A stretch of DNA of 64,000 bases from Candidatus Peribacteria bacterium (GTDB lineage Bacteria > Patescibacteriota > Gracilibacteria > UBA1369 > 2-02-FULL-48-14). Of the stretch, positions 1-64,000 are shown in pieces. A program made the translations under genes and the position numbers. The stretch covers positions 25,215-89,214 of the forward strand of contig CALRGE010000006.1 in assembly GCA_943357175.1 (NCBI GenBank), read 5' to 3'. How positions within the stretch are numbered: position 1 is the stretch's first letter; each line of letters opens with the position of its first letter. Below the pieces are notes generated by a model that was not told the DNA's origin, did no database searches, and worked only from the letters and a program-made list of their open reading frames with translations.

Positions 1-3000
1 CAAATTGATAAAGATCTGTTTGGAAATATTGAAGAAGCATGGAATGAGAATATTGCGATAATGGAAAATAATCTGGCTATACTTGAAGATTATGGACATG
101 TGCCGGAAGATCTTTTGAAAATTAGAAATCTGCATGCTTATTACGCTAAAGTAATTATTTGTTATTTAGATGCTGTGCTTGGATTTACAGCCGGCTATTT
201 GGGAACAAATGCTGAAAGAATTGAGGCCTGGATGGAATGGGTTGCTCAGTTAAAAAATATAATAAAAGGTTGGGGTGCAATCATAAAGCTTTCCGGAGAT
301 TTCATGAATGCATGTGATAAATGTACAAATCAGCGTTATAGCGCCTTCCAAATTATTGCGAGTCTTTTCGCTTTCCTTCCGGATATTCCAGTAATTGAAA
401 TGCCGAAATGGCCGGATATTGTTATTGATGTTTCAAATATTGAAGCTGGAGTAAATCTTATTTGGCCAGATTTAAAATTTGTTCCGCAAACAATTATTAT
501 TCCAAAAATTCCACGTGTAAGTTTGCCGACCGGTAGTATAAATCTAGACTTTTTCTTGGGCTATAATATTGACTTACAATTGCCTACCCTACCGGAATTG
601 AATTTGGATTTTGAGGTGCCGGAAATGCCAACTCTTTCACTACCAAATCTTCCTGATTTGCCACCACCACCAGCAATTCCAAAAATTGATGCAACTTTGA
701 AAGCCAGCCTAGATATTGTTTCAACTGTATTGAAAATTATCTGTTTAATCAGATCAAATTTCTTTCCTGTTCAAGAGTCAGCATTAAAAACAAAGATTGA
801 AGAAATGACGGAAAGATCAAGTAGCATAGTGCTTCCGGTAGATCTTAAAGTAACAGTTTCATTCCCAAAAATCAGTCTGGATTTCGTTAAAGAAATTGAT
901 ATCACAACGTATCTAAAAATTGAGCCGGATATCACTGCAGTTTATGATGTTGTAAATATGTTAGGAGAAAAATCTAATGATTTTCTTGGTAAAATACTTA
1001 AAGATTTCAATTCTGCCACATCTGGTTTGGCGGGAGATGTGCAAAGTTGGATGGATCAATTGGGCGATATGAATTTGGATATTGAAGCAAGTGCCGGAGC
1101 ATCCGCGGAAATTGATGAAGATGGTGTGTCTGCGGAAAAAGAAGCTGAGGGCTCTGTAGAGCTTGAGACTTATAACCCAGCAAAGAGTGTCGCTTATCAA
1201 TATAAAGATGCACCTCTTGTTGCGGGTAATCTTGCCGTATTAAAAAGCACATTTGGAGACTTAACTAAACAAATTAAAGATTGGAATGATGCGACTCCGG
1301 ATAAATTTGAATTGAAGGCTGAAAGTATAATTTTGGCAGAGAATGATCCACTTCTTCACAGATATAATGATGTAATTAAGAATCAAAATCTTGATGCAAA
1401 ATTCTTGGCTCAAATTAAAGATAGTCCTTTGGCAAATGTTGTCACTATGCGAAATAAGATGATCGCATCTGTGCAACAAATGGATAAAGGAACTCAGACT
1501 TTGGAAAATATGGATGGCAATAATTTCATGAAATATCTAGCGATGGAAAGTGAGAATGAAAGATATGGATTTGTTTCTGATAAAACCGGACCAATCTCTA
1601 GTGGTAGTGTTAAGAGATTTAAAGATGAAGTTGTGGAGTCAAAAGATATGAAAGTTGAACTTGCCTCAGAAGATGAAACAGAACTCAGTATTCAAGCGCC
1701 TGAGGCGGTTAACGATGGAATTTATATTTACAATGCAGAGCTTGGCATTAGTCAAAAATTAATTAAATATACTAAAGAATCTGATTCTTCTATTAGTTTG
1801 CTAATGTTTGACATTGATAATGACAGTGATGAAGACATCATTTATTCAATGGGTGGTAATGTTTATATTAAAGAAAATTACACTGAGGAGGCGAGTTTAA
1901 AATACGTGAGTGATGATCCGGTAGTATATACAGTTGCTGATTTGGAACCGATAGCAGGAAATGTAAATAATTTTGAAACCGGTGAAAATTCATACCAAAA
2001 GGCAAGTTTTGCGTTTGATGCGAATGGAGATTCTCTTGGTTATCAAATTTTGCTTTATGATTCGCTTGATGCTGAAGAAAGCGCTCCCGATGAGAATGTG
2101 AAGAGGATGTTATTATTGAATGATAGTGAGAATGATTCCGCCGTTTTCCTTGATGAAAATGGCAGTGAAATAAATGCAGGAGGAACACTAACTGCAGATA
2201 CAGATTCAGCATTATTCGAGTCTGGTGAGCTTAATGTAGAGATTCCAGCAGGCGTTGAAACAACACTAGCGACCATCAGACAGAGTAGAATTTATGTTAA
2301 GAGTGAAAGTGGCTCTGCATCACTTCACGGAGGATATTTGAGAACTGAAATTGATTCTGACGGTGAAATTATTTCTGATGATAGTGTGAGATTCCAAACA
2401 CTTGAAGATACTAATATAAAATTGATTGAAGAAACCGGAACAACAAGCATAAATCTGCCTGCTCTATATACAATTGATTTACCAAGAGGAGAAGGTAGAA
2501 CAATTCGAGTTGAAAGTGGAAAAGTACTTTGGATTGATTTGAATGAAACTGCGGAGGAACAAGATTTGATGGAAAATATGGAAATTTATGCTGAGGAAAG
2601 TGTGGTTTTGTCAGGTAATGGAAAAACAACACTGAGTATTACTGAAGGGCTTGATTTTGAACTTGATGAAGAAGAATTATTTGTTATGGATTTGTTATCG
2701 AGTCCAACTAATCCAAATGCAGAAGTTGAACTTGAGAATGGAGCTTATTACACTAATGTGAAAGCAATTTATGCTGAAGGAATTTCTACAGTTTCCGATA
2801 ACATACTTTTGAATCCACAAATTTGTGGAGATGATAGTTCACCTTATCCGGTTTTGAGTAATACAGAAATGGATATTTCAGTTTTCACAACAGCTAGCGT
2901 TTCAGCAGCGAATTCATTTGATTCAACTAGTGAAATTGGTGAAGTTTATTGGGATACTGATGATACTTTGGACAGCGATTCTAACGGAGTTAAGAATGAT

Positions 3001-4851
3001 GATAAAGATGTGGAGGGTGAGACTGTTGATATAGGTCCTTACGATGATGTTAATGCAAGAATTGTCACAGCATATATTGCAGATATTGTTGGAAATGTTT
3101 CAAGTGCAACAATTTCTGTGAATGTTTTCGTGCCGGAAATAATACTAACAAGCGCTGACACCGGTGAAGTTCTTGGGACTACCGATCCTTCAACTGCAAA
3201 TCTTCCAATTCATTTAATTCGTGATAGAGATGGAGAGCTTACAGAACTTGGTGAAGGATATATTACAGATTCTGCCGGTGAATTTATGGCTGATGATTTC
3301 AATGATTCCGACTTAATAGATGTATATAATCAAAGTGATGAGACTATTGCCCAATTTAATCCTGACACGAAACAATTACTTGTTTATAACGAAGCATATG
3401 AAGCCCTCGCCTTGCCTTCTGGTACCGACTGGCCTGCGAGATTAGTTGTTTCAGAAATTGCAACCGGAGAAATTATGGCGAGCTTTATAGTTGTTTCTGA
3501 TGAAGATGGAGGAATTACTGAAGTAGATGATGATCTTGAAGATGTTGATCTTTCTAGTGCGGAGAATGTGCATGTGCATGTTTTGGAAGATGCTGAAAAT
3601 TATGAAGTGACTGATGACGGATTTGCAGCAAAAGATGAATTTGGAGTTAATGAAATGTTAATCAGAAAAAATGGAAATGTGACAATGTATAATTCTCGAT
3701 TTGAATTGAAAAAACGTGAGACTGATTCACTTGATGATTATTTGATACTAGACCTTTATGATGATGGAGTGCTTGAACTTGAGTTCTTCATTGGTTCACC
3801 AAGTGTTGTTGAAATTAAGAACAACCAAGAACTTGAATTGCCTGATTCAGAGCCATTAATTGCAGGTTCTTCAAGTGGCGAAGAAGAGGAAGAAATTGCG
3901 CAACAATATTTTGTGGATATTACATCAGATGATCCACTTTTTGAGGACATTTGGAAGCTCGTTCAAAGAGGAATTCTAACTGGATATGTTGTGGATGGCT
4001 TAAATTATTTTGAGCCTGATAATGACATAACAAGGGCGGAATTCACCAAGATTATTCTTTCTATTTTATGTATAAGTCCAAGTGATGAAGCAAAGGTGGC
4101 TCCATCTGTATTCAATGATATTTTAAGCACTGAAGATTGGTATTTCCCTTATACTAAAGAATCTTATATTAGAGATTTAATTACCGGTTACTTGGGAGAA
4201 GTTGATGCGAATGGTCAATCGCCTTTCAAACCTAATAACACGATAACTCGAGCCGAGGCTGCAAAGATTGTGCTTGAGGCATTGAATATGCAAGAAATTA
4301 TTACATTGCCTGAAGATATGTCTGGTGAATATTGGTATTCTGAATACATTACTGTTGCTCAAGATTTTAGTGAATATTTGACGGCTGAATCAGGTGGAAC
4401 AGAAAATTATATTTTGACTGCTGAAGAAGCTGAAGATCCTTCACATATAGTAACTCGTTACGAATTTGTTGAAATGTCCGTTCGCGCATTGAACGCTTAC
4501 AATTGTTTTGATGTTGATAGTGATGAAGATGGGCTAACCGATTATGAAGAAGAAAATACTTATGGAACAGATCCTTTCAGTGAGGACACTGATAAGGGAG
4601 GGATTAACGACGGTGATGAAATTGATCGATCAAGCGATCCACTTGATCAAGAAGATGATTTTCCTGATGCGAATCCACTCGATTTAGAAACTGCGGTTTA
4701 CGCGGTTGAAGAAGCATGTAATTCTTGTCCATGTTATTCGTCAATTGACTATGAAGGAGATCTACAGAGCGGCGATACAATATTTGCTATAATCCAAGAT
4801 GAGATTGGTAATGTACTTGGAAAAAGTAATGAATTAGAATTAACTGAATAA
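1..4851 (+). CDS. Large S-layer-homology (SLH) surface protein, 5' end outside window
   Basis: Frame is open from base 1 through the ATG at 61 to the stop at 4851. C-terminal SLH-type repeats (FVDITSDDPLFEDIWKLVQRGILTGY..FEPDNDITRAEFTKII; FNDI..ITGYLG..FKPNNTITRAEAAKIVLEAL), then a Ca-binding thrombospondin-3-like stretch (DVDSDEDGLTDYEEENTYGTDPFSEDTDKGGINDGDEI). Confidence 0.85.
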   Translation, partial: QIDKDLFGNIEEAWNENIAIMENNLAILEDYGHVPEDLLKIRNLHAYYAKVIICYLDAVLGFTAGYLGTNAERIEAWMEWVAQLKNIIKGWGAIIKLSGDFMNACDKCTNQRYSAFQIIASLFAFLPDIPVIEMPKWPDIVIDVSNIEAGVNLIWPDLKFVPQTIIIPKIPRVSLPTGSINLDFFLGYNIDLQLPTLPELNLDFEVPEMPTLSLPNLPDLPPPPAIPKIDATLKASLDIVSTVLKIICLIRSNFFPVQESALKTKIEEMTERSSSIVLPVDLKVTVSFPKISLDFVKEIDITTYLKIEPDITAVYDVVNMLGEKSNDFLGKILKDFNSATSGLAGDVQSWMDQLGDMNLDIEASAGASAEIDEDGVSAEKEAEGSVELETYNPAKSVAYQYKDAPLVAGNLAVLKSTFGDLTKQIKDWNDATPDKFELKAESIILAENDPLLHRYNDVIKNQNLDAKFLAQIKDSPLANVVTMRNKMIASVQQMDKGTQTLENMDGNNFMKYLAMESENERYGFVSDKTGPISSGSVKRFKDEVVESKDMKVELASEDETELSIQAPEAVNDGIYIYNAELGISQKLIKYTKESDSSISLLMFDIDNDSDEDIIYSMGGNVYIKENYTEEASLKYVSDDPVVYTVADLEPIAGNVNNFETGENSYQKASFAFDANGDSLGYQILLYDSLDAEESAPDENVKRMLLLNDSENDSAVFLDENGSEINAGGTLTADTDSALFESGELNVEIPAGVETTLATIRQSRIYVKSESGSASLHGGYLRTEIDSDGEIISDDSVRFQTLEDTNIKLIEETGTTSINLPALYTIDLPRGEGRTIRVESGKVLWIDLNETAEEQDLMENMEIYAEESVVLSGNGKTTLSITEGLDFELDEEELFVMDLLSSPTNPNAEVELENGAYYTNVKAIYAEGISTVSDNILLNPQICGDDSSPYPVLSNTEMDISVFTTASVSAANSFDSTSEIGEVYWDTDDTLDSDSNGVKNDDKDVEGETVDIGPYDDVNARIVTAYIADIVGNVSSATISVNVFVPEIILTSADTGEVLGTTDPSTANLPIHLIRDRDGELTELGEGYITDSAGEFMADDFNDSDLIDVYNQSDETIAQFNPDTKQLLVYNEAYEALALPSGTDWPARLVVSEIATGEIMASFIVVSDEDGGITEVDDDLEDVDLSSAENVHVHVLEDAENYEVTDDGFAAKDEFGVNEMLIRKNGNVTMYNSRFELKKRETDSLDDYLILDLYDDGVLELEFFIGSPSVVEIKNNQELELPDSEPLIAGSSSGEEEEEIAQQYFVDITSDDPLFEDIWKLVQRGILTGYVVDGLNYFEPDNDITRAEFTKIILSILCISPSDEAKVAPSVFNDILSTEDWYFPYTKESYIRDLITGYLGEVDANGQSPFKPNNTITRAEAAKIVLEALNMQEIITLPEDMSGEYWYSEYITVAQDFSEYLTAESGGTENYILTAEEAEDPSHIVTRYEFVEMSVRALNAYNCFDVDSDEDGLTDYEEENTYGTDPFSEDTDKGGINDGDEIDRSSDPLDQEDDFPDANPLDLETAVYAVEEACNSCPCYSSIDYEGDLQSGDTIFAIIQDEIGNVLGKSNELELTE

Positions 4852-4853
4852 AT

Positions 4854-5444
4854 ATGAAAAACATTCTCGTAATTTTTGCACTTATTGGATCTGTGGCCGG
4901 ATTTAGTTTCGGTAGAACTCAGGTAATTTACGCTGAGGAAACTGAAGAAGCAGTAGATGAAGAAACAACGAGTACGGAAAACGAGGAAGATTTATTATGT
5001 GGGCGAAATATGTCTTCATCTGGAGATGTGGCTTTAGAAAATTATATTATTTTCCTTGATGAATATTTCAAACAGGTAGAACCTGCTAGTGAACAAATTG
5101 AAGATGGAATTACGAGATACAGATATTTTATTGAAGAAATTGAAGCAGCTTTTGAATTAAATTCAATTCCTGTCGGTGGTAAAACAATTGAAAGGAATGT
5201 CGCTTCTTACGCATATTGTGAATCAATTCAAGATGAATATCTCTCTATTGGTAAAAACTTGTTGGCTGTATTTTCTGTAAATTCCGCAAACAGCAAACGT
5301 ACTTATAAAGTTGTGGATGCCCTGAAAGCAATCAACACAAATATGTCTGATTTTTCACAAGAATACAGCGCGGTATTTCCGCAATTATTTCAGAAAATGG
5401 ATAACGCCCTGCCATGTTACGCAAAATCATGTACGACAAAATAA
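4854..5444 (+). CDS. Secreted protein, unknown function
   Basis: N-terminal signal-like segment MKNILVIFALIGSVAGFSFG; directly follows the SLH gene. Confidence 0.75.
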   Translation: MKNILVIFALIGSVAGFSFGRTQVIYAEETEEAVDEETTSTENEEDLLCGRNMSSSGDVALENYIIFLDEYFKQVEPASEQIEDGITRYRYFIEEIEAAFELNSIPVGGKTIERNVASYAYCESIQDEYLSIGKNLLAVFSVNSANSKRTYKVVDALKAINTNMSDFSQEYSAVFPQLFQKMDNALPCYAKSCTTK

Positions 5445-6064
5445 TTCAGCACAAAACTTATATTTTTCTTTTTTCACTCGCTTTCGCGGGAGGGCTATAC
5501 TTGCCAAAAAATTCACTTAATTCAGTGCAGGCCAGTACTTTTGATTATGACAATACTAAATATACTTTAGAGGAATCGGTTATCGCATTTCACACACAAA
5601 TGAACAAAACCACTAATGATTATTTGAAAAAACTTTTAAAAACGGCAACTCCAAATGTGGCTTTTGTAATTGATGGGTCAGAATGTAGTGATGATAATGT
5701 TTCAACATATTGTCTCGCTGTAGATTTGAATGCTGAACTACTTAAATTTGAAAAAGAAATTATCTCCAGGAAAGAAGCTTTTAAAGAGGAGGAGGATACT
5801 GCGACTTATACAATTGAGGATGCTGTAAAAAATACAGGAGCGAGAAGAAGCTTTATTGACGAAGAAATTATTGAAGCAAGGGCAACGCTTGATTTAACAC
5901 TCACGACTTATAATGAAATTCAAAGTGTCTATCCAATGCATAGGGAGCTTGTGACTTTGATCAAAAATCTGGAAACTTACAGATCAAATTTGGCTGATGT
6001 GCGAAGTATAGTTGAATATTATCCTGCAAAATTTAACGACGCTACAACCATTCAATGTAAATGA
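5429..6064 (+). CDS. Secreted/anchored protein, unknown function
   Basis: Overlaps the previous stop; hydrophobic N-terminus (IQHKTYIFLFSLAFAGGLYL). Start could also be 5414. Confidence 0.7.
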   Translation: MYDKIIQHKTYIFLFSLAFAGGLYLPKNSLNSVQASTFDYDNTKYTLEESVIAFHTQMNKTTNDYLKKLLKTATPNVAFVIDGSECSDDNVSTYCLAVDLNAELLKFEKEIISRKEAFKEEEDTATYTIEDAVKNTGARRSFIDEEIIEARATLDLTLTTYNEIQSVYPMHRELVTLIKNLETYRSNLADVRSIVEYYPAKFNDATTIQCK

Positions 6065-7716
6065 GAAAAACTATTTTAACATTTTTGGGATTGATGCTTT
6101 CCACTGGAATTGGGATGGCTGTGTCGAGCAGTGAAGACATTATTACTCAACTTTTCAGTGACAATGATGTTTCGACTACCCTTTCAACTGATTCAAGTGA
6201 ACTTGCCGGTCTTTCAAATGGTGAAGATCCATTCAAGAATCTTTATCTATTCATGTATCAGAATGTTAAATTGGCGCCGAAAGAAGAAACTTTAAAAGTA
6301 CTGGTGCAAAAATCTGACTATGCTTGGTATTCAGAGGATGATATTGCTGCAGTTGTTGCCGGGGATATATACCCATTAAAAGAGGCACTCGGCTCAGGTG
6401 TTACACAAAGTATTTTAATTGAAACTTATGCACAAATACAAAATGACTATAATAATGAATTGCAGCTTCAAATTGACAATAGAGGACTTATTTATGAAGC
6501 ACTGGCAAAAGAAATTTTCTATAATAATGATTTAACCGATTCGGCATCGGTTGATATTCTCTACGACTTAGATCTAATTAATTTTTTATTATTTAATGAA
6601 TATGTTCCCGAGACTGATCGAAGTGGAGATCCTGCTGTAGTACCAGCGAGTGAAGAGACAATCTTGGCGAGTGAAGAGACTGTTGAAAAACCAAAGTTGG
6701 CTAAAGTTAAAAGATCTACCGATACAAGTACAGTGGCTGTAAGTAGTGCCGTGACTGACATAATTTGTAGTATAGACACTGAGTTGAGTGATGCAATTAC
6801 TGCATACGAAGAAGCAAATCCTGAACCTGTTGTGGAGGAAGTTGATGAGCCTACTGTTGTGGAAGAGGATGAAGATGCGCCGGAACTAGATGAGCCTGAG
6901 GCTGATGCTGATGTGCCAGATTCAGAACCTGAAGCAGATGATTCGGATGAAGGTGAAGATGATTCCGGTGAAGATGCTGAAGAAGCACCTGCGGAAGCAA
7001 CTGTTGATGAGTTTGTAGCATCTCTTGGTGGTGCTGTTGGTAATTGGGATAGAGAACTCCCATGTGATGAAATTTTCTGTATAACCGTTGAATTAATCCC
7101 TGGTGAAACGGAAGATGATGATAACAGTTATGAAAAAACTGATGACTGTATTGCTTGTCATATAAGTTACATTAAACAAAAATTGGAAGAAACTTTAAGT
7201 AAGCCCGTTGCACCTAGTAAAGTTCCAATGAATAATTTTGAAGATGGCACATGTAAAGAAGCAGGGAATAAAATAAATTTAGATATAAATGTTTATGCGA
7301 TCAAAAAACCAATTTTCACTCCTGAAAATGATTCAACTCCTGACGCTTCAGCAAAAGCTGTAGAAGATTTAAAACAAGTTTTATATAGCACAAATGCACT
7401 AACAACTCCTGAAGGTGTGACTGGTACAACACAGAGTCAGATTGAAACTGCTAGAATTTTAAATACTAGAGCTGGCTTAGATCAAGCAGATGTTGCAAAG
7501 CAAATAATAGCTGCAGATGAGGCTAGAAGGGCTGCTGTAAAAAAGACTCTTGATGATTTCGAATTTAAAGCTCGCGGTCAAGCTTCTCAAGATTTTGAAG
7601 ATCAAATATTAGGTGAATTGGCTACTTTTAAATCTTATTTTAGTCAATTTTCAGAGTCCTTAAAATCGACACTTGCACCTCTTGAATCTTTAGCCGGTAA
7701 AAAATATTGCGAATGA
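6061..7716 (+). CDS. Secreted protein with acidic low-complexity linker
   Basis: ATGA overlap with upstream gene; signal-like N-terminus; long E/D/P-rich stretch (EEANPEPVVEEVDEPTVVEEDEDAPELDEPEADAD...). Confidence 0.75.
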   Translation: MRKTILTFLGLMLSTGIGMAVSSSEDIITQLFSDNDVSTTLSTDSSELAGLSNGEDPFKNLYLFMYQNVKLAPKEETLKVLVQKSDYAWYSEDDIAAVVAGDIYPLKEALGSGVTQSILIETYAQIQNDYNNELQLQIDNRGLIYEALAKEIFYNNDLTDSASVDILYDLDLINFLLFNEYVPETDRSGDPAVVPASEETILASEETVEKPKLAKVKRSTDTSTVAVSSAVTDIICSIDTELSDAITAYEEANPEPVVEEVDEPTVVEEDEDAPELDEPEADADVPDSEPEADDSDEGEDDSGEDAEEAPAEATVDEFVASLGGAVGNWDRELPCDEIFCITVELIPGETEDDDNSYEKTDDCIACHISYIKQKLEETLSKPVAPSKVPMNNFEDGTCKEAGNKINLDINVYAIKKPIFTPENDSTPDASAKAVEDLKQVLYSTNALTTPEGVTGTTQSQIETARILNTRAGLDQADVAKQIIAADEARRAAVKKTLDDFEFKARGQASQDFEDQILGELATFKSYFSQFSESLKSTLAPLESLAGKKYCE

Positions 7717-8708
7717 AAAAATTGATTTTCATATTGGCGTTAACGATTGGGATATTTATTCCAATTAAAGTGAATGCAGCCGAGGACGATATATTTGGAT
7801 GTATAGATATATATTATAGTTATATAGGTACAGCCGTGTCGGAAAAAAGTCGTGGTGAAATTTTTAAGGATTTTACAAGAAGTTACTGCCAAGTGAATGA
7901 CTTAATTGCAATTAATGATCAGTTGGAAACATTGAGGGATACTTTCAAAACAGCCGCACAAAATTGCCAAGATACGAGTGAATATTCAAAAACATATACA
8001 AAACTTTTGATGGAACAATATTTCATTCGTAATATTCAGAAAATTCCGTCTGATCTAATTGGTGACGCGGAAGTTGAGAAAATTAAATCTGAGAAAAAAA
8101 GAAAACTTGAGAAACTTGAAGATGAGATGAATAAACTATTTGTCATTCAAGAAAATCGAGTTGGAGAAGAAGATTTCGCTGCATATTATGAGGAATGGTC
8201 AGCTAAATATGATGATTCAATAATTAAATATGCACATTGTGATGAGGGGCCATGGGCAGAACTAACAACAACTTGGAATGATTTTATTGATAAAATGAAA
8301 AGTATAAAAGTTAAACCGGAACCAGTTGAATTTGAGGTACCTAAGAATAATAATCAACCATTCACAGAAAATATCAGTAAAAATATTATTGAATATATGG
8401 AGAAATTTGCTGAAGACTATAAAATTTCAATTACTCCAGAGCAAAAAGTTAGTGATGTTGTTGGTGCTACTTTTCAAGATGTACTGAAGACACTTGGTGA
8501 AAGCAGTGAAGTATATGATGCAGAGATTGAAAATGCTGACCGTCTTGCAAAATATCGAGTTCTATACGCTGAGGGAGGAGCTAGAGTTTCTTCAAATTTC
8601 CAAACCGTCGTTCAAGATCTAAATAAGATCATTACAGACAGCAACAATGTAGAGTTCAAAGATATCAAAAAAAGAGTGGATCAAGTTAAAGAGAAGCAGT
8701 GCAAGTAA
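7713..8708 (+). CDS. Secreted protein, unknown function
   Basis: Signal peptide MKKLIFILALTIGIFIPIKVNA; ATGA overlap with upstream gene. Confidence 0.75.
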   Translation: MKKLIFILALTIGIFIPIKVNAAEDDIFGCIDIYYSYIGTAVSEKSRGEIFKDFTRSYCQVNDLIAINDQLETLRDTFKTAAQNCQDTSEYSKTYTKLLMEQYFIRNIQKIPSDLIGDAEVEKIKSEKKRKLEKLEDEMNKLFVIQENRVGEEDFAAYYEEWSAKYDDSIIKYAHCDEGPWAELTTTWNDFIDKMKSIKVKPEPVEFEVPKNNNQPFTENISKNIIEYMEKFAEDYKISITPEQKVSDVVGATFQDVLKTLGESSEVYDAEIENADRLAKYRVLYAEGGARVSSNFQTVVQDLNKIITDSNNVEFKDIKKRVDQVKEKQCK

Positions 8709-8711
8709 TAT

Positions 8712-8882
8712 TTATCTAGATAGCAAAGAGAAGAATGTGTGTTTTGCTTTGCCGAATTTGTTTTTAACTTTCAATTCTACTTCAACGTTGTTTCTTGATT
8801 CCTGGAGCTCGACCATACAATATGGGCACAGTTCTTTTTTTAGCGAGATAAGCTTGCCGCAGGAGAAACAATTTATGAGCAT
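8712..8882 (-). CDS. 56-aa zinc-ribbon-like protein
   Basis: Hand translation: MLINCFSCGKLISLKKELCPYCMVELQESRNNVEVELKVKNKFGKAKHTFFSLLSR*. Two CxxC knuckles; below ORF-track length cutoff. Confidence 0.6.
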   Translation of the reverse strand: MLINCFSCGKLISLKKELCPYCMVELQESRNNVEVELKVKNKFGKAKHTFFSLLSR

Positions 8883-8904
8883 GTGGTGGAGTGAATGGTG
8901 GAAA

Positions 8905-9072
8905 TCAATTCGTTTCGTTGTCCGAGAGAAAATCTGAGAGGTCTACTTCCCTAATACGGTAGACTCTTCCGATTTTGATGCTTTTTAGTTTTTTATTTTT
9001 AATGAACTTTAACACCGTGAGGTGGTGAAGCTGCAGATTCTCCGCGACTTGTTCCGGCGTGAGGAGCCGCAT
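8905..9072 (-). CDS. Excisionase/MerR-type helix-turn-helix protein, 55 aa
   Basis: Hand translation: MRLLTPEQVAENLQLHHLTVLKFIKNKKLKSIKIGRVYRIREVDLSDFLSDNETN*. Typical excisionase-family HTH signature; below ORF-track cutoff. Confidence 0.75.
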   Translation of the reverse strand: MRLLTPEQVAENLQLHHLTVLKFIKNKKLKSIKIGRVYRIREVDLSDFLSDNETN

Positions 9073-9312
9073 CTTTATATCCACTTAATCTTGTTTAAGT
9101 TTTCTATACTTTAGTCTGCTCTTTTTAATTTAGCAAATGTTTTATTAGCTTTTAGTTAATAGGTTTAATTGTGATAGATTTAATTTTGTTTTATGGATGT
9201 ATTTTATGCTTTATTAAAGTTTGTTATATTTTACTGAGTTCTATTAAAGTTATATATAGATGTTTGCTAAATCCTATTAAATATGGTATTATATTAGAGT
9301 TATTAAAACTCT

Positions 9313-9771
9313 ATGGGAAATATCGATAAAAAATTATTAAAAGAACGCATAGACTCTGCAAGCCCAGAGGAGTTAAGAGCAATTGCAGATATTTTAAAAA
9401 TTCAATCTGATAGTAAAGATGCAGTTGATTCTATAGTTAATGATGAAAAATCAAGTTTTGGAATAAAAATAGATTCAATACAAGTGCCTAAAGGTGAACT
9501 CATGTTAAATGGCAAAGATGTCGGCACAATTGAAATGTATCGGAATAAAAATTTACTTCTTATACAAATAGATGGCTTTACTCCACCATTTTATACAGTC
9601 CAGAATGGAAATGTTGCGCCTTCTGATGCAAGTTTACAGGGATTTCATGGTGAAGATCGAACATTTATTCGTTCGCTAACTCAATTCTTAAATCATTCTA
9701 ATAAGAATATGAGGTGGCGTGAAATTAGTGATGAGGATTGGCAAATGATATTAGCAAGTCAGAAGAAATAA
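9313..9771 (+). CDS. Hypothetical protein
   Basis: 152-aa ORF with ATG; no family recognised. Confidence 0.6.
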   Translation: MGNIDKKLLKERIDSASPEELRAIADILKIQSDSKDAVDSIVNDEKSSFGIKIDSIQVPKGELMLNGKDVGTIEMYRNKNLLLIQIDGFTPPFYTVQNGNVAPSDASLQGFHGEDRTFIRSLTQFLNHSNKNMRWREISDEDWQMILASQKK

Positions 9772-9797
9772 TAAGGTGAATAGTGGATTGTATAATC

Positions 9798-12686
9798 CTA
9801 AATCCCCATCTTCTTCAGCCAAATTCCTGTATAAGATTTTTTCGACATAGCAACTTCTTCAGGTGTACCAGTTGCAACAATTGTTCCACCGGCATTTCCG
9901 CCGTCAGGACCAATGTCGATAATATGATCTGAAGATTTGATGACATCTAGGTTATGTTCAATGACAAGAACTGAATTTCCCATCTCAACAAGTTCCTGCA
10001 AAACCTCAATCAGTTTGCTAACATCATCGAAGTGAAGACCCGTTGTTGGCTCATCCAAAATATAGAGAGTTTTTCCTGTAGAACGTTTTGAAAGTTCGGT
10101 TGCGAGTTTGATACGCTGAGCCTCACCACCTGAAAGAGTGGTCGCAGATTGACCTATATGTAGGTATCCTAAGCCGACTTTTGCGAGAGTAGCCATTTTC
10201 ACTTTAATTGAAGGAATTGCGTCAAAGAATTCTAGGGCTTCGTCGACTGTCATATCAAGCACGTTCGCAATATTCTTGCCTCGGTAAGTAATTTCGAGAG
10301 CCTCACGGTTATAACGCATACCCTTACAAACCTCACATGGAACATAAACATCTGGCAAGAAATGCATTTCGATTTTTTTGAGACCGTCACCCTGACAAAC
10401 TTCACATCGTCCACCTTTCACGTTAAATGAGAAACGTCCTGGCTTATAACCACGAAGACGAGCCTCAGAAGTTTGTGAAAAAAGATCACGAATTTCTGTG
10501 AAAACTCCTGTATAAGTTGCTGGGTTTGAACGAGGTGTTCGCCCGATTGGAGACTGGTCAATATTTATCAATTTATCTAGATGTTCGATTCCTCGAATAT
10601 CGCGATGCGCTCCTGCAATAACTTTGCTTCTGTTGATTACTGCGGAAACTTTTTTTACTAAAATATCATTGATCAAAGTTGATTTTCCTGAACCGGAAAC
10701 ACCTGTCACACAAATTAACATTCCAAGCGGAAATTTTGCATCAACATCTTTCAAATTATGTTCGGTCGCACCAAGAATTTCTAAGAATTTACCGTTTCCT
10801 TTCCTTCGATTCTTAGGGACTGCTATACACTTTTTTCCGGAAAGATATTGACCGGTAACCGAATTTTTATTTGCCATTACTTCCTTTGGAGTTCCGGCGG
10901 CAACAACATATCCACCGTGTTTTCCAGCTCCTGGACCAATGTCCAAAATATAATCCGCGGCAAGCATTGTATCAACGTCGTGCTCAACAACGATAACAGT
11001 GTTACCGATATCACGAAGAGTTGTCATAGTTTGAATCAACTTTTCATTATCATTTTGGTGAAGTCCAATTGATGGTTCATCTAAAACATAAAGCACTCCC
11101 ACAAGGTGAGAACCTATCTGAGTTGCAAGCCTAATTCGTTGTGCCTCACCTCCTGAAAGTGTATTTGCAGCACGATCTAAAGTTAAGTAAGAAACACCCA
11201 CATTATCTAAAAATTTCAACCGGGAATTTATTTCTCGCATGATTGGAGTTGCAATAACTTTTTGCATATCGGAAAGAAATAACTTATTGAAGAATTCAAA
11301 GCATTCATGAATTGAAAACTGAGTAATATCAACAATAGAATTTCCATCAATTTTTACTGAAAGCATTTCAGGTCTCAAACGTTTTCCTTCACAAGCCGGA
11401 CACATTAAAATTCGCATAAATTGCTCGATCTTTTTCCTAACATAATCTGAATCGGTTTCTAGAAATCTTCTTTCAAGATTTGGAATTACACCTTCAAATT
11501 TGCTTTGAAATTCACCTTTTGAACCAGTTTCCGCAGACATCATTTTTACTAAATATTTTTCTTCTCCAGTTCCGTATAAAATCATTTGCATCTGTTTTTC
11601 TGTCAAATCTTGAATCGCTTTATCCATTGAAAAACCGTGTTTTTTTGCAACCGCCTCCAAAATTCCATTATACCAAGAAAGATGTGAAGTTGTTGCAGAC
11701 CAAGGCATAATTGCACCTTCAGAAAGGCTCAACTTTTTGCTTGGAATAATTAAGTCGGAATCAATTTCAAGTTTTGTTCCAAGCCCATGACAAGTTTCAC
11801 AAGCACCATGCGGACTATTGAATGAAAAATTTCTTGGTTCGAGTTCTGGCAATGAAATTTCTGGATGATCTTCACAAGAAAAATGCTCAGAAAAAGTTTG
11901 AACTTCTCCATTATCATTATCTAAAACCATCATAACTCCCTCACCGTGTTTTAGTGACATTTCAACCGAGTCAGCAAGTCGACTAAGATCAGGATTTGGT
12001 AGTTCAATTTTGTCACCACTTGTAAGTTCTTTATATAATTTTTGTAGATTTTTAACGACTAAACGATCAACAACAATTTCAATATTGTGAGCTTTGTTTT
12101 TATCAAGTTCCGGTAGCTCTAAAACGGAAAAAATTTCGCCATCAATTCGAACTCTTACGAAACCATCACGCTTAATTGTTTCAAAAATTTTCTCATGTTC
12201 ACCTTTGCGACCTCGTACAACTGGCGCAAGTAAAAGTATTTTTTTTCCTTCTTCCATTGCAGCAACATGATCAATAATCTGGCTACCGGTTTGTCTAACA
12301 ATCGGTTTCTGACATTTTGGACAATGAGGAACACCAACCCTTGCAAAAAGTAGTCTCAAATAATCATAAATTTCCGTAACTGTTCCTACTGTTGAACGTG
12401 GATTTCTTGGTGCTGTTTTTTGATCTATGGAAATGGCTGGCGAAAGACCTTCAATTGATTCCACATCCGGTTTTTCCATGAGCTGGAGGAACTGGCGCGC
12501 ATATGTCGAAAGTGATTCGACGTAACGTCTTTGTCCTTCTGCGTAAATTGTATCGAATGCTAGAGTTGATTTTCCTGATCCTGATAATCCTGTGATAACT
12601 GTGAGTTTATCGCGTGGGATTTCCACATCAATATTCTTCAAGTTGTGCATCTTCGCTCCCTTGACAATAATTTTATCAAATGCCAT
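9798..12686 (-). CDS. uvrA: Excinuclease ABC subunit UvrA
   Basis: [67 protein letters not shown]; two ABC ATPase halves, Zn-finger CxxC pairs. Start placed at internal Met of the track ORF. Confidence 0.97.
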
Positions 12687-12743
12687 AAAGTATAATTTTT
12701 TAGGTAGAAAGACCCTAGCAGGTTTTTTGCCTTTGCACAAGGG

Positions 12744-13046
12744 TTAAAGCCTCATTTTTTCGACCAAACGATCAAAAGTACTTAATATTCCGGCAATTCT
12801 ACATTTCAGTAAGGCACTTATATCATGTATTTCCTCAGGAATTTCGATGATTATAGCTCCACCATTATCAAGACAGCTAAGTTTTTCTTGGAGTTCTTGC
12901 CATGCATTTGGCGCATTTAGATCTACTTTATCACCTTCGACAGTAATACCAAGTTTCCCCCAGTGCTTCATATCAACTGTCCTGCTAAGGACATGAACAA
13001 AGTCATTGCCAGAAACCGGACCGTCTGTTTGGAAAGAAAGGTTCAT
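12744..13046 (-). CDS. Hypothetical protein
   Basis: 100-aa ORF upstream of uvrA. Confidence 0.6.
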   Translation of the reverse strand: MNLSFQTDGPVSGNDFVHVLSRTVDMKHWGKLGITVEGDKVDLNAPNAWQELQEKLSCLDNGGAIIIEIPEEIHDISALLKCRIAGILSTFDRLVEKMRL

Positions 13047-13074
13047 AATTTTGTTTTCGAGCGCAGATTCTAGC

Positions 13075-13938
13075 CTAGCTTTGTTTCACAGGCAATACCT
13101 CGCCGTATTCACCTGTAATATAGCCGTATTTCTTCAAATTTTCCTTTTTCTTAAACAGATAGTCTAAGAATGAATATCCGAAAAATAGGAACGGAACCAT
13201 GAAAACAGTAATGCCCATTTCCAAGAAAATATTAAACATCGCATGGAGTGCTACCGCGCAAATTAAACCTTCACTAATTTTTTCATTTGCGAATGTTCGA
13301 TTCTTCTTAAAATGAAAAGTTGTATAAAGAAAGTCGATAATTGGATGTCGTTTTTTACGCTGTTCTTCAGCCCAAACCGGATCAGCAAAATATGCTAGAC
13401 CGTAAAAATATCCGTATACGCCTGAGAAAAGAATGTGAGCAAAAGTTGAGAAAATTGATCTGAAAACAAAGGATATCATAACAACTTCTGTATCTTGATA
13501 TTGCCAAATGTAGAAAAAATAAAGAATATTTTCAAGGAATGCAAAACCGAGCGCTGCAATGATTGAAAACTCAATCGCATCGTCAATATTCCTGAAATAT
13601 CCTCGGTCTGCTTTTACAACAACAATATGTTTCATATATTCCTCAATCACGCCAACAAACATAAATGCCAAAACAGAACCGAGCGGTAGCGTAAGGCTTG
13701 CAAGACCGATAATGTCTGTTTGCATCGTAGATGTGTAGTTGAAAATATTAATTGCAGGAATGAACTGCCAGCTAAATTTATACAGCAATATAGGTAAAAC
13801 TGAGGCAATACCCAAAATAAAAGTCTGAAGTGCTTTTCTTTTCGAGACCTCATCCTTCTTGTAGAAGATATAAGACCAGATCATCGCAGGCACACTTGCG
13901 AGGAGAATCGACAGGATTAGGCTTAAATTTTGATTCAT
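13075..13938 (-). CDS. PrsW-like intramembrane protease family protein
   Basis: Multi-TM with GVIEEYMKH and GFAFLENILYF motifs and a downstream conserved His segment (ALHAMFN). Confidence 0.8.
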   Translation of the reverse strand: MNQNLSLILSILLASVPAMIWSYIFYKKDEVSKRKALQTFILGIASVLPILLYKFSWQFIPAINIFNYTSTMQTDIIGLASLTLPLGSVLAFMFVGVIEEYMKHIVVVKADRGYFRNIDDAIEFSIIAALGFAFLENILYFFYIWQYQDTEVVMISFVFRSIFSTFAHILFSGVYGYFYGLAYFADPVWAEEQRKKRHPIIDFLYTTFHFKKNRTFANEKISEGLICAVALHAMFNIFLEMGITVFMVPFLFFGYSFLDYLFKKKENLKKYGYITGEYGEVLPVKQS

Positions 13939-14149
13939 TTAGAGAATTTAATCTCTTAATTATAGCATAATAAGGGGGTGTGGGCAAGGTGACAGGTTGG
14001 GTTTTAGCGGAATGCATGAGATTTTCGCATTAAAATACGGCGGTATACGAGTCCACACTCACCCTGTGAATTGTCTAGCTGAAGTGGGTGTTTTGATCTG
14101 TTAATTACCTAGGTTTTTGCTATCATAAATAAACCTTAACCCACCCAAA

Positions 14150-14917
14150 ATGAATGATAAAGTACTATTAGAGAAGGCAATTTATTTCGGCAAAAGTGCA
14201 ATAGAATGGAAGAGGAAATTTACAGGTTTGTTACCGGAAATCTACAAACGTAAGTTATATGAAAAGAAGAACTGCAGTTCAATCTTCGAGTTTGCTGCAA
14301 AGTTCGGCGGATTATCTAACGATCAGGTTCGTTTAGCACTTAAGTTAGAGGAGAAATTTACAGAGATGCCAAGACTCCACGAAGCTCTAGTAAACGGAGA
14401 AGTAAGTATTAATAAGTTAGCTCGAGTAGTTTCAATTGCAACTCCGGAGAATGAAGTTGAATTGTTGAATATGGTTTCAAACTTATCAAACCGAGCTGTA
14501 GAAACGCTAGTACGCGATGAGAAATTTACAGGTTTGCACGTGCAGACTTTAACCTTAAATGAAGAAGTTCGAGCTAGACTTGTTGAACTCCAGTCAAAAG
14601 GAATAGACATCAACGAGTTAATCAGCGCCGCGCTTAACAAACGTGAAGAGGAAATCGCAGAAGAGAAAACCCAACCGGTTGAACTTGCAACTTCACGCCA
14701 ATTGCGAGTTAAAACCAAAAAATTACTTACAAAAGAACACGGCACAAAATGCTCCATTCCAACCTGTAAAAAACCATCTTTAGTTATTCATCACACTCAA
14801 ACCTTCGCTATCTCCCACTCACACAACCCAAACTACCTCGCTCCACTCTGTAAAGAACACCACGAGATTGCTCATGCGATTAACTTGAAAGTGAGGGAGA
14901 AAAGGACTTTTAATTAG
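14150..14917 (+). CDS. HNH endonuclease-domain protein (copy 1)
   Basis: C-terminal HNH: CSIPTCKKPSLVIHHTQTF...NYLAPLCKEHHEIAH. Paralogue of 36655-37422. Confidence 0.85.
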   Translation: MNDKVLLEKAIYFGKSAIEWKRKFTGLLPEIYKRKLYEKKNCSSIFEFAAKFGGLSNDQVRLALKLEEKFTEMPRLHEALVNGEVSINKLARVVSIATPENEVELLNMVSNLSNRAVETLVRDEKFTGLHVQTLTLNEEVRARLVELQSKGIDINELISAALNKREEEIAEEKTQPVELATSRQLRVKTKKLLTKEHGTKCSIPTCKKPSLVIHHTQTFAISHSHNPNYLAPLCKEHHEIAHAINLKVREKRTFN

Positions 14918-14942
14918 AACTCGGGAAAAGTATAATCACATT

Positions 14943-15089
14943 ATGAAGAAAAAATTTCAATTAGATCCGGAATTTGCGAAATCTATTGAAGAATCTTGGG
15001 CTCAGTATAAAGCTGGAAATTTTATTACTCATGAGGATTTAATGAAGGAATATGGCCTTTCTAACCCTCCGTCAAAACCCCTGCACTAA
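14943..15089 (+). CDS. Small antitoxin-like ORF (48 aa)
   Basis: Hand translation: MKKKFQLDPEFAKSIEESWAQYKAGNFITHEDLMKEYGLSNPPSKPLH*. Resembles antitoxin tails (AW..YK.G.FI.HE.LM.EYGL). Antisense overlap with recF 3' end. Confidence 0.4.
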   Translation: MKKKFQLDPEFAKSIEESWAQYKAGNFITHEDLMKEYGLSNPPSKPLH

Positions 15090-16122
15090 TCTTATAAATC
15101 ACCGCATTTTTCAGGTTTTTCACGTTTTCCATCGAGCATGAAGTGATGATTGTTTGGTAAGATTCAACAAGTTGGCAAAGATGAGTTTGGCGAGAGGCAT
15201 CAAGTTCAGAAAAAACATCGTCTAGAAGGAGAATTGGTTTTTTGCCGGTGTGTTTTTCGATGTAACGGATTTGGGCGATTTTCAGAGCAAGAACTGCTGT
15301 GCGCTGTTCCCCGCGCGAGCCGAAGTCAGAAAGTTGCTTGCCGTTCAGGTGAAGTTTGAAATCGTCGTGGTGAGGACCGACTGAACTTGAGCCGGAATAA
15401 ATATCGCGATCGCGGCAAAAGATCAAATCGGAATGTGCAATAACGTCGCTTTCAATTTTTAGCTCATCTTGAGATCCGGAAATTGAAGAATAAATTTCGC
15501 TTAAATTTTCTTTGAGAAATTCGATAAACTCAGCTCGAATTTTCCAAATTGACTGGGAGTTTTTGAGATATGGTTCATCCCACATGTCAAGTTCATCCGG
15601 CTTAGCCAGCCTCATTGAGATTCTTTTGAGAAGCGCATTTCTCTGCTTCAGAACATGATGAAAAACAGAATACGATTCGAAATATTCGCGACTAAGTTGA
15701 ATTAGAAGTCGATCAAAATACTGGCGACGAAGACGAGGACTTCCGCTAATCATTTGAAGACTATCCGGTGTGAAAAGTACAACTTTAAAAGTACCAATAA
15801 AATCTTTCGGCTCGCTAATTTTCCCCTGTTTTTTGATTTTTTTTCGGCGAGGTTCTCGTTCAAAAAAAACTTCGAGAGATTTTTCTTTACCATCTTGTTC
15901 AAGTGTTCCTTTAATACGTCCGTGTGGCCTTTCCCATCCTAAAACTTCCATAAAATTTCCGGCGCGGAAAGATTTTCCAAGTGCGAGGAAGGCGATACTT
16001 TCAAGTAAATTAGTTTTTCCCTGAGCATTTTCTCCGAGAAAAATTGTTACTCCGTCAGATAGGTCTAAATTTAGAGCTCCGTAATTACGAAAGTTTTCAA
16101 GCTTCAATGATTTCAGTTTCAT
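15061..16122 (-). CDS. recF: DNA replication/repair protein RecF
   Basis: MKLKSLKLENFRNYGALNLDLSDGVTIFLGENAQGKTNLLESIAFLALGKSFR; Walker A plus LLLDDVFSELDASR. Confidence 0.95.
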   Translation of the reverse strand: MKLKSLKLENFRNYGALNLDLSDGVTIFLGENAQGKTNLLESIAFLALGKSFRAGNFMEVLGWERPHGRIKGTLEQDGKEKSLEVFFEREPRRKKIKKQGKISEPKDFIGTFKVVLFTPDSLQMISGSPRLRRQYFDRLLIQLSREYFESYSVFHHVLKQRNALLKRISMRLAKPDELDMWDEPYLKNSQSIWKIRAEFIEFLKENLSEIYSSISGSQDELKIESDVIAHSDLIFCRDRDIYSGSSSVGPHHDDFKLHLNGKQLSDFGSRGEQRTAVLALKIAQIRYIEKHTGKKPILLLDDVFSELDASRQTHLCQLVESYQTIITSCSMENVKNLKNAVIYKISAGVLTEG

Positions 16123-16157
16123 GTTGTAAGTTTAGCTCTTGATGATAATATGTCCAC

Positions 16158-17939
16158 ATGGAAGCAAATGAAAAAGTTTCGGGAATGCGTCACTCGGCAG
16201 CGCACGTGCTAGCACAAGCGGTTTTGGAAATGTTTCCGGAGGCGAAGTTGGCAATTGGTCCTGCAATTGAAAATGGTTTTTATTATGATTTTGATTTACC
16301 AAGAACACTAATTCCTGAAGATTTGCCGATTTTGGAAAAAAAAATGAAGCACATCGTTAAGCAAAATCAGAAATTTGTGGGGCGTGAAGAAAACGGCAAA
16401 AAAGCTATGGAATTTTTGAAAGCGATCAATCAACCATTCAAAGTTGAACTTTTGAAAGATTTTTTGAAGGAGGGAAAAACTATAACTTTTTACGAAAATA
16501 TTCGTGGTGACGGAACTGTCGCTTATGTGGACATGTGTAAAGGTGGGCATTCGAAATCAACAGGAGAAATCGGCCCATTTAAACTTACAAAAATTGCCGG
16601 GGCTTACTGGCGAGGTGACGAAAAAAGGCCACAATTACAAAGAATTTATGGAGTCTGTTTTGAAAGCCAGGCAGAGCTTGATGAACATTTGGCGATGTTG
16701 GCTGAGGCTGAAAAACGTGACCATAGAAAACTTGGAAAAGAATTGGAAATTTATATAATGAGTGATGAAGTTGGACCTGGTTTGCCACTTTGGCTACCGA
16801 ACGGGGCTGTGATGGTTGAGGAAATTGAAAAGCTTGCGAAGGAAGTTGAATTTGGCGGCGGATATTCTCGCGTTCGAACTCCACACATCACAAAAGGAAG
16901 CCTTTATCATAAATCCGGGCATTTGCCATATTACGCAGAATCAATGTTTCCACCGATGATGTTGGATGGCGAGGAATATTATTTGAAGCCGATGAATTGT
17001 CCTCACCACCATTTAATTTACGGAAGCAAAACAAGATCATACCGTGACTTGCCGATTCGTTTGGCGGAGTATGGTCATTGCTATCGATTTGAAGATAGCG
17101 GAGCGCTTTTTGGACTGATGCGCGTTCGATCAATGTGTATGAATGATGCGCATATTTATTGTATGCCTGAGCAATTTGAAGAAGAATTTTTGGCGGTAAT
17201 TGAAATTTACAAAAAATATTTCGAGATTTTTGGCATCAAAAAATACATGATGAGACTTTCGCTTCACAATGAAGAAGGTCTTGGGAAAAAATATGTTGAT
17301 GAACCAAAATTGTGGATAAAAACTGAAGCCGACGTTAGAAAAGTAATGAAAAAATCAGGAGTCAATTTCGTGGAAGCACCGGGAGAAGCGGCTTTCTACG
17401 GACCAAAAATCGACGTTGAAATTTGGTCAGCGATTGGAAGAGAATTTACATTGGCAACAAACCAACTCGACTTTGCGGTTCCAAAAAGATTCAATTTAAC
17501 TTACGTTGATAAAGATGGAAAAGAAAAAACTCCACTGGCAATTCACCGTGCACCACTTTCAACACACGAACGTTTGATTGGATTTTTGATTGAACATTTT
17601 GCTGGTGCATTTCCAACTTGGTTGGCTCCGGTTCAAGTTGCAATTCTTCCTGTTTCAGATAAGTTTTTGGATTTTGCCGACGAAGTAAGCGATGCACTTG
17701 CGGCTCATGGCGTGAGAATTTTATTTGACGACAGCGCAGAAAGTTTGGGTAAAAAAATCAGAAATTCCGAGATGAAAAAAATCCCATGGATGCTTGTGAT
17801 TGGTGAAAAAGAGGTTGCCGCTAAAGCGGTGGCCGCGCGAAGTTATCACACAAAAAAGCAGACCGACATGCACTTAGAAGATTTCGTGACTATGGTGCTT
17901 GAAGAGATTGAAGAGAGAAGTTTGCCGGCAAAGGATTAG
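16158..17939 (+). CDS. thrS: Threonyl-tRNA synthetase
   Basis: MRHSAAHVLAQAVLEMFPEAKLAIGPAIENGFYYDF; class II motifs (RVRSMCMNDAHIYC) and HGTP_anticodon C-terminus. Confidence 0.95.
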   Translation: MEANEKVSGMRHSAAHVLAQAVLEMFPEAKLAIGPAIENGFYYDFDLPRTLIPEDLPILEKKMKHIVKQNQKFVGREENGKKAMEFLKAINQPFKVELLKDFLKEGKTITFYENIRGDGTVAYVDMCKGGHSKSTGEIGPFKLTKIAGAYWRGDEKRPQLQRIYGVCFESQAELDEHLAMLAEAEKRDHRKLGKELEIYIMSDEVGPGLPLWLPNGAVMVEEIEKLAKEVEFGGGYSRVRTPHITKGSLYHKSGHLPYYAESMFPPMMLDGEEYYLKPMNCPHHHLIYGSKTRSYRDLPIRLAEYGHCYRFEDSGALFGLMRVRSMCMNDAHIYCMPEQFEEEFLAVIEIYKKYFEIFGIKKYMMRLSLHNEEGLGKKYVDEPKLWIKTEADVRKVMKKSGVNFVEAPGEAAFYGPKIDVEIWSAIGREFTLATNQLDFAVPKRFNLTYVDKDGKEKTPLAIHRAPLSTHERLIGFLIEHFAGAFPTWLAPVQVAILPVSDKFLDFADEVSDALAAHGVRILFDDSAESLGKKIRNSEMKKIPWMLVIGEKEVAAKAVAARSYHTKKQTDMHLEDFVTMVLEEIEERSLPAKD

Positions 17940-20900
17940 TGGTGGCCTTTATCCCACCCTGCATCTTCATCCCATTCTGGGAGAACTCCATGATACTCAC
18001 CATTGTCAAAATGTGGATGGAAATTAGGATCAAGATGATGCATTTCAACATCTATATTTTTGCCATTTCTTCCCTCTTGAAGTAGTCTTCTCTTTTTTGC
18101 AATTGAATCCGCTTCATTAAAATCATCTACAGCTTGTTGCGAAGTTGCTTTTTGTGAGACCTTAACTCTCTGTAAAAGTGCATCCACAAGACTTGGTTTT
18201 GTCTTAATTAAATATTGGAAATATTCACCGGAAGCATCTAGTAATGAGTCGTAATCTTTTGGATCCTGCATGTTACCAAAAATGTCCCCTGGATGGTTTG
18301 CTTTTAGCTCTTTTACAAATTTTTGCACTTCGTCTCCATCAGGAACAGGAGTTTTATATATAAAATCGAAGAAAGGTTTATCAACGTCTTGAAGTAATTC
18401 ACGCAAAATTTTCATATATTCACGTGGCGATTTTTCAAAACCCTTTCCTCTATAAATTAAATCCCCAGCAGCTCTAGCTTTTGCAGTATCGGCACCTGTT
18501 GAACCCCATCTAAAATATTTATCTCCTAGGTTCTGATATTTTCTTCCCTTTGTGATGGTATCAAAATCAAGAACTATAGTAATAAATCTGGCTAATTCTT
18601 TCTCTTTATGTGGTATGTCTTTGTAGGAGTGAGCCATCATATCAAGATAGTCTACGAAGGATACAGTACAGTTACCCATACCTGTTTGTGGCAATCTATA
18701 ACCACCATTTGCTGATTTAGTTAATGCACTTTCTAAGGTTTTATCTTGTAAGTGCGCCGCATATCTCACGAAATCATCATGATCCAGTGTGTTACCTTGA
18801 GATACGGTTTTCTCAAGACGCTGTCTTACAGATTCCTTATGCATAACTTCAGCCATGAAATGATGTTTATAAGCGATACCAGGTTCAAATGAACCAGCAT
18901 CAATCCTTGCCAAAGCTTTTAAATCATTAAAACTTAAGCCTGCCGCTCTTCCCCATAACTCAATACCTGGATATTTATTTGAATCATTAGAATTTAATTC
19001 TGATGGTCGTTTTCTATCCAGCAATCCACAATCAACACCCTGTAATAAATAATATGCATATTTTTCAGGTGACATTTTACCATTCTCAATTGCGTAAGAA
19101 ATCATTTCTTCATATTCCATTGCATCAACATGATGATGGTGACCTTTCGTTCTTACTTCTTTCAACATATCCTTCAAGAAACCACTCAAACCCTTATCGG
19201 TTTCAGCTCTTTCATTACAAACGCTTTTGAATGAACCCTTTGCTGATTCATATGCTGATGTATTTCCACTTTGCCATTTTCTGAAATCATCGGGAGTCCA
19301 GATGATAGAAGTTGCCTCTCTAAGTCTTCCATAAAATTTTGTTTGATCTTTAAATTCATTCTCAGGATTTGTGGTATCAAAAATAATATGGGTTTGAAAT
19401 TTATTTAGTAATTTTAATACATTTACATCATCCCATCTCATTGCTCCTTTTTTACACAGAACCTCAATGACAGCTTTTAGTTGATCTGGGCTGTGAGTTT
19501 CTGTTGCTAATTTATGCCGTATATGAAAAATATCATGCGGCTCTAAAAGCTTCTCTAAACGTCCAACTTCATGATGCTCTGCTTCATGCACTTTATCGGC
19601 AAACTCCGCACCGAGTGTTTTAGTTAGATTAAAAGGTAGTAAATGAGGAATCACTTTCTCACCAACTCTACCAATAGTTTCATCTGAACGTCTGTGCATT
19701 TTGCTTTCCGTCCAAGTTTTGATCATTTCGTAACCTCTTGTTAAATCATACCAAGAGACAAAGTATAATTTTTTTCCTCCACTCTTACCTCTAGGGAGTG
19801 AGAACTGATTTACAAAATCATGTATTTGCTTCTTTGTTTCAGGAAGTTCTTTTTTATATAATGTATCGAAAGCATCGAATTTCAATTGAGTTTCTGCGTG
19901 AGTAATAGCTTCATCTAATAGGTTTGCGTATTGAGTCTGTTTGACAGGATCAGGGATTTTTCTTACAAACTCAATTTGGTCAACAAGGCCACTTGGCAAT
20001 TCACTCGATTGCTTTAAAGATTCTGATAAATATGAATTATTGTTTAAAACATTAAGAGCTTCTTCTTTTATTTGTCTATTTTTCTTAATTTTTTCACGCC
20101 CTGTTTCGATATTAGCTTTCATCTTTTTAAACTCATCTTCCGGAATTTCTGTTTTCTTACTATCAAGTAAAGATTCGGCACTAGCTAATTCCAATAAAAG
20201 ACTGTCGCACTCTGTTTCGATCGGTCCGAACAGTTCACTTATTTTACCATGTCCATCAGTAAGATCCTTTTTTAGTTCTTTCGCACGTAACAATAAGGCA
20301 TCTAAATTAATTTTTTCTTTTTTGCTTGAAAGTGCTATTAGGTTTTTTCTTCTGCCTGTTAAATCAACATCAAATATTTCCTTCATCTTCATTAATTCTA
20401 TATTGCTAATCTTCGTAGGATCATTCGTAAACTCCTCAACTTGTTTTGCATACTCTTCAATCGCGTCCACATGGCTCTTATATGAACGAGACGTCACTAG
20501 TTTTTTCATTGAATCATCATCAACCCAAAATTTTCTTTCTGAATCAATTATACTTTTAAACTCTTGAAGTAGAATTTCCTTCATTTCAGTTTCAAAAACA
20601 GTTTTTTGTTTTTCAAAATCAGTGATTATATTTTCCAAAATTACATTAATGTCATCTCTTGCTCTTATATGTATTGCATTTCTTGTAGCAGGATCTAGAG
20701 CTGACTCAAATTCATCAGCATTTGGAATAGTGCCAACTGGTTGATCAAGAGTTATCCTGCCCAATTTATTTGATTTTGCATAGCTTTCAAGTTTTTCTAT
20801 TTCTTGAAGAATCATATTTGCTCGCACAACGAAATCAACTTGTTTAAGAAATTTAGCATTCGCCTGCAAGTTATCTTTATAATGCTTAATATGGTCGATT

Positions 20901-21202
20901 GAATTTTGCACCGCATTCATTTCTTTTTTCAAATCATCCCATTTTGTCATTCTATCTAGGTTTTCTTTATCACCTAAAATTCCGAGTCCTTTTACATCAG
21001 AAATCGTAGCTGATATTATATCCTTCAAATCAGGATTAGTCGTTGTATTTGACTGTAGTGCCTCCGCACTACGCATTTTCTCTAAATCTACTACTACCTT
21101 GTTTTCTTCAGGTTGTTGAGGCGCAACTAAATACAAAAGCTTAGCTTCGCCTCCGAAGGGGTTTGAGTATTTATTTCGACAATGTAGTTTTTTATTTTTC
21201 AT
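17936..21202 (-). CDS. Large orphan protein (1088 aa)
   Basis: Long uninterrupted ORF, predicted soluble/coiled; no family recognised. Confidence 0.8.
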   Translation of the reverse strand: MKNKKLHCRNKYSNPFGGEAKLLYLVAPQQPEENKVVVDLEKMRSAEALQSNTTTNPDLKDIISATISDVKGLGILGDKENLDRMTKWDDLKKEMNAVQNSIDHIKHYKDNLQANAKFLKQVDFVVRANMILQEIEKLESYAKSNKLGRITLDQPVGTIPNADEFESALDPATRNAIHIRARDDINVILENIITDFEKQKTVFETEMKEILLQEFKSIIDSERKFWVDDDSMKKLVTSRSYKSHVDAIEEYAKQVEEFTNDPTKISNIELMKMKEIFDVDLTGRRKNLIALSSKKEKINLDALLLRAKELKKDLTDGHGKISELFGPIETECDSLLLELASAESLLDSKKTEIPEDEFKKMKANIETGREKIKKNRQIKEEALNVLNNNSYLSESLKQSSELPSGLVDQIEFVRKIPDPVKQTQYANLLDEAITHAETQLKFDAFDTLYKKELPETKKQIHDFVNQFSLPRGKSGGKKLYFVSWYDLTRGYEMIKTWTESKMHRRSDETIGRVGEKVIPHLLPFNLTKTLGAEFADKVHEAEHHEVGRLEKLLEPHDIFHIRHKLATETHSPDQLKAVIEVLCKKGAMRWDDVNVLKLLNKFQTHIIFDTTNPENEFKDQTKFYGRLREATSIIWTPDDFRKWQSGNTSAYESAKGSFKSVCNERAETDKGLSGFLKDMLKEVRTKGHHHHVDAMEYEEMISYAIENGKMSPEKYAYYLLQGVDCGLLDRKRPSELNSNDSNKYPGIELWGRAAGLSFNDLKALARIDAGSFEPGIAYKHHFMAEVMHKESVRQRLEKTVSQGNTLDHDDFVRYAAHLQDKTLESALTKSANGGYRLPQTGMGNCTVSFVDYLDMMAHSYKDIPHKEKELARFITIVLDFDTITKGRKYQNLGDKYFRWGSTGADTAKARAAGDLIYRGKGFEKSPREYMKILRELLQDVDKPFFDFIYKTPVPDGDEVQKFVKELKANHPGDIFGNMQDPKDYDSLLDASGEYFQYLIKTKPSLVDALLQRVKVSQKATSQQAVDDFNEADSIAKKRRLLQEGRNGKNIDVEMHHLDPNFHPHFDNGEYHGVLPEWDEDAGWDKGHH

Positions 21203-21355
21203 AGATGTCTTAGTTCTTAGAGAGAGAGGAGTAGCTCAGCTTCCTGAGCGGACTCTTCCCTGACAACCACTTGCGTGATCCGGAACCTTTTCACATCTAC
21301 TTGTCTTTTCGATGTGAAGTATATCATGTTTTTTTTATTTGTAAAGTTTGTATTT

Positions 21356-23605
21356 TTATGGAGGACCTCCGGTTGGACCTGTAGGCGGAGTTGCCGGTGG
21401 TGTAGGTGCTGTAGGCGGAACTGGCGCAGGTGGTGGAGTTGTTGGTGGAGGAGTAGGCACTACTGGTGCCGGAGTTGGAGCAGGGCCCACATTTAACGTA
21501 AGGTCATCTAAATTAAGTTTCGTTGCATCAGGATGCGCCGTCATATAGGCGTCGATATGAGTCTTTTTTAATTTCCCCAGTACATGGTCTAGAGATTTGC
21601 CACTAGGGTTTTCAATTTCAGTTATTGCGCTAGGTATTTTTAGTGCTGCAAGATTTGCCGTTGTCTCAGGAGAGAATGCCTTCCTTACGTCATTACTAAT
21701 AGTTAGATTATTTAATTTTGGCTTAGGTGTTTCAGTAGATGTGCCGGTTGTTGTGGTGTCAGAGCCTGCTACTGGAGCTTTTGGTGCTGCAGGTTTTCCA
21801 CCTTTATCAAAAACTTCATCAGATATGCCTAATTTTGCATATTTACTTCCATAAACTTCTTTTTGTAAGGCAATCATTTTAGCAGGATCATCCTTTGCCG
21901 CCGTCAATTTCGCCATTAAAGTTGTTATATCTGCCCCACCAAATCGTGTAATCGCAGCCTCAAGTGATGCCTTTTGTTGAGTTTTTTCTGCAGTAGTGAT
22001 CGACGGATCTTTGTATGATTTGCCAGTTTCAATAACTGATTTTATCTGATCAAGAGTCGCGTTCGGCATATGGCTAGCCAGATTTGTATAATCAATAGGT
22101 TCAGCAAATAACTTGCCAAAGGCACTATTAGTAAACATCTCACGGGTTTGACGGTTTTCCATATCTGTAAAGCCTTGCTGAGCCATTGTTGCCATACCAC
22201 TTAGGTTATTCCAAGAGAAACCAGGCATTTTAGATTTACGATCATCACCCAAAACAGGACCTAATGGAGCATATTTCACAGAACCAAGAATTGCTGAGCC
22301 TGCGCTTTCAGTCATGCCCTGTAATTTGTCTGCCATGCCTTTTGCTAAAGTACCATCTGCTGCCCAGAATATTCCCTTCCAAACAATCATAACGCTCATG
22401 ATTGCAATCAAGAGCCTTTGTAGATCTGCTATACCAGTAATTAAAAGTGAACCACTTAAATTATTAACAGTTGTTTTTGAAACAAGACTATCTATGTTCG
22501 ATCCAATTGCGCCATACATGGCATCCATCATCATGTAACCGACAGTTAAAACTATTCCTAATTTAATTGGTGCTAAGAGATGTTTAATAACCTGCTCACT
22601 CGCATCTCCTGCTCCACCCGCGGAGGCTTTGAGTTCCGGTACCACATAAAAGAGTACGGCAACCGGCGAGAAGGCCAATGCAACCCAAAGTACGGCAATT
22701 CTGGAAACTAAAAGCATGGCTAATACTATGTATGAAATTGCATACACAACGAACATTATTACTGAGAACATTGTGTTAACTGCTAAGTCACCAATTGTTG
22801 TAATATTTATGTCTGAATATTTAAAGCCTGTCAGCTTACCCATGTTGATTGCAATAATTAGGCCAACGTTACTGGAACTTAATTTAGAGAAAAATCTTGA
22901 TGCAACTGCATCATCGAGAGTGCCTATATAGTTACCACTCGTGTCGTCTTTTTCACAAAACCATCCTGCAACAACATATGCATCAGGATCTTTTTCTATA
23001 TCATCACTTGTAATGGTTGCTCCTCCTTCTTTTGTACAAAGATTTGTACCCAATTCTTTTTGAGTTTCAGCAAAATCAAAAGCATCTGCATTGTCATCAT
23101 CAGATTGTGTAATTTCAGGAAGTGCAAAAACTGCATTCGTGGCTATGTTTGAAATATCCAGCACAATTTTACCTCCAAGGAATGTGAAATTAACAAGAAT
23201 TAATCCGATTATAAGTTTTGGTAGGCCGGTTTTTAAAGCGAAATTTCCTTCTTTCGCGTAACCGGACACATTATAAAATGCCATTACTAAAAGTACTAAA
23301 ACGAAGGCAATATTTACTAAGTTTCTAACCTGCTGCCAAATACTTAGTAGCCTTTCCTCCATTCCAGGTCCGATTATAAGATCGTTATTCATTAAATCAC
23401 CAAGCATCAAAAGAATTGGCCAAAGTGCCATATTGAGTAACTTGATCATCAATACTGCCGCAGCTAATAATGCTTTTTCAACAACAGCTCCTGTATCTTC
23501 TGCAGCATATGCTGTATCAGGTAAGAAAAGCATAAGCGTGAAGAGAAGCACTATGTGGCCTTTTTTTTGGAAGAATGAATTGAGATGTTTCAAAAATGTT
23601 TTCAT
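21356..23605 (-). CDS. Multi-TM membrane protein with Pro-rich tail, possibly VirB6/TrbL-like
   Basis: Signal peptide, several TM helices, C-terminal PVVPTPPPTTPPPAPVPPTAPTPPATPPTGPTGGPP. Confidence 0.75.
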   Translation of the reverse strand: MKTFLKHLNSFFQKKGHIVLLFTLMLFLPDTAYAAEDTGAVVEKALLAAAVLMIKLLNMALWPILLMLGDLMNNDLIIGPGMEERLLSIWQQVRNLVNIAFVLVLLVMAFYNVSGYAKEGNFALKTGLPKLIIGLILVNFTFLGGKIVLDISNIATNAVFALPEITQSDDDNADAFDFAETQKELGTNLCTKEGGATITSDDIEKDPDAYVVAGWFCEKDDTSGNYIGTLDDAVASRFFSKLSSSNVGLIIAINMGKLTGFKYSDINITTIGDLAVNTMFSVIMFVVYAISYIVLAMLLVSRIAVLWVALAFSPVAVLFYVVPELKASAGGAGDASEQVIKHLLAPIKLGIVLTVGYMMMDAMYGAIGSNIDSLVSKTTVNNLSGSLLITGIADLQRLLIAIMSVMIVWKGIFWAADGTLAKGMADKLQGMTESAGSAILGSVKYAPLGPVLGDDRKSKMPGFSWNNLSGMATMAQQGFTDMENRQTREMFTNSAFGKLFAEPIDYTNLASHMPNATLDQIKSVIETGKSYKDPSITTAEKTQQKASLEAAITRFGGADITTLMAKLTAAKDDPAKMIALQKEVYGSKYAKLGISDEVFDKGGKPAAPKAPVAGSDTTTTGTSTETPKPKLNNLTISNDVRKAFSPETTANLAALKIPSAITEIENPSGKSLDHVLGKLKKTHIDAYMTAHPDATKLNLDDLTLNVGPAPTPAPVVPTPPPTTPPPAPVPPTAPTPPATPPTGPTGGPP

Positions 23606-23607
23606 TT

Positions 23608-24792
23608 TTATGTTAAAATGGTAGCTGCTGCTGTTGTTAAGCCGACTGTTGCAGCAACACTTGCCGCGACTGCAGTGCCGATGCCAATTCCAACTCCGGC
23701 TGCCTGTTTTGTTTCTGGGCTGTATCCTGATTGTTTTTTATTTTGTGTATTTAATTGAGCTGTATTTTGTTGTCCCCAATTTTGTGAACCATCTTTTTGC
23801 TTTTGTTCATCTTGAGGTTTTTTCTCATTATTTTTCTTAGAGTTTTCAAATCTTTGCTTGGCATCCCTAACATGTTGCGCCCCTGATGCAGATTGTTGTT
23901 GTGCATTTGAAGCCGCTCCTGCAAAATTGGCAAGATTAATTAAAGATGCTGCTTTTGCAGCGTCGAATGCTTTCAGCGCTTGGCTTTCCTTATGCGCCCC
24001 TTCATGATCAAGTCCATTTGAATTATTCAAACTTGAAACACCTGCTCCCATCATTACTTGTTTTTGCTTAGAGTCATGCATTCCAATCATCGCTGCCCCT
24101 AGTTCTTCATGACTCATTGGCCTCAAAGTTGGATCAATTTCAGGCTGACCATATTTTTCTGCAAGTTGTGTTTCTGGAATATTTTTTGCAGTACCTTCTT
24201 TATTCACAAAAACGTAATTCATCGGTTTGTCGAATTTTTGTGTGGTGTCAATCAACACATTGTAATCAACTAATCTTGGAGTTTTAACCTCAAGATGAAT
24301 CGTGTTATTTTGAATAAAGCCTTTTTGAACGAGGTAATTTTGAGATGTTAAATTGTTTGCGGCATGAAGTAGAACCTGCTCGTTCATAAGCTCATGCACA
24401 TCTGTTGTTGATGTTCTTAAAGTTGGTGAAAGGAACTGAAGATTTTCACCTTTTGTCGTTGCAAGATCTTCCGGTTTTACTAATTTATTAAAAGTTTTTC
24501 CACCATCTGTACTTGCAAGAACAACCTTTCCTTGAGATATAAGTTTTTTATTTTTTTGATCTACTAGTGTGTCACCCGGAACAAGACTTGTTTCAATTTT
24601 TTTGACTTCAGTATCCAGAAAATCTGCAAAAGAAACTGCTTGTTCGTGTGGCGAAAGATGTGTGAGACCAGGATACGCAGTTTGCCATTTGGCATACATA
24701 TCTTTGTAGCCGGCAGGCAATTCCCTCACTTCACCGCGACTTAGCGGCTTCAAGTAATCTTCTATGAATTGATTTTGGCTTTCGAGTAACAT
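23608..24792 (-). CDS. Hypothetical protein with C-terminal TM segment
   Basis: 394 aa; C-terminus GVGIGIGTAVAASVAATVGLTTAAATILT. Confidence 0.7.
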   Translation of the reverse strand: MLLESQNQFIEDYLKPLSRGEVRELPAGYKDMYAKWQTAYPGLTHLSPHEQAVSFADFLDTEVKKIETSLVPGDTLVDQKNKKLISQGKVVLASTDGGKTFNKLVKPEDLATTKGENLQFLSPTLRTSTTDVHELMNEQVLLHAANNLTSQNYLVQKGFIQNNTIHLEVKTPRLVDYNVLIDTTQKFDKPMNYVFVNKEGTAKNIPETQLAEKYGQPEIDPTLRPMSHEELGAAMIGMHDSKQKQVMMGAGVSSLNNSNGLDHEGAHKESQALKAFDAAKAASLINLANFAGAASNAQQQSASGAQHVRDAKQRFENSKKNNEKKPQDEQKQKDGSQNWGQQNTAQLNTQNKKQSGYSPETKQAAGVGIGIGTAVAASVAATVGLTTAAATILT

Positions 24793-24794
24793 GT

Positions 24795-26264
24795 TTAAGT
24801 TTTAGCAGGTAGATTATCTTTGAATTGTGCAAATGCTTTAGGTGCTTGTTCTTCTATAAAACGTTTCTGTAATTCTGCTTTCGTTAGACTTAGTCCAATT
24901 TCATCATCGGCAAATGCCGCATAAGTGATAGCTAAATTATTTTCGAAAAATTCTTTTGACGTTCGTTTTTCACTTGCCGATAATGAGTCATAATTTTTCC
25001 CGCAAACTGACTCTATAGTTATTTCTTGATTTAATGATCGAAGCTTTTGAATCTGCTCAGCATTTCTGTAATAAAATTCTGCAAATGCCGGGTTGTTATT
25101 AAAAAGATCAGCCATATTTTTATTTTTTAATTCAATTTTTGCGTCTTCATCAAGAGATTTGTCTTTTGTTAGTCGATTTAGGAAAGTAGAAATTGCTCCT
25201 TTCCCAAAACCACCAGACATATGTTCTGCCACAGCACCTGTTACTGCTGCACCACCCAAGAATGCCACGTTCGTACCTAATCCTGCGACCTCACCAAAAA
25301 ATTCTTTAAATTCACGCTTCCATAAATGTGAAATATCTACATTGTATAAGAAATTTCCGGCCATTGTTCCAATACCCCAAATTTGACCGACTTTACCAAT
25401 CAAGTAAGTCTGAGGGTTTAAATATTTCCCGGCATAGTTTTGAGAATAATTTCTTTCATAAATTTCAGCTGCTGAATCTTGAATTTTCTTAAGATTACTC
25501 TGATAAAGACGCATTCCATCACTATCAATTTGGCCTAAAGCTGCTGCTTTATTTTCCTCACTAACATTAGTTGCAAGATTTAAAAGAGATATTCCGTCAG
25601 AAACTGTAATGTAATTTGTTGCAACAAGTTTAATCAAAAGTTTGTGATAAAGTTCATCGCCTTTCATGCCTTCAATAACTTGCATTCTCTGTTCAGAATT
25701 CAACTCTGAAAGTATTACAAATCCGACATATTTATGAGATTCACTAGCGGCTTCATGTGGATCAACCTGGCCAAGAGTTGATAGCACTTTCAATTCAATT
25801 CTCAGTTGTGACAATTCATTTGGTTCTAAACTTTTATTTCCTCTAAGTTTTCTTAGCATTTCAAGCCATTCGGGTGAAACTTTTTCAGCCTCATCTTTTT
25901 CAGTAAGTCTAAAAAGTCCTAATGTATTATTTAGTGACTCAAAATCTTCTCCTCCAACTTCAACAACAATTGCAAGTCTCTTGATCAGAGTCGCCATTTT
26001 CTCATTATAATCTTCCATTAATTCGGCCCTTTGAACTGCAGTAATTTCAGAATTCTGTCTCTCAAGAATAGCTTTTGCTTCCTGATAAACTTCATCTTTA
26101 GAAATTTTACTTAAATCAGATACCATTGCTTGACCTCTTTCTTTACTCGAAATATCTAAATCAATATCTGAAAGTGTAGAATCAATTTCATCCAAAGTTT
26201 CTTGTTTCTTATCTTCAATATTGACCTTCAATATCTCCGTTTGTGTGTTTTTATTTTCAGTCAT
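24795..26264 (-). CDS. Hypothetical protein
   Basis: 489-aa ORF in tight - strand cluster. Confidence 0.7.
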   Translation of the reverse strand: MTENKNTQTEILKVNIEDKKQETLDEIDSTLSDIDLDISSKERGQAMVSDLSKISKDEVYQEAKAILERQNSEITAVQRAELMEDYNEKMATLIKRLAIVVEVGGEDFESLNNTLGLFRLTEKDEAEKVSPEWLEMLRKLRGNKSLEPNELSQLRIELKVLSTLGQVDPHEAASESHKYVGFVILSELNSEQRMQVIEGMKGDELYHKLLIKLVATNYITVSDGISLLNLATNVSEENKAAALGQIDSDGMRLYQSNLKKIQDSAAEIYERNYSQNYAGKYLNPQTYLIGKVGQIWGIGTMAGNFLYNVDISHLWKREFKEFFGEVAGLGTNVAFLGGAAVTGAVAEHMSGGFGKGAISTFLNRLTKDKSLDEDAKIELKNKNMADLFNNNPAFAEFYYRNAEQIQKLRSLNQEITIESVCGKNYDSLSASEKRTSKEFFENNLAITYAAFADDEIGLSLTKAELQKRFIEEQAPKAFAQFKDNLPAKT

Positions 26265-26265
26265 T

Positions 26266-26817
26266 TTATGCGAGTTTTAAGACACGAACTAAAGTTTCAA
26301 CGAAGGGTTCTTTTTTGCCTTCAAGTTCACTGATTTGGGTGATCAAGAAGTTTCTAAGAAGCACAGGATCAACATTCATCATGTGGATTGTAATTTCAGG
26401 GCTGATTCTGTTGTTTGTTAAAATATGCAATTCATTTACGTGTGGAGGGTGATGTAAAATCCAGAATTTTTTGATTTCGCTGTAAGGAAATTTACGTATG
26501 CCGAATTTGATTCCATAAGGTGAAATAATGACTTCTTTCATCTCCGGATGTTTTCTTTGTTCTAGTAAAATTACGATTGGTAGTACAGCAAAAACAAGCG
26601 CCATCGTGATGGAATTTGAGTAATATGCGTAGCCCAAAAGTGCCAAATCAATCACTCCAGCAATGAAAAACCAGAGCCAAGTTCTTGGATATCTAATGAA
26701 TTCAGGCGTATGCCATGAAATTAGCGCCTTATTGAATTGATTGTCGACTGAGGGTTGATTTTGGCTTGATACAGCCAATTTATCACCATCAATATTTTTG
26801 TTTTTATTCGTAGCCAT
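26266..26817 (-). CDS. Membrane protein, hypothetical
   Basis: 183 aa, two TM segments; in cluster with preceding genes. Confidence 0.7.
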   Translation of the reverse strand: MATNKNKNIDGDKLAVSSQNQPSVDNQFNKALISWHTPEFIRYPRTWLWFFIAGVIDLALLGYAYYSNSITMALVFAVLPIVILLEQRKHPEMKEVIISPYGIKFGIRKFPYSEIKKFWILHHPPHVNELHILTNNRISPEITIHMMNVDPVLLRNFLITQISELEGKKEPFVETLVRVLKLA

Positions 26818-26886
26818 ACGATTTTTGTTTTTTTATCTGATCAGTATAGCAAATTTCAGGCTTTTTAGCAAGCAAGCAGACCGCTT

Positions 26887-26914
26887 AAAAAGACCCCGCG
26901 TATTGCGAGGTCTT
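26887..26914 (-). terminator. Rho-independent terminator downstream of rpsR
   Basis: - strand TAAGACCTCGCAATACGCGGGGTCTTTT; stem AAGACCtCGC/GCGgGGTCTT followed by U run. Confidence 0.75.
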
Positions 26915-26930
26915 AATGGTGTTTTAGAGT

Positions 26931-26971
26931 GCGCGCCGTTTGGCGCTAATGCTCACGTCTACGCGTGACTA
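26931..26971. repeat. Post-stop double-hairpin element, copy 1
   Basis: gcgcgccgtttggcgctaatgctcacgtctacgcgtgacta; shared with 27209-27247 and, more diverged, 30072-30114. Confidence 0.7.
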
Positions 26972-27190
26972 CTAATACTTGCTTGTGTAAGGCAACATTG
27001 CCATTTCACGTGCCAATTTGATGGCATGTGCAAGCTGTTTCTGCTGTTTTAGAGAAATTCCTGTGTAGTAACGAGGAACGATTCTTCCGAAAGTCGATAG
27101 GTAAGCTCTTAAAATCTTAAGATCTTTGTAATCTATGAAAGTCGGAAGTTCCGGCCTTTGAGTTTTCTGTTCTTTAACTTTTTTTGTCAT
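26972..27190 (-). CDS. rpsR: 30S ribosomal protein S18
   Basis: FIDYKDLKILRAYLSTFGRIVPRYYTGISLKQQKQLAHAIKLAREMAMLPYTSKY. Confidence 0.95.
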   Translation of the reverse strand: MTKKVKEQKTQRPELPTFIDYKDLKILRAYLSTFGRIVPRYYTGISLKQQKQLAHAIKLAREMAMLPYTSKY

Positions 27191-27208
27191 GTGAATTTAT
27201 TAGTTAGT

Positions 27209-27247
27209 GCGCGCCGTTCGGCGCTAATGCTCACGCTATGCGTGACT
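27209..27247. repeat. Post-stop double-hairpin element, copy 2
   Basis: gcgcgccgttcggcgctaatgctcacgctatgcgtgact; directly follows ssb stop. Confidence 0.7.
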
Positions 27248-27248
27248 A

Positions 27249-27716
27249 TTAAAACATGTTGTCATCGTCGATAGCCGCTGAGGCGATACCTCCGGAAATT
27301 GGTGCAGCTGGTGCCGCGTTGTCATCCATCATTGGAGCTGCTGCATCGTGTTCAGATGGAGCATAATCGATATCTTTTTCATCACCACGTTTTTCAAGCA
27401 TAATCATATCTTGAAGAACAACTTCTGTTCGGAATCTCTTTGTTCCGTCTTCCATGTCCCAGCTTCGAGTTTTTAGGTAGCCTTCAACATAAACTAGCAT
27501 TCCTTTTCGAAGGTATTGTTTGCAGATTTCAGCTAGTCTTGCCCAAGCCACACATTCGTGGAATTCGGCAGAACTTCTTCTTTCGCTACCACTTGTCATC
27601 CACTGACGGTTTGTTGCCAAGCCGAAAGTTGTAATTGATTGACCACTTGTCGTGGTTTTCATTTCAGGGTCTCTGGTCAGATTTCCGACCAAGATAACTT
27701 TGTTTACACTTCTCAT
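27249..27716 (-). CDS. ssb: Single-stranded DNA-binding protein
   Basis: MRSVNKVILVGNLTRDPEMKTTTSGQSITTFGLATNRQW; acidic C-terminal tip DDDNMF. Confidence 0.95.
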   Translation of the reverse strand: MRSVNKVILVGNLTRDPEMKTTTSGQSITTFGLATNRQWMTSGSERRSSAEFHECVAWARLAEICKQYLRKGMLVYVEGYLKTRSWDMEDGTKRFRTEVVLQDMIMLEKRGDEKDIDYAPSEHDAAAPMMDDNAAPAAPISGGIASAAIDDDNMF

Positions 27717-27734
27717 ATCAGGTTAGTGTTAGGA

Positions 27735-28229
27735 TTAAATATCAATGTCGGCATCATTTACAATTGCCGAAAGTTTTTCATCTAATTTCTCATCTTTTTG
27801 TTCTACTACTTGTGCAGCAGGTTTTACTGCCTTAACATCAGCTCGCTTTCGAGTTGTTACTTTTTTGCTCAATTCTTCAGCCTGTCTTGACTGAAGTTTT
27901 CTTGGAGTTCTATCTTCAACAGTATCGAACTTCTCAAGTTTGTAACCGTCTGCAACCTTAATCAAAAGATATCTTAGTAGACCGGCCTGAATTCTGAAAT
28001 CTTTGTGGACTGCAGGAATTCCTTCAGGTTCACCTTCGAAGTTAATAACCACGTAGTAACCTGTTGCGTGAGTTGAAATTTTGTAAGCTAAATCTCGCTT
28101 ACCCCATGTGTCTTCAGCAAAAATCTCGCAGGAGTTTTCCTTGAGAGTTTCCTTGATTTCACCCATGGTCTTTTCGATCTCTTTGTCCGTCAACTTCGGA
28201 CTAAGAATCAACATTAATTCATATTTCAT
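27735..28229 (-). CDS. rpsF: 30S ribosomal protein S6
   Basis: MKYELMLILSPKLTDKEIEKTMGEIKETL...GKRDLAYKISTHATGYYVVINFEG; gene order rpsF-ssb-rpsR. Confidence 0.93.
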   Translation of the reverse strand: MKYELMLILSPKLTDKEIEKTMGEIKETLKENSCEIFAEDTWGKRDLAYKISTHATGYYVVINFEGEPEGIPAVHKDFRIQAGLLRYLLIKVADGYKLEKFDTVEDRTPRKLQSRQAEELSKKVTTRKRADVKAVKPAAQVVEQKDEKLDEKLSAIVNDADIDI

Positions 28230-28305
28230 ATCTGTTTGGATTAATCCTTCAAGACTCTAATTGGTCGAGAAAGACAGATAAAAGCGGGGTGAGATTAACA
28301 TTAGT

Positions 28306-28803
28306 TTAGCGCTCGTGCAAGCTGATTTTTCTCAGTAAATTGCTAGTATCTTTTCCGAATTCTTTGTCATATGGGTCGCAATAATAAACTTTATCATAAA
28401 TTTGTCCGGCATTCCTGCGGAGTTTTTTATCGTAAGTTAAAAGATGGGCATCAAAAGCAAGTGCAGTGGATAGTATTAGATAATCTGATGTCTTGAAGCC
28501 TTTCAATTTTTCTTGCGGATATTTTTTGAAAAGTCGAAATGCGCTAGTTTCAGATAAAGTGACATTGAAAATTTGATCCTGGAAAAGTGCATTCCAAAGA
28601 ATATTTTTAATTTCATCTTGATCAAAATTTAACTGATTTAATTTAAAAATAGTTTCGAAAAAAACAATTGAGGGAATAAGAATTCTTGCTTCATTTTTAA
28701 GATTAGAAATTGCCTCATTAATAAAAACAGACTGTCTATAAAAAGGCTCACCCTCGTATACAGATGAAATTAGAAACGAACTATCTGTTAATATAATCTT
28801 CAT
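28306..28803 (-). CDS. PIN-domain toxin-like protein
   Basis: MKIILTDSSFLISSVYEGEPFYRQ...IPSIVFFETI...KTSDYLILSTALAFDAHLLTYDKKL; acidic PIN residues. Confidence 0.8.
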   Translation of the reverse strand: MKIILTDSSFLISSVYEGEPFYRQSVFINEAISNLKNEARILIPSIVFFETIFKLNQLNFDQDEIKNILWNALFQDQIFNVTLSETSAFRLFKKYPQEKLKGFKTSDYLILSTALAFDAHLLTYDKKLRRNAGQIYDKVYYCDPYDKEFGKDTSNLLRKISLHER

Positions 28804-28939
28804 AGCTACCTCTTTCTTTGAGAAGAAGCTCCAATGCACTTCCTTTTACATTTTTATTCCTTTTCAGTGTGAAAGGTGCATATTTTTTCATAAGCCTTTT
28901 CACGTCTGCCGGAGTTGGTCTATCTTTTATCTTTTTCAT
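28781..28939 (-). CDS. Small putative antitoxin overlapping PIN gene start
   Basis: Hand translation: MKKIKDRPTPADVKRLMKKYAPFTLKRNKNVKGSALELLLKERGSYEDYINR*. Overlaps the PIN start in another frame. Confidence 0.6.
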   Translation of the reverse strand: MKKIKDRPTPADVKRLMKKYAPFTLKRNKNVKGSALELLLKERGSYEDYINR

Positions 28940-29114
28940 GACCTTAGTGTAAAACGATTTTTGGAGCTTTGCAAATTAGTGAATAAACATCTTAAGATTA
29001 TTTGGAAAAGCTGAAAAAGTCCTGAAGGATTCCTGAATATTTGAAGGTGGGCTGGACAAAACATGTTATTTGTGATCTAATTACATAGGTCTTATCTCTT
29101 AAATAAACAATTCT

Positions 29115-29591
29115 ATGCAAGAAGCATTACCTGGATATGACACATCATATAGGTCTGGCACAAACTCTGCTGTCGATGCTGCAATTACTGACCTCAATAG
29201 AATCTTAATTCCTGTTGGTGGTGGTATTGCTTGTCTAAATGAAAAAGGTGAAAAAGTTCAGAGGTATACAGATCGAGTTGTGCTAGAAATACCTGAAGGA
29301 GCGCCTAATGAAATTGCAACTGCAGCAAGAGCAGCAGCTTTGAAAGTTTTACAAGTAATGAATAAAAATACTTCATCAAGAATAGCAGAAGAGATCAGTA
29401 GTTTAACCGCTAAAGACAAAAGCGAAGCCATTAGCTATCTAGAGAGGTGTGGAAAACACGGACGACTCCTAATTGGTGGCATCGAGGAGTATGGAAGTAC
29501 ATGGGCGATTATGGCAAATGATGCAGATTTAAGTAACCCTAAAGATCGTGGAACAATTGTCATAAAATACATTAAAGATAATTTCATTTGA
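29115..29591 (+). CDS. Hypothetical protein
   Basis: 158-aa ORF with ATG, no family recognised. Confidence 0.6.
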   Translation: MQEALPGYDTSYRSGTNSAVDAAITDLNRILIPVGGGIACLNEKGEKVQRYTDRVVLEIPEGAPNEIATAARAAALKVLQVMNKNTSSRIAEEISSLTAKDKSEAISYLERCGKHGRLLIGGIEEYGSTWAIMANDADLSNPKDRGTIVIKYIKDNFI

Positions 29592-29600
29592 ATATAACGA

Positions 29601-29620
29601 AAGTGCACCCGGGTGCACTT
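29601..29620. repeat. Perfect 20-bp palindrome between convergent genes
   Basis: AAGTGCACCCGGGTGCACTT equals its own reverse complement. Confidence 0.9.
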
Positions 29621-29650
29621 GTTAACCTGCAGAACTGATAATGTGGGTAT

Positions 29651-30058
29651 TTACTTCGTCAACTTCACCTGCCTCTCCACAGCGAACTTCTCACCTTCCA
29701 AGTATTTGATTTGATATTCGCTGAGGCTTTCGTGATTTGCCAATTTATCAGAGATGAATTTGAGGTATTCGAGAGCAGTTTTGTGATCAATTTCGGCGCT
29801 TAATTCGCAGTACAAACAAAGTAAATTTGCTTCGTTTTTTGCGTTGTCGAAAAGGAAAATCCCGCGACGAGCTATAAATTCGTCTTCAACATTTTCGCCT
29901 TTCGCGATGAGTTTTGAGAAGAGGATTACACCTGTCATTGAGGCGTGGTGAGCGAGAATTTGCATTCGTCCGTCTTCCGCATCAAAAGTGAGTGACTCCA
30001 CTTTACCGGAGAAGACTTGTTTCTCCGGGCTTCGAATTGTTAAGTTGAATGTTTTCAT
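29651..30058 (-). CDS. atpC: ATP synthase epsilon subunit
   Basis: MKTFNLTIRSPEKQVFSGKVESLTFDAEDGRMQILAHHASM; last gene of atp operon. Confidence 0.93.
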   Translation of the reverse strand: MKTFNLTIRSPEKQVFSGKVESLTFDAEDGRMQILAHHASMTGVILFSKLIAKGENVEDEFIARRGIFLFDNAKNEANLLCLYCELSAEIDHKTALEYLKFISDKLANHESLSEYQIKYLEGEKFAVERQVKLTK

Positions 30059-30071
30059 AAGTTTTTAGTAT

Positions 30072-31513
<1,442 letters not shown>

Positions 31514-32410
31514 TTAAGAGGAAATTGCATCACTGGCTCCAACAAGTTCGGCGATTTCTTGAGTGATCGCCTGCTGACGAGCCTTATTATAGATGATTGA
31601 TAATTCAGTTGTAATTCTGTCCGCGGAATCTGTTGCGCTCTGCATAGCCATCATTCTGCTTGAGTATTCAGAGGCTTTTAATTCCAAGAAAGATTGAATG
31701 AAAAGTGACTGAATAATCTGTTCGTGAAGTCTTTCTACTACTTTTTTTTGCGATGGTTGATATGACATGTAGGAGTCCAGCCCGGCAGCATTAGCGGAAG
31801 GGGCATTGTTTACATGCTCAATATTCGTACTGATCATCTCACCTGAGAATGGCAAGAATGTCTTCAAAACAGGGTAAAAAGTGAATGAGTTTTTGTAATG
31901 TGGAGCAATAAAAATAATCTTTTTTGCACTGTGATCTCTCCAGAATTCAAGTATTTTTTCAACGATATTGATTGCATCGAGGTTGTTCATTTTTTCCGGT
32001 GCTCCAACGAAATGAGCCGCAACCGGAATTGAATTATTTTTTGCGAAATCGTAACTTTTTTTACCAATTGTAATCAAGAGTCTTTGATCTTTTGGAGTGT
32101 TTGTCCACATTTCTGATCTGAAAAGTCCGTTTATCAATTTTGTATTAAGCGGACCGCAAAGTCCTTTATCAGAAGTGTAAATTACAAAGAGAATTTTTCC
32201 TTCAGTGCGGATTTCGCTATACATACTTTCCACACCGATATTATTTTCAAGAATTTTTAGAAGATCCCAAACGTAGTTTCTGGTTGAAACTGCACGTTTT
32301 TGAAACTGACGCATTTTGCTTGCCGCAACGAGCTGCATCGCTTTTGTAATTTTACGAGTGTTTTTAACACCTGCAATTTTCTTTCTGATTTCTAGTAATC
32401 CACCTGCCAT
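31514..32410 (-). CDS. atpG: ATP synthase gamma subunit
   Basis: MAGGLLEIRKKIAGVKNTRKITKAMQLVAASKMRQFQ. Confidence 0.96.
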   Translation of the reverse strand: MAGGLLEIRKKIAGVKNTRKITKAMQLVAASKMRQFQKRAVSTRNYVWDLLKILENNIGVESMYSEIRTEGKILFVIYTSDKGLCGPLNTKLINGLFRSEMWTNTPKDQRLLITIGKKSYDFAKNNSIPVAAHFVGAPEKMNNLDAINIVEKILEFWRDHSAKKIIFIAPHYKNSFTFYPVLKTFLPFSGEMISTNIEHVNNAPSANAAGLDSYMSYQPSQKKVVERLHEQIIQSLFIQSFLELKASEYSSRMMAMQSATDSADRITTELSIIYNKARQQAITQEIAELVGASDAISS

Positions 32411-32435
32411 AAGAGCTTTAGCTCAAAGAATAAAA

Positions 32436-33944
32436 TTAAGCGAAGAATTTATCTAAAGTTTCTTTAATCATCTTGTCTATTTCAGGAGTAAGCTCCTTCT
32501 TTTCTTGAATGTTTTTAACAAGATCTTTGTGGTTTGATTCAACAAGAGAGAAGAGTGATTTCATCTTAGCTCCAACTGCATCTGCCTCCAATGAATCGAG
32601 GTATCCTTTTGAAGCGGCATATAGAACCAATACTTCCTGCCACAATGTATAAGGTGCATTTTGACCTTGTTTCAAGGCCTCAACAACTCGTCGTCCTCGT
32701 GTTAATTGCTGTTTTGTTGCAGCATCTAATTCTGAAGCAAACTGAGAGAATGCTTCTAATTCGTAATACTGAGCTAAGTCTAATTTCGCTGTTCCTGAAA
32801 CTTTCTTCATGATTTTTGTTTGCGCTGATCCACCCACACGAGATACTGAGATACCAACGTTAATCGCCGGTCTGATACCTTTGTTGAAAAGATGTGGTTC
32901 CAAGAAAATTTGCCCGTCTGTAATTGAAATTACGTTTGTTGGGATGTAAGCAGATACGTCTGCAGCCTGAGTTTCAATGATTGGAAGTGCAGTGATTGAA
33001 CCGCCACCGTTTTCTTCGTTCAACTTAGCCGCTCTTTCAAGAAGACGACTGTGGAGATAGAAAACGTCACCTGGATAAGCTTCTCGTCCTGGAGGTCTTC
33101 TTAATAGAAGTGACATTTCTCTGTAAGCCACGGCGTGTTTTGAAAGATCGTCGTAAATTACAAGTACATCTTTACCTTGTTCCATGAAGTATTCCGCAAT
33201 CGCGCAACCTGCATAAGGAGCAAGATACTGCATAACCGCTGAAGATGCAGCAGGCGCAGAAACTACAACCGTGTAATCCATTGCACCATGAGATTTCAAA
33301 ATTTCTACAACTTGAGCTGTTTTAGCCTCTCTTTGAGCAACCGCAACGTAAACACAAAGCATATCCTGACCTTTCTGATTCAAAATTGTATCGATAGCGA
33401 TTGTTGTTTTACCTGTTTGTCTGTCCCCGATGATAAGTTCACGCTGACCTCTTCCTACCGGAATCAAAGCATCAATTGCAACGATACCAGTTTGTACAGG
33501 CTGATGAACTGATTTTCTAACCATTACAGATGGAGCCTGAGTTTCATGAGGCATCTGTTTTTTTGCTTTTATTGGTGACAAACCGTCTATCGCATTTCCC
33601 AATGGATCAACAATTCTTCCCATGATGTCTTCGCTAACACCGATAGATAAGAATTGACCTGTCGACTTTACGAATAGACCTTCACGAACTTCTTTGCTGG
33701 CTTGAAGTACCAAGGCGTATGCTGAATCTTTTTCAAGGTTCATAACTAGTGCCTGTGCGTTTGCAGATTCGATAGAAACTACTTCATTCATCTTAAGACC
33801 TGAAAGGCCTTTAATGTGAATAACACCGTCTTTGTATGATTGAATCACACCTTCATTTGCCGACAATTTTTCACCCTCAACATCGACAGTCGCCAATGCA
33901 GATTCGATATTAGCCAGAAAATTATGCAGAGTATCTTTAGACAT
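32436..33944 (-). CDS. atpA: ATP synthase alpha subunit
   Basis: GDRQTGKTTIAIDTILNQ; operon context. Confidence 0.97.
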   Translation of the reverse strand: MSKDTLHNFLANIESALATVDVEGEKLSANEGVIQSYKDGVIHIKGLSGLKMNEVVSIESANAQALVMNLEKDSAYALVLQASKEVREGLFVKSTGQFLSIGVSEDIMGRIVDPLGNAIDGLSPIKAKKQMPHETQAPSVMVRKSVHQPVQTGIVAIDALIPVGRGQRELIIGDRQTGKTTIAIDTILNQKGQDMLCVYVAVAQREAKTAQVVEILKSHGAMDYTVVVSAPAASSAVMQYLAPYAGCAIAEYFMEQGKDVLVIYDDLSKHAVAYREMSLLLRRPPGREAYPGDVFYLHSRLLERAAKLNEENGGGSITALPIIETQAADVSAYIPTNVISITDGQIFLEPHLFNKGIRPAINVGISVSRVGGSAQTKIMKKVSGTAKLDLAQYYELEAFSQFASELDAATKQQLTRGRRVVEALKQGQNAPYTLWQEVLVLYAASKGYLDSLEADAVGAKMKSLFSLVESNHKDLVKNIQEKKELTPEIDKMIKETLDKFFA

Positions 33945-33950
33945 ATTATA

Positions 33951-34607
33951 TTAGAGATTAGATATACTTGAAATACGGGAAAACCAGGAGTAATCGTGAG
34001 ACGTTCCGTCTACAAAAACTCTCAATCCACCGATCAGATTTTTATTAATTTGGAAGACCGGGAAAGAAGATTCAAAATCTTTATTTAAATTCTCACGGAT
34101 TTCAGATTTAAGTTCGCTATCGATCTCACGGGGAGATTGCACCAAAACATAAGGAGCCTCCGCAATATTTTTGCAGAGCTCATTAATTTCTGAAGCAAGC
34201 TCTTGATAAGAGTTTGTAATGATCAAATTTTTCAAGGCCTTTGCCACAACGCTGTCGCTTGCAATCAATTTTTCAACAATTTTGATCTGTTCTGCGTGCT
34301 CAGCCTTATAGAAAGTTGCAGGAAGTTTATCTAAACTAGATGCCAATTTTTCAGTGAGGAATTTAATAAAAGCTTTGAAGAATTTATTTCTCTTATAATC
34401 AATGCCGCCTACGGCGCTGGCATCATTTAAAAACATGATTATCAGCTTTACGTCTTTTGCAAGAACTGCCTCACTAGCCTCCCCCAAATATTCCTTGAAA
34501 ACTGCAGGAATTCTGAGTTCAGTCATATCTGACTGTTTTGCCTTAGGATGCTTAGCACTAAACTTAAGCATCTCGTAGACCAAAGCTGATAAAAATTCTT
34601 TAAACAT
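33951..34607 (-). CDS. atpH: ATP synthase delta subunit
   Basis: Position between atpF and atpA; start chosen at MFKEFLSALVYEML just after the atpF stop. Confidence 0.8.
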   Translation of the reverse strand: MFKEFLSALVYEMLKFSAKHPKAKQSDMTELRIPAVFKEYLGEASEAVLAKDVKLIIMFLNDASAVGGIDYKRNKFFKAFIKFLTEKLASSLDKLPATFYKAEHAEQIKIVEKLIASDSVVAKALKNLIITNSYQELASEINELCKNIAEAPYVLVQSPREIDSELKSEIRENLNKDFESSFPVFQINKNLIGGLRVFVDGTSHDYSWFSRISSISNL

Positions 34608-34608
34608 A

Positions 34609-35106
34609 TTATTTCTTATATTGTTGCCAAGCATCTTTAATGCTTTCCTGAATAACATTTTCAGGGACCTTGTTTTTAACGATTTCGAGAATAACTTTCT
34701 TAATAAGAATCATGGTTGCCGCTTCTGCATCTTTCATTATTGAAGCTTTCTTCTCATCGATTTCCGATTGAGCTTTAGCCAACATTTCAGATCGCGCTAA
34801 TTCCATCTCCTTAGTTAATTCAGATTTTCTCTCATCAACGAACTTCTTGAGCTTATCCATTTCCTCACGAAACTTTATTTCGATTTCTTTCTTCTCTTTT
34901 TCGGCTGTCTTAAGAGTTGAATCGAATTTATCTCGTAAGATTTCGGCTTCCTGAATACTGTCGGAAATCTGTTTTCTACGTTTATCTAGAAAACCAAGAA
35001 CCGGCTTATAAAGAAGGTAAGTCAGCACTAGTAGTACTGAACCCAAATTTATAAGGTAGAGGAGTATGCTCATTGGGTTTATACCCAATTTCTCAAGAGC
35101 TTCCAT
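34609..35106 (-). CDS. atpF: ATP synthase b subunit
   Basis: One N-terminal TM then a long charged helix; operon context. Confidence 0.93.
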   Translation of the reverse strand: MEALEKLGINPMSILLYLINLGSVLLVLTYLLYKPVLGFLDKRRKQISDSIQEAEILRDKFDSTLKTAEKEKKEIEIKFREEMDKLKKFVDERKSELTKEMELARSEMLAKAQSEIDEKKASIMKDAEAATMILIKKVILEIVKNKVPENVIQESIKDAWQQYKK

Positions 35107-35125
35107 AGGAGTTTTTCTTTATAAA

Positions 35126-35356
35126 TTAAGAAACGAACAAGATGATCAATGAAATTACAAGAGCGTAAATTGAGTTTGACTCTGTAATCGCCATTGCAAC
35201 GATCATGTTTGTGAATAGTTTGTCTGAAACTTCTGGGTTTCTAGCCATACCGTCCATAGCTTTTGTTGCAATCCAGCTTTCACCGATTGCTGCCGCTGCT
35301 GCACCGAATGCCATACATAGTGCCGCTGCCATTACTTTTACTGATTCTGCGTCCAT
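35126..35356 (-). CDS. atpE: ATP synthase c subunit
   Basis: Two-TM hairpin with ARNPE loop and ITESNSIYALVISLIILF. Confidence 0.95.
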   Translation of the reverse strand: MDAESVKVMAAALCMAFGAAAAAIGESWIATKAMDGMARNPEVSDKLFTNMIVAMAITESNSIYALVISLIILFVS

Positions 35357-35394
35357 AAAATTTAAGGGTTATGAAATAAATTATGGAAATTATC

Positions 35395-36171
35395 TTAGTG
35401 CCCGTGTTCGGCGTTGCGAATAGTCGCACTGATGAACAAGAGGCTGAGGATAGAAAACACAAATGCTTGCACGAGTCCTGCTAACATACCAAGAAGGTAA
35501 AAAGGAATCGGCACTAAAAACTGCGTATAGAACATAAGTCCGGAAACAATAATAATAATCACTTCCCCAGAGAAAATATTTCCAAAAAGACGAGTTGCCA
35601 AGGAAATAATTTTTGCGAATTCTCCGATGCCTTCTAGAAGTCCTAGGAAGAAATCTATGAAAGCATTTGGAATATCTGAGAATTTTCTGATTTTCAAGAA
35701 AGATCTAAACCTGAAGAAATTGTTAATGTGATTAATTGGAGAAATACAAAATGCCAATACATGTGATAAAACTATCACGAGTACAGCGAATGCTATTGTG
35801 AAACTGTAATCTGAAGTTGGAACACGGAAAAGGTGGTGGCCATGGTCAGTAACAAAAGCTCCTACCAATGGTAATAAGAAAAATTGATTTGAAAGCGCGA
35901 TAATTAAGAAAATAGTTAGAATGAAAGGTAGAATTTTTCGAGCTCGTTTTTCGTTTCCTCCCAATGAAGTTGTGAGTTGAAGAAGGAAAAATTCCAAAAC
36001 CATCTCAAATGCAACTTGCATTCTAGTTGGAATAACTCCTGCTTTCCATCTGATTAAAAATGCCACAAAAATAATTATTAAGCTCGATAGAACTGTTGCA
36101 GTGAATGAATTTGTGATTACCACAGATCCAATGTGCATTACTTCCTCAGCTGGTAAACTTATTGCTTCCAT
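35395..36171 (-). CDS. atpB: ATP synthase a subunit
   Basis: Multi-TM with conserved ISLATRLFGNIFSGE. Confidence 0.95.
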   Translation of the reverse strand: MEAISLPAEEVMHIGSVVITNSFTATVLSSLIIIFVAFLIRWKAGVIPTRMQVAFEMVLEFFLLQLTTSLGGNEKRARKILPFILTIFLIIALSNQFFLLPLVGAFVTDHGHHLFRVPTSDYSFTIAFAVLVIVLSHVLAFCISPINHINNFFRFRSFLKIRKFSDIPNAFIDFFLGLLEGIGEFAKIISLATRLFGNIFSGEVIIIIVSGLMFYTQFLVPIPFYLLGMLAGLVQAFVFSILSLLFISATIRNAEHGH

Positions 36172-36408
36172 TTATTTGGTTTTTTTGATTATCGGCGCTT
36201 TTGTGTCTTTTAGCAGAGCCTTTGTCTGTTTGTAAATAACAATCTGTATAATTGGGAATGAAATCACAAGACCGATGATGAATAATATTGGGAAAGTATC
36301 AATTTTTTTGTCGATGTAGTGACCAAGTCCGCCAAAAAATCCCATCAAAAGTATTGTTGTTGCCGCAACTTTGATTGTTATTTGGAAGTGATCTCTGTAT
36401 CCGAGCAT
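36172..36408 (-). CDS. AtpI/AtpZ-like small membrane protein
   Basis: Two-TM 78-aa protein at the head of the atp operon. Confidence 0.75.
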   Translation of the reverse strand: MLGYRDHFQITIKVAATTILLMGFFGGLGHYIDKKIDTFPILFIIGLVISFPIIQIVIYKQTKALLKDTKAPIIKKTK

Positions 36409-36654
36409 CTGTCAGCGTTAAAAAACTGATTACGGGTAAGATACTCAGCTTTTGAGAAAAATCAAGGCTTGATAGAGAGCTTTTTCTTGGTGTGGAAAAG
36501 TGCAGCCAATATATTTTTCTTCAACAAGTGGCCATAATTCCACGTAAAATACAAGTACACACTCACTCATGGAAATGTCGAGCTAATTTGCGTTTTTTGA
36601 TCTGCAAACTGCTCGAATTTTTGATATACTTTTCTCGATTTAACCCCATCCAAA

Positions 36655-37422
36655 ATGAATGATAAAGAATTACTAGAGACCGCGTGTTTGTATGGCCGGA
36701 ATGCTCTTCTCTGGAGACAGAAATTTATTGGACTTTTACCGGAAATTCACAAACGTGAGTTATATAAAAAGAAAGGTTGCAGTTCAATCTTTGAATTTGC
36801 GGCAAAATTCGGCGGATTATCTAACGATCAAGTTCGTTTGACGCTAAAGTTGGAGGAGAGATTTACTGAGATGCCAAAACTCCACGAGCAACTTGTTACA
36901 GGAGAAGTTAGTATTAACAAACTAGCAAGAATCGCTTCGATTGCGACAAAAGAGAATGAAGTTGAACTTTCTGAAATCGTTCAAAACATGTCACAAAAAG
37001 CAGTAGAAACTTTAGTTCGTGATGAAAAGTTTACAGGGATGCGCGCGCAGACTTTAACCTTAAACGACGAAGTCAAAAATCGACTAATTGTACTTCAGGA
37101 AAAAGGAATTGATATCAACGAGTTAATCAGCTCCGCGCTTAACAAACGTGAACAAGAAATCGCAGAAGAGAAAGCACAACCGGTTGAACTAGCAACATCT
37201 CGACCTCTTCCAGCCAAAACTGAAAAATTACTCACAAAAGAACACGGTACAAAATGTTCAATCCCAACCTGTAAAAAACCATCTGAAGTTATTCACCACA
37301 AACAAACATTCGCGCTCTCTCACAGGCACGATCCAAATTATCTTGCGCCACTCTGCAAAGAACATCACGAGATTGCACACGCGATTAACTTGAAGGTGAG
37401 GAGTTACAAGTCAGTTAACTAA
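36655..37422 (+). CDS. HNH endonuclease-domain protein (copy 2)
   Basis: Full-length paralogue of 14150-14917 with the same HNH (CSIPTCKKPSEVIHHKQTF..LAPLCKEHHEIAH). Confidence 0.85.
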   Translation: MNDKELLETACLYGRNALLWRQKFIGLLPEIHKRELYKKKGCSSIFEFAAKFGGLSNDQVRLTLKLEERFTEMPKLHEQLVTGEVSINKLARIASIATKENEVELSEIVQNMSQKAVETLVRDEKFTGMRAQTLTLNDEVKNRLIVLQEKGIDINELISSALNKREQEIAEEKAQPVELATSRPLPAKTEKLLTKEHGTKCSIPTCKKPSEVIHHKQTFALSHRHDPNYLAPLCKEHHEIAHAINLKVRSYKSVN

Positions 37423-37872
37423 TTTATTAATTTCAGTAAAGTGCTCAACTAGCCTGTCGTTATTAAATTTTTCTTCACTTAATCCACCAGGGTAAGCGCC
37501 TTGGATAATTAAAGTGTTGTAATCTGGCCCGACCATAACAACATCTGTAATCACGATGTCATTTTCGCTCATTGATGAAAGGTTTGACCAGAATTTTCCG
37601 CGATATATTTCTTCTTCACCCAATCTAATTGTGAAAACTTTTTGATATAAACCCGCATCAAGTTTTGGAGAAGTTTGGTAAGACTTCATTTTTTCAGCAC
37701 CTTCAGGTGTAAATGTGAAAGTATTTGTTGTTGCATCGAATGAGAATAAATCATCTTCTGAGAAAATTTCTTGATTTGTGTCTAGCAAATATACGGCGAA
37801 TTTATCCTTCTGATTTGCTGAGCACGCTGTTAGCAATGCGAATGAAAGTAATGCGAAAAATAGTTTTTTCAT
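37411..37872 (-). CDS. Putative lipoprotein
   Basis: MKKLFFALLSFALLTACSAN lipobox. Confidence 0.75.
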   Translation of the reverse strand: MKKLFFALLSFALLTACSANQKDKFAVYLLDTNQEIFSEDDLFSFDATTNTFTFTPEGAEKMKSYQTSPKLDAGLYQKVFTIRLGEEEIYRGKFWSNLSSMSENDIVITDVVMVGPDYNTLIIQGAYPGGLSEEKFNNDRLVEHFTEINKLVN

Positions 37873-38396
37873 TTCCGATCTTTATATAGATAATAAGCTG
37901 AGAAAACCGCAAAGAACATATTTAGCCAAAAGAAAATCCAGCTTGCTTCGATGTAGCTGAACAGTGCTATCAGAGTGCTACCGAGAGTTAGTGCGAGATT
38001 ACGTCGCAGAGTTCCCATTTTGAATCCGTAACCAAGTGCGACTCCTGAAAGACCAACAATGAAAAAAATCGTGTTGTAACCCTCAAAAAGATAAAATGAC
38101 CAAATGATAAGTGATAAAGCGCAGATTGAAATGATCGGCGTATTAATTTTTTCCGGAATATTTAGCATCATCATCAAACCTGAAAGCACCATGAGAAGCT
38201 CCAAAATTAGGAAGAAAATTGGACCGCCATTTAGATACCCCAAAATTGCATATGCAAGCATGATCAATCCGCCCAGGAAAAATAGCCAGTTCTTGAGTGA
38301 CTTCGCAGGATGGCTTATTTTTTTCCCCTCTGGCCAAGCAGCCCCGCTGACTAGAACAAGTGATCCGATTAAACCCGTGTAGAAAATGTAGTCCAT
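37869..38396 (-). CDS. Multi-TM membrane protein
   Basis: Repeated hydrophobic segments. Confidence 0.7.
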   Translation of the reverse strand: MDYIFYTGLIGSLVLVSGAAWPEGKKISHPAKSLKNWLFFLGGLIMLAYAILGYLNGGPIFFLILELLMVLSGLMMMLNIPEKINTPIISICALSLIIWSFYLFEGYNTIFFIVGLSGVALGYGFKMGTLRRNLALTLGSTLIALFSYIEASWIFFWLNMFFAVFSAYYLYKDRK

Positions 38397-38404
38397 TGCA
38401 ATAT

Positions 38405-38848
38405 TTATTTTGCCAAATCTTTAATATGTTTACCTAGAAGCCAAAAATAAGATACTAGCAGCAAACTTGAGAAAATTATATCTTGTAAAGTTGTAACTTC
38501 TGGAACTGTGGAATAAATGACAAGCGCAGTAATATAGATTGCTAAACATGGAATCATAACTAGAACAATCCACCTAATACTCACAACCCAAGCAATTGAA
38601 ATATATATTTGAAGGAAATTCTTTCCCTTTGCTCCACCATTACATTTATATGCATAAATCAAACCCAAAATCTCTAAAACTACCAAAATTAATGAAAAAT
38701 ACACATCAAAAATATTGTATTCACCAAATTGGATGTAGCCCATGCACCACGCTATTGTTGTAACAAATAAATACTTAAATGCTTCCGCTTCTGTAAGTGG
38801 ACCTTTTTGTAATGTTTTTTTTAGCTTTTCAATATTCCAGAAGTACAT
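38405..38848 (-). CDS. Multi-TM membrane protein
   Basis: Repeated hydrophobic segments. Confidence 0.65.
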   Translation of the reverse strand: MYFWNIEKLKKTLQKGPLTEAEAFKYLFVTTIAWCMGYIQFGEYNIFDVYFSLILVVLEILGLIYAYKCNGGAKGKNFLQIYISIAWVVSIRWIVLVMIPCLAIYITALVIYSTVPEVTTLQDIIFSSLLLVSYFWLLGKHIKDLAK

Positions 38849-38984
38849 AAAAATTATTTAAATTAATATGATACTAAAGTCCGCAATGAAAAATGTCTAG
38901 AACTAATAACTCAAGCGAAATCTGCAGAAGTGCTGGAAAATCAAGCTGAAACGGAGTATAATATTATGATTTAAACAAAAAATC

Positions 38985-40337
38985 GTGACCCTGAATACAA
39001 ACAATACACAGGCTGAGGTGGAAACCCCTTCCGTGTTGGAAGAATTCAAAGAGAATAAAGATGCACCTTTTGAAACTGTTAAAAAGGGAGAAATTGCTCC
39101 TGATTACCCGTATGCTTTTTTTAATAAAATAAGAGCAAACTGGTCAAAAGTTTGTGAATTGATGAATTGGAAAAAAGGCGAAGCGCCGCTTGATTGGAAT
39201 TTCTTTAGAGTGGCAAAAGATCCTTTGGCGCTTGTTAGCATGATTCAAGAGAAAATTCTAACAAATGGTGGCGAACTTCCAAGATTTGGAGTGGATGGTA
39301 AATTTGGTTCTGAAACAGAAGCTGGATTAAATGATGCAATCTCGGGAAAGGGAGAAGTTCCTAAGCTGGGCAGAGGGCTGATTTCCGCCGAGCTCGAGAA
39401 AGGTGAAAAAATCGAGCAAAGCTCTGAGCAGAGACAGATCAAAGATAAGTTACAGGAAATGTATGATGTCCTGCCAAAAGTTGAAGAGCGACTTAAAACT
39501 GCCGACTTGCTACCTGATAAAGAATTTTTTGAAGATCCGGATTTTGGTGATCACGATGTTCTCGAATTTCAAACTCGTGCCATGAAATTTAGAGAAGATT
39601 TAATTTCTCAAGAACCACGCCTAAAACCACTAGTAAAACTTGCAAATAAAATTGTGCCTATCATTGAGGCAGAGATTAAAAAAATAGACCTTTCAAAAAT
39701 TAACAGCAAAGCTGATTTGTATAAAGTTTTTGAGAAAATGGGACCAGCACTTAAACCTCAGATTGATTCTTTGATAGACGGTATGAGTGAAGCGGAAATG
39801 GAAAAACTAATGCTGGAAGTGGACATGGAAGTTCTCATGTCATTTTTCATGTCTACAATATCTGAACTTGTTGTTGTGATGGCGGATTATTTTAAAGATA
39901 ATAAAGAAAATCTACAGCGGCTCTTGGAACACTTCCAAGATGAGTTATTGTTACTTCAAGGCAATAAAACTGAGACAGCAAAACTTGATCAGAATTTGAA
40001 CTTACCTGCAGAATGGAATGATTTAGTAAAGAAAGGAGAAATTACTTCAGGTAGCCTCGAATTTACTCGTGAAGGAAAGCCGGTAGTTCTGAATATTGAT
40101 GATCTAACTTTGAAAGTTGGGGATAAAACTGGAAAACTTACTTTACCATATGGCGCTGAGCTTGATTCAGTTGAGGCAACGAGTGACGGTAATTTGACTC
40201 TGACCGCAAGTCTTTACGGATCTTATAACTGTAAAATCCTGAGTCCTACTCAGTTAAACTCATATATAGACAAAGTCGCGACAGCTCCTACTGGAGAAAA
40301 GATTGACCTTGGAAGTGGTGCTTATATTCAGGTTTAA
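38985..40337 (+). CDS. Hypothetical protein with peptidoglycan-binding-like segment
   Basis: GTG start; segment LPRFGVDGKFGSETEAGLNDAI resembles PG_binding_1. Confidence 0.65.
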   Translation: MTLNTNNTQAEVETPSVLEEFKENKDAPFETVKKGEIAPDYPYAFFNKIRANWSKVCELMNWKKGEAPLDWNFFRVAKDPLALVSMIQEKILTNGGELPRFGVDGKFGSETEAGLNDAISGKGEVPKLGRGLISAELEKGEKIEQSSEQRQIKDKLQEMYDVLPKVEERLKTADLLPDKEFFEDPDFGDHDVLEFQTRAMKFREDLISQEPRLKPLVKLANKIVPIIEAEIKKIDLSKINSKADLYKVFEKMGPALKPQIDSLIDGMSEAEMEKLMLEVDMEVLMSFFMSTISELVVVMADYFKDNKENLQRLLEHFQDELLLLQGNKTETAKLDQNLNLPAEWNDLVKKGEITSGSLEFTREGKPVVLNIDDLTLKVGDKTGKLTLPYGAELDSVEATSDGNLTLTASLYGSYNCKILSPTQLNSYIDKVATAPTGEKIDLGSGAYIQV

Positions 40338-40346
40338 TATTTCACT

Positions 40347-40625
40347 TCACTCGCCATCAAAATAGAACCTTTTCCCGAAGAAAGATATAAAATAATAATC
40401 GTCTGCACAGGCATCAACTTTCGCGCCGAACGGTTTCCATTCAACATTTAAGCATGACCCGTCACAGTCACAAGTATTTTTTGGTTTTTTGAAATTCTCT
40501 TCGTCGTTTCCTCTAAAGAATCTGCTCTCCATAATATCTTCTCCATTATCAATCCAAAGCCATGGCGCTGTGAATGCGAGTGAAAGTAAGATAATCGCCA
40601 AGATGATTAAGATTGTTTTTTTCAT
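40347..40625 (-). CDS. Small signal/TM-anchored protein
   Basis: MKKTILIILAIILLSLAFTAPWLW N-terminus, Cys-rich downstream. Confidence 0.65.
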   Translation of the reverse strand: MKKTILIILAIILLSLAFTAPWLWIDNGEDIMESRFFRGNDEENFKKPKNTCDCDGSCLNVEWKPFGAKVDACADDYYFISFFGKRFYFDGE

Positions 40626-40633
40626 TTTAATTA

Positions 40634-41212
40634 TTACTTTGTGAATTTAAAAGTCCTCATCATCATATCTCCCAATGGGTCGTAAGAATCTTTGGCAATA
40701 TTTAGTAAGGACCCATCCGCAAATGCAACTATTGTAGAATCACCTTGATACACAGTTATGCTAAAAATCTTTGCTTCGTTTACAACTGTGTAAGTATATC
40801 CGCCTTTGGCTTGTTTTGGCACTTCATCAAATTCACATCTAACTGCATTTATTAATTCATTTTCGTCAAATTTTTCCGGAAGTGGAAATATCTTTATTTG
40901 TTTACATGTTTTGTTGCTTTTGATGTACTCATTAAATTTTTGATCGATGGTCATTTTCTCATTATTTTCTTCAACATAAATCTCAAGATCTACACCTTTT
41001 ATGCAAAGTTTATCGTTCGACGTGCATGTATTATTTGTGAATAAAACATTGTCAGATTTCGAATCATCTAATGTCAAAAATGAAGGGTATTGAATTTCAT
41101 ATCCATTTGTACCATTTGTATAAATTTTAACTAATTCATCTACCGGTTGAGCGCAACTTGTTAAAAATACCAGTGACAGCAGAGCTAAACTTCTTGCGAA
41201 TACTTTTTTCAT
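40634..41212 (-). CDS. Putative lipoprotein
   Basis: MKKVFARSLALLSLVFLTSCAQP lipobox. Confidence 0.75.
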   Translation of the reverse strand: MKKVFARSLALLSLVFLTSCAQPVDELVKIYTNGTNGYEIQYPSFLTLDDSKSDNVLFTNNTCTSNDKLCIKGVDLEIYVEENNEKMTIDQKFNEYIKSNKTCKQIKIFPLPEKFDENELINAVRCEFDEVPKQAKGGYTYTVVNEAKIFSITVYQGDSTIVAFADGSLLNIAKDSYDPLGDMMMRTFKFTK

Positions 41213-41242
41213 AATTAAAATAAATTAAAATTGTTTTCATGT

Positions 41243-41851
41243 TTAAAATTTACCTTTTTTGATAAAGCTTTGCACGGCGCTTATTACTAAATCTGAATCC
41301 ATAATGTATGTGTGCATATTTGGTACTATTAGAAAATCTTTCATATTTTTTAATTTTGTATTTTCCACGGAGACTTTTTCATCATATTTGCCTGCAATTA
41401 TACCTACTGTGTATTTCGGAGAAGGAATCGCGCTAGGAAGACTCTTTTTATCTGTTCTTAATTGTTTCAATGCAGGACCAAAAATATAATTCATTATTAA
41501 AGATTTGGCTAAAAAATCTGCTAATTTTGAGCCGCTGTTTGGAGGTGAAAGCATGATAACTCTGCCAAGATTTTTAACTTTATTTTTGCTTAAAAAATAC
41601 CTGACAATAATTCCTCCCATCGAATGTGTTACGAAATTAATTTTTTTATTTTTGTCAGTACATTTTTCCGTTAATGCTTTTTTTAGGTAATTATTAGAAA
41701 GATTTTCTATCGTTTCTTTTCTGGAAGGATAATTTAAATTAATCACTGAATATCCATCTGTAGACAAAACCTTCTCTAATTTTTTCATCGATTTTGCTGT
41801 CCTCCAAAAGCCGTGCAGGAGAACAACGTAATCTTTTGTGTTTATTTTCAT
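41243..41851 (-). CDS. Alpha/beta hydrolase (lipase/PGAP1-like)
   Basis: VLLHGFWRTAKSM, THSMGGIIVRYFL nucleophile elbow GxSxG-type. Confidence 0.85.
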   Translation of the reverse strand: MKINTKDYVVLLHGFWRTAKSMKKLEKVLSTDGYSVINLNYPSRKETIENLSNNYLKKALTEKCTDKNKKINFVTHSMGGIIVRYFLSKNKVKNLGRVIMLSPPNSGSKLADFLAKSLIMNYIFGPALKQLRTDKKSLPSAIPSPKYTVGIIAGKYDEKVSVENTKLKNMKDFLIVPNMHTYIMDSDLVISAVQSFIKKGKF

Positions 41852-41867
41852 AATCTGATCTAAAGAA

Positions 41868-42338
41868 TTACTCGTTCTTTAAAAGTTCTTCAAGTTTATC
41901 AAACATGCCATTCCAACCTTTTTTCATATCCTCCAGTATGGAATCATCATGTGGGTTCTCTCCGACCATTGTCATTTTAGTAATGCCATTCTCTTCTGTA
42001 AAACTGAATTCTACTAATGCCTCTACTATTTCTTCTCCAGACATTCCATAATGTGAGGATGGCACAGGATTTCCTTGTGAATCAGTGAATGTATCTAGGA
42101 AGGATAGAAATTTTGCTTGCTCAATTTTTTGATAAACTCCTCGGCCCCAAAATTCTTGACCTTCTGAACCTTTAAAAGAATACCTAAATACTCCATCCTT
42201 TTTGAAATCAACAGAGATATGTGATGATTCCATACCAGTTGGACACCACCATTTTTTCAGTTTATCTTCGCTGGTCAATGCTTCCCAAACTTTTTCTATT
42301 GTTGTCGAGAATGAACGTTCTATGGTGATTTTTTTCAT
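41868..42338 (-). CDS. SRPBCC/AHSA1 domain protein
   Basis: ITIERSFSTTIEKVWEALTSEDKLKKWWCPTGMESS... Confidence 0.85.
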   Translation of the reverse strand: MKKITIERSFSTTIEKVWEALTSEDKLKKWWCPTGMESSHISVDFKKDGVFRYSFKGSEGQEFWGRGVYQKIEQAKFLSFLDTFTDSQGNPVPSSHYGMSGEEIVEALVEFSFTEENGITKMTMVGENPHDDSILEDMKKGWNGMFDKLEELLKNE

Positions 42339-42375
42339 ATTGGCTTGGTTAAAGTTTAGTGATTTTTTATTTCAG

Positions 42376-42906
42376 CTAACGTACGTGCCTGAACCGGTTG
42401 AGCTCTGTTGTGTGATGTTGCGAAAAATCCACCAGGTAATTTTTAACTGCTTCAATATCAATTTTTTGATGTTCGCCATTAAGTATTTTTTTGTATTCCA
42501 TTAAATCTTTTGGATTCATTACGTAAACTTCTATTTCAAATATTGTTTTGATTTGTGCCGTTTCAAATTGTGCAGGATAGCTTTCCCATGTTTTATTTTT
42601 TTCGTTATAAATTTTTGTTTTATATGCACCACTAATATCAATCATTTGTCCTTCATAATTTAAAACTATTAAATCAAGATCCCATTTTTCATCTTTTAAC
42701 CTATCTGGCCCAAAAGTAATATATTTTTCAATATCTGGGAGTATAGTTTTAAATTTCTCTTCGGGAATATCCAGATCGATATCGTTTACTGAACGTTTTG
42801 CGCCATAAATATGAGCAGCAAAACCTCCTGCAATTTGAAACGGCACATTATGCTTTTTGAGGATATTTACAATCCATTTGAGAGCCTTTTCTAATTTTGA
42901 TTCCAT
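42376..42906 (-). CDS. Nucleotidyltransferase-family cassette protein
   Basis: HNVPFQIAGGFAAHIYGAKRSVNDIDLDI, NTP_transf-type GG..aahiyG..R...DiDl motif. Confidence 0.75.
   Translation of the reverse strand: MESKLEKALKWIVNILKKHNVPFQIAGGFAAHIYGAKRSVNDIDLDIPEEKFKTILPDIEKYITFGPDRLKDEKWDLDLIVLNYEGQMIDISGAYKTKIYNEKNKTWESYPAQFETAQIKTIFEIEVYVMNPKDLMEYKKILNGEHQKIDIEAVKNYLVDFSQHHTTELNRFRHVR
42378..42409 (-). repeat. attC-like site A (short)
   Basis: gctAACgtacgtgcctgaaccggttgagctctGTTgtgtgatg. Confidence 0.5.
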
Positions 42907-42939
42907 GATTTAGATATAAGATTTTTCGCAAGAATCGAG

Positions 42940-42963
42940 CCAGATATGCGCTGTTAAGTGATG
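42940..42963 (-). repeat. attC-like site B (right half only recognisable)
   Basis: ccagatatgcgctGTTaagtgatg; left half degraded. Confidence 0.4.
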
Positions 42964-42977
42964 GACTTTGGCCGTTC

Positions 42978-43157
42978 CTAACACATGCAGTTGAAGCTAT
43001 TCGCATTATTTTTGGTAAGGCCCCATGGATCGCCATTGGATTTTTTGCCGTTCCAAGTTGTACCGTCTTTAGCAGCTTCAACAGCTGACTCACTTGGTAA
43101 ACCTTGAGCACCAGCCTGCCTGAGCTCGACGAGTGCGCCTTGAAGTTTTGCGTTCAT
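42978..43157 (-). CDS. Small cassette protein, unknown
   Basis: MNAKLQGALVELRQAGAQGLPSESAVEAAKDGTTWNGKKSNGDPWGLTKNNANSFNCMC; start chosen inside track ORF. Confidence 0.5.
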   Translation of the reverse strand: MNAKLQGALVELRQAGAQGLPSESAVEAAKDGTTWNGKKSNGDPWGLTKNNANSFNCMC

Positions 43158-43213
43158 ATAATTATAGGTTAATGGATAATTTATTATATCAGAAAGTCCA
43201 AAATATTTCATTT

Positions 43214-43256
43214 AACGTTCGTACGTTTGCGAAGTGCGAGCTGCATATGCGCTGTT
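43214..43256 (-). repeat. attC-like site C (short)
   Basis: tttAACgttcgtacgtttgcgaagtgcgagctgcatatgcgctGTTaagtgatg. Confidence 0.6.
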
Positions 43257-43301
43257 AAGTGATGTATCCAAACAAAATAATCGCAAGTATTACAAAGTAA
43301 T

Positions 43302-43700
43302 TCATATATTAAGTTTTGTTGCTATGAAATACGCTATTGTAGATACTGATGCTGCAAGTGTTGCTCCCCAAGCTAAGTCAACAAAAGTTACAAGTAGCGG
43401 CCAATCTTTAACTGTTGCTAAATTTGTCAAATCATAGGTTGCGTACGTAATAAACCCGAATAAGGCACCAAGAAGAACTGCGTGTATCCAGGACCCTTTT
43501 TCAAGTGCAGGTGAAATAACGAAAACCACCAGACCTGCTATAAATACGAGATAAAAAATAATTGCTGCATACCAATTAACATCAGATTTCATTAGAAAAC
43601 CAATTTGTTTGGCATAAAAATTCTTTGCCACAATTCCAAGCCAAACCATGTCGATGGCAAAAAATACTGGCAGTGCAATAAGATAAAGTTTCCAGAACAT
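43302..43700 (-). CDS. DUF2177-like membrane protein
   Basis: MFWKLYLIALPVFFAIDMVWLGIVAKNFYAKQIG...YDLTNLATVKDWP. Confidence 0.85.
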   Translation of the reverse strand: MFWKLYLIALPVFFAIDMVWLGIVAKNFYAKQIGFLMKSDVNWYAAIIFYLVFIAGLVVFVISPALEKGSWIHAVLLGALFGFITYATYDLTNLATVKDWPLLVTFVDLAWGATLAASVSTIAYFIATKLNI

Positions 43701-43701
43701 A

Positions 43702-44097
43702 TTATTTGTTTAAGTAAGTAATAGTAAGTTGCAAAACTGTGGCAAAAGATCCCCATAGCAAATAGGGCAGATTTGCATATACCACCCAGCGCATATGTGG
43801 CCAAATTGCAACTAATCCCCAGATGAGGGTTCCAAGAACTAGGATAATATCTATAGACGCTAAAACGTTATTTTTTAGTCCAAACTGAATTGGTGTAAAT
43901 GCAAAATTGAAAATTAGGTTTAAAGCAAATGGCAAAGCTACTATCCAAGGTATTTGCTTGGTGAAAGCCTTGTAAAATACTGTTCCATATGAGGCTGCAA
44001 TCAAAATGTACAGCACTGACCAAACAGGACCAAATAGCCATGCGGGTGGAGACCAAAAAGGTTTTACTAATTGTGTGTACCAAGTTGCTGTAGGCAT
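43702..44097 (-). CDS. TspO/MBR family protein
   Basis: WYTQLVKPFWSPPAWLFGPVWSVLYILIAASYG; Trp/Pro-rich 5-TM pattern. Confidence 0.88.
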   Translation of the reverse strand: MPTATWYTQLVKPFWSPPAWLFGPVWSVLYILIAASYGTVFYKAFTKQIPWIVALPFALNLIFNFAFTPIQFGLKNNVLASIDIILVLGTLIWGLVAIWPHMRWVVYANLPYLLWGSFATVLQLTITYLNK

Positions 44098-44165
44098 ATT
44101 TTTGAGGTTAAAGTGGGCAATTGTTCTTACCAATGGCGGTGAAAGTGCTGAGAATTTTTTGTATT

Positions 44166-44534
44166 TTAGTGTTCATAGCTTGGGAAAAACTTTTTTAGTC
44201 GTATCTCTGAAACTATAAGAACAAACAGGCCGACCATCAAAGGAATAATGAAAAGAGGAGACCAGTATTCTGTTATTGGATTGAGTGCTGGACCAGTCAT
44301 GACATACTTGAAGGCTGAAACATCATCAATGAATAGGCCTGCACCTATGCCGAAGAAGATGTGTCCATATTTTGCTCGTCTGAATATAAGTGCAAGAATC
44401 ATTAATAGAAGTCCATAGTAAAAATGATATGACTGGTCGTGGAATATAAATTGCAGCTCCGGCCTGTTTGCGGCTATAGCAACAAAAATTCTCATCACGA
44501 TTATTGTAGCAATAGCTGAGCTTGTTATTTTCAT
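44166..44534 (-). CDS. Multi-TM membrane protein
   Basis: 122 aa with 3-4 TM segments; shares cassette with the TspO and DUF2177 genes. Confidence 0.7.
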   Translation of the reverse strand: MKITSSAIATIIVMRIFVAIAANRPELQFIFHDQSYHFYYGLLLMILALIFRRAKYGHIFFGIGAGLFIDDVSAFKYVMTGPALNPITEYWSPLFIIPLMVGLFVLIVSEIRLKKFFPSYEH

Positions 44535-44549
44535 AAAAATATTTCACTT

Positions 44550-44585
44550 AAGGTCCGGGTATTGGCGAACTGCATATGCGCTGTT
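44550..44585 (-). repeat. attC-like site D (short, degenerate)
   Basis: cacttAAGgtccgggtattggcgaactgcatatgcgctGTTacgc. Confidence 0.45.
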
Positions 44586-44603
44586 ACGCAATTGGCAGAA
44601 AAA

Positions 44604-44859
44604 TTAAACCACATAAAATTGTCTGCTTATAAAAACAAAATATATGGCATAGATAATTGTTGCTATGGCAGCGTACCACTTTAAAATATATGTTTTTTTT
44701 GATTATAAAAAATACTATTAATAGAGCTATTAACGGAAGTGTTACTGATAAAATCCCAGAGTACTCTGGTTTTTGGTAGCCTTCGCTCCAAAACATTCTT
44801 GGGACCCTATCAAAAAATGTATTTTGGAGTTCAGTCCTGTCGTTTGCTGAGAGTGCCAT
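44604..44859 (-). pseudogene. Small membrane protein with apparent frameshift at an 8-A run
   Basis: MALSANDRTELQNTFFDRVPRMFWSEGYQKPEYSGILSVTLPLIALLIVFFIIKK; removing one A from the run (44693-44700) continues as TYILKWYAAIATIIYAIYFVFISRQFYVV*. Confidence 0.5.
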
Positions 44860-44903
44860 ATTTTAGGTGCTTAAATGTTTTAAAATTTTTCTGACTTTCT
44901 TCT

Positions 44904-45020
44904 AACGTCCGTGAATAACCGGAGTTTTTTGTGGCGGTATAATATGGAGTGACGTACCGCCGCCAAACTTGTGTGAACGAATGAAGCGTAGCGGGATGAG
45001 TGAACCAGTTATTCATTGTT
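44904..45020 (-). repeat. attC-like site E (long)
   Basis: AACgtccGTGAATAACcgg...ccaGTTATTCATtGTT; outer and inner stems complementary. Confidence 0.8.
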
Positions 45021-45042
45021 AGACGAGAATTCTGCTCCACCT

Positions 45043-45468
45043 TTACTCGACAAGTTTCTTTATGCCATTAAGTACCATATTCCAGCTACTTTCTGAGTGC
45101 TCCCGTGCCTGCTCATTAGCAAACCCTTTTTGGGACACTTTCAAAGTAACATCACCATCTACCCCACTCACTTCATAGGTGACTAAAGAATAGTTTTCCT
45201 CTTTATTTTCTAAACCGGAGAAGCTACTTAAATATGTGTATTGCAATAGTTTTTCAGGTTCAAATTGAACAATCTCTCCTTTATCCTGATATTCTTTACC
45301 TTCATAGCTTCCCTGAAAAACTATGCTACTGCCAACTTGCCAGTTAGTAACAAGTTGTGTCCCAAAAAGGTACTGTTTCACCATTTCAGGATTTGTTAAT
45401 GCTTCCCACACTTTACTCACGGGAGCACTCACTTGAACGGATTTTTGTACGATAAGGTCTTTATTCAT
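45043..45468 (-). CDS. SRPBCC/AHSA1 domain cassette protein
   Basis: KSVQVSAPVSKVWEALTNPEMVKQYLFGTQLVTNWQVGSSIVFQG. Confidence 0.88.
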   Translation of the reverse strand: MNKDLIVQKSVQVSAPVSKVWEALTNPEMVKQYLFGTQLVTNWQVGSSIVFQGSYEGKEYQDKGEIVQFEPEKLLQYTYLSSFSGLENKEENYSLVTYEVSGVDGDVTLKVSQKGFANEQAREHSESSWNMVLNGIKKLVE

Positions 45469-45539
45469 ATGAATTAGGTTAGTTAATGCTAATGTATATA
45501 AATTTAATTATTCGGTAAAGGTGGGGCAGAATTTCGGCT

Positions 45540-45580
45540 AATGTTCGCGCATCATCTGAAGTTCTCATCCCGTTCGTGTT
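45540..45580 (-). repeat. attC-like site F (degenerate)
   Basis: ggctAATgttcgcgcatcatctgaagttc...cgttcgtGTTaaat. Confidence 0.4.
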
Positions 45581-46055
45581 AAATATCGCATTGGTAGTAT
45601 ATAGTTTCTTGTCCATATATTTCACCTCGCTTACTTTCCTTAAAACCACGCGACTCATATAACTTTTGGGCGACAATTTGTTTTGTCGATGTATCCAAAA
45701 ACAATTTTTTGTAGCCTAACTCCTTTGCCTTTTCGATAAGCTTATCTAAGATCAAGCTGCCGATTCCTTTGCCCTGAAGCTCGTGCTTAACTCTCATTCT
45801 TTTTATTTCGGCAGTTGCCTCATCTACTTTTCTCAAGGCGCCCATACCAACAAGCTTATCGTTAATTATGGCTACAAAAAATTCTCCATCATTATCGATA
45901 TATTCTTCTCTGATTCGCTTGAGGTCTTGGTCAAGCTGTTCTCTGGCTTTTGGATCATCGATAAAACTCTCAGTCTGTTTTAAGCCCTCAAGATGAAGGT
46001 TGTAGGTTGCCTCTTTATCTTTTTCCTCAAATTGTCGCAGTCTAATATTTTCCAT
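45579..46055 (-). CDS. GNAT acetyltransferase cassette protein
   Basis: MENIRLRQFEEKDKEATYNLHLEGL...MRVKHELQGKGIGSLILDKLIEKAKELGYKKLFLDTS..A..LYESRGF. Confidence 0.9.
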   Translation of the reverse strand: MENIRLRQFEEKDKEATYNLHLEGLKQTESFIDDPKAREQLDQDLKRIREEYIDNDGEFFVAIINDKLVGMGALRKVDEATAEIKRMRVKHELQGKGIGSLILDKLIEKAKELGYKKLFLDTSTKQIVAQKLYESRGFKESKRGEIYGQETIYYQCDI

Positions 46056-46087
46056 GTTATTGCACCAAGGAACAAAAAATTTCAGAT

Positions 46088-46164
46088 AACGTTCCGGAAT
46101 AGCCGATGTTTTGTGGCGGTACAATGTTTGGGCGAGGCAGCAGCCGAGCTGCATATGCGCTGTT
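46088..46164 (-). repeat. attC-like site G (chimeric halves)
   Basis: gatAACgttccggaatagccgatgttttgtggcgg...gagctgcatatgcgctGTTagctgatg; left and right outer arms not complementary. Confidence 0.6.
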
Positions 46165-46183
46165 AGCTGATGTTGGGCTGTTT

Positions 46184-46714
46184 TTATTGTTTACAAATCC
46201 CTGGCAATTCGCCGGAATTTGTAAACGTTATTGACTCACTAACGTATTCAGAATCTCTACATGCTCCTGTTTTGTCGGCGGCGGGATCTGAAGTTGAAAC
46301 TACTACTGTTAATTCCTCACTGCATGGTTCAGCTAAAGCTAACTCAAAATTCCCATTTGCATCTACCATTGCGGCACCGCCGCTTGCATATGAATTGCTG
46401 GTGATACATGACATTTCGTCTTTTGGATAATTAACGTATGCCCAAATTTCAGAGTTTGCCTCGGCGGTGCCTTTGATGGTGACACCGTCAACTATCGAAC
46501 CATCAGCAGGATAAGCGATGACTGGCCTGTTGCTTGAAACTGTAGGTTGTGTCGTTGGCAATGTTTCAGTTGTCGGTTGAGAAATTTCAACTTCTTCTAC
46601 TGGTGTTACTTCAGCGGAATTTTGAGTTTGCCACCAGTAAACACCGCCGCCGATAATAACGGCTGTGATTACTATAGTCAGGACGATTGTCCAGGGATTT
46701 GTTTTGTACTCCAT
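46184..46714 (-). CDS. TM-anchored cassette protein with Ig-like ectodomain
   Basis: N-terminal TM TIVLTIVITAVIIGGGVYWWQ; ectodomain RPVIAYPADGSIVDGVTIKGTAEANSEIWAYV. Confidence 0.75.
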   Translation of the reverse strand: MEYKTNPWTIVLTIVITAVIIGGGVYWWQTQNSAEVTPVEEVEISQPTTETLPTTQPTVSSNRPVIAYPADGSIVDGVTIKGTAEANSEIWAYVNYPKDEMSCITSNSYASGGAAMVDANGNFELALAEPCSEELTVVVSTSDPAADKTGACRDSEYVSESITFTNSGELPGICKQ

Positions 46715-46782
46715 ATTGATTAGGGTTAATTAATAAATGAATTTTACGTTAAACGACTGAATAAAAACAGCCAATTTCAGCT

Positions 46783-46900
46783 AACGTCCGGGTATAGGCG
46801 ATGTTGTCTGGCGGTATAATATATCGCGAAGCAATCGACCGCTAGACAATATGGGTGAAGCGACGACTAAAAGGAGGAGTGGAACCGCCTATACCCTGTT
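46783..46900 (-). repeat. attC-like site H (long)
   Basis: AACgtccGGGTATAGGCGatgTTGTCTgGCGGT...ACCGCtAGACAA...CGCCTATACCCtGTT; two nested stems. Confidence 0.85.
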
Positions 46901-46918
46901 GTACGATGAAACGAAAAT

Positions 46919-47221
46919 TTACTTTTCCTCGATTTCTACTTCTAGATGACCTTGTTTTTTTGCGAAATGAATTACTGTTTTTTCTCTAAATACACTCCAA
47001 TATGCATCAACTGTGTTTGAATAAGGTGAATCGTAAGGCGGGCAATCATTGCCTTCTACTGTTGCAACAAAATCTTCGTCTTTCATCTTATCGTGATAAT
47101 AATAAATAGGTTTCTTTTTATGATCATGATTCGTAAAAAGGTCACAGCTTATTTGGTATGTTTTGCCCGCCGTTTCAATGGACTTCATTTCGCCTGGTTT
47201 TAGTTTGAATTTTTGAGCCAT
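46919..47221 (-). CDS. Cassette protein, unknown
   Basis: MAQKFKLKPGEMKSIETAGKTYQISCDLFTNHDHKKKPIYYYHDKM...; start chosen outside site I. Confidence 0.65.
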   Translation of the reverse strand: MAQKFKLKPGEMKSIETAGKTYQISCDLFTNHDHKKKPIYYYHDKMKDEDFVATVEGNDCPPYDSPYSNTVDAYWSVFREKTVIHFAKKQGHLEVEIEEK

Positions 47222-47243
47222 ATAAATTTTCGTTTTTTCGTAC

Positions 47244-47359
47244 AACGTCGAGTTTAAACGAAGTTTTGCGGTGGTAAAATAGCACGGAGTGCTTACCACT
47301 GTAAAACTTGGGTGAACGAACGGAGCATAGCGAAGTGTGTGAACCGTTTAAACTCTGTT
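47244..47359 (-). repeat. attC-like site I (long)
   Basis: AACgtcGAGTTTAAACGaag...CCGTTTAAACTCtGTT with inner stem TTTTGCGGTGGTAA/TTACCACTGTAAAA. Confidence 0.85.
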
Positions 47360-47465
47360 ATGTGCTGTTTGCAAGGTTTACACATAATTTATTTTAAAAT
47401 CTTATTCCGATTTCATTTCTTAAACTATTTATATTGCCTAAATTTACCGACAGCAAATGGCATAT

Positions 47466-47571
47466 AACGTCCGTGAATAACTGAAGTTTGGTAAGGCTAT
47501 AATATCGCGAAGCGGTAGCCTTGCCAAACTTGGGAGAACGAACGCAGTGAGTGAACCAGTTATTCACTGTT
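47466..47571 (-). repeat. attC-like site J (long; identical to site O)
   Basis: AACgtcCGTGAATAACTGaagTTTGGTAAGGCTa...tAGCCTTGCCAAActt...CAGTTATTCACtGTT. Confidence 0.88.
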
Positions 47572-47587
47572 AGCCGTTGTGCCAAAT

Positions 47588-47935
47588 TTACTCATTTGGG
47601 AACTCTTCACCTGTTTTTATATATCTCCATGTGAATTTAGCCCACATACCCGCCCATTTCTTTGCGTCATCGATTGTTGGCGTTGATTCTGGATAATCAC
47701 CGATGCAAACCATTTTCCCTCCCCGTGAGTTATCACGAAAATGGGTTATGCTGGTTTTAGCATCGCGATCACCATATGTTGGCTGTTCAACGATATCGAT
47801 TTCAAAGTAGGGTTGCCCATTTTCTGAAGTACATGGAACGAGATTGAATTTGAATGTTGCCTCTCCATCTTCGGTCACATATTCGAATGCTTCAACTTTT
47901 GGATTTTCGTCGGGGAGGGAAATGGTTTCTGACAT
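47588..47935 (-). CDS. Cassette protein, unknown (copy 1 of duplicated cassette)
   Basis: MSETISLPDENPKVEAFEYVTEDGEATFKFNLVPCTSENGQPYFEIDIVEQP; paralogue of 52065-52412. Confidence 0.8.
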   Translation of the reverse strand: MSETISLPDENPKVEAFEYVTEDGEATFKFNLVPCTSENGQPYFEIDIVEQPTYGDRDAKTSITHFRDNSRGGKMVCIGDYPESTPTIDDAKKWAGMWAKFTWRYIKTGEEFPNE

Positions 47936-47970
47936 GTTTTTGGGCGGGTTATAAATTTGGCATTTCGGCT

Positions 47971-48068
47971 AACGTTCGCGCATAAACGAAGATGACCAGC
48001 GGTAGCATATCCCGAAGGGTTACCGCTGGTCAATTTGTGCGAACGAAGTGAGCCGTTTATGCGCTGTT
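47971..48068 (-). repeat. attC-like site K (long; homologous to site P)
   Basis: AACgttcGCGCATAAACgaagaTGACCAGCGGTA...TACCGCTGGTCA...GTTTATGCGCtGTT. Confidence 0.88.
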
Positions 48069-48102
48069 AGCGGACAGTTGGGCTGTTTTTATAGCGATTG
48101 CA

Positions 48103-48684
48103 TTATCCGCAATTTTTACAATCTGAACCGTATATCATTTCTGCCCATTTTCTAAGACCCACCATAACATCAACTGAGACTGATCCACTTTTGTACCAAT
48201 GACTGCAATCGCTGTCTGGCACTTCCTCGTCACTGCATATAAAATCACTACCCTTTAGGTATGTTACCAAATCACTACTTGGATTATCTGTGAATATTAC
48301 CACATCACTGAATGTTTTTGAACCAAAGAGTTCATTCAAGCGGTCTTCACCGCAAGCAGCGGCGGTAAACAAGCCAGCGATTTGATGATAATCATCAGCT
48401 GTGGTTTTGTATTCAACTGCGACTGGATAAATCGTACGAGTATAACCGATATCCAACGATACTTTAGATGGTTCTTGGGTACATGCTGAACTGTTAGAGT
48501 CGAGTGAAATGAGCTGACTTGTTTCCTCTTTATCTTCACTTTCTTCAACAGTAGCTGGTTCAGTTTTTAGTTCTTCGATTGCTTTACTTAGAGTATTAAA
48601 TTGTGATTGTTGCCAAATATACATGCCACCGCCAACAACCGCTGCTGTGATAACTATCGATAAGAGAATGTGCCAGACTTTCAT
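48103..48684 (-). CDS. TM-anchored cassette protein, unknown ectodomain
   Basis: N-terminal TM HILLSIVITAAVVGGGMYIWQ similar to 46184-46714; different ectodomain. Confidence 0.75.
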   Translation of the reverse strand: MKVWHILLSIVITAAVVGGGMYIWQQSQFNTLSKAIEELKTEPATVEESEDKEETSQLISLDSNSSACTQEPSKVSLDIGYTRTIYPVAVEYKTTADDYHQIAGLFTAAACGEDRLNELFGSKTFSDVVIFTDNPSSDLVTYLKGSDFICSDEEVPDSDCSHWYKSGSVSVDVMVGLRKWAEMIYGSDCKNCG

Positions 48685-48757
48685 ATTTTTTCAGTTAATG
48701 TTAATTGCGATTGGATAATACTATTTTCGTGAGAATAAAAACAGCCCAATTTCCGCT

Positions 48758-48847
48758 AACGTTCGCGTATATCTGATGTTGCGACCGCAGGGAGCAATAT
48801 GGGTGAGCATTTGCCGTTAGGCAAGCGCGAACCAGATATACGCTGTT
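48758..48847 (-). repeat. attC-like site L
   Basis: AACgttcGCGTATATCTGatgttgcgaccg...CCAGATATACGCtGTT. Confidence 0.85.
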
Positions 48848-48972
48848 AGCTGATGTATTCATTTTCTTTTCCGACAATAGTCGGTTGTTTTTAAAATTTT
48901 CAAATTTCTTTTTCCGTTTTGGGCGAAGGGCAGAGGGGAATTAAAGGGGTGAATGCCCGTAGCCCAAAACAC

Positions 48973-49971
48973 CTAATCAAATAAGTGGTTATCGCTTATT
49001 GTGATTTCTTTATCATTCTCGAACACTTTTTTCTCTTTAACGTCAATAACTATGACACCATATGTTTTTTTTGCATGACAGTTTGGGCAGAGAACCCACA
49101 AATTATTTAACTTCTCATTTCCACCGTCAGCTTTTTCTACAATATGGTCTACGTGTATTATCCATCCCTGCTTTCCGTTTCTTCTTTTATATTCGCACTT
49201 AAAACCACAAACCTGGCATGAATAGTTTTCTATCTTAGCTACACGTCTTTTTTGAATTTGATTCTCTTTCCTTACTTTAATCTCACCATATTTGACTGCA
49301 TGAGAAGCAGAATCACTATTATCAAAATCTTTTGCTTGGTTTAAAAGCTGTTCTTTAGTAAGAATTGATAACTTTTCATCTAAATTTTCAGCTAATTTTC
49401 TTTCTAAAACACTCTCGTCCGAAATTTTTGTACGTGAAAAAAAATCTTGATTCTGATTAAGAATTAAATCTTCGTATATTTCATTTATTCCTGAAGCGCT
49501 TCCATTCACAGGGAATTGTGGAGTTTCCTGATTTAACTTTTGTGATTCTTTATTTAATTTAGATATTTCAATACCATTTTGAGTAAGAATCTCTATTTCT
49601 GCAATAATTTCTTCGGGCTCCTTGTTTTGTATTGCTTTGTCGAGATTAATATTACTGATATCTGAGAATAAATACACCTCTTTAAGGGGTACAACATATG
49701 GCCAATAATTTTCATTGTCTCTTGTTTCTTGTAGCCACCATTTTTCATCTTTAACGGTCAATGGCGCACCTACATAACCAAACCCTATAACACAGGATTT
49801 TGTTTTGTTTGAAAACTCAGATTTTTTTGTAGAATGAAAAATCACAGTATCACCGGGTTGTATTTTATTCTGCCACAAACCTTTATTGTTTTCGTTTAAA
49901 GCCCAATTGTTTAATCCTAGAGCTGTTATCCAATTTTCTGGTGGACCTGTAAAACGCCATATATTATTCAT
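48973..49971 (-). CDS. EVE/PUA-like plus HNH endonuclease (candidate modification-dependent restriction enzyme)
   Basis: N-terminal MNNIWRFTGPPENWITALGLNNWALNENNKGLWQNKIQPGDTVIFHS...VIGFGYVG EVE-like; C-terminal HNH CQVCGFKC...WIIHVDHIVEKADGGNEKLNNLWVLCPNCHAKK. Confidence 0.8.
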   Translation of the reverse strand: MNNIWRFTGPPENWITALGLNNWALNENNKGLWQNKIQPGDTVIFHSTKKSEFSNKTKSCVIGFGYVGAPLTVKDEKWWLQETRDNENYWPYVVPLKEVYLFSDISNINLDKAIQNKEPEEIIAEIEILTQNGIEISKLNKESQKLNQETPQFPVNGSASGINEIYEDLILNQNQDFFSRTKISDESVLERKLAENLDEKLSILTKEQLLNQAKDFDNSDSASHAVKYGEIKVRKENQIQKRRVAKIENYSCQVCGFKCEYKRRNGKQGWIIHVDHIVEKADGGNEKLNNLWVLCPNCHAKKTYGVIVIDVKEKKVFENDKEITISDNHLFD

Positions 49972-49972
49972 A

Positions 49973-50320
49973 TTAAAGTTTGTTATATTTTGTATGTTTT
50001 CCTTTAGATTTTTCAACCGGGTATTTCTTGTCGTTTGAATCAATTTTTTTATCTAGTGCATCTATAATATCAATATCTAAATCATGACTCATGAGTAACA
50101 CCCAATATAGAACGTCGGCTAGCTCCTCTCCAATTTCACTTTTATGAGACTTGATATATTCATTTATCTCCGCACCATTCTTCCATTGGAAATGCTCAAC
50201 AACCTCACTTGCCTCCAGGGAAAGTGATAACGCGACATCTTTTGGATTGTGAAATTGCTTCCAATCTCTAGCGTCGCGAAATTCTATTATTTTTTTTATC
50301 AATTCATTTAGTGATTTCAT
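49973..50320 (-). CDS. MazG-like nucleotide pyrophosphohydrolase
   Basis: MKSLNELIKKIIEFRDARDWKQFHNPKDVALSLSLEASEVVEHFQW...EIGEELADVLYWVLLMSHDLDID. Confidence 0.9.
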   Translation of the reverse strand: MKSLNELIKKIIEFRDARDWKQFHNPKDVALSLSLEASEVVEHFQWKNGAEINEYIKSHKSEIGEELADVLYWVLLMSHDLDIDIIDALDKKIDSNDKKYPVEKSKGKHTKYNKL

Positions 50321-50477
50321 AGGTTTATTGTATTCGTTTTCCCCTTATAAATAAATGTTTTCGGAGCGGAGCGGAGAAAACTCCTTATATTCCCCTCTAA
50401 AAATAAAGAAAAAGAAATTTGAAAATTTTTTAAAACAATTGGGCGGTAGCCCAGAAAAGAAAAGGGATATTTCAGCT

Positions 50478-50591
50478 AACGTTCCAGAATATGCGATGTT
50501 TGCTGGTGATATAATAGCGAACGGAGTGAGCCATCACCAGCAAATATTGGTGTAGCGAGGTGCAGCCGAGCGAAACCGCATATTTTGTGTT
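50478..50591 (-). repeat. attC-like site M (long)
   Basis: AACgttcCAGAATATGCGatgTTTGCTGGTGAT...CATCACCAGCAAA...CGCATATTTTGtGTT. Confidence 0.85.
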
Positions 50592-50660
50592 ATATGTGCC
50601 GAAGGTCGAGCCCGAGTGCAACGTCCCGAAGGGCGGGCGAGCGTAATAAAAGCCGCCGCT

Positions 50661-50921
50661 TTATTTTTGTTTTTTTAATTGTTGAACTAAAGCTCGCAAT
50701 TGGTCAGCTGTTTGAATTTCATCACCATGCTCAAGTAAATGATCGTGCAATGCATCAAGTAGCTCTCCGTTGCCAGCGACTTGTTCGCTGACCAAAATTT
50801 CTCTCCATTGCTCATCAGTAATATCTCTGCCAGCCATTGCTCCAAGAGCATTGATATTGCCCTCGAGATCTTGGTGAGAAATTAGTGCGAGCTTTAGTTC
50901 TAATTTTGGACCGTTTTCCAT
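50661..50921 (-). CDS. Cassette protein, unknown (86 aa)
   Basis: MENGPKLELKLALISHQDLEGNINALGAMAGRDITDEQWREILVSEQ... Confidence 0.7.
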   Translation of the reverse strand: MENGPKLELKLALISHQDLEGNINALGAMAGRDITDEQWREILVSEQVAGNGELLDALHDHLLEHGDEIQTADQLRALVQQLKKQK

Positions 50922-50967
50922 ATGATTTGTTAGTTAATGGTTAAAGGCGGCTTTTATTATGACATAT

Positions 50968-51076
50968 AACGTTCGCGCCTAACCGAAGTTTTTCGTGGCG
51001 GTATAATTTGGAGCGGAGCGACCCACCGCCACAAAAAATTTGGGAGAGCCCGCAGGCGAACCGGTTAGGCGCTGTT
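50968..51076 (-). repeat. attC-like site N (long)
   Basis: AACgttcGCGCCTAACCGaag...CCGGTTAGGCGCtGTT; inner TTTcGTGGCGGT/ACCGCCACaAAA. Confidence 0.88.
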
Positions 51077-51100
51077 AGCTGATGTTTGGCCCCCGTCCCC

Positions 51101-51853
51101 TTAAGCTGCTTTTGCTTGTTGATTTATTCCTCCCGAAAAGACTTGTTGAAATGCTGCTTGAGTATTTGGATCAAAGGCGACAATCTTTATTTCGTCGAAG
51201 GCCGCAAGTTCAAGTACTACGTCATAAAGACCTTTTTGAATAGCACGTGCACTTTCCATTGGATTCACGCCGCCAGCTCCAGCTCCGAGTGCTGGTATTG
51301 ATAAGGTTTTGAATCCTTTGGATTTTGCTTCAATCACAATATTGCGCGTTGCCCTTCTGATAGCTTCTGGTGTTGCCTTACCGCCCCATTCCATGACCGC
51401 GGCGTGAATGATTTGTGGACCAATTTTTCCACCTGTTGTCGTTGCTGCTTTGCCCATCTCAAGTGGCTGTTTCCCACCTTTGGTAATAGCGTCACATGCT
51501 ATTTGAACTTGCGGCCCGCCTTTCGTTCTAATTGCACCCGCAACACCACCACCTAATTTAAGTTGAGTATTTGCGGCGTTTACAATTGCGTCAGTCTTTT
51601 GATTAGTAATATCTCCTTGGGCTATGTTACAACGACCATTCATCAAAGCCGCAAATAGCTTGTCTTTAACTTTGTTCACCATTGGCTCAACTTTGTTTAC
51701 GTCAAAGAGCCTTTGATCCAAAAGCCCTCTTACTTTAGCTATTGCACTTCTTGTTTCTGCCACTACATTATTTGGCAGGCGCTTTGAACGTTCAGCCTGA
51801 GTAAGGTTTTTATCGAGGTAGTCTACGCATTTTGTGAAGGCTTCTTTACACAT
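51101..51853 (-). CDS. Macro-domain (ADP-ribose-binding/hydrolase) cassette protein
   Basis: NIAQGDITNQKTDAIVNAANTQLKLGGGVAGAIRTKGG...LSIPALGAGAGGVNP. Confidence 0.9.
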   Translation of the reverse strand: MCKEAFTKCVDYLDKNLTQAERSKRLPNNVVAETRSAIAKVRGLLDQRLFDVNKVEPMVNKVKDKLFAALMNGRCNIAQGDITNQKTDAIVNAANTQLKLGGGVAGAIRTKGGPQVQIACDAITKGGKQPLEMGKAATTTGGKIGPQIIHAAVMEWGGKATPEAIRRATRNIVIEAKSKGFKTLSIPALGAGAGGVNPMESARAIQKGLYDVVLELAAFDEIKIVAFDPNTQAAFQQVFSGGINQQAKAA

Positions 51854-51942
51854 ATGGCTTAATTAGTGTTAGGGAGGAATAGTCTCATATTTTTACTGTC
51901 CTGTCAACTCTTTTGCCATGATCAGGGGGCCAAATTTCAGCT

Positions 51943-52048
51943 AACGTCCGTGAATAACTGAAGTTTGGTAAGGCTATAATATCGCGAAGCGGTAGCCTTG
52001 CCAAACTTGGGAGAACGAACGCAGTGAGTGAACCAGTTATTCACTGTT
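51943..52048 (-). repeat. attC-like site O (long; identical to site J)
   Basis: Same 106-bp AAC..GTT module as 47466-47571. Confidence 0.88.
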
Positions 52049-52064
52049 AGCCGTTGTGCCAAAT

Positions 52065-52412
52065 TTACTCATTTGGAAATTCCTTACCTGTTTTTATATA
52101 CCTCCATGTAAATTTAGCCCACATACCCGCCCACTTCTTTGCATCTTCAATTGTTGGCGTTGATTCTGGATAATCACCGATACAAACCATTTTCCCTCCC
52201 CGTGAGTTACCACGAAAATGGGTTATGCTGGTTTTTGCATCTCGATCTCCATATTCAGGTTGTTCAACAATATCAATTTCAAAGTATGGTTTCCCATTTT
52301 CGGAAGTAGATGGAACAAGATTGAATTTGAATGTTGCTTCTCCATCTTCAGTAATATATTCAAATGGCTCAATCTGTGGATTTTCGTCGGGGAGGGAAAT
52401 GGTTTCTGACAT
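52065..52412 (-). CDS. Cassette protein, unknown (copy 2 of duplicated cassette)
   Basis: MSETISLPDENPQIEPFEYITEDGEATFKFNLVPSTSENGKPYFEIDIVEQP. Confidence 0.8.
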   Translation of the reverse strand: MSETISLPDENPQIEPFEYITEDGEATFKFNLVPSTSENGKPYFEIDIVEQPEYGDRDAKTSITHFRGNSRGGKMVCIGDYPESTPTIEDAKKWAGMWAKFTWRYIKTGKEFPNE

Positions 52413-52447
52413 ATTGCTAGGCGGGTTATAAATTTGGCATTTCGGCT

Positions 52448-52544
52448 AACGTCCCGCATAAACGAAGATGACCAGCGGTAGAATATCCCGAAGGGTTACC
52501 GCTGGTCAATTTATGCGAACGAAGTGAGCCGTTTATGCGCTGTT
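52448..52544 (-). repeat. attC-like site P (long; homologous to site K)
   Basis: AACgtccCGCATAAACgaagaTGACCAGCGGTA...TACCGCTGGTCA...GTTTATGCGctGTT. Confidence 0.88.
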
Positions 52545-52562
52545 GTACGATGAAATGAAAAA

Positions 52563-52961
52563 TTACATCGGTATATTTGGACCGCAATAGGCACCCATAT
52601 CAAAAGGCCCTTTGTAATCTGCTGGCGGCAAATTTGTATCTGGAGTAACGATGAAACTCACACATCCCATTCCGTTCATTTGCGGGGTGTCATTTACAGC
52701 ATCCATTACTATTTTCGTTTTATCATTTGGAACTCCTTTGTAAACAATTTCACCTGGTCGATCGCCAGCCGCCAGTGCGAGAGGCAGCCCTAGCGAAGCA
52801 ACTTTTGCTGTTGCTACAGTCATAATTGCTGATAGTGCCGGATTATCTTTTGGCAAAACCGTTTCCATTTTTGATAAATCCATAGCTGGTGTTGGATTCT
52901 CAGCAAGTGCTGGAGTGCTAAACGCTAGTGCTGAAGCTAATAGGGCTGCTGATCTAGACAT
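52563..52961 (-). CDS. Secreted cassette protein, integrase-proximal
   Basis: Signal peptide MSRSAALLASALAFSTPALAE; no family recognised. Confidence 0.75.
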   Translation of the reverse strand: MSRSAALLASALAFSTPALAENPTPAMDLSKMETVLPKDNPALSAIMTVATAKVASLGLPLALAAGDRPGEIVYKGVPNDKTKIVMDAVNDTPQMNGMGCVSFIVTPDTNLPPADYKGPFDMGAYCGPNIPM

Positions 52962-53051
52962 AAAATATTGTGATTAAAGGTTGGGTGCCAAATTATCACA
53001 TAATGATAACTTTGTCAAGTCGCTAATCTGTAAATTTTTCATTTTTTCGTA

Positions 53052-53123
53052 CAACTCCATCTTGTGCGAACTTACAACCTGAAGGAGTTGGATGAAAGGT
53101 TTTATTCAGGACTTATTCAGCAC
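53052..53123. promoter_or_regulatory. Candidate attI-like region
   Basis: Junction between first cassette and integrase; CAACTCC (53052-53058)/GGAGTTG (53084-53090) dyad and tandem TTATTCAGGAC/TTATTCAGCAC (53102-53123). Confidence 0.45.
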
Positions 53124-53139
53124 GGGGTGATTATAGTAC

Positions 53140-53982
53140 TTGTGTCATTTAATTGGAAGTATGCACAAGATGGACCACCCAGGGATACAAAAATTGGTGA
53201 GGGAGCTGAGGCTGAGGAACTATAGTTATAGGACTATTCAAGCCTATAAAGATCAGGTTTGGGCTTACTTTTTGTTTTGTGGGCAGGATTGGGAGAAGAG
53301 TAATAGGCAGAAAGTTGAGGATTTTATTCTGAAGAGGCGGGATGATGGATTGTCTCCACAAACAATAAATTTGAGTGTGCAGGCTCTGCAGTTTTTCTAT
53401 AGACATGTGCAGATGCAGCATTTTGAGAAGATTCGGGCTATGAAAAAACAGCAGAAATTGCCGGTGGTTTTAAGTAGAGAAGAGATTTTTGAGATTTTAG
53501 GGAAGATTGAAAATGAAAAACATAGAGCAATTTTGGCACTGAGTTATGGTGCGGGCCTTCGAGTTAGTGAGGTTTTAAAGTTAAGAATTTGTGATTTGGA
53601 TTTTCAGGAGGGAATTGTGAAAATTCGAAATGGAAAAGGCGGTAAAGATAGAATTAGTTTGCTTCCGGCAGTATTGAAAGATGAGTTGAAAGCAATGTGT
53701 GTTAGGCGCGGTGAAACTCGATATCTTTTTGAAAGTATTCGAGTTGGTAAATTGACAACGCGAACAGCACAGAAAGTTTTTGAGGTGGCTTTGAAGAAAA
53801 GTAGTATACGAAAAGAAGCTTCATTTCACTCTTTGCGGCATAGTTTTGCTACTCATTTACTCGAGAATGGTGTGAACTTGAGGTGTATTCAGGAGTTGCT
53901 TGGCCACAATGATGTTCGTACAACAGAAAGATACACTCATGTTTCTAAAAGTCTGATTCAGACGATTAAAAGTCCGCTATAG
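53140..53982 (+). CDS. Tyrosine recombinase, candidate integron-like integrase
   Basis: GAGLRVSEVLKLRICDLDF, FHSLRHSFATHLLENGVNLRCIQELLGHNDVRTTERYTHVSKSLIQTIKSPL: R..H-x-x-R..H..Y catalytic set. Start could be TTG 53140 or ATG 53161/53170. Confidence 0.95.
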   Translation: MCHLIGSMHKMDHPGIQKLVRELRLRNYSYRTIQAYKDQVWAYFLFCGQDWEKSNRQKVEDFILKRRDDGLSPQTINLSVQALQFFYRHVQMQHFEKIRAMKKQQKLPVVLSREEIFEILGKIENEKHRAILALSYGAGLRVSEVLKLRICDLDFQEGIVKIRNGKGGKDRISLLPAVLKDELKAMCVRRGETRYLFESIRVGKLTTRTAQKVFEVALKKSSIRKEASFHSLRHSFATHLLENGVNLRCIQELLGHNDVRTTERYTHVSKSLIQTIKSPL

Positions 53983-54177
53983 TTTAATTCCTGCATCTTT
54001 TAAAATTGCATGAAGCGTTCCCTTTGGAATATCTTTACTATGTATTGGTACAACAACTTTTTTATTTTCGTTATCATTTTTAAATATAGCGTGACTTCCA
54101 CTTTGACGTGCAAATACAAAACCATGTTGCCTTAGCAACTTTATGAGTTTGCTAGGAGTCATATTATATTTAGACAT
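53977..54177 (-). CDS. hicA: HicA-type toxin
   Basis: MTPSKLIKLLRQHGFVFARQSGSHAIFKNDNENKKVVVPIHSKDIPKGTLHAILKDAGI. Confidence 0.92.
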   Translation of the reverse strand: MSKYNMTPSKLIKLLRQHGFVFARQSGSHAIFKNDNENKKVVVPIHSKDIPKGTLHAILKDAGIKL

Positions 54178-54391
54178 GACTTGGCTTCTTTTTATTACGG
54201 ACTTCTACAACTGTAATTACTGCCTTCATAGACTGATTCTCGATCTCATCTTCGAGATAAAGCATGACAGCATCCTTTAGATTTACTAATGCTTCTTCCT
54301 TAGTTTGTCCAAAAGTATGACAACCCTCTAATTGTGGGCAAAAAGCATGCCATTTTTTCCCGTCCTTTTCTAACTTAAATGTGATTGGCAT
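54170..54391 (-). CDS. hicB: HicB-type antitoxin
   Basis: KWHAFCPQLEGCHTFGQTKEEALVNLKDAVMLYLEDEIE; overlaps hicA. Confidence 0.9.
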   Translation of the reverse strand: MPITFKLEKDGKKWHAFCPQLEGCHTFGQTKEEALVNLKDAVMLYLEDEIENQSMKAVITVVEVRNKKKPSHV

Positions 54392-54499
54392 ATTTTTTTT
54401 ATTATGCTCTAAATATACTCCTTATGTGAAGATTTTTCAATACTTGCAAGTTTCAAAGGGATCGAAATCGACCACTTTGCATTATGAATTATGTATTCC

Positions 54500-55339
54500 C
54501 TAGTTTGCAATCCCAATCTCATTCAACAAATACAAAGTCCCTTCAGGGCCTCTTAGTTTTTTGCCGTGATCGTTGTAAACCGGAAGTGGGAAAGTGTTGT
54601 GAGTTTGATTGCCGACAGAGAATGCAGTGCCGTAATTGCCGGAGAGAAATTCGGCGTCGTTTTTGCCGGGCTCTGGCATATCGCCCACAACAAGAAAATC
54701 GCGGAGTGGAATTTTGAGATATTGTGAGAGTCTTTTTATAGCCTTACCCTTCCCGCTTTCTCTTGGAATTATGATTGTGCCAATGCCGGAATCTTCAACG
54801 TCAAAATAATTTTCGTAGCCTTCTTTTTTTATTATGCGACGAGTGGCATTCGCTAGAAATTTTGAAAGATGAACTATTAAAGTTGGGAAAACATAAAAAA
54901 CCGGCGGGTAATAAAGTACAATGCTGTGATCACGAGATTTCACTTGAATTTTCCAAGGGAGTTTTTTGTCGAGTAGATATGTAAGTTCCTGTGAAGTGAT
55001 TATTTTATCTGGCCATGGGATATTGAAAAGTTCCGTGTATGAATTTTTTTTTGAATCATATGAATGAGTTGCGCCACCATTTTCGGAAATTATAAAAAAG
55101 TTTTTACTGCCACCATTAATGCTAGCAGCCTTGTTTTTTATGTGATCAATGTCTCGCCCGGAGCAAATCATAAATGGAATTTGTCTTGCAATCTCACCGA
55201 GTTTTATAAGAAGCCTGCTTGGAATGGTAATTTTTGCGAGTTTTGTTAATGTGCCATCAATATCAAAAGCCATAGCTTTAAATTTGTGTTTTAAAGCCTG
55301 GTGATAGGCTTTTTCTTGTTCTGGCGAATGGAATTTCAT
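54500..55339 (-). CDS. HAD-superfamily (IIB-type) sugar phosphatase-like
   Basis: AFDIDGTLTKLAKITIP...SGRDIDHIK...VVGDMPEPGKNDAEFL. Confidence 0.85.
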   Translation of the reverse strand: MKFHSPEQEKAYHQALKHKFKAMAFDIDGTLTKLAKITIPSRLLIKLGEIARQIPFMICSGRDIDHIKNKAASINGGSKNFFIISENGGATHSYDSKKNSYTELFNIPWPDKIITSQELTYLLDKKLPWKIQVKSRDHSIVLYYPPVFYVFPTLIVHLSKFLANATRRIIKKEGYENYFDVEDSGIGTIIIPRESGKGKAIKRLSQYLKIPLRDFLVVGDMPEPGKNDAEFLSGNYGTAFSVGNQTHNTFPLPVYNDHGKKLRGPEGTLYLLNEIGIAN

Positions 55340-57897
55340 AATTTTTTGAGCTCGCTCAGTGCGATGAGTGCTTCAATCGGTGTCAGATCATTTATATCAA
55401 TTCCCTTCAATCTTTCCAATACTGGATGTCTATCAGCAATATATTTTCCTGTGAAAAGTCCCATTTGATTTTCAGGAATTTTTGTTGGCTGTGATTCGAT
55501 TTTTTCCGATTCAAGATTTGTAAGAATTTGAGCAGAACGATCAATTATCGCGGTTGGTACTCCGGCAAGTTTTGCCACTTCAATCCCGTAACTTTTATCA
55601 ATTCCTCCCTCTATTATTTTGTGTAAAAATAAAACACCTCTTGCGGATTCATTTACATCCACACAGTAATTTTTTGCCTTAGGCAGGTTTTGGACAACAT
55701 TAATTAACTCGTGATAATGAGTCGCGAAAAGTGTGAATGCTCCAATTTTGTCGTGTAAAAATTCTAGAATTGACCATGCAATACTGAGCCCGTCGTATGT
55801 ACTTGTTCCTCGTCCAATTTCGTCGAGGATTACGAGACTTTTTGCCGTGGCATGATTCAAAATATAAGCAGATTCCTGCATTTCAACCATGAAAGTTGAT
55901 TGACCGCGAACAAGATTATCGCTGGCGCCAACTCGTGTAAAAATTCTGTCGAATAGCGGCAAAGTTGCAGCTTTAGCAGGTACAAAAGAGCCAATTTGAT
56001 TTAGCAATGCGATGAGTGCAATTTGACGAAGGTAAGTTGATTTTCCACTCATGTTCGGACCGGTAATTAATTTTAATTCGGTTTCGCCAGCTTTGAAATT
56101 TGCATCATTTGGAACGAAAGAATTTTCAAAAGTTATGTTTTCAACAACTGGGTGTCGGCCGTCTTTAATTTGCATTTCTTTGTCGCCAAAATTTGGTTTC
56201 ACGTAATCACGTTTTATCGCAGTAATTGCAAAAGAAAGAAGCACATCTAATTCGGCAATTATTTGTGCATTAAGTTTAATTTCTTTTATATATTCAAGAG
56301 TTTCACTTTTTAAATCTTGGAAAATTTCTTGTTCAAGTTTGAAAGATTTTTCTTCAGCGCTTAGAACTTTTTCTTCGTACTCTTTTAGTTCCGGCGTAAT
56401 GAAACGTTCTGCATTCGCTAGAGTTTGTTTACGAATGTATCTATCTGGAACTTTTTCCAAATTTACTCTGCTAATTTCAATGTAATAACCAAAAACTCGG
56501 TTGTAAGAAACTTTCAGAGAGTTGATTTTCGTTGCCTCAATTTCTTTTTGTTCGATTTCTTTTAGCGCGGTTTTCCCATCTTTCATTAGACGGCGCAAGC
56601 CGTCCAATTCTGTGTTATATCCATCTTTAATTATATCTCCTTCGCTTGTTTTAAAACCGGGTTCGTCAGCAATTGAAGATGCGATTGTTTGACTGAGTTT
56701 TTCGAGTGGAAGTAAATCTTTTGAGAGTGATAAAAGTTGTGAAGATGTGGCCGTTTCAAATGTATTTTTTATTTTTGGAATTTGCGAAAGTGAATTTCCA
56801 AGTGAGAGTAAATCGCGAGCATTTGCCCCGCTGGAAGAAAGTCGGCCGAGAATTCTTTCAATGTCTGAAAGGCCAAGTAAAATATCTTTGAAAGAATTTC
56901 TTAGATCTTCGTTTGAAATAAAATTTTCAACTGCATCGTGACGGCTCTGAATTGGCTCCTTGTGAATTAGCGGGCGTAGAAGCCATTTTCTGAGCATTCT
57001 CCCACCCATTGAAGAATTTGTATTATCAATCACGCTGAGCAAACTTCCCTCTTCATCTTTCCCACGCATTGTTGAAAAAAGTTCGAGATTTCTGATTGTA
57101 CCTTCATCCAAATACATCCAATTATTTCTATGATATGCGTGAATTCTATCGATGTGTTTTGCTTCATCTTTTTGAGTTTCTTGAATGTATCGCATTAAAA
57201 TTCCGCTGGCTTCAATTGCAAAAGGCCAACTTGCAATTCCAAACCCTTCAAGACTTTTCACATGAAAAGAGCCGAGCAAAAATTTGTATGCATCTTCGTA
57301 AAGTGCAACTGAAGAAATTGTTGCGTCAGAAATTGAAATCGCCATAGTTCGAATTGCAGGGTCGTCGTATTGGTCACGTTCCAGAACTATTTCTGATGGA
57401 TTTAATCTAAGAATTTCATTGCGAAGAGCTTCGATTCCGCTGAGTTCAGCTGCATGAAATTCACCTGTACTTACATCACAAAATGCAATTCCAAAATAAT
57501 CTTTTTTTGCATAAATTGAGAGGATGTATCTATTTGATTTTTGATCTAAAACTTGATCAAGAATTGCTGTCCCAGGCGTAATGATTTTCACAACTTTTCG
57601 CTTCACAATTCCTGGAAGTGCAGGATCTGAAATTTGCTCACAAATGGCAACTTTTCTGCCGGATTTTACTAATTTTGCGATGTAATTTTCTGCTGCATGA
57701 TATGGAATTCCACACATTGGAACGGCATTTTCATCTTTACTACGAGACGTCAAAGTAATGTCCAAAATTTTTGATGCATCGTGTGCATCCTGACCGAACA
57801 TTTCATAAAAATCGCCGAGTCGGAAGAAAAGAATTGCATCTTTGCACTCAGCTTTAATATCCTGATACTGTTCCATCATGGGCGTTAATTTCGCCAT
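55336..57897 (-). CDS. mutS: DNA mismatch repair protein MutS
   Basis: MAKLTPMMEQYQDIKAECKDAILFFRLGDFYEMFG...GPNMSGKSTYLRQIALIALLNQIGSFVPA. Confidence 0.97.
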   Translation of the reverse strand: MAKLTPMMEQYQDIKAECKDAILFFRLGDFYEMFGQDAHDASKILDITLTSRSKDENAVPMCGIPYHAAENYIAKLVKSGRKVAICEQISDPALPGIVKRKVVKIITPGTAILDQVLDQKSNRYILSIYAKKDYFGIAFCDVSTGEFHAAELSGIEALRNEILRLNPSEIVLERDQYDDPAIRTMAISISDATISSVALYEDAYKFLLGSFHVKSLEGFGIASWPFAIEASGILMRYIQETQKDEAKHIDRIHAYHRNNWMYLDEGTIRNLELFSTMRGKDEEGSLLSVIDNTNSSMGGRMLRKWLLRPLIHKEPIQSRHDAVENFISNEDLRNSFKDILLGLSDIERILGRLSSSGANARDLLSLGNSLSQIPKIKNTFETATSSQLLSLSKDLLPLEKLSQTIASSIADEPGFKTSEGDIIKDGYNTELDGLRRLMKDGKTALKEIEQKEIEATKINSLKVSYNRVFGYYIEISRVNLEKVPDRYIRKQTLANAERFITPELKEYEEKVLSAEEKSFKLEQEIFQDLKSETLEYIKEIKLNAQIIAELDVLLSFAITAIKRDYVKPNFGDKEMQIKDGRHPVVENITFENSFVPNDANFKAGETELKLITGPNMSGKSTYLRQIALIALLNQIGSFVPAKAATLPLFDRIFTRVGASDNLVRGQSTFMVEMQESAYILNHATAKSLVILDEIGRGTSTYDGLSIAWSILEFLHDKIGAFTLFATHYHELINVVQNLPKAKNYCVDVNESARGVLFLHKIIEGGIDKSYGIEVAKLAGVPTAIIDRSAQILTNLESEKIESQPTKIPENQMGLFTGKYIADRHPVLERLKGIDINDLTPIEALIALSELKKL

Positions 57898-58004
57898 AGC
57901 CTTTGGAGTAAATCAGTTCCATTTTAAACAAAATTTGGCTTTTTGCCACATTTAACTTAAAGTATGGCTCGCCAGCATCAAAAAAAAGAGATGCTACGCA
58001 TTTG

Positions 58005-58079
58005 GCCCTCGTAGTTCAATGGATAGAACGACCCTCTCCTAAGGGGTAAATACAGGTTCGATTCCTGTCGAAGGCACCA
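58005..58079 (+). tRNA. tRNA-Arg(CCU)
   Basis: GCCCTCG TA GTTC..GAAC G ACCCT CTCCTAA GGGGT ... ACAGG TTCGATT CCTGT CGAAGGC A CCA; anticodon CCT, encoded CCA; one acceptor-stem mismatch (C4-A69). Confidence 0.93.
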
Positions 58080-58137
58080 TAGCCGACCAGTCGGCTTTCT
58101 TCGTCAAGCCTTTACATAAACATGATAATATGGCATT

Positions 58138-61100
58138 GTGCTGGCTATGAAATTAGAAATATCATCCAGTAATGGTAAAAAAACTTATCCGGGAGCAAAA
58201 TTCTTAAAAGAATACCAAAGCGAAGAACTTGAAACAGCTTGGGCTGAAACTTTAGAAATAATTGCGAATTCAAATGGCGATCCTAATCTTTTATTTAAGA
58301 TTGGTAAATTACCTTTTATTTTTAAGATGAATGGAGACACTAATCCTGAATATGCAGCACATCAATTTGAAGAATATATTGAAGAGAATATTGAATCATT
58401 AAAAAGATTCAAGGTTGCTCCAATAAAAGACTTTAAGAATGATATGGAACTCTATCCAGTGCCTGATTTTGAAATTGGCAGACTAAAAGAAATGGGCCTA
58501 GCGCTTGATAGAGCAAATGAAATAATGATTTTCTTTAAATCACTAATGTTTCAGGAAGTGCGAAATAGTATTCAAGGATTAAAAAGTTGGAATTTTATTT
58601 TTGACAATAAATCTGATTCTAATGATTTAATTCCTGCAATTGGAAATGAATTCGATGTAAAAATAAATGCAAAAAACTTTGAGGATTTTGACAGGCTTAT
58701 AAAACGTGAAGTGAATAGCAAAATGCAAATTAATGATCTTAGAAAAGAGGTTGATCGACTTTATAAAGAAGATGGAGAAAATTTTGAAAAGTTTAGTAAA
58801 AAGATGGAAATGTTTTTGTCTATAGTCTATTCAGGCAATGCAAAACTTTTAAGTTTAGAATCTGAGATTGAGATACCAGATTCGATGCTTCATGGAGAGA
58901 TTTTTTTGATTTTGACTGGAAGGATGCCCGAATGTCTTAAGATAATAAAAAGAACCTTCCCACATTTATATGATGATTTGGAGGCAGACATACAGAAAGT
59001 TAAAAGTGGAGAAGTGGGCCCGTATTATGACCCTTTTAAATTAGGACAGAAAACCATTGAAGAAATTGCAGCTGCAGTGAAGGGAGATTATTTTATGGAA
59101 GATGAAAGGATTTCACAATTAAATGAATGTTTAATTGTCACCGCTATCGCCAGTTCAGAGAAAAGAAAAGCTGAGGCAGCACTTCAAAACGCTAAGAGTA
59201 GAAAATTGCCAACAGCAAAAATTGAGGAAGATATGAGAATGACTGAAAAAAAGAACAGGATTGATTTTGACTTACTAATAGATACTTTTCATCCTCATAT
59301 TTTAGATATATATCAAATATTGGAAATACTAGATGGAGAGATTAATAGTGGTGAACATAATGAAGCATTAAAAAAGATTGGAGTAAGTGGATTAAAAGAA
59401 ATTTTTGGGCATCTTTTTAAAAGAGCTTCATATCTTTCTGCAACTAGCATGAGGCATATTGTGGCGACGAATTATTATTCAAAACCTGTGCAGTCCAGAC
59501 TTTCCGGGCTTAAAAAAGAGCTGAAAGAATATTTCAAGGCTGATCCTCATGGATACAATTCATCAAATCTGCATCTGGCACTTGTATCTAGTGATGATGT
59601 AATTGAGAATTTGAAACTTTCAATAGATGATGAGGAAATTTTTTCTGGTTTTATGAATATTGCAAAAAACCTAAATAATATAGGGTCTGCTTTTGCAATA
59701 AAAATTCTTTCAATGTGGGCAAAAGGTGACGATGGTAAAATTTCAAAAGTTATTGCAGGTCTATTCAAAAATGAAGAGGACTACAAAGATGCCGACGAAA
59801 CTTTAAGATTGAAGTTATTCCTTTTTATTAAAAAAAGTGATGCAAATATTGATTTTGTGATTCGTAGATTACTTTGTAATTCTGATGCAATTGTAAATGG
59901 TTTTAAAAAAGATCGTTGTGTTATGCCTGCCGGAGTATTAGATGCATTTGACGAAGAGAATACTCGAAGAATTTTTAAGGAACTTTTTGATAGTCCAAGG
60001 CAGCTAAGTAAAATAAATGGTTTTAAAAAACCTGCTGATTTTAATAAAGATAAATCATTAAAAGAGATTGAGGCTGAAGCATCAATAGCACTTGCAGAGC
60101 CGATATATGTTGATATGAGTGACTGTCTACCTGCGGGTTTTATGGTTAAACTTTTGCCAGTGATCAAAGCTTCTGAGAATGATTTTTCTTGGGCTGTAGA
60201 AATCAGCTTTAGAGATTTCAAGGGGAAGCCGATACATGAAAAAGCCTCCGGAAGATTTGAAAATCTGAAATTTAAATTCGGATTTCAAGGAGAGTTTAGG
60301 GATATTTTTGAGGAGATAAGTGTCTTAGCCTCACACAGATATTTTGTTAGAGATTGTGCTGAAGCAAATACTAGAAGAATTAGTGATAAAATTCGTGAGA
60401 TGATTGATAAAAATAAAGCTAATGAAACGGAGGAAGATAAGACCGTAAGCCCTAGATCTTCAGGCGCACTTTCTGTTGATATCAGTAGACAAGATAAGTC
60501 AGATGATGCGGAAACAAAAAATCGGCTCAGTGAAAAAAATGTGAAAAGTAATATTCTTATTAGGAAAATTATTGATGGAAAGGCCATCACAGATGAAGAG
60601 GTTAAAGATTTATTAGTATTTAGATCTTCTAATTTAGGCGCTGGAAAGAATATTTACAGCAGGATTCCTGCAGAGGAATTAATCGAGTGGAATAGTGTTG
60701 GAGATTTGAAAGCATTTATAATGAATGATGATTGTTTTGTGATGACAACTTTGGCGCATAGCCAAGCCGCAGGTTTTTACGTCAAAGGCTTTGAAAGTGA
60801 TGCTGGTGACATTTTGTATGGCATTTGTCCGAAAAAACCTACTGATTATTCAAAACTTGCACATGAAGAATATTTAAATTCCGGCTTTAATCCAGTTTCA
60901 GTAAGTCCATATAAATCAAAACTTTCTGTAAAAGCTGATGGAAATGTGGAGGTCGGCACTGCAAAAATTAGTCTTGAAGGCAGTGATGAAATTATGGTTG
61001 AGACCATGGCTGTTAGAGAATCTCTGAATAGACAAATTGCCAAAAAAACTGCGAGCGCGGAATTTATTGCAGAATGGGTGACCGAACAAATTCGAATTTT

Positions 61101-61293
61101 TAAAATTGAAAATCCTAATGCAAGTGACGCAGATCTTGATAATTTTATTGAAGAACAAGTTAATGTTTTGTCGGAAAATAAAGTTCTAGATTCTGAAACT
61201 GTTAAATTATTTCTACCAGGAAAATACGAAACCCAGAGAGTTTTCAACCAAGGGGTATATAAGAAATTAAGTGAGGTGTTTGAAAAAGAATAA
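58138..61293 (+). CDS. Large orphan protein (1051 aa)
   Basis: Uninterrupted ORF, no family recognised. Confidence 0.8.
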   Translation: MLAMKLEISSSNGKKTYPGAKFLKEYQSEELETAWAETLEIIANSNGDPNLLFKIGKLPFIFKMNGDTNPEYAAHQFEEYIEENIESLKRFKVAPIKDFKNDMELYPVPDFEIGRLKEMGLALDRANEIMIFFKSLMFQEVRNSIQGLKSWNFIFDNKSDSNDLIPAIGNEFDVKINAKNFEDFDRLIKREVNSKMQINDLRKEVDRLYKEDGENFEKFSKKMEMFLSIVYSGNAKLLSLESEIEIPDSMLHGEIFLILTGRMPECLKIIKRTFPHLYDDLEADIQKVKSGEVGPYYDPFKLGQKTIEEIAAAVKGDYFMEDERISQLNECLIVTAIASSEKRKAEAALQNAKSRKLPTAKIEEDMRMTEKKNRIDFDLLIDTFHPHILDIYQILEILDGEINSGEHNEALKKIGVSGLKEIFGHLFKRASYLSATSMRHIVATNYYSKPVQSRLSGLKKELKEYFKADPHGYNSSNLHLALVSSDDVIENLKLSIDDEEIFSGFMNIAKNLNNIGSAFAIKILSMWAKGDDGKISKVIAGLFKNEEDYKDADETLRLKLFLFIKKSDANIDFVIRRLLCNSDAIVNGFKKDRCVMPAGVLDAFDEENTRRIFKELFDSPRQLSKINGFKKPADFNKDKSLKEIEAEASIALAEPIYVDMSDCLPAGFMVKLLPVIKASENDFSWAVEISFRDFKGKPIHEKASGRFENLKFKFGFQGEFRDIFEEISVLASHRYFVRDCAEANTRRISDKIREMIDKNKANETEEDKTVSPRSSGALSVDISRQDKSDDAETKNRLSEKNVKSNILIRKIIDGKAITDEEVKDLLVFRSSNLGAGKNIYSRIPAEELIEWNSVGDLKAFIMNDDCFVMTTLAHSQAAGFYVKGFESDAGDILYGICPKKPTDYSKLAHEEYLNSGFNPVSVSPYKSKLSVKADGNVEVGTAKISLEGSDEIMVETMAVRESLNRQIAKKTASAEFIAEWVTEQIRIFKIENPNASDADLDNFIEEQVNVLSENKVLDSETVKLFLPGKYETQRVFNQGVYKKLSEVFEKE

Positions 61294-61321
61294 TAGCATT
61301 TTATGTAAGCAAAAAATATGC

Positions 61322-61350
61322 TTGACGGTGAGCAATGACTCACCTAATAT
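61322..61350 (+). promoter_or_regulatory. lexA promoter with embedded dyad (candidate LexA operator)
   Basis: TTGACG-17 bp-TAATAT; GGTGAG-N6-CTCACC dyad at 61327-61344. Confidence 0.65.
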
Positions 61351-61375
61351 AGGAGCGTTCATTCACCCAATAAAT

Positions 61376-61993
61376 ATGGAAATACTTACAGACAAACAAA
61401 AGGCGGTTCTCGATTTTATTGAGGATTATCAGATGGGCCACGGTTCCTCGCCTACTCTTCGAGAAATGCGCGAACATTTTAAAGTGAAAAGTGACAACAG
61501 TGTTTTGAAGCATGTGAAAGCACTTCATGAAAAAGGTTATATTAAAAAAGATGACACACCTCGTGGTATTAAGCTTTTAAAAAGCGTTAAGGCAAAATTA
61601 GATGCCGCTACAAATATGTTTAGAATTCCGGTTTTGGGAACAATTCCAGCAGGTGGACCAGTTGTTTCTGAAGAATTTGTAATCGATTATTTTGAGATGG
61701 GAACAAGTATGTTGAAAAAACCTGATGGTACTTTTGCTTTGAAAGTAACAGGATTAAGCATGATTGATGCAGGAATTTTGGAAGGTGACTTTGTTATTGC
61801 AAATAGATACTTAAAGGCTCGTGACGGAGATATTGTCATTGCCTTGGTTGATGGTGCAAATACAGTTAAGAGATTTAGACAAAAAGGTCAGCATGTTTGG
61901 TTACAAGCTGAAAACAAAGACTATAAAGATATTGAAGCCAGTGAATACCTTGAAGTTCAAGGTGTGGTAACAAATCTAATTAGGCAATATTAA
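61376..61993 (+). CDS. lexA: LexA repressor
   Basis: MEILTDKQKAVLDFIEDYQMGHGSSPTLREMREHFKVKSDNSVLKHVKALHEKGYI; S24-like C-terminal domain with VTGLSMIDAGILEGDFVIA. Confidence 0.93.
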   Translation: MEILTDKQKAVLDFIEDYQMGHGSSPTLREMREHFKVKSDNSVLKHVKALHEKGYIKKDDTPRGIKLLKSVKAKLDAATNMFRIPVLGTIPAGGPVVSEEFVIDYFEMGTSMLKKPDGTFALKVTGLSMIDAGILEGDFVIANRYLKARDGDIVIALVDGANTVKRFRQKGQHVWLQAENKDYKDIEASEYLEVQGVVTNLIRQY

Positions 61994-62546
61994 GCATAAC
62001 GAATTCTGTTGTTGCTTCAGGTAATTCGCTCTTCAGTTTAACTGAGAATTTATCTTTAGTTGCGAGGTCGCTTTTACCTACTGCCTTCAGAAATTCACTT
62101 GGAGCGCCTTCGTAACAAGAAAGAATTACAACTCGTGGATCGATTTCTTCAAATATAGTCTGAGCCTGTTTTGTGTTTAGAACTTCTTTTGTACCAACCG
62201 GTAAAATCAAAATATCAATATCGCCTATTCTTTCAAACATGGCCTCAGTGATATCTGTTGAAAGTGTTCCTAGTGAGCAAACACGAATATTATCTACTGA
62301 GAAAACAAAGATATTAATTGGCTTATCTTGTGGTGAAACACTAGGAATTGCTTCTATTGAAACATTTGAAACTTCATATTCTCCCGGCCAGCTTAAAATT
62401 TTTGCATTTTGAATACCTGATTCTGAATCTTGTTTTGTGAAAAGCACAACATTTGCCTTAACATTGTCATTCTGTGGATCAAGAGCGACTGTTGCCTCTG
62501 AGCCCTTGATTGTGAAAGATGATTTACCTTGCCAGTTGATTTCCAT
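61980..62546 (-). CDS. MBL-fold metal-dependent hydrolase-like protein
   Basis: MEINWQGKSSFTIKGSEATVALDP..; pattern of a diverged beta-lactamase-fold family. Confidence 0.65.
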   Translation of the reverse strand: MEINWQGKSSFTIKGSEATVALDPQNDNVKANVVLFTKQDSESGIQNAKILSWPGEYEVSNVSIEAIPSVSPQDKPINIFVFSVDNIRVCSLGTLSTDITEAMFERIGDIDILILPVGTKEVLNTKQAQTIFEEIDPRVVILSCYEGAPSEFLKAVGKSDLATKDKFSVKLKSELPEATTEFVMLNIA

Positions 62547-62576
62547 ATATTTTTTTTAGATCGGGTGGGATTTTAA

Positions 62577-63887
<1,311 letters not shown>

Positions 63888-64000
63888 GACCGGATGGCTC
63901 GACTTCGTCGAGTAATTAAAAACCGACCCTAATTCCTGTTTGTAGAGAATCTATATATAGTTCAATCAAACTTTTATGGGAGTAGAGTCGGTTTCGTGAA

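Follow-up and report, generated by a model that had tools for sequence, protein, structure and literature searches.

An integron-like cassette array occupies 42.4–53.1 kb of the window (the whole stretch of 64,000 nucleotides that was analysed, from a Candidatus Peribacteria genome, within the Patescibacteria, which are tiny and uncultured). It adjoins a tyrosine recombinase of 280 aa and an attI-like site. It is probable that the cassettes of this system consist of two modules, a generic linker and a gene body bounded by its own arms, and that the recombinase exchanges linkers at the inner core. A precise swap of the linker, with the gene and its matched ends kept, is not expected from known integrons and bears on the open question of cassette assembly; the origin of integron cassettes has been stated to be without a reliable model (PMC4792948).

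Organization and fold of the array

The cassettes lay in tandem and in one orientation, mostly with one gene each and with an attC-like site apiece (Table 1). As in sedentary chromosomal integrons (IntI, attI, attC), the recombinase gene was divergent from the same-oriented cassettes and an attI-like junction was present. This putative attI was located beside the recombinase, at the start of the first cassette, and in about ten other genomes a sequence with the consensus ~AAGTTCGTATANAANGA followed by GTT occupied the same place ahead of the first body. Strong sites within any array shared one direction, with the exception of one short mixed contig. An Rfam search returned tRNA only.

Table 1. 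Features of the cassette array and its recombinase, in window coordinates.
Feature	Position	Strand	Basis or remark
Tyrosine recombinase of the array, 280 aa, XerA/IntI-like, without IntI-specific insert	53140..53982	+	Pfam Phage_integrase 3e-39
attI-like junction, ..TTCGCACAAGATGGA followed by GTT (start of first body)	53053..53070	-	Shared position and consensus elsewhere
Body, 132-aa secreted-protein gene (52563-52961) and two arms (start arm 53034-53055, end arm 52542-52563)	52542..53055	-	Arms pair at 20/22 positions
Linker P, attC-like; outer core 52448-52450, inner core 52542-52544	52448..52544	-	Covariance model 85 bits
115-aa cassette body, copy 1 (gene 52065-52412)	52046..52450	-	40 differences from copy 2 in 405 nt
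Linker O	51943..52048	-	100/100 nt identical to linker J; covariance model 108 bits
Body with macro-domain gene 51101-51853	51074..51945	-	Pfam Macro 1e-25; arms
Linker, 96% identical to a G020 linker on unrelated gene	50968..51076	-	Covariance model and linker comparison
Body of 86-aa gene; extra hairpin interrupts end arm	50589..50970	-	
Linker	50478..50591	-	Covariance model 100.7 bits
Long-armed shell body: HNH protein (48973-50043), MazG-like protein (49973-50320)	48845..50480	-	
Linker	48758..48847	-	Covariance model 80.6 bits
Body of 193-aa TM-protein gene (48103-48684) with arms	48066..48760	-	
Linker K	47971..48068	-	4 differences from P in 92 nt; covariance model 93.9 bits
115-aa cassette body, copy 2 (gene 47588-47935)	47569..47973	-	
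Linker J	47466..47571	-	Covariance model match; identical to O
Gene-less 112-nt body with arms	47357..47468	-	
Linker	47244..47359	-	Covariance model 92.4 bits
Body of 126-aa gene (open frame 46919-47299)	46898..47246	-	G061 homologue: same end arm, different linker
Linker, 95% identical to a G020 linker on unrelated gene	46783..46900	-	Covariance model and linker comparison
Distal array end, partly decayed	42368..46172	-	One full-scoring site (82.8 bits), weak ones 15–34 bits
Distal sites	46078-46172 (L stem broken), 44894-45028, 44540-44593, 43204-43264, 42368-42417	-	Covariance model

The linkers were about 60–180 nt long, mostly near 110 nt, and folded into an L stem with inner hairpins. 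The sites had R''/R' cores (RYYYAAC/GTTRRRY) and an L''/L' stem, AAC/GTT being invariant and GTTRKVYGA the consensus, and an alignment of 37 sites supported a fold of 22 consensus pairs, 19 of them with compensatory change. Among the non-Watson–Crick pairs, A.C on the top strand (G.T on the bottom) was far commoner than G.T on the top, with 153 against 12 in hairpin 2, and arm position 11 was A.C on the top strand in 59/65 cases. The pairing pattern indicated that the folding constraint acts on the bottom strand. The AAC/GTT cores, the bottom-strand hairpin and the similarity of attC-like sites within a genome are again shared with sedentary chromosomal integrons. In contrast to those integrons, however, the L stems lacked an extrahelical base: L'' had none in the 37-site alignment, where the stems were continuous, and 79 of the 105 scored covariance-model matches had none, although this absence is partly a matter of ascertainment because the site finder demanded an intact L stem. 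Conserved asymmetries were present in the spacer (A versus GAAC), the T.T/G.T pair and a bulge in hairpin 2.

Each body was bounded by arms specific to that cassette (GTTNNNNGA-AA-T... and ...A-CA-TCNNNNAAC), complementary to one another over ~ 20–24 nt, compared with 9–11 nt for the R arms of known cassettes (PMC2727003). The pairing carried a conserved two-base flaw (T.T plus G.T on the bottom strand). An exact run of at least nine past position 11 was found in 62% of bodies, against 1% of random pairs and 1.8% across the linker, and concerted changes were seen in arms up to ~ 6 kb apart. The original prediction had described a match between the two ends of a gene; that the arms reach 20–24 nt or more, in every intact cassette and with a conserved mismatch, goes beyond it.

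The recombinase lacks the IntI-specific insert

The IntI-specific (I2) domain, in the patch III region, was absent from the array recombinase. The protein scored 205 bits against TIGR02249 (cut-off 265), matching only in two pieces, and 212.7 bits against NF040815, and it aligned to VchIntIA (2a3v) at residues 9–180 and 245–316 only. A true IntI from the same order (G055; 461 bits with TIGR02249) was used as the reference in place of a resistance-plasmid IntI, which was truncated; the distance from KDR to HxLRH was 60 residues in the array recombinase and 102 in the true IntI. Closest in length and domain layout were the XerA-type archaeal/bacterial tyrosine recombinases (4a8e, 5hxy). Note, however, that Xer uses double-stranded dif-like sites, whereas the array recombinase adjoins hairpin sites. 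In a phylogeny the true IntI fell outside the insert-less group, with weak support (0.6–0.8).

The association of the I2-less recombinase with arrays of hairpin sites was found in 56 of the 62 relatives carrying it, against 31/86 genomes (Fisher p 9e-12). Homologues from Paenibacillus, Bacteroidetes, Treponema and other organisms had no such arrays in 10-kb flanks searched with the same site finder. An insert-bearing recombinase in G023 was considered as a natural experiment for extrahelical bases and rejected, as the G023 sites show none either. Recombination of single-strand hairpins has been attributed to the I2 insert as the enabling innovation, and a lack of intermediates has been noted (PMC7790495). 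As with archaeal integrons (PMC9668308), the system lies outside the classical hosts; the archaeal IntIs, unlike the array recombinase, are stated to carry the IntI-specific domain (PMC9668308). The IntegronFinder rule used in that study requires this domain, so that integron surveys would miss recombinases of this kind. No description of integrons in CPR/Patescibacteria was found among openly accessible journal papers.

Linkers and gene bodies assort apart

Linkers K and P were nearly the same sequence, as originally predicted. Their identity of 96% is far above chance, the 99th percentile between genomes being 0.88 in the wider sample described below. The homology ended at the inner core, the upstream bodies (193-aa and 132-aa genes) having no detectable similarity, and the bases just inside that core matched the other end of each gene's own body (K, ...GTTAGCGGACAGTTGGGCTGTTTTTAT against the body start GTTAGCGGAAATTGGGCTGTTTTTATT; P, ...GTTGTACGATGAAATGAAAAATTAC against GTTGTACGAAAAAATGAAAAATTTAC). 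The claim that homology also breaks at the outer core did not hold. In this case, it continued through the duplicated 115-aa cassette, the copies of which were identical over their first 30 and last 30 nt, and ended at the outer core of the next linker J/O, giving a common unit of linker, 115-aa body and linker. Since the homology passes the outer core into a duplicated cassette, one pair in one array proves little.

The wider sample comprised 172 sites from 47 related genomes, all of it static MAG sequence. Body ends homologous up to AAC were joined to unrelated linkers in 71 of 87 pairs. Set A consisted of 25 pairs of cassettes with homologous ends (at least 80%) and unrelated linkers, and set B of 45 pairs of linkers at least 93% identical on unrelated genes; in both sets identity stepped to or from background at AAC. 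Identity also dipped across the four core bases preceding AAC, so that precision at AAC may be lacking in some events. In one trio, a gene X occurred with linker 1 (G085) and, with the identical arm AGATCAGCGCAACATCAGACAAC, with linker 2 (G043), while an unrelated gene carried linker 2 in G054 (93/94 nt). The window's own 126-aa gene had 75% protein identity to its G061 homologue, with end arms identical to AAC except for one core base and linkers at background identity (0.69). A linker identical at 108/108 positions in G086 and G034 had unrelated flanks on both sides. In the pair L036/L246, the linker (96%) was contiguous with the start of the next body, whereas its own gene and the next linker differed, as expected of inner-core exchange. 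The outer spacer (GG, GA or AA before AC-GTT) followed neither the linker nor the next body.

By these comparisons, linker and body assort independently, with breakpoints at the inner core AAC and at the outer core GTT, the latter being shared with ordinary integrons, and the arms remain with the gene; inheritance of attC with its gene, with crossover only at the outer core, is not what the sites indicate. The proposal that linkers and arm-bounded bodies are separately assorted modules was supported by a sample far larger than K and P. Constant co-inheritance of a linker and its adjacent gene was contradicted, although over short time scales co-inheritance was enriched (13/87 pairs versus a baseline of 0.9%).

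That unrelated genes of a single genome can bear the same attC is known already from sedentary chromosomal integrons, and in the Vibrio cholerae superintegron near-identical attC sites (VCRs) are likewise attached to unrelated genes. Unlike the VCR superintegron, the present system has diverse linker families and cassette-specific arms, which make the gene/attC boundary, otherwise invisible, readable; moreover, the same gene occurs with unrelated linkers.

Proposed exchange at the inner core

In the favoured reading, the adjacent tyrosine recombinase would carry out strand exchange at both cores, inner and outer, and linker exchange at the inner core would set the array apart from sedentary chromosomal integrons. 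By one route, the top-strand hairpin might be used, with crossover in R'' instead of R'; by another, both strand exchanges might be completed between two folded hairpins, swapping their caps (the linkers). Whatever linker is circularized with a single body, that body's own arms would always be brought together, so that the site should function regardless of the linker present. In IntI, exchange is confined to one strand and one core by features that would be lost here, given the missing I2 insert and the absence of extrahelical bases from the L stems. Reversal of one extrahelical base shifts the IntI crossover from R' to R'' (PMC2727003), and extrahelical bases together with I2 block exchange of the second strand (PMC4792948).

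As a counterpoint, the conserved asymmetries argue that strand choice is still strong. Given strong strand choice and one site direction per array, insertion of the top strand at attI is unlikely to be frequent. Bodies kept their association with the preceding linker at a rate barely above background (3/101, p 0.07), and circles of preceding linker plus body therefore cannot be common. To distinguish cap swapping from inner-core circles, cases were sought in which the gene order persists but the linker has changed; the sample contained no conserved adjacency. It is put forward tentatively that, in an insert-less integron-like branch, folded single-strand hairpins undergo both strand exchanges and so trade caps. 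If true, each cassette would be a composite of exchangeable pieces (cargo, linker, and paired arms or shell), and the array would represent an extant case of hairpin recombination lacking the domain credited with making it possible. Two questions are turned into direct tests, namely the cores that are cut and the joining of linkers to genes.

Alternative explanations

The original prediction took the modules as a possible footprint of cassette genesis, new genes repeatedly being given a copy of a resident linker with no later linker exchange. Linker families were enriched within genomes (linkers at least 0.90 identical on unrelated genes in 14/507 pairs versus 57/14199; G044, for example, holds several linkers of one family), a pattern like that of sedentary chromosomal integrons with their homogeneous attC sites (PMC8618304), and such sharing needs copying, since reciprocal exchange does not supply copies. 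In the decisive cases, however, the gene and its arms were already in place and the linker alone differed; independent births would not recreate identical arms on the same gene. Because a change of linker leaves the arms on their gene, exchange between existing cassettes fits better than cassette birth. Genesis as the sole process is contradicted by the trio and set A and is improbable, although it could act alongside exchange.

A recombinase-independent process between linkers (homologous recombination, gene conversion or template switching) is also an unlikely source of the pattern. Mosaic linkers do exist, 12 of 105 sites having a poorly paired L stem and some having left and right halves that best match different linkers. 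The breaks in these mosaics, however, fall within the linker and cost it the L stem. In sets A and B, by contrast, the modules meet at AAC, with just 3–4 nt in common, and their boundary coincides at both ends with the presumed recombinase cut site.

It is very unlikely that the array is an ordinary integron in which strong constraint makes linkers alike whatever their origin, leaving K/P and other matches without history. A common structural consensus is present, random linkers being ~ 63% identical, and J and O are identical despite a 10% difference in their gene. Against this, the 27 linker families at ≥ 0.88 differ from one another throughout, and a consensus that the others do not follow cannot give the 93–108 identical positions seen across the families of one order. 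Chimerism of the MAGs, by which an assembler misled by repeated linkers joined the wrong cassettes, can be virtually dismissed: many contigs do end in the array or beside the recombinase, and near-identical linkers recur within one genome, but a misjoin inside a repeat cannot place a different linker beside an unchanged gene end, many independent genomes concur, and the identity step is at AAC and not within the repeat.

Long-armed shells

The ends of the long-armed shell in the window (131–142 nt) were both 90–92% identical to those of bodies in G048 and G093, and the latter two carry unrelated restriction systems. Long-armed shells were thus observed to hold unrelated restriction–modification systems, a suggested route for the spread of such systems among Patescibacteria.

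Array layout and site structure

The minus strand carries the cassette array, which runs from position 53055 to about 42370 and has a tyrosine recombinase at its head. A covariance model built in this analysis detected 14 sites in the window, of which ten were strong. In gene direction the site pattern is ...TACATCNNNNAAC-A-L''-GG(T/C)TC-hairpin 1-CCCA(T/A)(A/G)TT-hairpin 2-AC(A/T)TC-L'-(GG/GA/AA)AC-GTTNNNNGAAATA..., and in a 37-site alignment compensatory changes were seen in 19 of the 22 consensus pairs. Covariation in hairpin 2 counts as independent support, since this hairpin played no part in finding the sites. In about ten genomes the first body is preceded by an attI-like junction (about AAGTTCGTATANAANGA followed by GTT). 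One 112-nt body without a gene has proper arms and is flanked by two linkers, the attC-like hairpins between the inner core (AAC) and the outer core (GTT).

In all linkers the last four spacer bases ahead of the outer GTT are GGAC, GAAC or AAAC. This variation is nearly independent of the linker and of the next body; it may stem from C-to-T change at unpaired bases of the bottom strand. All linkers also carry a conserved GGTATAAT on the bottom strand within an asymmetric bulge of hairpin 2, which resembles a -10 promoter box directed opposite to the genes.

Features of the cassette arrays and recombinases (L-numbers, loci from related genomes)
Feature	Locus	Position	Strand
Tyrosine recombinase, 280 aa	window	53140-53982	+
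Linker K	window	47971-48068	
Linker P	window	52448-52544	
Linker J	window	47466-47571	
Linker O	window	51943-52048	
Body without gene	window	47357-47468	
Hairpin 2 motif (example)	window	46813-46822	+
Mosaic linker	window	46078-46172	
Mosaic linker (G061)	L256		
Cassette shell	window	48845-50480	
Cassette shell	L037	5242-10519	
Cassette shell	L037	11586-15318	
Cassette shell	L261	6770-12724	
Cassette shell	L270	12714-15707	
Recombinase with insertion (G023)	L300	1378-2307	
True IntI, 461 bits (G055)	L301	2406-3344	

Linkers K and P

Linkers K and P, which follow a 193-aa membrane protein gene and a 132-aa secreted protein gene, are nearly the same sequence (4 of 92 positions differ), and their homology ends at the inner core, as originally noted. 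The second break noted, at the outer core, does not exist; homology carries on through copies of one 115-aa cassette behind both (40 differences in 405 nt) and through linkers J and O behind these, which are identical across 100 nt, and ends only at the J/O outer core. The shared unit is therefore linker plus body plus linker. If the block was copied in one piece, the identity of J and O is surprising against 10% gene divergence (binomial p = 3e-5); possible explanations are a recent exchange and strong constraint. K and P alone are thus weak evidence for separable modules and cannot decide the question.

Separate assortment of linkers and gene bodies

The wider sample comprised 172 sites from 47 genomes. 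In 25 pairs with body ends at least 80% alike and unrelated linkers (set A), identity stayed mostly at 0.7-1.0 as far as AAC, apart from lower values of 0.6-0.8 in the core bases, and one base past AAC it had dropped to background. In 45 pairs with linkers at least 93% alike and unrelated bodies (set B), identity rose at AAC from background to near 1.0 and returned to background past GTT. The pairs are not independent (11 body-end families, 27 linker families), but most body families show the pattern. This step at AAC upholds the proposal that linker hairpins and gene bodies are separable modules.

Three cases are the clearest. A gene of genome G085 and its G043 homologue (69% protein identity) have a common end, AGATCAGCGCAACATCAGACAAC, and unrelated linkers; the G043 linker was found again in G054 (93 of 94 nt), attached to an unrelated gene. 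The 126-aa gene of the window and its G061 homologue (75%) have a common end arm up to AAC, except for one core base, and different linkers. G086 and G034 carry an identical 108-nt linker whose flanks are unrelated on both sides.

Among 87 pairs of homologous body ends, the own linker was common to 13 (baseline 0.9%) and unrelated linkers were present in 71; linker and gene thus stay associated for some time before they part. For homologous body starts, the preceding linker was common to 3 of 101 pairs.

Arms and the folded strand

Each intact body is bounded by two cassette-specific arms: it opens with GTTNNNNGAAAT and closes, in the opposite-strand reading, with GTTNNNNGATGT. Further in, complementarity between the two arms of a body extends to about position 20-24, after which there is no pairing, whereas pairing at this place covers 9-11 nt in known cassettes (PMC2727003). 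Exact runs of at least 9 past position 11 occurred in 62% of 102 complete bodies, versus 1% when pairs were drawn at random and 1.8% when ends were compared across a linker; where the run is missing, the end arm often contains an additional hairpin. Since the extension has no sequence consensus, it acts by pairing. At positions 10-11 the top strand almost always shows A.A and A.C, which correspond to T.T and T.G on the bottom strand. At position 6, A is favoured in the start arm and G in the end arm, a T.G pair on the bottom strand, and core bases of the arms differ more often than the extension. Mismatches in hairpin 2 were A.C (bottom-strand G.T) in 153 cases and G.T in 12, or 48 and 12 minus one dominant position. 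As A.C far outnumbers G.T on the top strand, it is the bottom-strand fold that is under constraint, as in classical integrons.

Proposed mechanism of linker change

The module boundaries fall on AAC and GTT, the presumed cut sites. Since set A pairs kept their arms, the linker was changed after the cassette existed, which argues against cassette births as the cause; the suggested footprint of cassette genesis was not borne out. Loci L036 and L246 resemble each other over one continuous stretch made up of a linker and the beginning of the following body, but have different genes ahead of that linker and different linkers behind that body, as if the inner core had been cut. The window recombinase lacks I2, the IntI-specific insert (60 residues versus 102), and no extrahelical base was seen in the L stems of the 37-site alignment or of most scored covariance-model matches (79 of 105), though site detection itself favoured intact L stems. 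Extrahelical bases together with the I2 domain block second-strand exchange (PMC4792948), and reversing one extrahelical base shifts the IntI crossover from R' to R'', the inner core (PMC2727003). From these boundaries, absences and published routes we infer that the recombinase would exchange strands at both the inner and the outer core, reaching the former through top-strand hairpins or through full exchange between two hairpins.

Ordinary recombination within linkers also occurs, as shown by mosaic linkers with broken stems (12 of 105 sites), but it leaves a different trace. The mosaics listed in the table combine L'' and L' from different families; mosaics are concentrated in distal array parts.

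In layout, attI-like site, cores and bottom-strand fold the system resembles an integron, but it differs in two defining features, the I2 domain and the extrahelical bases, and in one of behaviour, the inheritance of attC with its gene. It would work like an integron and is best called a new integron variant.

Shells with unrelated cargo

At a third level, above linkers and arms, some bodies have 75-200-nt ends alike between cassettes whose contents differ wholly. The unrelated cargo is mostly restriction-modification: type III, EcoRI-type with an AriA-like ATPase, type IIG, HaeIII-type and GmrSD-like. The HNH/MazG body of the window has 131-142-nt ends, 90-92% alike to those of bodies with restriction cargo of type III in G048 and of type IIG in G093; another shell holds an EcoRI-type system in G048 and a HaeIII-type one in G106. 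Cargo change inside shells, rather than K and P, may bear on cassette birth.

Distribution among relatives

Sites were present in 87 of 148 related genomes, including records titled Candidatus Peregrinibacteria and Gracilibacteria. They occurred in 56 of 62 relatives with a close recombinase versus 31 of 86 without (Fisher p = 9e-12, 2x2 count). Recombinase homologues of 36-51% identity in Paenibacillus, Bacteroidetes, Fibrobacteres, Treponema and archaeal MAGs (L064-L127) showed no such arrays nearby when 10-kb flanks were scanned with the site finder of this analysis. The G023 recombinase, nested in the insert-less family, has a ~40-residue insertion at the I2 position, and the extrahelical base is still absent from the G023 sites. 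Genome G055, from the same order, carries an insert-less recombinase and 21 hairpin sites beside its true IntI.

Follow-up and report, generated by a model that had tools for sequence, protein, structure and literature searches.

A gene for a MazG-type nucleotide pyrophosphohydrolase and a gene for a putative EVE-HNH endonuclease share a single cassette in the window (the whole 64,000-nucleotide stretch of Candidatus Peribacteria DNA that was analysed, carried by a patescibacterial genome of 1.23 Mb), and MazG genes of the same subfamily recur beside exchangeable nuclease genes elsewhere. With a probability of roughly 55%, the pair is a modification-dependent (type IV-like) restriction module joined to a dedicated nucleotide-pool enzyme. 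A wider reading, which falls a little short of even odds, is that bacteria and archaea have a class of two-gene defence systems all built around this conserved MazG subfamily. The second gene would be an exchangeable nuclease (EVE-HNH, EVE-PD-(D/E)XK, GIY-YIG-Schlafen helicase or PD-(D/E)XK-Schlafen helicase, and perhaps also McrB_N-HNH or an actinobacterial PUA-like HNH protein), and nucleotide hydrolysis would serve restriction in general as its second arm instead of being house-cleaning. MazG-type enzymes have been termed house-cleaning enzymes. The original prediction of a mobile module directed against modified phage DNA is partly supported overall, and the observation from which it started is confirmed.

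Table 1. Features of the MazG/EVE-HNH cassette and its surrounding array (positions in the window)
Feature	Position	Strand	Size or basis
MazG-type NTP pyrophosphohydrolase, first gene of pair	49973-50320	-	115 aa
EVE-HNH protein, second gene of pair	48973-49971	-	332 aa
EVE/PUA-like domain, residues ~1-147	49531-49971	-	profile matches and Foldseek
HNH motif region, residues 249-303 (CxxC...HVDH...NLW..CPNCH)	49063-49227	-	Pfam HNH 252-303
Integron cassette holding MazG and EVE-HNH only	48755-50475	-	~1.7 kb; attC-like copy spacing 1720 bp
attC-like site closing the cassette, 3' side of EVE-HNH	48753-48852	+	covariance model 72.3 bits, E 1.4e-14
attC-like site upstream of MazG, belonging to the preceding cassette	50473-50596	+	long hairpin; covariance model 94.6 bits, E 6.7e-20
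attC-like array (~42.4-52.6 kb)	42373-52549		11 strong sites
Tyrosine recombinase of the array, integron-integrase-like	53140-53982	+	NCBIfam XerA_Arch/integron integrase

The two genes (Table 1) meet at a TAA-T-ATG junction, and the near coupling that had been reported there (TAATATG) is exact in its coordinates. A longer TTG start is available for EVE-HNH at 50043 and is unlikely to be used, because the closest full-length relative, at locus L040, begins at the matching residue (MRNTYRF). No further plausible ORF is found in the cassette.

Both domains expected in the second protein are borne out. The HNH domain at its C-terminus matches Pfam with E 6e-11 (42.7 bits against a cut-off of 21.4), McrA (5zmm) aligns to residues 270-307, and the metal and zinc residues (VDH, N and CxxC/CPNCH) are intact in the window protein and kept in L040, a full-length EVE-HNH homologue from Saccharibacteria with 46-47% identity. 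The EVE/PUA-like assignment of the N-terminus draws on modest profile matches and a low-confidence model. As a single sequence the domain scores E 0.015, below the Pfam cut-off, and matches NCBIfam PRK00809 at 2.4e-6; a 13-sequence EVE profile (A4) matches UPF0310 MJECL36 (2p5d) at 5.4e-4 and PH1033 (1wmm) at 0.017, and ordinary bacterial EVE domains weakly (hhalign). The best Foldseek matches are EVE structures (2hd9 and 1wmm with probability 1.00, 2p5d with 0.98), followed by YTH domains; the AlphaFold models are poor, with pLDDT 56 for the one behind the EVE assignment and 60 for the other, and the fold matches therefore count as supporting only. A phmmer search of the PDB with EVE-HNH (E up to 10) brought up McrA and TagI among others and no VcaM4I entry; divergence could hide VcaM4I from such a search. 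The second gene is filed as EVE-HNH by architecture and is putative with respect to the VcaM4I group. VcaM4I-type EVE-HNH endonucleases (PMC7897488) likewise consist of an N-terminal EVE/PUA-like domain, a linker and a C-terminal HNH domain, VcaM4I having 309 aa against the 332 aa of the window protein; in contrast to the window, that paper makes no mention of a MazG partner.

The first protein matches Pfam MazG-like PF12643 (E 3.4e-16) and Pfam MazG (5e-05), and belongs to the MazG-like fold family, with a metal site of the EExxE...ExxD type. Residues E36, E39, E66 and D69, together with Trp20 and Trp46, are invariant in 14 MazG proteins, the window's included, and likewise in a 15-row alignment. 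Because a pyrophosphatase (4qgp, 1.7e-21) and dCTP pyrophosphatase 1/RS21-C6 (6sqw, 1.6e-17) are its nearest matches of known structure, the sequence is placed in the iMazG/dCTP-pyrophosphatase branch; the pyrophosphohydrolase that had been predicted stands, but not its alarmone-hydrolysing variant. Human DCTPP1, a dCTP pyrophosphatase, acts on 5-methyl-dCTP (PMC4491611, PMC7162842), and by analogy dCTP and 5-substituted dCTP are the substrates expected for the window MazG. It has in common with iMazG and DCTPP1 (RS21-C6) the MazG-like fold family and the metal-binding acidic residues, and both Trp residues equivalent to W47 and W73 of DCTPP1 are present; it is this conservation, of Trp20 and Trp46, that supports the predicted substrate. 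It differs in having Trp at the position of Tyr102 and Ile at that of His38, and in that its gene adjoins a nuclease gene.

The genome collection was scanned with an alignment of three EVE domains, a search in which MazG played no part, and 15 loci besides the window were recovered. A single-protein scan of the genome contigs had found no relative, whereas the alignment did; viral contigs and phages yielded none. A MazG gene lies directly upstream in 14 of the 15 loci, which come from Patescibacteria, Elusimicrobia, Omnitrophica and Firestonebacteria; among these 14, L036 has a RadC gene between the two and L041 a broken EVE gene. L040 is the only locus of the 15 without an adjoining MazG, and its genome has one elsewhere. 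The EVE partner domain in 13 loci is PD-(D/E)XK-like, with a conserved VDLFA...EVKS motif, weak Hjc-like Pfam matches and fold matches that include BspD6I, Hjc and McrC. Among the 13 intact EVE-PD-(D/E)XK pairs the genes overlap by 4 nt in eight and by 1 nt in one, are 2-3 nt apart in three, and have RadC between them in L036. HNH occurs as the partner domain in the window and L040 only, and no further EVE-HNH member was found in 195 genomes of L040's class. On a plasmid of the haloarchaeon Halosegnis marinus, a full-length EVE-PD-(D/E)XK homologue (blastp ~1e-21) overlaps with its 3' end the 3' end of a convergent MazG gene. Thus co-occurrence across genomes, the refutation test set beforehand, went in favour of the predicted linkage, but the commoner EVE fusion is with PD-(D/E)XK and not with HNH.

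Several of the EVE-MazG pairs have defence-type neighbours, namely a C5 methylase, an SRA-HNH protein or a Schlafen helicase. SRA-HNH genes lie near MazG-nuclease pairs at L031:5148-5843 (Pfam HNH and SAD_SRA) and L131:273-1010 (by eye), and modification-dependent enzymes appear to cluster there. RadC (JAB domain) recurs as a third gene beside MazG, at L027, L033 and L036 by Pfam and at L054 by eye. On haloarchaeal plasmids (L081, L082, L088), the window EVE domain matches the N-terminal parts of McrB-like AAA ATPases, each followed by a second gene.

When 380 Patescibacteria genomes were searched from the MazG side, 23 close homologues (E at most 1e-40) were found, 17 of them with a nuclease gene directly downstream. 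The partner is a PD-(D/E)XK-Schlafen-group-3 helicase in nine cases, a GIY-YIG-Schlafen-group-3 helicase in five, EVE-PD-(D/E)XK in two and EVE-HNH in one; an AAA ATPase (OLD-like, by eye) follows one homologue, and five have no obvious partner. Schlafen helicases were assigned by Pfam and the remainder by blastp to those, the PD-(D/E)XK label of the nine being a motif read by eye; these Schlafen-type partners match the PADLOC Nhi and AbiO models. On plasmids, McrB_N-HNH/MazG/DUF2075 form a run in Priestia, MazG is paired with DUF2075 in Halalkalicoccus, and MazG adjoins HNH-type proteins of 330-333 aa in Nocardiopsis and Streptomyces. These actinobacterial partners (L103, L106), PUA-like by eye, were not counted as EVE members, their profile comparing only weakly with this EVE family (hhalign probability 25%).

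Such diversity bears on the alternative of MazG as a partner of DNA-attacking nucleases in general, unlinked to modified bases, with EVE-HNH as one of several interchangeable effectors. MazG would then hydrolyse dNTPs in infection or regulate the amount of a nucleotide by which the nuclease is gated. That 14 of the 23 close MazG genes precede Schlafen helicases and only 3 precede EVE-nucleases speaks for it, as do the Halalkalicoccus and Priestia plasmids. The predicted tie of MazG to a reader of modified bases is accordingly not specific, and MazG may have a job unrelated to base modification, since the Schlafen-type helicase-nucleases, which have no known base reader, are the commoner partners. 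However, EVE loci almost always have MazG, the McrB_N-HNH partner is itself type IV-like, so that a link to modified DNA may exist, and the window MazG is closest to enzymes for dCTP and 5-methyl-dCTP; the general-partner alternative is the main rival, though held to be unlikely.

The pairing does not merely reflect shared inheritance. Across 13 pairs, the pairwise identities of MazG show no correlation with those of the EVE-nuclease (Mantel r 0.005, p 0.43), which led to rejection of simple co-descent. On the MazG tree, 9 changes of the EVE-partner label are required, and well-supported branches force at least 4 of these. On these grounds the pairing has probably been re-made repeatedly, the partners re-assorting yet staying adjacent. 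The nuclease domain is also swapped (HNH versus PD-(D/E)XK) while EVE and MazG persist. The nearest relative of the window MazG is that of L035 (79%), partnered by EVE-PD-(D/E)XK, whereas the nearest relative of the window EVE-HNH is the unpaired L040, which suggests that MazG was conserved and the nuclease gene next to it exchanged.

Another alternative takes MazG for an ordinary house-cleaning gene lying by chance beside the HNH protein in an integron cassette, the two having separate jobs. It is in keeping with the five close MazG homologues that have no nuclease-like neighbour and with a MazG-subtype cassette in a Vibrio integron array (Robinson 2007, as cited in PMC3856429). With a MazG-like gene in 59 of 145 genomes, of about 1000 genes each, adjacency to EVE by chance would be of the order of 0.1% per locus, and the pairing, seen in 14 of the 15 loci that were fetched independently, exceeds this. 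Such recurrence, which spans several phyla, extends to an archaeon and comes with overlaps of 4 nt and re-assorted partners, largely refutes the chance explanation and leaves it very improbable. A toxin-antitoxin-like arrangement, in which MazG would be the antidote to a toxic EVE-nuclease by binding it or by clearing an arming nucleotide, fits the small upstream gene, the overlapping reading frames, the strict adjacency and the toxicity of the isolated VcaM4I HNH domain to E. coli (PMC7897488), but is the least probable account, since the haloarchaeal plasmid MazG is convergent and not co-transcribed (poor for an antitoxin), the invariant metal-binding residues point to catalysis rather than mere binding, and L040 persists without an adjoining MazG.

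The favoured reading, a modification-dependent restriction module, would give the two proteins the following inferred roles in defence. By analogy with VcaM4I, the EVE domain would recognise a modified base, most likely a modified cytosine, in DNA entering the cell, and this DNA would be cut by the HNH domain. The coupled MazG would hydrolyse deoxynucleotide triphosphates, 5-substituted dCTP most likely among them, and thereby either bar modified nucleotides from the host's own DNA, so that the nuclease spares it, or deplete the (modified) precursors of the phage. Together the two proteins could exclude modified cytosine at both the DNA level and the precursor level, or could combine a nuclease with self-protection. 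A search of the host's own genome found no C5-cytosine methylase, and a nuclease for modified cytosine would therefore not be self-toxic; this is compatible with the predicted 5mC/5hmC-specific cleavage. The C5-cytosine methylase genes that adjoin two EVE-PD-(D/E)XK loci (L032, L035) are awkward and count against plain 5mC targeting. The lack of an adjoining MazG at L040, the only full-length EVE-HNH relative, counts against the paired module.

EVE-HNH proteins, EVE-PD-(D/E)XK proteins and integron MazG cassettes are each already known. EVE-PD-(D/E)XK proteins, described as a class of putative type IV enzymes (PMC7641849), have, L040 apart, the EVE domains closest to that of the window, which has HNH instead; the main text of that survey makes no mention of a MazG linkage. 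The same survey reports homologues of MutT, another kind of pyrophosphohydrolase, adjoining SauUSI homologues, and these loci resemble the window in setting a nucleotide pyrophosphohydrolase beside a modification-dependent enzyme, but differ in the fold family (MutT/Nudix instead of MazG) and in the nuclease. Nhi/AbiO-like Schlafen-group helicases commonly have the same MazG clade directly upstream, but lack an EVE domain and are distinct from the window's gene. A literature search whose coverage left out most subscription journals, and which is accordingly weak evidence, found no description of a consistent MazG-nuclease pairing, nor of MazG with "EVE domain" or with DUF2075. MazG has been listed as a predicted, unvalidated defence domain (PMC13092281), and that prediction gains concrete partners from a MazG-nuclease pair that recurs and re-assorts across domains of life. 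The pair also raises the question of whether nucleotide hydrolysis keeps the host safe from a modification-dependent nuclease of its own or starves the phage.

The predicted mobility of the pair is supported for the window only. Here the cassette ORFs are bounded by attC-like sites, in an array that ends by the recombinase; ten of the 11 strong sites, including the two that flank the pair, formed the training set of the covariance model, and the one at 47239-47364 was found independently. The recombinase is without the IntI-specific additional domain, its alignment to IntI4 (2a3v) skipping residues 181-244. Within the same order, attC-like sites occur in 63 of 89 genomes and an integrase homologue in 47 of 89, the latter often no more than ~3 kb away from attC and sharing its contig and strand (e.g. 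G217:C15, G604:C22, G644:C6, G310:C1). Among 16 sources the attC model matches the window only, and the EVE/MazG relatives have no attC of the same type; integron carriage as a general property of the pair was rejected on this ground.

Elsewhere in the array, a 300-nt cassette segment that includes its attC-like site is duplicated (47454-47753 and 51931-52230, 95% identical), and the 115-aa ORFs of the two copies (47588-47935 and 52065-52412) are nearly identical. The cassette at 51101-51853 encodes a macro-domain protein (Pfam Macro 1e-25, with a weak DarG-like match). Beside the integrase, at 53977-54391, are two small overlapping ORFs that by eye resemble a HicA/HicB toxin-antitoxin pair.
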